Origin: a virus
Length of the DNA: 20,930 bases
Virus record (IMG/VR): IMGVR_UViG_3300012000_000147
Location: 1-20,930 of that record
Reading direction: 5' to 3' (one strand)
Shown here: positions 1-20,930 of the stretch, one piece after another
Numbering within the stretch: the first letter of the stretch is position 1
Layout: each line of letters starts with the position of its first letter
Made by a program: the position numbers and the translations under genes
The notes under the pieces: generated by a model
The model's database searches: none
Seen by the model: only the letters and a program-made list of their open reading frames with translations
What the model was told of the DNA's origin: nothing

Positions 1-708
1 AGTGCCAATCTCATCAAACATTGGAGTATTAGCAGTACCAGATGTACCAGTTAAGGCTTTCTTGTATACAGTTTTCTTTGTGGCTGTATTAGTAATCCAG
101 TATGCAGTAGTACCATCATCACAAATTGCATACACAGGCTGGTCAGTACCAGCATTGTAGTCAATAAAGTGAGTAACAGTTCCGTTTGTATCAATCTTAT
201 CTACATCATACTCATCATGAAGTAGTACGCCTGCATTGCCATTCCATTGAATAGAACGCATAGTCTGAAATGAACGACCATTAGCACGGATAGCACCAGT
301 AGTTACATGTCCCTGAGTACAGTTATTAAGTAGAGTTACCTCACCTTTGGTCCAGACATTTAATCCTTTGCTATCTGCAAAACGATAGTGTCCATTCTCA
401 TCATTGGTTGCAGGGTCAAAGAAGTTAATACCAGAACCGCCATGAAAAGACATCTGTGAGCGAATCCACCAACCAGTCAGTGATTGTTCACCTGGCTCAT
501 TAGTAGAATCAAACTGGTCCTTTTTAAAAGGTGCAGTTCTACGTCCATACGGACGCTCATTATTTGTAGCCAGAATAAATGGTAGCCCACCAATAGCAAT
601 GTCATAGGCTATATCTGTATTCTGCCAGATAGATGTAGAAGAAACTACACCCACATCTACGGCAATAGCCCGTTCGGCTCTGCCGTCTGTCAGGTCCCTG
701 CCCGCCAT
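1..708 (-). CDS. Large tail protein, N-terminal part (possible beta-propeller/nozzle type), runs off left edge
   Basis: The frame is open without a stop from the ATG at 708 to the window edge (236 codons), so this is the N-terminus of a larger protein. It begins MAGRDLTDGRAERAIAVDVG. Later come a Trp-rich stretch (LTGWWIRSQMSFHGGSGINFF, residues 97-117 roughly) and short turn-rich segments such as YAICDDGTTAYWITN (residues ~193-207). That alternation of beta strands and Gly/Asp turns resembles the large beta-propeller-like minor tail or nozzle proteins of actinophages, which I know by this Trp-Trp-x-Arg-Ser-Gln/phe-asp-pro pattern. The family call is from memory and the fold is inference. The start is supported by AGGAG at 715-719, six bases from the ATG. 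The gene follows the fibre genes but is separated from them by an inserted nuclease gene on the other strand. A relic copy of its first codons survives at 1157-1116. Confidence 0.8.
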   Translation of the reverse strand, partial: MAGRDLTDGRAERAIAVDVGVVSSTSIWQNTDIAYDIAIGGLPFILATNNERPYGRRTAPFKKDQFDSTNEPGEQSLTGWWIRSQMSFHGGSGINFFDPATNDENGHYRFADSKGLNVWTKGEVTLLNNCTQGHVTTGAIRANGRSFQTMRSIQWNGNAGVLLHDEYDVDKIDTNGTVTHFIDYNAGTDQPVYAICDDGTTAYWITNTATKKTVYKKALTGTSGTANTPMFDEIGT

Positions 709-714
709 ATGTAT

Positions 715-719
715 CTCCT
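715..719 (-). promoter_or_regulatory. Ribosome binding site of the left-edge tail gene
   Basis: AGGAG on the minus strand, six bases before the ATG at 708. It decides the start of the tail gene. It lies just upstream of the preferred nuclease start at 736, so it belongs to the inserted segment and not to the original leader. Confidence 0.7.
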
Positions 720-720
720 A

Positions 721-729
721 TGCTATAGT
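721..729 (+). promoter_or_regulatory. Possible extended -10 promoter for the nuclease gene
   Basis: TGCTATAGT fits the extended -10 form (TG, one base, then TATAGT, one mismatch from TATAAT). Six bases separate it from the A of the ATG at 736, so a transcript from a normal start point would begin on the start codon itself. No ribosome site precedes that ATG, and leaderless mRNAs are common in Actinobacteria. No -35 box is obvious. This is a prediction only. Confidence 0.4.
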
Positions 730-735
730 TGTTAT

Positions 736-1137
736 ATGAAAGAGTGCACTAAATGCAAAACAATCAAGTTAATAAATGATTTTTATCCAAGAAAAAATCG
801 ACCAGGTGGTAAAGAATCTGAATGCAAAAATTGTTCTAATGAACGTAAAAAGAAATATAGAATAGATAATCCAGATAAGATTCGTGCGGAAAATAAACGC
901 CGCAATCCTGGCTGGGATATTGATAGATATAACCAATACGTAGAACTTCAAAGTAATCGTTGCGCTATCTGCAATACAGATAATCCTATTCTTGCTGACT
1001 GGTGCTGTGACCACGACCATAATACTAATCAAGCAAGAGGATTACTTTGCGTAAATTGCAATGCTGGTCTAGGTTATTTTAAAGATAATCCAGAATCATT
1101 GCAGTCAGCAATTGACTATCTAAAGAAATGGCAGTAG
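736..1137 (+). CDS. Endonuclease VII-family HNH/His-Me nuclease, free-standing (homing-type)
   Basis: A 133-aa protein of the recombination endonuclease VII family. The N-terminal half has a zinc-finger-like Cys pattern (MKECTKCKT, then SECKNC around residues 30-35). The C-terminal half carries the family signature: CAIC (about residues 94-97), WCCDHDHN with the catalytic Asp-His-Asp-His, ARGLLCVNCNAGLG, and the closing SLQSAIDYLKKW. The Cys pairs bind a structural zinc in this family and the His/Asp cluster binds the catalytic metal. It is the only plus-strand gene, is visibly richer in A/T than its neighbours, and is wedged between two late genes, as expected of a mobile free-standing nuclease. 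Met at 736 is preferred because the extension to an ATG at 709 has no ribosome site and no family similarity, although that frame is open. T4 gp49 proper resolves branched DNA. Small solitary versions like this one more often behave as homing endonucleases. Confidence 0.93.
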   Translation: MKECTKCKTIKLINDFYPRKNRPGGKESECKNCSNERKKKYRIDNPDKIRAENKRRNPGWDIDRYNQYVELQSNRCAICNTDNPILADWCCDHDHNTNQARGLLCVNCNAGLGYFKDNPESLQSAIDYLKKWQ

Positions 1138-1157
1138 ATATCTCTACCAGCCACCAT
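1116..1157 (-). pseudogene. Relic start of the left-edge tail gene, cut off by the nuclease insertion
   Basis: On the minus strand AAGGAG (1160-1165) is followed by ATG at 1157 and the codons for MVAGRDIYCHFFR, then a stop at 1116-1118. The residues AGRD recur at the functional tail start at 708 (MAGRDLTDG), where all four codons differ only at the synonymous third base. The ribosome site is nearly identical to that of the glycine-rich gene starting at 3392. After Asp the sequence is nuclease-gene DNA read backwards. It is therefore best read as the original start of the tail gene, disconnected when the nuclease gene was inserted. Confidence 0.7.
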
Positions 1158-1181
1158 TACTCCTTAAGTCAGAAAGTTAAA

Positions 1182-1556
1182 TTATTCAGGTACTACTACT
1201 TCAACCCAAGATAGGGTTGGCTCATCCCAGGTGAAAAACTTTCCTTCTTCAACTGGCATAGGAGTTGGTGGTTGCCACTTAGCATCAGCATCTAATGTCC
1301 AAGAAGGAAACGGCTGAGGTGCAAAGAAATGGTCAGCAACTGGGTCATAGGTATAGCCAATGCCAGCATAGTTTTTACGGATGTTGCCATTGTAAGATGT
1401 CTGAACCCAGCGGGTATCCTCACCTAGTAGAGACTTGCAGAACATAATGCCCTTGGTCTCGTTCTCTACCCCATCAAGGAGTAGTTCATCATTAGCCACA
1501 ACAATTACCTGTGTGACTACATTGTTCTCATCTAGTTGTGCAAAGTGTGCCATCAT
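1182..1556 (-). CDS. Small tail-fibre-associated protein of a family common in marine and freshwater phages
   Basis: A 124-aa protein starting MMAHFAQLDENNVVTQVI and containing GIMFCKSLLG, QTSYNGNIRKNYAGIGYTYD and several Trp-containing strands near the C-terminus (PSWTL, KWQPP, FTWDE, SWVEV). I recognise this as a small family repeatedly found beside tail-fibre genes of cyanophages and other aquatic phages. Its biochemical role is not established as far as I know. The start could be either of two consecutive ATGs (1556 or 1553), both served by AAGGAA overlapping the stop of the preceding glycine-rich gene. It ends 44 bases from the convergent nuclease gene. No terminator with a T-run is visible in that gap. 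Confidence 0.85.
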   Translation of the reverse strand: MMAHFAQLDENNVVTQVIVVANDELLLDGVENETKGIMFCKSLLGEDTRWVQTSYNGNIRKNYAGIGYTYDPVADHFFAPQPFPSWTLDADAKWQPPTPMPVEEGKFFTWDEPTLSWVEVVVPE

Positions 1557-1563
1557 AGTTTCC

Positions 1564-2523
1564 TTAGTAAGTTATTGAGCCTGAGCCAGTAAATGTATAA
1601 TAAGTGTATCCGCCAGATACTATTCTAGTAGGTGAGCCAGTAGTTGCTGATGCGGTATATGTTCCAGGTATTCTTAAAATAAGAATTCCTGAACCACCGT
1701 TACCACCAAGACCATTTGGATTTGGTCCACCACCTGCACCACCGCCGCCGCCTGTATTGGCAGTACCTGATACTCCAGCAGTTGAACTTTGGTTAATACC
1801 ACCACGTCCACCACCACCAGAACCACCAGCACCACCAACTACTCCAGCACCTAGTGTAGTGGAGTACGCTCCACCGCCACCTCCACCAGCATAGTAATAA
1901 TTTCCAGAGACTAATTGACCAGTAGATGTTGCAGCACCAATGTTATTTAATAATGAAGAAGTCGCACCAATACCACCAACACCTAGTGTTGTTGCATTGC
2001 CGTTGCCACCAACCGCACCTGCACCACCGCCACCTCCAGAAGCACCAACGTAAGTACCATTAGATGCTGTTGAATTACCACCTGCGTAACCTTCTACTGG
2101 GGAATAAGAACCAGCGTTACCAGCAGAACCTGAGAAGTTACCACTACCACTACCACCTGCTCCACCACCAGAACCGCCAGTAATGTATGCGGAATCTTCA
2201 TTGTTTCCACCACCTCCGCCACCTGTGGCAGATATTGTAGTAAAACCTGAACCTGAAATTAAACTATTGGAACCTCTTGATACGGGACCTCCACCAAAAG
2301 TTCCACCTGTTGAACCTGCTCCAATAGTGCAAGTATAAGTAGTTCCGCTCACAAGTGACTGAGATGCTAGTGCTCGCAATCCACCAGCACCACCGCCGCC
2401 ACCGTAACCGTAGTAACCACCACCGCCACCTGCAACTACAAAAACATCTACAGGAATAAATGGAGCATTACCAACTAGCAGTGAGCCACTTTTAGTTTTG
2501 TTTTTAATACTGATAACAGCCAT
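1564..2523 (-). CDS. Glycine-rich tail adhesin-like protein, third paralogue
   Basis: A 319-aa protein dominated by runs of Gly with Ala, Ser, Thr and Tyr. It opens MAVISIKNKTKSGSLLVGN, matching the N-termini of the two upstream paralogues (Ser-Leu/Ile-Lys ... Ser-Leu-Leu-Val/Ala-Gly-Asn). It then goes straight into the glycine-rich part (VFVVAGGGGG from about residue 28). Unlike its paralogues, the Tyr-rich strand motif is at the C-terminus (SGGYTYYTFTGSGSITY) instead of before the glycine domain. Such domains can fold as packed polyglycine-II helices in phage fibre-tip adhesins (known for phage S16 gp38), so receptor binding is a reasonable inference. The start is two bases after the preceding stop, with only a weak GGCGG ribosome site. 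Confidence 0.85.
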   Translation of the reverse strand: MAVISIKNKTKSGSLLVGNAPFIPVDVFVVAGGGGGYYGYGGGGGAGGLRALASQSLVSGTTYTCTIGAGSTGGTFGGGPVSRGSNSLISGSGFTTISATGGGGGGNNEDSAYITGGSGGGAGGSGSGNFSGSAGNAGSYSPVEGYAGGNSTASNGTYVGASGGGGGAGAVGGNGNATTLGVGGIGATSSLLNNIGAATSTGQLVSGNYYYAGGGGGGAYSTTLGAGVVGGAGGSGGGGRGGINQSSTAGVSGTANTGGGGGAGGGPNPNGLGGNGGSGILILRIPGTYTASATTGSPTRIVSGGYTYYTFTGSGSITY

Positions 2524-2525
2524 TA

Positions 2526-3392
2526 TTATACCGCCGTCTTTAAGTAACGAATAATCACAATACCTGAACCGCCAGTGCCAGAACCACCACCGCCGCCAGA
2601 GCCAGTGTTAGCAGTGCCTGGTCCACCGCTTCCTTGGTAACCAATTCCACCACCGCCTAATGCAGCAGCAGGATTACCACCATAAATTGCAGGACCAAAA
2701 CTTCCACCTCCGCCACCAGCGTAGTATCCGCTTACACCAGTAGAAGTTGCTGTAGCCCAAGATGAGTAAGCACCAGTACCGTCTCCACCTTTACCACCAG
2801 AACCTGTGTTACCAGTTCCGTTGTTACCTGCAGCGCCAGCACCACCACCTCCACCGCCACCAGTTACCTGTGATGCAACGCCAGCACCATTACCACCAGA
2901 ATTACCTTGACCAGATGTACCAGTGCCTCCAGTTAGCGGACCAGAACCGTCACCTCCACCACCACCTGAACCACCAGAAGAACCATTTCCTCCAGGTGCG
3001 CCGCCTTTACCACCACCAATTGCAGCAGATAAAGAACCAAAAACAGAATTATTTCCATTTGAACTGACACTTCCACCTGCGCCAACAGTTACTGTGTGTG
3101 AAGTTGTAGAAAGAGTTTGAGATGAGTAGTACGCTACACCGCCTGCTCCACCACCACCTGAACCATTGCTACTACTTCCACTTCCTGCACCACCACCAGC
3201 AATAACTAAAACATCAGCAAGCAGTGGAACACTAGAAACATCAAGTGTTCCTGATGTTGTAAAAGTACGGTAATAATAAGTAGAGTCAGATGACAATGTT
3301 CCACCAGTCACAACAGAAGGTGGTTGATAACCAGTATTACCAACAAGGAGACTGCGACTGAACGCTCCAGTCTTAAGACTTCTAATAGCCAT
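2526..3392 (-). CDS. Glycine-rich tail adhesin-like protein, second paralogue
   Basis: A 288-aa protein. Residues 1-25 (MAIRSLKTGAFSRSLLVGN, NTGYQP) and the strand block VTGGTLSSDSTYYYRTFTTS (about residues 29-48) are close copies of the upstream paralogue. A glycine-rich domain with GGGG/GAGG/GGSG repeats runs from about residue 68 nearly to the end, closing with SGIVIIRYLK. The ending VIIRY(L/T)K is shared with the first paralogue, so it is probably a capping strand. The gene starts ten bases after its neighbour behind AAGGAGTAACA, the standard ribosome-site form of this operon, which overlaps the previous stop. Likely role: fibre-tip or receptor-binding component (inference). Confidence 0.86.
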   Translation of the reverse strand: MAIRSLKTGAFSRSLLVGNTGYQPPSVVTGGTLSSDSTYYYRTFTTSGTLDVSSVPLLADVLVIAGGGAGSGSSSNGSGGGGAGGVAYYSSQTLSTTSHTVTVGAGGSVSSNGNNSVFGSLSAAIGGGKGGAPGGNGSSGGSGGGGGDGSGPLTGGTGTSGQGNSGGNGAGVASQVTGGGGGGGAGAAGNNGTGNTGSGGKGGDGTGAYSSWATATSTGVSGYYAGGGGGSFGPAIYGGNPAAALGGGGIGYQGSGGPGTANTGSGGGGGSGTGGSGIVIIRYLKTAV

Positions 3393-3401
3393 TGTTACTC
3401 C

Positions 3402-4262
3402 TTAAGCAATTTGTGATTTTGTATATCGAATAATTACTACGCCTGAGTTTCCATTACCTTGAATACCTGAGCCTCCGCCTGTGTTAACACCGCGACCATA
3501 GGTTACGGGTCCAGTCGGTCCAGAATCTCCATAGCCACTGCCTCCTGCTGCAAACCAATAAGTTCCAGAGTCTAATTCACCAATACCTGCTGCAGAGCCC
3601 CAAGATGAATAAGTAGATACACCTGCTCCACCTCGTCCACCTTGTCCATTGCCAGCATTACTTCCTGCGCCTCCAGCACCACCGCCGCCACCACCAGCAG
3701 CGTTACCTGATGGATTGCCTAATCCACCAGCAAAGCCTTGACCTGATGTGCCAGCACCGCCTGATACGGAAAAACTTGAGAATGAACCACCAGCACCTCC
3801 ACCAGAGCCACCACTGCGACCAGTTTGAGTTCCTTGCGTTGAGTATGAACCTCCACCACCACCGCCAACAGTCGCTGTTAATCCAGTAAATGTAGTTGCC
3901 GTTCCATCTCCACCTTGACCGCCAGCACTTCCGCCAGTTCCAGTTCCACCAGCACCTACAGTAACAGTTGAACTACCAGTAAGGGTTTGAGATGATGAAT
4001 AAAGTAAACCTCCAGCACCACCACCACCTGCTTGGTACTGACCTCCACCGCCGCCTCCTCCAGCAATTCTTAAAATATCAGCAGTAAGACTTCCACCTCC
4101 ACCAGTTACAGATAATGTGCCTGAACTAGTAAAAGCGCGATAGTAATAAGTTGCATCAGACGACAGTGTTCCACCAGTGACAGTTAATGGTTGATAACCA
4201 GTGTTACCAGCAAGTAAACTAGATGGAGATACAGTACCAGTCTTAAGACTAGAGATTGACAT
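3402..4262 (-). CDS. Glycine-rich tail adhesin-like protein, first paralogue
   Basis: A 286-aa protein: MSISSLKTGTVSPSSLLAGN at the N-terminus, a Tyr-rich strand block GGTLSSDATYYYRAFTSSGT (about residues 30-49), a glycine-rich domain from about residue 66 to 270, and the closing strand SGVVIIRYTK. It has no signal peptide and no enzymatic motif. It is the first of three tandem paralogues and shares more with the second than with the third. Its ATG overlaps the stop of the 108-aa gene by one base, so translation is probably coupled. The polyglycine architecture is known in phage adhesins that contact host surface receptors. That role is inferred here, and the host receptor cannot be read from sequence. 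Confidence 0.86.
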   Translation of the reverse strand: MSISSLKTGTVSPSSLLAGNTGYQPLTVTGGTLSSDATYYYRAFTSSGTLSVTGGGGSLTADILRIAGGGGGGGQYQAGGGGAGGLLYSSSQTLTGSSTVTVGAGGTGTGGSAGGQGGDGTATTFTGLTATVGGGGGGSYSTQGTQTGRSGGSGGGAGGSFSSFSVSGGAGTSGQGFAGGLGNPSGNAAGGGGGGAGGAGSNAGNGQGGRGGAGVSTYSSWGSAAGIGELDSGTYWFAAGGSGYGDSGPTGPVTYGRGVNTGGGSGIQGNGNSGVVIIRYTKSQIA

Positions 4263-4588
4263 TAGACCGAAGCCTCGTCTCCAAACGCCTGGAAAGCAAC
4301 GTTTGCTGTAGAAGCGTAGACTGATAGCACATCTGTTGTTGCAAGGGTTAGGCCCACTGTAATGATTGTTGAGTCAGATGCTCCGACTGTAATGTCATAT
4401 CCAATATAATGCTTAGGGTCAATTGCTGCACCTGCTGGACGTACTGCCAGTCTAAATGTAGCAGCAGTTGATGTTAGGTTAGCAACTGAGATAGATGAGA
4501 CTACCGCTTCCTTCGCAGAAGGAACTGTATAGAGAGTTGTAAGTGTAGTTGCTGCTGGGTTTACTTGCCCAAGAACTTTTTTAGCCAT
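4262..4588 (-). CDS. Small virion/tail-associated protein, beta-rich
   Basis: A 108-aa protein, MAKKVLGQVNPAATTLTTLY, with alternating Thr/Ala/Val strands and a Pro-Lys-His-Tyr-Ile-Gly turn (about residues 58-63). It resembles a family of roughly 100-aa proteins encoded beside tail-fibre genes in aquatic phages (typical wording: lgq..p.a.t.t.lYtvP....avvssi.v.N). Nothing suggests catalysis. Its position between the long fibre gene and the glycine-rich adhesins argues for a fibre or tail decoration role. AAAGGAT lies upstream of the ATG, and the stop overlaps the next ATG by one base (TAATG). Confidence 0.82.
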   Translation of the reverse strand: MAKKVLGQVNPAATTLTTLYTVPSAKEAVVSSISVANLTSTAATFRLAVRPAGAAIDPKHYIGYDITVGASDSTIITVGLTLATTDVLSVYASTANVAFQAFGDEASV

Positions 4589-4604
4589 TGTTTATATCCT
4601 TTGC

Positions 4605-6551
4605 TTAGGCACCCATCAGCATAAATACTGACGGTGTAGGGTCGGTTACGATTGATGCCCAACTTGCAGTTGAACCATTTGTTGTTAAGTACTTACCTGA
4701 GTTACCAGTCTGTGATGGTAGTGCATTGACTGTTCCCCAAGAAGAAGTTGTACCATCGGTAGTCAGGTATTTGCCTGAGTTACCTGTCTGGCTTGGTACT
4801 ACATATGCTGTTGAGTCTGTAGCAACCAAAGTTTTTGATGATGGAATCGCAGTTCCATTGATAGTTGTGCTCCATGATGAAGTTGTGCCATCAGTTGTAA
4901 GTGCCTTACCAGAGTTTCCAGTTTGAGATGGAACTACATAAGCAGTTGAATCTGTTGCTACCAGAGTCTTTGATGTTGGAATTGTTGTTCCATTAATACT
5001 TGTAGCAGTTGCTACACCTAGCGCTGGTGTTGTTAATGTTGGGCTAGCCTGCATTACAAATGTTGAACCAGTACCAGTCTGAGAAGCAACTGCTGTTGCC
5101 ACCCCTACAGATGTAATTGGACCAGTCAAATTAGATGGAGCAATTACTGCTGTATCTACGTAACCTTTAGTTGCAGCATCTGTAGATACGGTAGGAGTTC
5201 CCATACCAGTAATTTTGTTAGTGCCCATTGCAATAGCACCAGACATTGTGCCACCAGTTGTAGACAACTTACCAGCCAGTGAGTTAGTTACTGTTGTAGC
5301 AAAGTTAGCATCGTTGCCAAGAGAAGCAGCCAACTCGTTAAGAGTGTCAAGCGCTGCTGGAGCAGATGCTACAAGGTTAGATACTGCAGTTCCAACAAAT
5401 GCTGTAGTTGCTACCTGGGTAGTATTGGTTCCAGCAACTGCAGTTGGAGCAGTAGGTGTACCAGTTAAGGCTGGGCTAGCCAGTGGAGCGTAGGTACTTG
5501 CTGCTGTGCTAGTTGCTAACTTAGAATCAATCTGAGCCTGAATAGGTGATGTAACACCATCTACATATCCAAGTTCTGTTGCAGATACTGTTGCAGATGG
5601 AGCAATCTTTGTCCAAGCAATAGCAGCGGATGCATTAATATCCGCATCTACAATACTGTTAGTTAAGTTAGTCTTGCTATAAGCAATCTGAGCAGATGAG
5701 TTAATATCAGCATTAACAATAGTTCCATCAGCAATCATAGTAGATGTGACGGTTCCAGTATCTGCAGCGGTAATTGCTGTACCTAAAATCTTAGTCTTAT
5801 CAATTGCTGCTGCTGCATTAATATCAGCATTGACAATTGTGCCATCTAGAATCTTGGCAGATGTTACTGCTCCGTCTGCTAGGTCACCAGTAACAATAGT
5901 GCCATCAACAATTTTGGCTGATGTAACTGAGTTAGGCGCTAACTTACCTTCTGTAACTGATAGGTCATCAATCTTGGTTGTACCAACAGCACCAGTTGCA
6001 ATCTTGCCACTAGTAATAGCAGAATCTGCAATGTCACCTGTAGTAATTCCTAAGTCTGCAATTTTGGCAGATGTGATTGCACTATCTGCAATCTTTGCAG
6101 TGGTTATATTTGAGTCAGCAATTTTTGCAGTAGTTACAGCAGATGCTTGAAGCATTGCTGTAGTAATCATATTGGTATCTGTTGTCTCAAGGACGTTGGC
6201 AATAGTTAGCCCGTGTGCTGTAGTGGTATTTTCAATGTGAGTATTAGCCTCACGGTAGTCACGACCAATTGCCATGTGGCGAACTGAAGCACCCGCTGAG
6301 TGAGCCTGAGCAGATGAACCATCAACGCCACGAATAATTGTCAGTGTATTGGTACTGACCGCGGTAACATCTACAATTTCTTCAAGCGCTGTATCTGGGT
6401 CAATAACTACTGTGAAGATTTCTCCAGCAGAAATTGTGATACCACCAAGGAGTGCACTACCTGATACGACTGTAGCAGAGGTGGCGCTTGAGTTAATGCC
6501 AGCAGTAAGGGTTGTTTGCTGGGAACGGGATGAGTATTTTCTTGTTGTCAT
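4605..6551 (-). CDS. Tail fibre protein with decapeptide and 45-residue repeats
   Basis: A 648-aa protein. Residues 10-105 look like a virion-anchoring N-terminal domain of fibre proteins (TLTAGINSSATSATVVSG, then TLTIIRGVDGSSAQAHSAGA and GRDYREANTHI). Residues ~138-247 form eleven tandem 10-residue units of the type A-I-T-S-A-K-I-A-D-S. Residues ~345-470 contain fibre-type segments (LASPALTGTPTAPT, TTAFVGTAV, DTLNELAASLGNDANF, TDAATKGYVDTAV) well known from phage fibres. Residues 519-633 hold two near-identical 45-residue repeats plus a partial third. The protein ends SVFMLMGA. It is low-complexity (Ala/Thr/Ser) with no enzymatic domain. The start at 6551 follows TAGGAAGATTGA, which overlaps the stop of the connector gene. 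Likely an extended trimeric fibre or its shaft. Confidence 0.9.
   Translation of the reverse strand: MTTRKYSSRSQQTTLTAGINSSATSATVVSGSALLGGITISAGEIFTVVIDPDTALEEIVDVTAVSTNTLTIIRGVDGSSAQAHSAGASVRHMAIGRDYREANTHIENTTTAHGLTIANVLETTDTNMITTAMLQASAVTTAKIADSNITTAKIADSAITSAKIADLGITTGDIADSAITSGKIATGAVGTTKIDDLSVTEGKLAPNSVTSAKIVDGTIVTGDLADGAVTSAKILDGTIVNADINAAAAIDKTKILGTAITAADTGTVTSTMIADGTIVNADINSSAQIAYSKTNLTNSIVDADINASAAIAWTKIAPSATVSATELGYVDGVTSPIQAQIDSKLATSTAASTYAPLASPALTGTPTAPTAVAGTNTTQVATTAFVGTAVSNLVASAPAALDTLNELAASLGNDANFATTVTNSLAGKLSTTGGTMSGAIAMGTNKITGMGTPTVSTDAATKGYVDTAVIAPSNLTGPITSVGVATAVASQTGTGSTFVMQASPTLTTPALGVATATSINGTTIPTSKTLVATDSTAYVVPSQTGNSGKALTTDGTTSSWSTTINGTAIPSSKTLVATDSTAYVVPSQTGNSGKYLTTDGTTSSWGTVNALPSQTGNSGKYLTTNGSTASWASIVTDPTPSVFMLMGA
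4653..4997 (-). repeat. Tandem 45-residue coding repeats (two full, one partial) in the fibre gene
   Basis: Residues 519-563 and 564-608 are near-identical units (ING-T-(T/A)-IP, KTLVATDSTAYVVPSQTGNS, GK-x-LTTDGTTSSW). A shorter third copy (PSQTGNSGKYLTTNGSTASW) follows at about 612-631. The DNA copies differ at many third positions, so the repeat is old or under protein-level selection rather than a recent slippage product. Confidence 0.85.
5811..6140 (-). repeat. Eleven tandem decapeptide (30-bp) coding repeats in the fibre gene
   Basis: Residues 138-247 run as uninterrupted 10-residue units, for example AVTTAKIADS, NITTAKIADS, AITSAKIADL, GITTGDIADS, AITSGKIATG, with Ile/Val at position 2, Lys or Asp at 6, Ile/Leu at 7 and usually Asp at 9. 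The regular spacing of hydrophobic positions suggests one beta turn or strand per unit in a fibre shaft. Confidence 0.85.
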
Positions 6552-6560
6552 TCAATCTTC

Positions 6561-7487
6561 CTATCGGCTGAAGTGAACTCGTGGTGGATATTGCTGTTGC
6601 TGGGCTTGTGTTTCTTCTGCTAAACGCTGGTTGTAAAGAGCATAGAGTTGGCGGTATGCATTAGTTGCTGAGCCAAAGGTACGCTTGTTATCTGTCTCAT
6701 CAGCCTGTGGAGACTGTGCACCAGTACGGGCTGGGTCTAGGTAAGCAATCAAACGGTATGAAGCACCAAGAATCACAATGTCTCGGCAAGACTCAGGTAG
6801 TCCAGTTTGTGTATTAAATGAATCTGTAGATGTAGTAGATAGAGTTGAAGGTGAAGTTGCGTAAACAACCTTTACCTTACGGCCTGAAATAATTCTATCT
6901 CCAATAGTTACTGTTTGCGCTCCTGCGCCCCAAGTATCAGTATCTGGGAAAGCGTCAAAGTCCCAACGCTTGATACGAATCCATTCTCCACTAGAGCCAA
7001 TATCCTGCCAGTGCATAGTTAGGATGTTCTGAATATTCTTATTATTTAATTCATAAGTATTTACTGCTGTGCTGCTAAATGTAAAGTTTGTTTGCTTGAC
7101 TGCAAAGATAGAAGAACCCATTGCACGGATAGTGTCTTGAATAGCACGCTTAACTACATACTTAGGAAATGTTGGAGAGATAGTTACCTTAGTTCCAGCA
7201 TTGTGAGTAGCAGCGGTAGAACCCATAAAGCCACGGCCATACGGAGATACTGTTGCGCTGTTGGAAATGCGGTCTACTGTATCTACCCATAGAAGTTCAT
7301 CATCAATCTCAACAATACCTGAGCCAAGGCGTTGAGCATCTGCTACGTTAAAGATTGTAGGTGCTGCAAGAGTAGATGTAGTTGTAGTGATAGGAGTTGT
7401 TAGGTGTGTAGCCTTATCCTGTTGGATTGTATAACCAGCAAGGTTAGTTAAAACCTCATCTGTTAGTTCATTAAGTAGAATACCCAT
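6561..7487 (-). CDS. Probable head-tail connector (neck/adaptor) protein
   Basis: A 308-aa protein from the ATG at 7487, whose A overlaps the stop of the previous gene (TAATG). An upstream in-frame GTG at 7493 would add two residues. Residues ~30-95 form a beta-rich module (IVEIDDELLW ... YGRGFMGSTAATHNAGTKV) that echoes the N-terminal domain of the fibre gene next door. Helical segments follow (YVVKRAIQDTIRAMG), then strand-rich sequence with IRIKRWDFDAF, and a helical Gln-rich C-terminus (AYRQLYALYNQRLAEETQ). Size, position after the capsid and before the fibres, and this layout fit the neck or adaptor proteins of short-tailed and other tailed phages. I cannot assign a named family. Confidence 0.7.
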   Translation of the reverse strand: MGILLNELTDEVLTNLAGYTIQQDKATHLTTPITTTTSTLAAPTIFNVADAQRLGSGIVEIDDELLWVDTVDRISNSATVSPYGRGFMGSTAATHNAGTKVTISPTFPKYVVKRAIQDTIRAMGSSIFAVKQTNFTFSSTAVNTYELNNKNIQNILTMHWQDIGSSGEWIRIKRWDFDAFPDTDTWGAGAQTVTIGDRIISGRKVKVVYATSPSTLSTTSTDSFNTQTGLPESCRDIVILGASYRLIAYLDPARTGAQSPQADETDNKRTFGSATNAYRQLYALYNQRLAEETQAQQQQYPPRVHFSR

Positions 7488-7768
7488 TACCACTTCACCT
7501 TATCTGCCCAGTAGGCTGCGCTCATTTTGCCTTTGGCAATATTTTTAGCATGTCGTGCTTTGAAAGACTTGCGCCGTGCTGCATAGGATGCAGACTCACC
7601 AGCCTTCTTTGGAGAACCAGATACACCTTGCTGGCCAAAACGAATAGTTTTAATCTGAGTTCCTTCTTTAGCCACAACTATGTGTGACTTCTTAGGATGG
7701 TTAGGTGTGCGCTTAGGCTTGTTAAAGCCAGATACACCAGCACGTACTAATCTGGAATCCTTCTTCAT
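7487..7768 (-). CDS. Small basic protein of an uncharacterised viral family
   Basis: A 93-aa basic protein. SGFNKPKRTPNHPKKSHIVV, then IKTIRFGQQGVSGSP, RRKSFKARHAKNI and the end MSAAYWADKVKW, form a pattern I recognise from a family seen in many aquatic phages and in large DNA viruses (a DUF entry, whose number I cannot give with certainty). No function is known to me. The start at 7768 is preferred over the ATG at 7780: GGAG lies six bases upstream, and the ATG overlaps the stop of the preceding 50-aa gene as ATGA. Its own stop overlaps the connector start. High Lys/Arg content suggests contact with DNA or RNA (inference). Confidence 0.85.
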   Translation of the reverse strand: MKKDSRLVRAGVSGFNKPKRTPNHPKKSHIVVAKEGTQIKTIRFGQQGVSGSPKKAGESASYAARRKSFKARHAKNIAKGKMSAAYWADKVKW

Positions 7769-7917
7769 ATACTGCTCCATCCTTGTCGAATTGCTTTACC
7801 GCTAGCAATCCAGTCTTTATGTAATTTGTTTTGATACTTCCAGTCCACTTCTTTTGTGGGCTGTTTGCAATCTGGGCAAAACTTTTGGCCAGTATTTTGA
7901 TAAATATGTTTGCACAT
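7765..7917 (-). CDS. 50-aa protein with Cys/His zinc-site pattern
   Basis: A short gene encoding MCKHIYQNTGQKFCPDCKQP and continuing to IRQGWSSI. Cys2, His4 and the pair Cys14-x2-Cys17 look like one zinc site (N-terminal Cys-x-His plus a Cys-Pro-Asp-Cys knuckle). It begins three bases after the previous stop and ends in an ATGA overlap with the next gene. Both junctions fit the operon style, which is the main reason to accept so short a frame. Small proteins with this opening occur in other aquatic phages as far as I recall. The role is unknown. Confidence 0.75.
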   Translation of the reverse strand: MCKHIYQNTGQKFCPDCKQPTKEVDWKYQNKLHKDWIASGKAIRQGWSSI

Positions 7918-7919
7918 AG

Positions 7920-8315
7920 TTATCTATACTTAGCCGTTTTCTTTGCAATAGTTTTAGGTTGTCTTACAAACTGCTGTCCCTTGCGCATACCTTCACGCTT
8001 TGCAGCAGAGGTTCTTGCATACTCTGAAGTACTCAATGCTGCACGGGCTTTCTTAGGTAGGTATCTTTCACCAGTAGCCTTAGCACCTTGAGTGCTAGGC
8101 TTGCCAGATTTAGTACCCCATTCTTCTTTAGTCCACTTAGACAGTGACTTCTGCTTGGCAGTCTTGCTACCTGAGTAGCCACCGCCTGCTTTCTTATAAG
8201 CCTGTGCTAGTAACTGAGCCTTACGGGCAGACCACTGACCAGGATTACCACCCTTAGAACCAGCCATAATCTGATTCTTTAAACGTTCACGTAAACCTGC
8301 TTTAGTGTATGCCAT
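7920..8315 (-). CDS. Basic protein of an uncharacterised phage/giant-virus family
   Basis: A 131-aa, strongly basic protein. Conserved-looking blocks are MAGSKGGNPGQWSARKAQLL (residues 17-36), AYKKAGGGYSGSKTAKQKSL, WTKEEWGTKSGKPST, GERYLPKKARAALSTSEYA and the end KTIAKKTAKYR. I recognise this combination from a family shared by tailed phages and giant viruses (I believe catalogued as DUF5872, from memory and not checked). No enzymatic motif is seen. The start follows AAAGGGTAAACA. Its placement among other tiny basic genes between the capsid and neck genes suggests a packaged nucleic-acid-binding or virion accessory role, which is inference. Confidence 0.88.
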   Translation of the reverse strand: MAYTKAGLRERLKNQIMAGSKGGNPGQWSARKAQLLAQAYKKAGGGYSGSKTAKQKSLSKWTKEEWGTKSGKPSTQGAKATGERYLPKKARAALSTSEYARTSAAKREGMRKGQQFVRQPKTIAKKTAKYR

Positions 8316-8327
8316 TGTTTACCCTTT

Positions 8328-8393
8328 CTAACACTTACACTTATTATGTGCTTTTCCACATAAGTAACATCTGCCTGGTTTTCTAATTGGCAT
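8328..8393 (-). CDS. 21-aa cysteine-rich miniprotein (candidate)
   Basis: An ATG at 8393 opens a 21-codon frame, MPIRKPGRCYLCGKAHNKCKC. Cys9, Cys12, His16, Cys19 and Cys21 make a very compact possible zinc knuckle. It begins four bases after the previous stop and ends twelve bases before the 131-aa gene, whose ribosome site lies in that gap. The frame exactly fills an otherwise empty slot. The ribosome site (TAAAGTA) is weak. Four Cys in 21 residues makes a random frame less likely, but the size leaves real doubt. Confidence 0.5.
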   Translation of the reverse strand: MPIRKPGRCYLCGKAHNKCKC

Positions 8394-8397
8394 TACT

Positions 8398-8547
8398 TTA
8401 CTTTTTCTTTGCTTTAGGTTTTGTATGTGTAAGAACCTTGCTTGATGCAGTATGAGTAGCGCCAGTATGTATTTGTCCATTCATCTTATGAATAGGACCT
8501 TTATACTCTTTACCGTTGCTAAGGTAGTGCTTAGAGGTTTTGCTCAC
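8398..8547 (-). CDS. 49-aa basic protein with GTG start
   Basis: A frame starting with GTG at 8547, directly abutting the preceding TAA, with AAGGG seven bases upstream inside the previous gene. The product reads MSKTSKHYLSNGKEYKGPIH and then KMNGQIHTGATHTASSKVL to the end PKAKKK: rich in Lys, His, Ser and Thr, with no acidic residue but one Glu. I do not recognise a family. The immediate adjacency, ribosome site and similar composition to its neighbours support a real gene. A shorter product from the internal Met22 is possible. Confidence 0.65.
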   Translation of the reverse strand: MSKTSKHYLSNGKEYKGPIHKMNGQIHTGATHTASSKVLTHTKPKAKKK

Positions 8548-8721
8548 TTACTTACCCTTCTTAACTCCTGTTACACGCTTTAAGCGTGGGTTAGCAGCAA
8601 CTGCTTTCTTGCTGGCCTTGCGTGCAGAACTGGCAAGGATTGCTCCCGCACTCTCCATAGATACACCCTGTCGTGAGGCAATCTTCTTTTGAACAGCCTT
8701 GAATCCTGGATGCTTCTTCAT
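8548..8721 (-). CDS. 57-aa basic helical phage protein
   Basis: The ATG at 8721 overlaps the previous stop by one base. The product is MKKHPGFKAVQKKIASRQGV, then SMESAGAILASSARKASKKA, and the end NPRLKRVTGVKKGK. The pattern HPGFKAVQ-x-KIA-x-x-x-G-x-S-x-x-x-AGAILA-x-x-x-RKAS with a C-terminal NPRLKRV is one I have seen as a small conserved phage protein of unknown function. It is mostly helical with a strongly basic tail, and binding to DNA or to the virion interior is possible. Confidence 0.8.
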   Translation of the reverse strand: MKKHPGFKAVQKKIASRQGVSMESAGAILASSARKASKKAVAANPRLKRVTGVKKGK

Positions 8722-8987
8722 TACTTCTTTCTCGCATTCTTCTGAGCCTTCTTTAAAATTGCGTCATACTCTTTGCTGCTCCACTGAGACTGGCTAGGCA
8801 TAGGCTTTGGTTTAGGAGTTGGCTTTACTTTGCCAATATCTCTAATACCAACTGTGCTGCCATTTGGCATAACAACAGCAACACCAGACTTACGTGTTGG
8901 TGCAGATGATGCCATTGGCTTGCGAACACCAGTTGATGGTGTGCGTGGTGTTACTGGCTTCTTTACTGCTGGTTTCTTTGCTGCCAT
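8721..8987 (-). CDS. Lys/Pro-rich basic small protein
   Basis: An 88-aa protein with a disordered Lys/Pro/Thr N-terminal half (MAAKKPAVKKPVTPRTPSTG), a short hydrophobic core (SGVAVVMPNGSTVGIRDIG, residues ~34-52), a second Lys/Pro linker and a basic helical end (DAILKKAQKNARKK). The tails resemble histone-like or DNA-condensing tails, but no family is recognised. It overlaps both neighbours by a single base (TAATG), so it is part of a tightly coupled set. Confidence 0.78.
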   Translation of the reverse strand: MAAKKPAVKKPVTPRTPSTGVRKPMASSAPTRKSGVAVVMPNGSTVGIRDIGKVKPTPKPKPMPSQSQWSSKEYDAILKKAQKNARKK

Positions 8988-9169
8988 TAGTACTTTGCTC
9001 CAAACAATCCTTTACCCTTTGGCATAGCCTTCTTAGCCATCTTCTTCTTAGCAGCCTTCTTTGCAGCCTTCTTTGGGCCGTACTCCATCATACGCTGCTT
9101 AGGACCTTCCATCTTTTCATGCTTCTTCATAGCCTTCATAGATGTGTACTTCTCGCCTTTTACTGACAT
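8987..9169 (-). CDS. 60-aa Lys/Met-rich basic protein
   Basis: MSVKGEKYTSMKAMKKHEKM is followed by a tail of Lys/Ala pairs (KKAAKKAAKKKMAKKAMPKG) ending LFGAKY. About a third of the residues are Lys. It resembles a short histone-H1-like tail. The ATG overlaps the previous stop by one base, and the stop overlaps the next start by one base. I do not recognise a named family. Nucleic-acid binding is a composition-based inference. Confidence 0.75.
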   Translation of the reverse strand: MSVKGEKYTSMKAMKKHEKMEGPKQRMMEYGPKKAAKKAAKKKMAKKAMPKGKGLFGAKY

Positions 9170-9483
9170 TAGATTGCTCCTGCTTCCTTAAGTGTTGTTG
9201 CAGATTGTTTGTTAATATAGTTAGCACTGGTCATAGTATTTGCATCATATGCTTTACCCATTACCTCAGAGGCTTTAACAGCACGCTGTATAGCAGCCAT
9301 ACTTGTACCTTCTGGTTGAATACCTTGGTCTCTAGCAGAGCGATAAGCATTCAATTCTGCGTCCCATTTTTTATTACTCATAGACTTACTTGATGTTGCA
9401 TCTCCTGGACTTAGTTGCAAACCTAATACCTTGCAACCAAAACAACCTTCCACATCTTCTGGATGGTCTAATCTGTGTCTCAT
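9169..9483 (-). CDS. Small conserved phage protein with Cys-x2-Cys
   Basis: A 104-aa protein. It begins MRHRLDHPEDVEGCFGCKVL, then KKWDAELNAYRSARDQGIQP and a C-terminal helix-turn pattern (AAIQRAVKASEVMGKAYDA). I recognise this layout (HP-x-x-x-x-x-CFGCK, then W-x-x-EL-x-AY-x-x-AR-x-QGIQP) from a widespread actinophage family of unknown function. The single Cys pair plus the N-terminal His residues could form a metal site. The ATG overlaps the previous stop as ATGA. Confidence 0.85.
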   Translation of the reverse strand: MRHRLDHPEDVEGCFGCKVLGLQLSPGDATSSKSMSNKKWDAELNAYRSARDQGIQPEGTSMAAIQRAVKASEVMGKAYDANTMTSANYINKQSATTLKEAGAI

Positions 9484-9734
9484 ACCGTCTCCACTGTGTA
9501 ACCAGCAGCCTCTAGGTCTGCCTTCTCTGCTGCACTTACCTCGTAGTCAATACCACCAAGGTAGGCAATATCTGCTGCAACCCAATCCTCAGAGGATGGA
9601 TAACGTATCTCTGTATAGACAGAGCCATTCTTAAGAACTGTGATTCCTTTTTGAATCTTAATTCTAGAAAACAGTGGATGGTATTCGCCATCCATCTCTT
9701 CAAGAATTGTAGGTGTTCTAAATATGTAAGCCAT
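9480..9734 (-). CDS. Small conserved structural-region protein
   Basis: An 84-aa protein from the ATG at 9734, which has a strong GGAGG site. A longer frame to 9770 would cross the hairpin after the capsid gene and lacks a ribosome site. The sequence begins MAYIFRTPTILEEMDGEYHP, then GITVLKNGSVYTEIRYPSSE and the end YEVSAAEKADLEAAGYTVET. This matches a type of short actinophage protein encoded after the capsid gene, in which a strand pair reads LTVLK-x-x-G-x-Y-x-x-x-R-x-P and the end is GY-x-V-x-x-x-E-x-x-x-L-x-AAGY. Function is unknown. It would be the first gene translated beyond the capsid hairpin. Confidence 0.83.
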   Translation of the reverse strand: MAYIFRTPTILEEMDGEYHPLFSRIKIQKGITVLKNGSVYTEIRYPSSEDWVAADIAYLGGIDYEVSAAEKADLEAAGYTVETV

Positions 9735-9742
9735 TATTCCTC

Positions 9743-9797
9743 CAATAGGTTTACTGATAGGCAGGGACAAAGCCCCTGCCTACCCGTATAACTATTG
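9743..9797 (-). terminator. Two-tier hairpin after the capsid gene (attenuator or processing site)
   Basis: Immediately after the capsid stop an outer 6-bp inverted repeat (CAATAG 9743-9748, CTATTG 9792-9797) encloses a perfect 9-bp stem (TAGGCAGGG 9758-9766, CCCTGCCTA 9774-9782) with a 7-base loop. No T-run follows, so it is not a standard intrinsic terminator. The outer arm touches the GGAGG site of the next gene. Likely effects are partial termination, 3-prime protection of the capsid message or reduced downstream translation. Confidence 0.6.
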
Positions 9798-10799
9798 TTA
9801 TGCGTTTGGACGGCCTGATGCCGCTGACTCGATACGTACCAATGCTGGGGTGCGATATAGCGCCCAGTTGATAACTCCGTACCAACCGACTGGGTTGAAA
9901 CGGTTGAAGCGGTCCTGGACCACTCCAATTTCCATACCTGGTTCCTTCCAGACTGCCTCAGCAAGTGCCTGTGCACCTGTTACGTATGTGTGATACACAC
10001 GTGTCTGAGAACCGCCTGCGCCTGAACCTGCCTGTGAGTTAGTTGCGTTTGCTGTCTCAATGAAGCGAACGCCTTCCCATGAACCTAGTTCTCCACCAAA
10101 TAGTGGTGCAGCGTTCTGGTAGTCGTGTGGTGTACGCCATACGTTGTTACCTGTCTCTGTGCGTAGGTCATTAGATACTTCTGGGTGAATGTATGCAACA
10201 AACATTCCAGCAGCCTTTGTCTGAACTCCAGCAGAACGCATCTTTGTAACTGCAGTGCGGATAGCAGCAGACTTAATTGTGTCTGCAGCCTGAATTGCTG
10301 TCTTAGCAGCAACTGTTCCAACGCCTTCATAAACGTTAGATACTGCACCTGTTCCGCCAGATACACGCACAATGTTTGTTCCTGCGTCTAACTTAGCAAC
10401 TACTGCAGCATCAAGTGTCTTTGTCATGTTGAAGCCAACTGCGTTAGCAACCCATGGGTCAATGTTTGCAAGTGACATCAAGTTAATCTTCTTAACTGGA
10501 AGTACTGAGCGACCAAGTTCTAGTTGTGCAACATCAATGTATGTTGTTGCTGGTAGTGCTACTGAGTCTGGGTCAACTGTCTCTGAGAGTGTTGCACCAG
10601 CCACTGTAGTATCAGCGATATCTGTGTTGAATTGGAAACGGATTGAAGAACCGTTATGAGTTAGTGAACCCACCTTCTTGTCCGCAATTTCACGGAACTT
10701 TGGAAGGACGCGAAGATTAGTCTCGATAAGTTTATCGTAGGCTAATGTTACAAGGTTGCTTCCTAACCCAGAGGATGTAGTTGTAAAGACATCTGCCAT
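9798..10799 (-). CDS. Major capsid protein, N4 gp56 family
   Basis: A 333-aa HK97-fold type capsid protein. Family features: a helical N-terminus (YDKLIETNLRVLPKFREIAD, about residues 20-39), the strand block SIRFQFNTDIADTTVAGATL with SETVDPDSVALPATTYIDVA, a middle region FVAYIHPEVSNDLRTETG followed by VWRTPHDYQNAAPLFGGELG and WEGVRFIETA, and the C-terminal VVQDRFNRFNPVGWYGVINW with ALVRIESA. These match N4 gp56-type capsid proteins of actinophages that I know. It forms the icosahedral shell. It lies directly after a scaffold gene, with a 39-base gap holding a hairpin and AAAGGTAGGA ahead of the ATG. An HK97-like cleaved N-terminal domain is not obvious, so maturation may rest on cleavage of the separate scaffold. 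Confidence 0.92.
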   Translation of the reverse strand: MADVFTTTSSGLGSNLVTLAYDKLIETNLRVLPKFREIADKKVGSLTHNGSSIRFQFNTDIADTTVAGATLSETVDPDSVALPATTYIDVAQLELGRSVLPVKKINLMSLANIDPWVANAVGFNMTKTLDAAVVAKLDAGTNIVRVSGGTGAVSNVYEGVGTVAAKTAIQAADTIKSAAIRTAVTKMRSAGVQTKAAGMFVAYIHPEVSNDLRTETGNNVWRTPHDYQNAAPLFGGELGSWEGVRFIETANATNSQAGSGAGGSQTRVYHTYVTGAQALAEAVWKEPGMEIGVVQDRFNRFNPVGWYGVINWALYRTPALVRIESAASGRPNA

Positions 10800-10827
10800 T
10801 TGGCTATGTCCTACCTTTCTGGTTTAG

Positions 10828-10846
10828 TCGCTTACGAATTAAGCGA
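10828..10846 (-). promoter_or_regulatory. Hairpin over the scaffold stop codon
   Basis: TCGCTTA (10828-10834) and TAAGCGA (10840-10846) form a perfect 7-bp stem with a 5-base loop. The stem covers the stop codon of the scaffold gene and ends about 18 bases before the capsid ribosome site. It could act in RNA processing or in setting scaffold-to-capsid output. No T-run is present. Confidence 0.5.
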
Positions 10847-11312
10847 GTGATTTGATAATTGCCATAATCTCTTCTTCAGAACCTGCGTTAGCAATTGCTC
10901 GCTCTAGGTCTTCAGAATAGGCGGGAGTATCAGCCGATTGAGTAGCAGAATCCTGTTGCTGTAAAGCACGTAGGTTTTCTGTATCAACCTTCTGTTCACC
11001 AGGTGTATACCCGATTACGTCACCATTCTCAACGAGCCAGTTAGATACTGCGTCTTCGTTGATAGTGTCTAAATCCTTAAGGATAAGACGGGTTGCCTTT
11101 GGATTTACTCCCTTTGATTCTAGGATTTCTCGGACAGTGCGTTCATTGGATTCACGAGAAAACTTCGCTAGTTGTTCCTCGAGTTCCTTAATGCGCTTTT
11201 CATCTGCTCTCTTGGCTTTGCGTAGGTTAGCGATACCCGCATCCTCATTTGAGTTAGAACGGTTTAACTCGTTCTCTAGATTGTCGTCTTCCCAGTATTG
11301 TTCGTTGCTCAT
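10839..11312 (-). CDS. Capsid scaffolding protein
   Basis: A 157-aa, highly charged, mostly helical protein directly before the capsid gene. Residues ~25-60 are a likely coiled coil (AKRADEKRIKELEEQLAKFS). The middle reads TVREILESKGVNPKATRLIL, followed by an acidic Gln/Ser-rich linker and a C-terminal helix pair (YSEDLERAIANAGSEEEIMA). Size, acidity, coiled coil and gene position are the standard picture of a phage scaffold, which guides shell assembly and is then removed or cleaved. The ATG follows AAGGGTGATGTTGC. This gene begins after the largest gap in the late operon (117 bases). Confidence 0.85.
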   Translation of the reverse strand: MSNEQYWEDDNLENELNRSNSNEDAGIANLRKAKRADEKRIKELEEQLAKFSRESNERTVREILESKGVNPKATRLILKDLDTINEDAVSNWLVENGDVIGYTPGEQKVDTENLRALQQQDSATQSADTPAYSEDLERAIANAGSEEEIMAIIKSLA

Positions 11313-11381
11313 GCAACATCACCCTTCATTAGTAGTTATCGCAGACCACAACCAGATAAGGGGATACTTGGTTGGCTTCTG

Positions 11382-11421
11382 CTACCAGACTCTTACACCT
11401 GACGGGGCTGGTAGGTCCGTC
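11382..11421 (-). promoter_or_regulatory. Possible compact H-type RNA pseudoknot before the scaffold gene
   Basis: In the minus-strand RNA GACGG (11421-11417) can pair with CCGTC (11405-11401), and CTACCAG (11414-11408) with CTGGTAG (11388-11382). The pairs interlock, with linkers of 2, 2 and 12 bases, the classical H-type geometry. It begins about nine bases after the stop of the 485-aa gene. A 7-bp inverted repeat can occur by chance in a gap this long, so confidence is modest. No convincing promoter was found here. Confidence 0.35.
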
Positions 11422-11429
11422 TAGGGAAT

Positions 11430-12887
11430 TTAGAATGTGCTGGATTTACCGCTACCTAGTGCGCCACGGCCTAAGCCTGCTGCGCCACTAAATGTGCCTA
11501 CTTCTTTTTCGGCTAGTTTCAATCGCTTACGCTTGGCAGATTCAAGTTGTCCAAAGACTTCTTCTTCTGCTGTTTTCTGTGTGTAGTTAATTCCTTCTTC
11601 ACCATAAATCTGGCCAAGTTTTGTAGTAGTTGGTAATACATTGGCAATACCCTGATAACCTTCACGGGCTTGAGCCTTAGTAATACCCAACTGAGCAAGG
11701 GCAGTAGCACTAGATACATCTGTAAGTAAGTTCTGCTTAATTGCTTCAGAACCAATCTCAGCAGATAAAACCTTTTCCTGTAACTTAGGTAGATTTTCTT
11801 TAGGGTTAAGGAAGTAACCAACTAAATCTGTATCTTGAATGTTATAGAAACTCTTCAGAGTAGCCTTAACATTAGGGTCAGCATTGTTTACACGTGTTAC
11901 TACTGTGTCAATTCTGTCTTTAAACTCTGTAGCAGAGATATCATTACCAATAATATCAGCCATCTTAGACTGAGATACTTTGCGGTCTGTACCAAAATAC
12001 CCTTGAAGACCATAGGCACGGAGCGTTTCATTGTATGCATTCTCCAACTGTAAATACTCTGCTTCAGAAACTACGTTAAGTCCAGCCTGACGGCGAATCT
12101 CATTACCACGGAAGCGGGTAATATAAGCAGTAGTCTTTTTAAGTTCTATCGCTGCTTGGTTAGAACCAAGTCCTTCTTCCATGAATCGCTTGATATCTGG
12201 AATTAAATCTTCTAGGCCATAGTCCTTAAATGTACTCTCAAGCAATGTGTATGCATCTACATCTACTGTTGACTTATATTTATTGCCAGAAGCAATAAGA
12301 GTCTTAGTTGTTCCGTCAGAATAAACTCCAATAACATTACCATAGGCATCTGTTTCTGTAGAAACTAAAGTTGCTGTAGGAGATGTAACTTGAGTTGGAG
12401 TTATAGTATCTACTGTTGAACTACTAGAAGTTACAGATGTAGTTCCAGAATAACCAGGAATGTCATAGAGTTGCCATTGACCTGTATCCGTTCCACCAAT
12501 CCACGCATAGTACTTTCCAGCAGGAGCATCAGTAGGCTTTACTGCTTTATTAAGAAGCGGATTTTCTGCTATTGCATTTTGACGTGCTAGTTTTTCCGCT
12601 GCTTGCTTACGCTTTAAAAATGCCGAGTTACTTTCACCTTCAAATTTTGTCATTACATCTGGGTTAATAGCCCCAAGTTCTGTTGCTGTATTTTCTAAAG
12701 TTGAAATACGTGCTGTTGTTTTTGCAATCTGACTTTCTACTTGCTCAAGAAAAGTTTGTGGTCTAGATGCTGCATTTGCTTTTGACATGGCTTTAGTTCT
12801 GGCTTTTTCTGCAGCATCAGATACGTCAATAGTTGGTGTTGGTGCTACATAATTATAAAATGCATTATCTCTATCTAGTCGCGCCAT
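11430..12887 (-). CDS. Probable internal virion (ejected) protein, 485 aa
   Basis: A 485-aa protein with no enzymatic motif. Residues 1-110 are helical and charged (AAEKARTKAMSKANAASRPQ). Residues ~125-205 are a Thr/Ser-rich linker with short beta modules (GKYYAWIGGTDTGQWQLYDI, TDAYGNVIGVYSDGTTK). The C-terminal half is helical, with ENAYNETLRAYGLQGYFGTD and IIGNDISATEFKDRIDTVVT. The end GAAGLGRGALGSGKSSTF is flexible. I associate the layout (a minimal-length helical module reading EF-x-x-R-[IV]) with internal or tail-tip virion proteins of actinophages, but no family name can be given. It shares its start with the stop of the 420-aa gene (one-base overlap), so the pair is likely produced together. 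Confidence 0.7.
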   Translation of the reverse strand: MARLDRDNAFYNYVAPTPTIDVSDAAEKARTKAMSKANAASRPQTFLEQVESQIAKTTARISTLENTATELGAINPDVMTKFEGESNSAFLKRKQAAEKLARQNAIAENPLLNKAVKPTDAPAGKYYAWIGGTDTGQWQLYDIPGYSGTTSVTSSSSTVDTITPTQVTSPTATLVSTETDAYGNVIGVYSDGTTKTLIASGNKYKSTVDVDAYTLLESTFKDYGLEDLIPDIKRFMEEGLGSNQAAIELKKTTAYITRFRGNEIRRQAGLNVVSEAEYLQLENAYNETLRAYGLQGYFGTDRKVSQSKMADIIGNDISATEFKDRIDTVVTRVNNADPNVKATLKSFYNIQDTDLVGYFLNPKENLPKLQEKVLSAEIGSEAIKQNLLTDVSSATALAQLGITKAQAREGYQGIANVLPTTTKLGQIYGEEGINYTQKTAEEEVFGQLESAKRKRLKLAEKEVGTFSGAAGLGRGALGSGKSSTF

Positions 12888-14149
12888 TATGCCATCAGTC
12901 CAAACGTGCGAAGAATCTCAAGGGCATAACCTGATGCTTCTTTGCGGGCACCTGGTGACTTAAGCCATAGTTCTTTTGTTTTAGGGCTGGTACGTAGTAA
13001 TTTTTCGTAGTCTTTAATACTCATAACTCCAGCCTTTTGTGCTCCCGTTGCATCTCTATTAGACATGGCTGATTGAATATCTTCATCAAAGATACTAATT
13101 GAATTATCTGGAATTCCAAGTAACTTACCTTTGAAGTAAGCGTATTGATTTGCAATATCAGATGGCTTAACGCCCTCATCAATTAGACCAGAGATGTTTC
13201 CATAAAAACCTTTAGCCATGCTCTTAATAGTATTCTTGGCAGAATCTAGGTCAGTCTTGCCACTAGGAGTAAAGACTCCCATTACCTTATCAAGAGCCTG
13301 CTTAGTATCTAACTTGATACCAAAAGATGATGCATACTCTTTAATCTCTTGAACATCTTGGGCTACTTTACCGTTGTTCTTTGTAAGACCTTCTAGGTCA
13401 GTTCCCTTGATTGCTGGTTTAAGAATTGTAGCCTTGATACGAGAGTAATCTTCAGCATCTAAATACTCGCCAACTGTGGTTGTCTTACCACCAGCAGTTG
13501 TAGTCTGCTTAACTAGCGCAGCCTTTTCTTCCTTATTTACCTGAGTATAGTATGCAGACTTTTCATCAGTAGTTGCTCTACGGCCCAGCATCTGGAAGAA
13601 GTAATCATCAATCTCTTGGTCTGTCTGAGTCTTGCTAGATAGATTAAGACCTGAACCATTACGGTTATCTCCACCAGTACCAACACCAACATACTTATTA
13701 AGAAGGGAATCAAAACTCTGTGTGATTAAGATTCCACTATCTTGGAAGTTCATAACTGCTTCTACTGAAACTTTGCTTGCTGCATCAGTAAGAGCACGGG
13801 CTAAACCAACTACATCTTTAGTATCATACTCTGACTTATTCATATAGCCAGCGTCATAAAGACGCTTGCGTAGATATTCAATACCTTTACCAGCCTTAGC
13901 CTCAGCCATATACCTAGAGCGAACCTCTTCTGCACTAAGTACTTCGTAATCACCCTTTGAGTTAATGTAAAGGTAAACACGACCTGGCTTTGCAGCATTC
14001 TCGTTTCCACTTAGAATCCACTGCGTTCCATCTTTAACAACTTGATAAGGACCAGTAGGGCCAAAGTCCTCAGTCATATCCTTTAATGTTGAATTACCAA
14101 CAGATTTATTTGCGTTAGCACGTGCCTCATCTGGTGACTTGTCTACCAT
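12887..14149 (-). CDS. Probable internal virion protein, 420 aa
   Basis: A 420-aa protein from an ATG with a strong GGAGGT site inside the end of the previous gene. Its A overlaps that stop. Residues ~75-120 read EEVRSRYMAEAKAGKGIEYL, RKRLYDAGYMNKSEYDTK and VVGLARALTDAASKVS, which faintly resembles a peptidoglycan-binding helix set. A second module (QEIDDYFFQMLGRRATTDEK, about residues 178-197) is a motif seen in actinophage virion proteins of unknown role. The rest is helical, with no catalytic signature. Position between the 1705-aa and 485-aa genes suggests one virion-internal or injection complex, which is inference. Confidence 0.7.
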   Translation of the reverse strand: MVDKSPDEARANANKSVGNSTLKDMTEDFGPTGPYQVVKDGTQWILSGNENAAKPGRVYLYINSKGDYEVLSAEEVRSRYMAEAKAGKGIEYLRKRLYDAGYMNKSEYDTKDVVGLARALTDAASKVSVEAVMNFQDSGILITQSFDSLLNKYVGVGTGGDNRNGSGLNLSSKTQTDQEIDDYFFQMLGRRATTDEKSAYYTQVNKEEKAALVKQTTTAGGKTTTVGEYLDAEDYSRIKATILKPAIKGTDLEGLTKNNGKVAQDVQEIKEYASSFGIKLDTKQALDKVMGVFTPSGKTDLDSAKNTIKSMAKGFYGNISGLIDEGVKPSDIANQYAYFKGKLLGIPDNSISIFDEDIQSAMSNRDATGAQKAGVMSIKDYEKLLRTSPKTKELWLKSPGARKEASGYALEILRTFGLMA

Positions 14150-17100
14150 TATCGGACCTCCGTTGTGTATGTGTCACGAGAGTAGAAACCTAAGATTGGT
14201 GCAAACACTGCTCTATTGGCCTCTCTGATTGCTGGGTCTAATTGAATCAAGTCATTTAGAACCTGTTCAATTTGTGCCTTCTTGGCACGCTTTAAGTCTG
14301 AGAAGTTCCAGATGCGTCTGCTCTCTGGGTCTTCTGAGAAGGAAATAAACTCACGCATTAGGGATGTAATAGTTCCCATGTTCTTGCGAACCTGAGCAGA
14401 TACTGGTGTTGACTTATCTGCAATTACTTGTTCAATAGATGAAAGGATTTCTTTCTCTGTTGATACTTCAAATCCGCCAGTCTCAAGGGCTTTACGTAGC
14501 AGTGGATAGCCAGCCTTTAATGCATTGCGTCTTGCAGTTGCTTGGTTAATAAGTCCCTTACGGGTTTCAGGAGCAGCAGTCTTAGAAAGAGCATCGCGCT
14601 CATCGCGCTCAATATCAAAGTATGCCTGCTTAGCCTGAGCAATAGATACATTATCTAGATAGGTTTCAAGGCTAGGTAGTTTAATTAATCCTTGTGCCTC
14701 TAGCCAAGTGTATGCATCTGCTGTGTAATCTCCAGTTTGTGGGCCAAAGATATACGCTGCTTCACCATAAGTCTTAAGGAATGACTGGTTATTAGAAGCC
14801 CACTTATACATACTATCTGTCTTTTGGATGGCTATCTTTGTAGCCTTCTCATTACGAGATACTGTATAAATAATCTTGCGTGGGTTCTTACCTACAAATG
14901 TAGCAACTGCTAACTCATATGGGTCTGATAACCAATCGCCTTCAGTCTTTGAGATACCAGCCAAGATGTCGTAGAACTCGGCACGCATGTTAGTAATACC
15001 AGTTGACTTAATATAGTCTGGAACACTTTTGCTCTCACGAAGTGTTGGTGAAATTGGGCTAATCATTCCAAAGAAAGCACGTGCTGCTAACACATTGTGT
15101 GCTGCAATCTTAAATGTCTTTAGATACTCGGCTTTCTGTGCATCTGTTGGATTAGCAGGTAGTTGAAGTTTTGGGTCTCCAAATGCCTGCATATATGCAA
15201 TAGCCTGAAATGCTGCAGTTGTTTCTTGACGATTCATCTCATCAATATCAATTGCACGGGCTGTTGCACCACGACCAATGGTTTCTAGGTTCTGCAAGAA
15301 CAATGGCATAAGCGCCTTGCGCAAATCCATGTTATCGCCAAGGTTTCCTAACGCCCAAGAATCATAGTTATTAGCAAAGTTAGTAGCCTTATCACCTAAC
15401 TTACCTGGAATGTAGCCAAGCATTCCCTTAATACCAAGGAATGATAACGCTGCAACTGGGCCAGATAGTGATGGTTGTCCTGCATCTGGAGAGAATGATG
15501 GGTTAATCAAACGTAGTTTGAGAGTAACATCATTAAACTGTGGAATCTTAAATGCTCCGCCAGTAAACTTACGTACCACTGGCTCAACTGCTGTGTTAAT
15601 AATTGTGTCAGTTGGTAGTACTACGTATGGTTCACCTTGGTCATCATAGTAAATCTCACCACGAGCAGATAATCCCTGATGTGCTAGACGCATACGATAG
15701 ATAACCTGTAATGGCTTCTCACGCATTAAGCGGTAGTAGCGTCTCCAGAAGTCTTCTGTTGCACGATAGAAACGTGCTACTGTGCGAGTAGATAGTGCAA
15801 AGTTAGAACGGATTGCAGGGTTATCTACATACTTAAGGATAGTATTTGAAGCCTCATCCATAGCAAGTTCTGTATAGCGCTTAGCAGCCATAGTATCTGC
15901 TGCTTCACGGGCAATTAGTGGGTCTTTGTAGACACCATCATCAATGAACTGCTTGTATATCTTATCTGCAAACTCTTTCTGCAGTCCTTCATATCCGTCA
16001 CGAAGACGGCTATAGGTTGTAAGAATTGCAGGCTGACGGAATAGACCATTTACCTGACGGTCCATTGACTCCATAATCGCATTACCAAACTTGCCCCATG
16101 CAGATTCTAGGTCAGCCTTATCCATGAACTCTTCAAATTCAATGCTGGTGTTAATCTCACCAGTTGGTTGTTTGCCAACAGTAGCCTTTTCAAAGTCTTC
16201 AAATGAAGTTTGGCTTGCAGCCTTGGACCATTTACCAGCAACCTTCTTACCAGATTCCATTTCATACTTAACTAGGTCGCCATGCTTGCGACTCATTAAG
16301 TCAAATAGGTCTTGGTTAAAAGACTTAGGACCACCATGGAATGTATTGCGCATATCAAGCAACATAGTCTCTACGTGGATACGTGCAATCTCTGCATCTG
16401 GAATACCACGTTGGCGGAAATGCACAGAATCGCCAAACAGTGATAGGAACTCTTTAGTTACTGCTGGTCGCTTTACAATAAACTGACGAGTAGTAAAATC
16501 GTAATCTACGCCTAGAATCTTAAGCATATTAGTTCTAGCAGTGGCAAAGTCTTTAGCAGTTTTTAATCCATTGTTATTGAAGAATACTGCTGCTGGGTCT
16601 ACTGTTTCACCAGTCTTGAGTGAATACTTGTTAGCAGCAAACTGGCGATACCATGTATCAAAGTGTGCAAGAGTTAGATACTTATCGTTAGTACGGCGTA
16701 GTTCCTCTGTAGATAGTGGGCGGAACTTACGGCCAGTCTTAACTCCAACTTCATTTAACGCTAAATTAAGTGTAGATGGTGTGAAGATAGCATCAATAAT
16801 TTCTTTATCGAACTTACCACCAAGGGATGTTCGAGCAGATACAGATGAAGCCATTGAGTTAATAACATCTGGATGATGCACAAATGCATCCTTTAGCCAC
16901 TTGAAGCGGGTAATAGATTCATCTACACCAAAAACATCATAGACTCGTTTTACTGTTTCTTCACGAATCATCATGTGTGTTACTTCTTCAATTGGAATAC
17001 CTTTAGATGCTGCAATATCACCAGCAATCATTGCACGGTCCTCAACACTGAGTGTCTCTTCTGGACCGCCCTTACGAAATGCCTTGTTAATTCCACGGCG

Positions 17101-19266
17101 AATAGGTCCAACAGATGACTTAGAACCAGTAAGTGCTGTGGCTACATTCTTAAACTCCTGAACATCCTTTACCTTTCGTAATGAAAGTAGGTCTGTTAGT
17201 GGAGTATTAAGGGCGTACATAAACGCCTCATCAATAGCAGAACGAATACCTAAACGTGGAAATAGTGTAAGAATTGTCCAGAAATTAACAAACTCTGAAA
17301 CATACTTGTTACGTGTAGCGCCATCAAAGATAGCGGGGATAGAGTTCTTGCGGCGTGTAGATGCAGCAACCTGAAGAATCTGTTCGTATGGTAGTGAACC
17401 AATACCTTCTGCTACCTGACTAGGCTGCACAATACCACGGGCATTGAGGATAGGAGAATCATTCTCAATACGCACTACGTGCTGGCTAATATCATCTACA
17501 AAATCTGTAGGTACTTCTGTTCGAGAAGTAGTAGTCATACCAGAACGATTATTGAAAGTCTTATTAAGAATCTCTTCCATAATCTTACGGCCTTCGGCTG
17601 TGCCGTGTAGACCATAACGGTGCATAACCGCTGCGTATAGGTTACGAATAATAATAACCTGCTCATCAGCCTCTGAATCCAAGAAATGGAATGTCACAAA
17701 GTCTGCAATATCACGGGTAAATACCTGTCGTGCTACAAGTCGGAAGTTTTCTGCAGTCTTAACTGCATCTTCTCCAAGAAGAATCTGTGTACCAGCAGGG
17801 TTACGGCTTGCAGACTTACCAACAATCTCACCAATTCTGCGTGCACGCTTAATATCTTTATCAATGTCCACAAAGCGCTGAATGCCTGCTATGTTAACAC
17901 CCTTATCAATATCTGCACCAGCAGTCTTAAGGATTGTTACAGCATCAATGCCTTTATTCTGTGCACTAGCAAGAGCAACTGCAGTTTTTTCATTAGCAGC
18001 ATTAGGATTCATAATGGCATCTACTACTTTGCCAATACCCATACTGATATGACGCTCTGATTGTGCAGTTGGCACACCATTGCGCATAAAAGTTACACCA
18101 TCAACACGGCCATTAAGTAGAATGTTTACATTCTCTACCTCGCCAAAGAAGTTTTGTGCAGTCTCTGCATCAAAAACTTTCTTTTGTGCTAGTAATGTAG
18201 CAACTTTAAAGTCATTAAATCCAGGATAGTTCTGAACTAACTCACGATAAGTGTTTGACTTCTCCATTGAACCCTTTTTGGCTTCAGCAAACTTCTTAAT
18301 TGCTGGGCCTACGCCATTATCCCAAAGGGATTTAACGCTAGGGTCTGCAAATGTCTGACGGATTGCACCCTTAAAGTTACCTTTAGATGCTTCCTTCATA
18401 ATGTTATCTGCAATACGGCCACCTTTAGTAGCAATCTTGCTAGTTCCACCAGTTATATATGTCAGTGGGTCTACAACAATCTGATACAAAGCATCAATTG
18501 TTCCAGTTACACCAGTCTGATACTTACCAGTAAGCACACGTGTAGTTAGATTTCCACTTCGTGCTTGGTTAGCCTGATAGATGCTACGGTATAAGTCGCG
18601 ACCTGGTGAGATAGCAGCAGCCTTAGTATCAAAAATAATCTGCGCAAACTCTTTTTCATTATCAAATGCATAGGAAATAGCATCAAGAATCTTTGGGTCT
18701 GGCTTTCCATAGGCTTCAATAATTTCGCCAGGAGTTTTACCAGATAATAAACCTTGTGCTACAAAAGTATTTTCTTTTCCATACTTTCCCTGCACTGCTT
18801 GAATAGCACCTTTATCCCAAGCATCGCGACCATTGTATGCATCGTCCCAAGTCTGCTTAGAGAATGGGTCAGCACCTTGTGCAATCTCTCGTCCTGCTAC
18901 ATATCCAGTATTAAGAGCCTTGCCGTATTCTGCTGCTGCTTGAAATGTTGCAACAATAGGGCTAAAAAATCCCTTAGCAGCCTTACCAACAAGACCAATA
19001 CCACGCTGAAGCAGGGTTGGGTCTTCCTGAACAAACTTTGCATTAGGATAAAGAGCCTTAATGTTTACCTGTGCCTCTTCTGTTAATGCTTGAAACTCAC
19101 GCTTGGCTTTATTTGTATCCATAGCACGAAGTTGTTTTGCTTTTTTAACAGTGTAAGATAGTTGCTCAACAGCAACCTGCTGGTCTATAGATAGATTAGC
19201 GTTCTTGGCTGCATTATAAACGGCAGGATTAGTCTCACCTACTACTGGATTTAGTATGCGGGCCAT
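14149..19266 (-). CDS. Giant virion protein, probable internal/ejection protein (1705 aa)
   Basis: The largest gene in the window. It is predominantly helical and rich in Ala, Lys and Arg, without a recognisable catalytic motif, signal peptide or long coiled coil. Moderately hydrophobic segments occur near residues 655-690 (FVNFWTILTLFPRLG, FMYALNTPLTDLL) and 1262-1290 (SGPVAALSFLGIKGMLGYIP). These could insert in membrane during DNA entry. Residues 1160-1220 are Arg/Tyr rich (ARFYRATEDFWRRYYRLMRE). Length and composition fit internal virion proteins of short-tailed phages, which are ejected ahead of DNA. A tape measure is less likely because no tail-tube gene or assembly-chaperone gene accompanies it and it lies before the scaffold. 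A MuF-like or polyvalent protein is another possibility given its place after the portal. The ATG overlaps the previous stop by one base with a weak ribosome site, implying coupling. Confidence 0.75.
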   Translation of the reverse strand: MARILNPVVGETNPAVYNAAKNANLSIDQQVAVEQLSYTVKKAKQLRAMDTNKAKREFQALTEEAQVNIKALYPNAKFVQEDPTLLQRGIGLVGKAAKGFFSPIVATFQAAAEYGKALNTGYVAGREIAQGADPFSKQTWDDAYNGRDAWDKGAIQAVQGKYGKENTFVAQGLLSGKTPGEIIEAYGKPDPKILDAISYAFDNEKEFAQIIFDTKAAAISPGRDLYRSIYQANQARSGNLTTRVLTGKYQTGVTGTIDALYQIVVDPLTYITGGTSKIATKGGRIADNIMKEASKGNFKGAIRQTFADPSVKSLWDNGVGPAIKKFAEAKKGSMEKSNTYRELVQNYPGFNDFKVATLLAQKKVFDAETAQNFFGEVENVNILLNGRVDGVTFMRNGVPTAQSERHISMGIGKVVDAIMNPNAANEKTAVALASAQNKGIDAVTILKTAGADIDKGVNIAGIQRFVDIDKDIKRARRIGEIVGKSASRNPAGTQILLGEDAVKTAENFRLVARQVFTRDIADFVTFHFLDSEADEQVIIIRNLYAAVMHRYGLHGTAEGRKIMEEILNKTFNNRSGMTTTSRTEVPTDFVDDISQHVVRIENDSPILNARGIVQPSQVAEGIGSLPYEQILQVAASTRRKNSIPAIFDGATRNKYVSEFVNFWTILTLFPRLGIRSAIDEAFMYALNTPLTDLLSLRKVKDVQEFKNVATALTGSKSSVGPIRRGINKAFRKGGPEETLSVEDRAMIAGDIAASKGIPIEEVTHMMIREETVKRVYDVFGVDESITRFKWLKDAFVHHPDVINSMASSVSARTSLGGKFDKEIIDAIFTPSTLNLALNEVGVKTGRKFRPLSTEELRRTNDKYLTLAHFDTWYRQFAANKYSLKTGETVDPAAVFFNNNGLKTAKDFATARTNMLKILGVDYDFTTRQFIVKRPAVTKEFLSLFGDSVHFRQRGIPDAEIARIHVETMLLDMRNTFHGGPKSFNQDLFDLMSRKHGDLVKYEMESGKKVAGKWSKAASQTSFEDFEKATVGKQPTGEINTSIEFEEFMDKADLESAWGKFGNAIMESMDRQVNGLFRQPAILTTYSRLRDGYEGLQKEFADKIYKQFIDDGVYKDPLIAREAADTMAAKRYTELAMDEASNTILKYVDNPAIRSNFALSTRTVARFYRATEDFWRRYYRLMREKPLQVIYRMRLAHQGLSARGEIYYDDQGEPYVVLPTDTIINTAVEPVVRKFTGGAFKIPQFNDVTLKLRLINPSFSPDAGQPSLSGPVAALSFLGIKGMLGYIPGKLGDKATNFANNYDSWALGNLGDNMDLRKALMPLFLQNLETIGRGATARAIDIDEMNRQETTAAFQAIAYMQAFGDPKLQLPANPTDAQKAEYLKTFKIAAHNVLAARAFFGMISPISPTLRESKSVPDYIKSTGITNMRAEFYDILAGISKTEGDWLSDPYELAVATFVGKNPRKIIYTVSRNEKATKIAIQKTDSMYKWASNNQSFLKTYGEAAYIFGPQTGDYTADAYTWLEAQGLIKLPSLETYLDNVSIAQAKQAYFDIERDERDALSKTAAPETRKGLINQATARRNALKAGYPLLRKALETGGFEVSTEKEILSSIEQVIADKSTPVSAQVRKNMGTITSLMREFISFSEDPESRRIWNFSDLKRAKKAQIEQVLNDLIQLDPAIREANRAVFAPILGFYSRDTYTTEVR

Positions 19267-19670
19267 TAGTACCCATATTCAGCAAGGGTGGAGTAAATAA
19301 GTTCTGCTTCTCCAGTTGGGTCAAACTGTGCAATCTTGCGCATAGTCACAGAAATAGGTTCTTTTGTATTAGGAAGGTTAAGTGCTTCACTTCCTGGGCC
19401 AGGGCCAATGTTTACACCAGATGTAATTGGCTCGTTAGGACGAGTTGTTTTAGCAAACAATTCTGTTGGCATATCTACAGTAGCCATAGGATTTCCAGCC
19501 ATTGGTGCTGCTACTTGGTTTGAGTAGGTCTCTTGTCCTTGTCCATATGGAAGTCCTGAGATGTACTTTGCACCTTGTGTTGGTCCCCCGTCAGTGCGCT
19601 GAGAAAGAGCGCCAGGACCTGAAACTGGTGCTGGGTTAGACGGTTCACGGTAACCACCTTGTGTTGCCAT
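19266..19670 (-). CDS. Pro/Gly-rich small virion-region protein
   Basis: A 134-aa protein beginning MATQGGYREPSNPAPVSGPG, with a flexible first two thirds (Pro, Gly, Thr, Gln) containing GGPTQGAKYISGLPYGQGQE, and a structured C-terminal piece (VTMRKIAQFDPTGEAELIYS, then TLAEYGY). The opening GGYREPSNPAPVSGPGALSQ is a family I recognise from uncultured actinobacterial phages, always near the portal. Function unknown. The ribosome site AAGGAG lies within the acidic C-terminus of the upstream gene, and the ATG overlaps its stop by one base. It may be a minor capsid or portal-associated peptide. Confidence 0.82.
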   Translation of the reverse strand: MATQGGYREPSNPAPVSGPGALSQRTDGGPTQGAKYISGLPYGQGQETYSNQVAAPMAGNPMATVDMPTELFAKTTRPNEPITSGVNIGPGPGSEALNLPNTKEPISVTMRKIAQFDPTGEAELIYSTLAEYGY

Positions 19671-19945
19671 TATTCATCTCCTTCATCTTCCAAATCATCT
19701 TCAACTTCTTCTTTTGGCTGGCCAAGGGAATCTTTGTTGTACTCCTTTGCCAAACGCATCATGCCTTCAGCATTCCAGGGTGTCATTGCTTCTGACACTT
19801 CCGTATGCAAGTACCGAGTTCCATCGTAATCTGCCCATTCTGTAATTATTAGCCAGTTAGCGCAGATAAAGTTATACCCTTCAGGGTCTTCCTCTATTAG
19901 AACTTGTAGTGCTTGCTCTATCTTCTCCCTGAATTGTTTACTCAT
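19670..19945 (-). CDS. Small acidic actinophage protein
   Basis: A 91-aa protein from the ATG at 19945, which overlaps the protease stop as ATGA. A longer frame to 20002 would intrude into the protease gene and is rejected. The core reads ICANWLIITEWADYDGTRYL and then TPWNAEGMMRLAKEY, resembling a small actinophage family with the pattern W-[VL]-x-[IV]-x-E-x-x-[DN]-x-[DE]-G-x-R-x-[LM] ... [TS]-P-W-x-x-x-G-M[LM]. The C-terminus is extremely acidic (EEVEDDLEDEGDE). Direct coupling to the protease suggests the two may act together, for example as a regulator or partner. This is inference. Confidence 0.82.
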   Translation of the reverse strand: MSKQFREKIEQALQVLIEEDPEGYNFICANWLIITEWADYDGTRYLHTEVSEAMTPWNAEGMMRLAKEYNKDSLGQPKEEVEDDLEDEGDE

Positions 19946-20511
19946 TTTGCGTACTGAATCTTTGTTATAATTGGTGGGCTTGTATAAATATCCCACACAC
20001 AAGCAATCTCAATTGCTTTGCGAATTATTTTTTCTGCTTGTTCTGGTGTTTCACACTTATCAATATCAAGAGCCTCCATAACACCCAGAGCAACATCGCC
20101 GCCGTTGCCACCATAGTAGATGCCACGAATATCACGGTCCCAAGAATAATCTTGAAATACAGGATAAAGGACTCCGTTAACGCTGATAATAAAATCTGAA
20201 TCTTGCGCTGCAGCATCCCCATCTTCTTTCATATCATAACCTGCATCAATAAAAGTTTTACGCATAGTAGGGATAAACTTTTGCGTCATAAACAAATCTA
20301 AGTTTTCTAACTTAGTTGGTTTAGGTGGCTTCCATCCAAACTGCAAGATGTTTGAACCACGACTAGCGCCAGAACCTGCAATGAGGTATCCGTTGTTTTC
20401 AATAATCTTATGAGTAGCAATCGTCATAGGACGACCTGCTTCATCAGATGCTCTAGAATCGCAGCCGATTACAGACCAACCATCTCCTTGATAAGCAGCA
20501 AGTGTTGTCAT
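19942..20511 (-). CDS. Proteasome/HslV-type Ntn hydrolase, candidate head maturation protease
   Basis: A 189-aa protein starting MTTLAAYQGDGWSVIGCDSR. Counting the Thr after the initiator Met as 1, it has Thr1, Asp17 (in GCDSR), Lys34 (THKI, against Lys33 in HslV with one inserted residue) and Gly47 in the AGSGAS strand turn. These are the catalytic and oxyanion positions of proteasome beta subunits and HslV. Later YGGNGGDVALGVMEAL matches the HslV helix entry, with Asn where HslV has Ser. The end VWDIYTSPPIITKI parallels the Asp-x-x-Ser-Gly closing strand. With no propeptide, Met removal alone would expose the nucleophile. It lies 14 bases after the probable portal gene and upstream of scaffold and capsid, the place normally held by a head maturation protease. 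The fold assignment is strong. Cleavage of scaffold or capsid is inference. Confidence 0.88.
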   Translation of the reverse strand: MTTLAAYQGDGWSVIGCDSRASDEAGRPMTIATHKIIENNGYLIAGSGASRGSNILQFGWKPPKPTKLENLDLFMTQKFIPTMRKTFIDAGYDMKEDGDAAAQDSDFIISVNGVLYPVFQDYSWDRDIRGIYYGGNGGDVALGVMEALDIDKCETPEQAEKIIRKAIEIACVWDIYTSPPIITKIQYAK

Positions 20512-20525
20512 TGTCCCCTACCTAG

Positions 20526-20930
20526 TTATCTTTGGGTTACGGTTCGTGCCGAAGCGTTTGCTGTTCCGCCCATTGTTAGGCTGGAAAGTAGACTTTGTAA
20601 TCCTTGCGGAGGTTGAGCGCCACCTGCTGGAGATGCGGCGGGAGCAGGGGACGGTTGCTCAACCATAGATGCTTCCCCAGCAGGTGGTAATTCTGGAGCG
20701 AACACATCATTGATTGCGTCCTCAATCTGAGTGCCCTTCTGGCGCATACGGATAACCTCTGCAATCTTCTTAACGATTGTAGTTGGGTCGCCGCCATTTG
20801 CAATAAGTTGTGGAATTGCCTGTGCTGAAGCATTAAGAGATGAGATAAGCGCATTGCGCATTTCCTCAACTTCAATCTTTTCCTGCTCCTGAGTTACGTT
20901 AACTCCAAATGGCAATTCACGCTGTGCTAA
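20526..20930 (-). CDS. Probable portal protein, C-terminal part (runs off right edge)
   Basis: The frame is open to the right edge (134 codons visible), so the start lies outside the window. An in-frame TTG near 20915 is only an internal Leu. The visible sequence LPFGVNVTQEQEKIEVEEMR continues through a helical stretch (ALISSLNASAQAIPQLIANG) with KIAEVIRMRQKG. A Pro/Ala/Gln-rich flexible tail follows (PSPAPAASPAGGAQPPQGLQ). A helical region with a Pro/Gln tail just before a maturation protease fits the C-terminus of a phage portal. The conserved portal core is not in view, so this rests on position and composition. Confidence 0.6.
   Translation of the reverse strand, partial: LAQRELPFGVNVTQEQEKIEVEEMRNALISSLNASAQAIPQLIANGGDPTTIVKKIAEVIRMRQKGTQIEDAINDVFAPELPPAGEASMVEQPSPAPAASPAGGAQPPQGLQSLLSSLTMGGTANASARTVTQR

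Follow-up and report, generated by a model that had tools for sequence, protein, structure and literature searches.

How can a nuclease gene occupy the very start of a phage gene while leaving that gene intact? The question is raised by the left end of the window (the whole stretch of DNA analysed, a 20,930-base IMG/VR virus record). The minus strand of the window has a late-gene block that encodes a capsid protein (PF13252), glycine-rich proteins and unclassified proteins. Also in this block, a 189-aa protein (19942–20511, minus strand) has a weak, below-threshold match to a proteasome subunit (E 0.0043). At the locus in question, a plus-strand nuclease gene is flanked on the minus strand by two versions of the start of one host gene. 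Both ribosome sites and both ATGs lie where a sequence-only reading of the window had placed them. The features are as follows.

1–708, minus strand: host gene, 236 codons in the window, running off its end; late structural region
679–708, minus strand: new, recoded host codons 1–10 (MAGRDLTDGR), delimited by nucleotide identity with the nearest nuclease-free relatives
715–719, minus strand: new ribosome site AGGAG of the functional gene, read directly, in a tract unmatched in nuclease-free relatives
721–729, plus strand: promoter-like extended −10, TG-C-TATAGT, 6 nt upstream of the nuclease ATG, assigned from spacing across loci
736–1137, plus strand: Endo VII (DHHRN)-family nuclease, 133 aa (PF02945 Endonuclease_7, E 5.5e-20; phrog_2633, 2e-34)
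1165–1138, minus strand: relic of the host start, with AAGGAG at 1165–1160, an ATG/GTG start at 1157/1154, and codons A-G-R-D plus AT
1182–1556, minus strand: 124-aa gene upstream of the host gene in the window phage (phrog_7759, "unknown function")

The host gene has no Pfam match and falls in phrog_11667, whose PHROG category is "unknown function"; its earlier designation as a tail gene is therefore not borne out. Because it is conserved, the gene is presumed to be important to the phage. The location of the 124-aa gene varies among relatives.

The relic reads AAGGAG-TA-ATG GTG GCT GGT AGA GAT AT and runs into the nuclease stop (TAG, 1135–1137), placing the junction at 1137/1138. Its frame from the ATG at 1157 is 13 codons long on the minus strand (M-V-A-G-R-D-I-Y-C-H-F-F-R-stop). 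The functional start, also on the minus strand, reads AGGAG-(N6)-ATG GCG GGC AGG GAC CTG ACA, giving M-A-G-R-D-L-T from the ATG at 708. Direct reading confirms that the shared A-G-R-D codons (GCT GGT AGA GAT in the relic, GCG GGC AGG GAC in the functional copy) differ solely at silent third positions. Against a matrix built from nuclease-free starts the relic reaches 24.1 bits, a score equalled by 0 of 400 dinucleotide shuffles, and it is identical to the nuclease-free start of L028 (31/31 nt) and nearly so to that of L008 (36/38, gap included). The nuclease is inserted inside host-gene codon 6, the old ribosome site and codons 1–5 persist as the relic, and the new ribosome site and recoded start (719–679) restore the reading of the host gene. 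The palindrome AGATATCT at the junction, earlier thought noteworthy, is absent from other junctions; it therefore looks incidental and was dropped.

The family-conserved start of the nuclease is M10, at 736, which corrects the start at 709 assumed earlier; the assignment to the Endonuclease VII family holds. The protein is composed of an N-terminal Cys-x2-Cys/Cys-x2-Cys zinc ribbon and a C-terminal Endo VII domain, and residues D92, H93, H95, R101 and N109 as well as C76, C79, C105 and C108 are invariant in 18 nuclease sequences. It is 37% identical to F-CphI of cyanophage S-PM2 over 99% coverage (E 3e-20), the C-terminal Endo VII motif included. F-CphI is described as a DHHRN-family enzyme whose homing has been proven by experiment (PMC6083498). 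Profile matches were also obtained to T4 Endo VII (1e7d, 2.1e-5) and Hpy99I (5.7e-12). The T4 Endo VII alignment is partial, spanning only profile positions 66–118 and Endo VII residues 13–71, and the layout of the T4 resolvase (gp49), with an N-terminal motif and whole-length alignment, was not found. By its sequence, the nuclease thus has the features of the DHHRN (F-CphI) family, namely the catalytic motif, its C-terminal placement and full-length similarity. In 30 of 36 pairs dN/dS is 0.04–0.35 (the other six pairs were not computable), indicating purifying selection and hence that the nuclease gene is kept. An AlphaFold model has a mean pLDDT of 67, with the nuclease part mostly at 42–63. 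A scan of the bacterial and archaeal contigs of a genome collection with the nuclease alignment found no relative, and so gives no prophage or host evidence.

To compare occupied and empty sites, IMG/VR was scanned with the host gene (439 relatives, 80 kept as L001–L080) and with the nuclease (29 loci). In 21 of the 29, with at least 58% identity (L081–L101), the nuclease immediately adjoins the start of this host gene; the remaining eight (at most 43% identity, or a short match) lie elsewhere. L046–L048 from the host-gene scan also carry the nuclease. A scan with the 18-sequence alignment added L123, L124 and L133 at the host start and three 40% loci elsewhere, and a second host-gene protein gave 80 additional loci. 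Carriers thus comprise the window and 27 contigs with nucleases at least 58% identical, all at this host-gene start; L207 has a nuclease fragment at its contig end. The 149 loci taken as nuclease-free include L011 in the identity-drop and tree analyses and retain some near-identical contigs; codon counts were made from distinct sequences. Redundant contigs were left out (L001, L047, L048, L083, L089, L093, L100, L141, L181, L186, and L111–L140 other than L123, L124 and L133), and L010 (different nuclease), L217 (distant nuclease match) and L153 (contig-end match) were left out of the counts. L207, whose contig ends inside the nuclease, was used in the identity-drop and start-codon analysis and omitted from the relic, tree, second-start and −10 counts; the tree also lacks L084 and L096, whose gene bodies are short or cut.

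A start relic adjoins the nuclease in 17 of 21 distinct carriers. Sixteen relics beat 400/400 shuffles and that of L124 beats 399/400; the relics of L046 and L124 keep four codons. The remaining four loci (L088, L090, L091 and L092) have no relic codons, L092 keeping the ribosome site and ATG; carriers of this kind had been named beforehand as counting against the sequence-only reading. In several carriers (e.g., L086, L094 and L099), the last residues of the nuclease are read antisense through the relic. Nuclease-free relatives with both starts, which would likewise have counted against that reading, were looked for, and an upstream second start with a ribosome site was found in 0 of the 146 loci without nuclease, of which 133 supplied all 600 nt; five weak matrix matches (at least 10) occur among the 146, none after a GGAG-type site on reading. 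Nuclease-free relatives had been expected to show one start after AAGGAGTAATG. L007, L008 and L028 do so, with the single start AAGGAGTAATG GTG GCT GGT AGA GAT AT as in the window relic, but they continue M-V-A-G-R-D-I-T rather than the anticipated L-T. The nuclease is patchily distributed: a gene-body tree with 142 members, including 19 carriers, requires at least 12 state changes. The same junctions recur in different metagenomes (L046/L047/L048; L082/L083; L099/L100; window/L001), and the carriers have many different left contexts.

Comparison of carriers with nuclease-free relatives reveals a mosaic. On the left, the match to empty sites of different nuclease-free lineages ends at +12 to +20 (codons 4–7) in 15 of 19 loci. 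On the right, identity is low in codons 1–10 and recovers thereafter: 60% and then 92% (codons 11–50) at the nucleotide level for the window and its nearest nuclease-free relatives. The pair L085/L036 matches on the left at 61/61 nt to +18, with 57% in codons 1–10 and 98% in codons 11–50; the values are 59/61 nt to +15, 67% and 98% for L082/L021, and 60/61 nt to +18, 70% and 94% for L087/L078. L101/L180 match at 60/61 nt to +15, the gene body of L101 having no close sampled partner (30%). For carriers with a partner at least 85% identical in codons 11–30, the median identity drop in codons 1–10 is 0.20 (15 pairs), compared with 0.0 in 89 nuclease-free pairs (Mann–Whitney p 1.8e-8). In L088–L092, L094, L101 and L123, either no close nuclease-free body was sampled or the drop is at most 0.05, and the mosaic is not seen there. 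In accordance with a joint transfer, nuclease distance follows codons 1–9 (Mantel r 0.33, p 0.004, n 16), whereas gene-body distance follows codons 11–20 (r 0.63) and not codons 1–9 (r 0.10, p 0.21); the contrast is one of degree, because nuclease distance correlates as well with codons 11–20 (r 0.29, p 0.008) and has a weak correlation with the gene body (r 0.20, p 0.045). The mosaic boundary at codon 10 supports the claim that the nuclease came with a co-converted foreign flank. The left and right match limits indicate that one block replaced recipient codons ~6–10 and that recipient codons 1–5 became the relic. The structure, site, mosaic, relic and patchiness are read from the sequences themselves; the putative mobile block is made of the nuclease, the promoter region, the ribosome site and about ten recoded codons.

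The locus is very probably a start-replacing homing element, in which an F-CphI-kind nuclease and a recoded 5′ end form one mobile unit. In a mixed infection, the nuclease would cut nuclease-free genomes near host codons 4–7. Repair would copy the carrier sequence, using homology to the relic and upstream DNA on the left and to the gene body on the right. The recipient would gain the nuclease together with a start no longer cut by it, and the host gene would stay intact. The relic would be the recipient's own former start and would provide a homology arm for the next transfer. The earlier proposal that the nuclease arrived by homing and re-supplied a start and ribosome site is thus supported by the occupied and empty sites; we infer that the enzyme cuts at codons 4–7, that the carrier templates the repair, that the new start resists cleavage and that the relic acts as left arm. 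In the contigs compared, the arrangement is recurrent across dozens of related phages.

The block also appears to carry its own promoter. A −10-like hexamer (at least 5/6 match, 5–7 nt from the start) precedes 20 of 22 nuclease or ORF genes at the host start, compared with 1249 of 55767 ATG triplets. Within the family, the match is at least 5/6 in 19 of 20 nuclease genes, and the distance from hexamer to start is exactly 6 nt in 18 of these genes and 5 or 7 nt in the other two. The L010 nuclease has the same spacing, as has the L011 ORF with a weaker, 4/6 hexamer. The case for this element rests on cross-locus spacing, and a generic sigma-70 scan of window positions 500–1400 returned no promoter at the nuclease start. 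With the −10 this close to the ATG, the nuclease mRNA would have no leader, and we infer leaderless expression.

The new starts differ in composition from the nuclease-free ones. Distinct carriers begin with ATG (7), ATA (5), ATC (4) or GTG (3), and distinct nuclease-free genes with GTG (32), TTG (11), ATG (7) or ATC (3); seven further nuclease-free rows (AAC 5, ATA 2) apparently begin one codon later. Among distinct carrier starts, 7 of 19 encode the Arg by AGG or CGG, compared with 1 of 61 nuclease-free ones (Fisher p 1.1e-4). The ATC starts of nuclease-free L150, L184 and L079 are possible scars of nuclease loss; the L184 gene body nearly equals that of carrier L086. The relic of L123 is itself of the ATC type found in other carriers, which suggests repeated invasion of the site. 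As a separate observation, apparent AUC or AUA host starts follow a strong ribosome site in carriers L088, L091, L094–L099 and L101, and occur with no nuclease at the start in L079, L150, L184 and L217. These genes have no in-frame ATG, GTG or TTG close upstream (in L091 a TTG lies 30 codons upstream), and within the first 40 codons such a codon is mostly lacking too, exceptions being L098 (GTG, codon 6) and L101 (TTG, codon 10).

L133 and L275 are two further ARRANGEMENTS. In L133 (2971–3399), the nuclease is inserted at the same codon but lies on the host-gene strand, opposite to its orientation in all other carriers. Its frame is fused to the old host start, beginning at GTG (V-A-T-R-D-I-E-F...), and no other usable nuclease start precedes the first zinc cysteines. 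The host gene restarts after the nuclease as M-A-T-R-D-L-T. No second fusion of this type was found. In L275 (2215–2680), an unrelated Endo VII nuclease lies between the relic and the functional start of a 246-aa gene that, on reading, we take to be glycosyltransferase-like. The L275 relic is GTG AAA CCA CAG TTG ATG ATT CAG and the functional start ATG AAG CCA CAA TTG ATG GTG CAA; L289 (91%) and L290 (86%), both nuclease-free, carry one start only, GTG AAA CCT CAA TTG ATG ATT CAG. The short frame of the L275 relic overlaps the nuclease start. L275 was pointed to by a nucleotide repeat search around Endo VII genes (71 loci scored, some of the window family), and a peptide-based scan of 71 other Endo VII loci found the layout in this one only. 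L273 was rejected as a start swap, being a look-alike with no ribosome site. Seven annotated phages had no relic, their weak matches not being starts with ribosome sites. The start swap is therefore not a rule for the Endo VII enzyme family.

The strongest rival, which we regard as unlikely in general, is that the start was recoded in place: one insertion occurred per lineage, repair duplicated the start, and silent drift of the functional copy followed, with selection disfavouring either renewed cutting or recombination with the relic, and no foreign start was imported. Functional starts do differ among carrier clades, and in L133 the relic and the functional copy share the unusual ATRD, so that the new L133 start may derive from the same lineage and this account may hold there. 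In close pairs, however, identity drops within codons 1–10 and is back to 90–100% at codon 11, exceeding the expected drift. In addition, the window and L085 share 93% of codons 1–9 although their bodies are only 72% identical in amino acids, and amino acids and start codons have changed as well (VVSRD to IAGRD in L095).

It is improbable that the nuclease is an ordinary intergenic, free-standing homing enzyme with a distant cut site, the second start being a chance look-alike or an older duplication. Free-standing enzymes of T4 are described as cutting hundreds to thousands of bp away (PMC2988022), and the 34% identical Endo VII of L010 splits a terminator-like hairpin rather than the host gene. 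Such a history does not account for left matches that end inside codons 4–7 in 15/19 loci, the lack of two ribosome-site starts in any of 146 nuclease-free loci, or relics that beat every shuffle in 16/21 loci and all but one in another. A housekeeping resolvase or defence nuclease placed by mosaic recombination is brought to mind by the Pfam domain, named after the T4 resolvase, and by the best solved relative, the restriction enzyme Hpy99I. It is very improbable given the full-length similarity to F-CphI, the C-terminal motif characteristic of the endonuclease-clade layout (PMC6083498), the fixed site and the patchy presence. The data are metagenome contigs only, but the recurrence of the same junctions in different metagenomes and the many left contexts make an assembly artefact or chimera a negligible prospect. 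An intron- or intein-borne nuclease was rejected: no self-splicing RNA was matched in Rfam in the window, L085, L086, L133, L046 or L275 (one chance-level match falls in window positions 500–1400), and the window nuclease is antisense to the host gene, which precludes an intein. Chance, intergenic insertion, an intron or intein, and assembly error are thus poorly supported.

The start-replacing element resembles several known systems. In the WHO elements of Torulaspora and Lachancea yeasts, as described in PMC7282813, resistance comes from the new 3′ end, and the leftover fragment is called "an essential part" for the homology that it offers. Both systems pair a zinc-finger homing nuclease with a resistant piece of the target gene, use the former gene end as second homology region (resistance and homology role being putative here), keep the host gene full length, and have a replacement end that travels with the nuclease while the old end stays as a fragment. 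WHO elements are reported at the 3′ end of yeast nuclear FBA1, with ~400 bp fragments and an intein-derived HO-type enzyme (PMC7282813), whereas here a phage gene is replaced at its 5′ end, with ribosome site and start codon, over ~30 bp, by an Endo VII-type enzyme. The window protein is of the Endo VII family and not of the WHO/HO family, so that the element would work like a WHO element without being a member of that family, and action on the 5′ end means that a ribosome site and start must be brought. The mORFs of fungal mitochondria (Allomyces atp6; Glomus atp6, atp9, cox2 and nad3), as presented in PMC3630166, likewise supply a foreign in-frame gene end and leave the native end behind with largely silent differences, but concern the C-terminal end, LAGLIDADG or GIY-YIG enzymes and an organelle. 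F-CphI shares the N-terminal part, the C-terminal Endo VII motif and a free-standing phage gene; it adjoins psbA, and its own target is reported to be protected by a group I intron (PMC6083498), whereas here there is no intron and the recoded start would protect. T4-type mobE in nrdA and mobA in gene 60 are also free-standing nucleases with flank co-conversion and important target genes, but are described with a far-off cut or a protein split in two (PMC2988022), whereas here the protein is whole via the new start. As in free-standing homing elements, the nuclease is an optional gene at one site, with empty sites in close relatives. A full-text literature search, with subscription papers mostly outside its coverage, found no phage or 5′-end case of gene-end replacement.

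If this reading is correct, a mobile gene can lodge in the coding sequence of a viral gene of presumed importance with no need of an intron, an intein or a split protein, and supplies an uncuttable version of the part it destroys. The many natural occupied and empty sites offer a direct test of what the nuclease recognises, of resistance and of what the relic does, and annotators should be aware that a start at these sites may have been exchanged and be non-standard. More broadly, we lean towards a class of "home-and-rescue" phage elements, in which a nuclease aimed at the first codons travels with a recoded, uncuttable ribosome site and start. Such elements would have arisen more than once (two orientations at one gene; an unrelated nuclease at the L275 gene), driven rapid start-codon turnover including AUA and AUC, and left nuclease-free scars. 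They would be the natural 5′-end phage counterpart of WHO elements in yeast, and likewise of gene drives engineered with a recoded rescue.

Other genes occupy or adjoin the same spacer. The different nuclease of L010 (4574–4945; Endo VII, 34%) lies further upstream and leaves the gene start untouched; the conserved hairpin that it splits is TGAGCA...TGCTCA followed by a T-rich stretch. Nucleases of the L139 type (40%) lie between two other genes, with no relic by eye. L011 has at the same place an unrelated 158-aa antisense ORF (4507–4983), with no family match and no evident relic, which may be another kind of mobile gene; its host start is recoded with CGG. By eye, a conserved hairpin with a T-rich tail lies in the spacer upstream of the host gene in many loci (L002, L003, L021, L082, L124). 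Its stems apparently vary in a compensating manner (TGAGCA/TGCTCA, TGGGTA/TGCCCA, TGACCA/TGGTCA), and it is probably a terminator.

Follow-up and report, generated by a model that had tools for sequence, protein, structure and literature searches.

The DNA analysed here (the window) is a stretch of 20,930 nucleotides from a virus, positions 1 to 20,930 of IMG/VR record IMGVR_UViG_3300012000_000147. It carries a gene for a proteasome-like threonine peptidase on the minus strand, between the portal gene and a series of genes that includes those for the scaffold and the major capsid protein. The features of this region are as follows.

20526..20930, minus strand: portal protein, C-terminal part, truncated at the end of the window; 14 bases separate it from the peptidase gene downstream
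19942..20511, minus strand, stop codon included: proteasome-like (HslV/BPH-type, PHROG 1040) threonine peptidase, 189 aa, no propeptide beyond Met
20506..20508, minus strand: codon of Thr1, the nucleophile bared on Met removal; read from the sequence, invariant
20458..20460, minus strand: codon of Asp17; read from the sequence, invariant
20407..20409, minus strand: codon of Lys34 (Lys33 of the proteasome); read from the sequence, invariant
20368..20370, minus strand: codon of Gly47, oxyanion hole; read from the sequence, invariant
19670..19948, minus strand: c52, small acidic protein of 92 aa; roughly every second peptidase-bearing locus has it
19266..19670, minus strand: c5 (PHROG 8200), the conserved next gene of the module, assigned by PHROG match and conserved order
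14149..19266, minus strand: giant protein of 1705 aa, probable internal or ejection protein; its homologous group matches the giant protein of phage Immanuel3
12887..14149, minus strand: c6, probable internal or ejection protein; Streptomyces phage homologs have NlpC/P60 or SLT domains
11430..12887, minus strand: c7, probable internal or ejection protein, conserved module member
10839..11312, minus strand: scaffold protein, 157 aa, weak gp46/scaffold match
9798..10799, minus strand: major capsid protein, Phage_capsid_3 / N4 gp56 type (Pfam E 9.8e-15; PHROG E 1.3e-53)

The peptidase sequence begins MTTLAAYQGDGWSVIGCDSRASDE, and the plus strand of 19942-20511 holds no open frame. Residues are numbered from the threonine, with the initiator Met taken off. 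The initial annotation had placed this gene between the portal and the scaffold and capsid genes and had seen no second protease in that interval. Both points were confirmed: the portal gene lies upstream, the scaffold and N4 gp56-type capsid genes lie downstream, and a Pfam scan of the window found no further protease between the portal and capsid genes. The c6 protein of the window itself gave no Pfam match. Its family corresponds to two adjacent Immanuel3 genes with NlpC/P60 and SLT domains (L279:12251-14862), and these domains make c6 a probable ejection protein that degrades the cell wall.

Thr1, Asp17, Lys34 and Gly47 had been read as the catalytic frame of an Ntn-hydrolase with a proteasome/HslV-like fold, and both the frame and the fold held on closer analysis. 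The four residues were unchanged in 215/215 full-length relatives, with identities down to ~30%. Six additional relatives start with MTA, not MTT, so that Thr1 is held although residue 2 varies. As there is no propeptide, ordinary Met removal would bare Thr1. Comparisons of the window gene with its relatives gave dN/dS values of ~0.11-0.19, which supports evolution under purifying selection.

Profile searches assigned the protein to a known family. Residues 1-184 matched PHROG 1040 ('peptidase HslV family') with E 7e-19, and the three other peptidase types found in related phages matched it with E 6e-26 to 4e-30 (one member tested per type). With Pfam PF00227, the window protein alone scored 17.2 bits, under the cut-off of 22.4 bits, while the peptidase of cultured phage E7 (see below) matched with E 1.2e-5. 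A profile built from 40 relatives retrieved BPH (E 2e-9) and HslV (E 1.7e-8) from the PDB sequences, and proteasome beta chains were also matched. The AlphaFold model of the peptidase (mean pLDDT 88.8, pTM 0.86) had HslV 1yyf as its top Foldseek match (E 8.5e-10), and BPH 5ovs was aligned to it with a TM-score of 0.76. HslV and BPH are thus the best matches by structure and profile, yet share only ~18-19% identity with the window protein. The family itself is already known, both as PHROG 1040 and through the group I proteasome homologs.

Helices at 50-58, 71-89, 138-147 and 156-173 of the model correspond to H1-H4 around a beta core, with no H5 extension. Like the group I homologs BPH, AAH, CPH, PPH and HslV (PMC8665760), the peptidase has Thr1, Asp17 and the equivalent of Lys33, together with Gly47, four helices and a compact C-terminus, and it has no propeptide. 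By sequence and model, it is a genuine proteasome-type protease subunit, predicted to be group I proteasome-like and kin to HslV and BPH. Phages are known to encode two of the group I homologs, PPH and AAH (Fuchs, Alva and Lupas 2021, PMC8665760). PPH was rejected as the identity of the peptidase because of its length and the presence of helix H2: the window protein has 189 aa with H2 at 71-89, whereas PPH has ~140 aa and no H2. The same survey could find no phage specific to Actinobacteria that encodes AAH (PMC8665760); if the peptidase is AAH, this gap is filled.

The intact invariant active site, the fold and the dN/dS values together predict that the peptidase is very probably active, or at minimum selected for the upkeep of its active site. 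Activity is not assured, since BPH, a close structural match, was inert on standard substrates (PMC5777263). The inner pore loop of BPH is acidic, as is that of the peptidase (net charge -5 in the window protein, -1 to -5 across relatives); a tetradecameric double ring is a feature of BPH.

The gene is carried by a large virus group that infects freshwater Actinobacteria. WhiB genes occur in the group, and two of its members, LanE43AprE7 (E7, OX376640) and LanE43AprF5 (OX376641), are Planktophila phages isolated on 'Ca. Planktophila' LanE-43 (PMC10202952). The group is actinobacterial on these two grounds, the host assignment being taken from the cultured isolates; bacterial genome contigs searched with portal and peptidase gave no matches. 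The portal gene was present in all 31 records examined first. In near-complete records the gene order is terL, portal, peptidase, (c52), c5, a protein of 1500-1900 aa, c6, c7, scaffold and N4 gp56-type capsid, and in almost every locus 13-19 bases separate portal and peptidase. A survey of gene neighbourhoods, as proposed in the initial annotation, always found the peptidase together with an N4 gp56-type capsid. The peptidases of E7 and F5 are of a different type, ~30% identical to that of the window, and the one of E7 was shown to occupy the identical slot.

Among other cultured phages, the closest relatives are the Beephvirinae, Streptomyces podophages such as Immanuel3, Fabian and Abafar, with portals 42-45% identical. 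Homologs of terL, portal, c5, giant, c6, c7 and capsid were found there in equal order, with the scaffold in its place, the scaffold match being weak and seen in one of two phages. They lack an HslV-like peptidase, and small unrelated genes occupy the slot. The phages DSL-LC01, Pitbull, Pumpernickel, MTATph1, pT24 and VpV262 share the PHROG 1040 family by profile or annotation, along with the N-terminal Thr and the fold. Their genes are located with early genes, tRNA genes, genes of nucleotide metabolism or genes at the genome end, whereas in the window's group the gene lies strictly after the portal.

Among 257 distinct portal-to-c5 slots, the peptidase was present in 223 and absent from 34, and in the portal clade of the window it was found in 67 loci and missing in one; the surveyed viral contigs are fragments and the loci were selected for resemblance to a small number of portals and peptidases, so these proportions do not equal population frequencies. 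An unrelated protein of ~75 aa, q57, occupies 32 of the 34 peptidase-free slots (for example L266:14489-14716, minus strand; motif YSKLDxYAIxLHEYYKSLRKAGF) and never shares one of the 257 slots with the peptidase. It had no match in PHROG. Of 301 loci with the peptidase, 162 have the small protein c52 (motif LISEWADYxGxRFLHTEVSExMTPWNA) behind it; in two loci, L405 and L409, c52 is the sole occupant of the slot. Very lysine-rich, fast-evolving proteins of up to 540 aa lie between terL and portal in L211, L217, L258 and L264, loci of the peptidase-lacking type.

Phages with and without the gene are otherwise closely similar. The capsid proteins of G031 and G033, which lack the peptidase, are 97% identical to that of the bearing phage G040, and the scaffolds 83-85%. 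Over all loci, the best pairs of lacking and bearing phages reach 96-97% identity in the scaffold and 91-97% in the capsid. The genes c5, giant, c6 and c7 are retained in peptidase-lacking relatives. A hidden substitute protease was considered and rejected: no HslV-like gene was found anywhere in nine peptidase-lacking records, two of them of 37-40 kb, and no Pfam protease was detected in the 41 proteins and the giant protein of G031, a near-complete record. On the portal tree, the lacking lineages nest within bearing ones. The slot genes of the Beephvirinae show no homology to q57 or c52, and gain and loss of the peptidase are therefore not polarisable from them.

The peptidase is also exchanged between phages of the group. 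Four types with a mutual identity of about 30-40% were distinguished; mapped onto a portal tree with 41 representatives, these types and absence require no fewer than 16 changes. Between E7 and G021 the portal is 84%, the capsid 79% and terL within 79-84% identical; the peptidases, in the identical slot, share only 29%. Distance correlations, computed on raw distances that ignore shared ancestry, were 0.82-0.88 among portal, scaffold and capsid, compared with 0.19 for the peptidase with the capsid and 0.42 with the scaffold; with the c5-giant-c6-c7 block they were weak (0.37-0.48). Even in capsid pairs of 90-95% identity, the peptidase state was equal in only 56%. These comparisons support a peptidase evolution decoupled from that of the capsid.

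From the sequence evidence, the protein is probably a catalytically competent accessory peptidase, exchangeable between phages and acting in the infected actinobacterial cell. The strict position, conserved active site, exchange of types, loss and exclusive alternative q57 point to an accessory gene under host selection rather than a core assembly factor, and the early, tRNA, nucleotide-metabolism or genome-end surroundings of homologs in other phages also fit action in the cell. The best reading of the swapping is that it resembles that of host-interaction genes. The peptidase would thus be encoded by an exchangeable gene in the fixed portal-c5 slot of the late gene block and be synthesized late along with the portal, as its location directly after the portal gene suggests. 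Its subunits would assemble into a ring, which may be a double ring of 12 or 14 subunits, with the active sites facing inward and, alone or with a host unfoldase, would break down or trim unfolded or specific proteins of the infected cell, serving host takeover or a counter-host function; the head would mature without it. The fixed place beside the portal through every swap could indicate a structural role, and homologous recombination at the conserved flanks is another explanation.

One alternative places the peptidase in the virion, where it would trim or accompany the ejection proteins (giant, c6 and c7) and act either on these or inside the cell just infected. The gene heads the c5-giant-c6-c7 block, in which c5, c6 and c7 co-vary, and c6 homologs carry cell-wall hydrolase domains. 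However, the weak correlation with this block, its retention by peptidase-lacking relatives and the lack of a visible cleavage motif make such a role rather unlikely.

Another alternative, a specific mechanism that overlaps with the proposed accessory role in the cell, is that the peptidase replaces or competes with a host protease chamber on an AAA+ unfoldase of the proteasome or Clp type. The actinobacterial host (WhiB genes in the genomes; isolates on 'Ca. Planktophila', PMC10202952) is compatible with this. The partner of HslV is HslU, and a scan of most proteins of phages G012 and E7 detected no HslU/ClpX-like gene. A phage-encoded partner was rejected, the only AAA match traced in E7 being a DnaB-like helicase. 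Against the mechanism stands the acidic, fairly long pore loop, as in BPH, which is seemingly without unfoldase regulation (PMC8665760), and we regard hijacking of this kind as possible but not likely.

The initial annotation favoured a role in prohead maturation. A protease of this kind would be packed in the procapsid, where it would digest the scaffold or shorten the capsid protein. In favour of it, the position is between portal and scaffold, always together with an N4 gp56-type capsid, in a module without any other protease, and E7 has another HslV-like type in its place. A maturation protease should be indispensable to every phage with its capsid and scaffold, unless another protease replaces it, and should evolve with its substrates; neither pattern was observed. 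Close relatives have near-identical scaffold and capsid proteins without the gene, and the peptidase is thus very probably not a head-maturing enzyme. No substitute was found in the lacking records examined, the Streptomyces relatives carry the module without a peptidase, and the evolution of the peptidase is decoupled from that of the capsid (correlation 0.19; 56% shared state). Furthermore, the capsid proteins open with a conserved short N-arm, no long prodomain was seen, and the homologs in other phages lie mostly outside head genes. N4-type heads are not known to need an internal protease. Such a protease is likewise dispensable for P22, T7 and SPP1 (PMC6813328). Head maturation was therefore rejected as the leading reading and is very unlikely; a putative role in degrading host proteins or interfering with proteolysis in the host fits better. 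There is only a slim chance that the peptidase works in the assembling head of most phages of the group, as the first head protease of the proteasome fold, with q57 relatives clearing or tolerating the scaffold non-proteolytically through q57.

A non-degradative enzyme of this fold, such as a connectase-like ligase, or a latent enzyme, is hardly probable: connectase proves that the fold can ligate (PMC8665760) and BPH was inert in assays (PMC5777263), but the model has each of the four helices seen in members that form chambers and shows no connectase-like two-helix insertion.

No function has been assigned to phage proteasome-like proteins, and the main survey of the family found no suggestive genomic context (PMC8665760). 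What seems to be new is that the slot is fixed, that q57 and the peptidase exclude each other, and that types are exchanged on such a scale in a group with cultured phages. In an abundant group of freshwater phages, hundreds of contigs carry several interchangeable types in this one slot, and natural pairs with and without the gene are available for studying the role of the peptidase. Since the gene is present in a cultured phage of a cultured host (LanE43AprE7), this role can be tested directly. The attractive assignment to head maturation is also corrected here as probably wrong.

Several further observations were made in these genomes. Another family of N-terminal-nucleophile hydrolases would be represented by a class II glutamine amidotransferase-like protein of 270-300 aa (start MCILVV...HGYGFAI), conserved in the early region of several group phages (L095:3221-4075; G040:20089-20910, equivalent to L271:89-910). 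In the window, three consecutive glycine-rich ORFs of 286-319 aa, alike in make-up, lie at 1564-4262 on the minus strand near a tail-fibre-like gene; regions of this kind have been described as hypervariable in isolated Planktophila phages. A lone plus-strand ORF amid minus-strand genes (709-1137) has HNH-endonuclease-like cysteine pairs and a relative in G003, and probably encodes a homing endonuclease.
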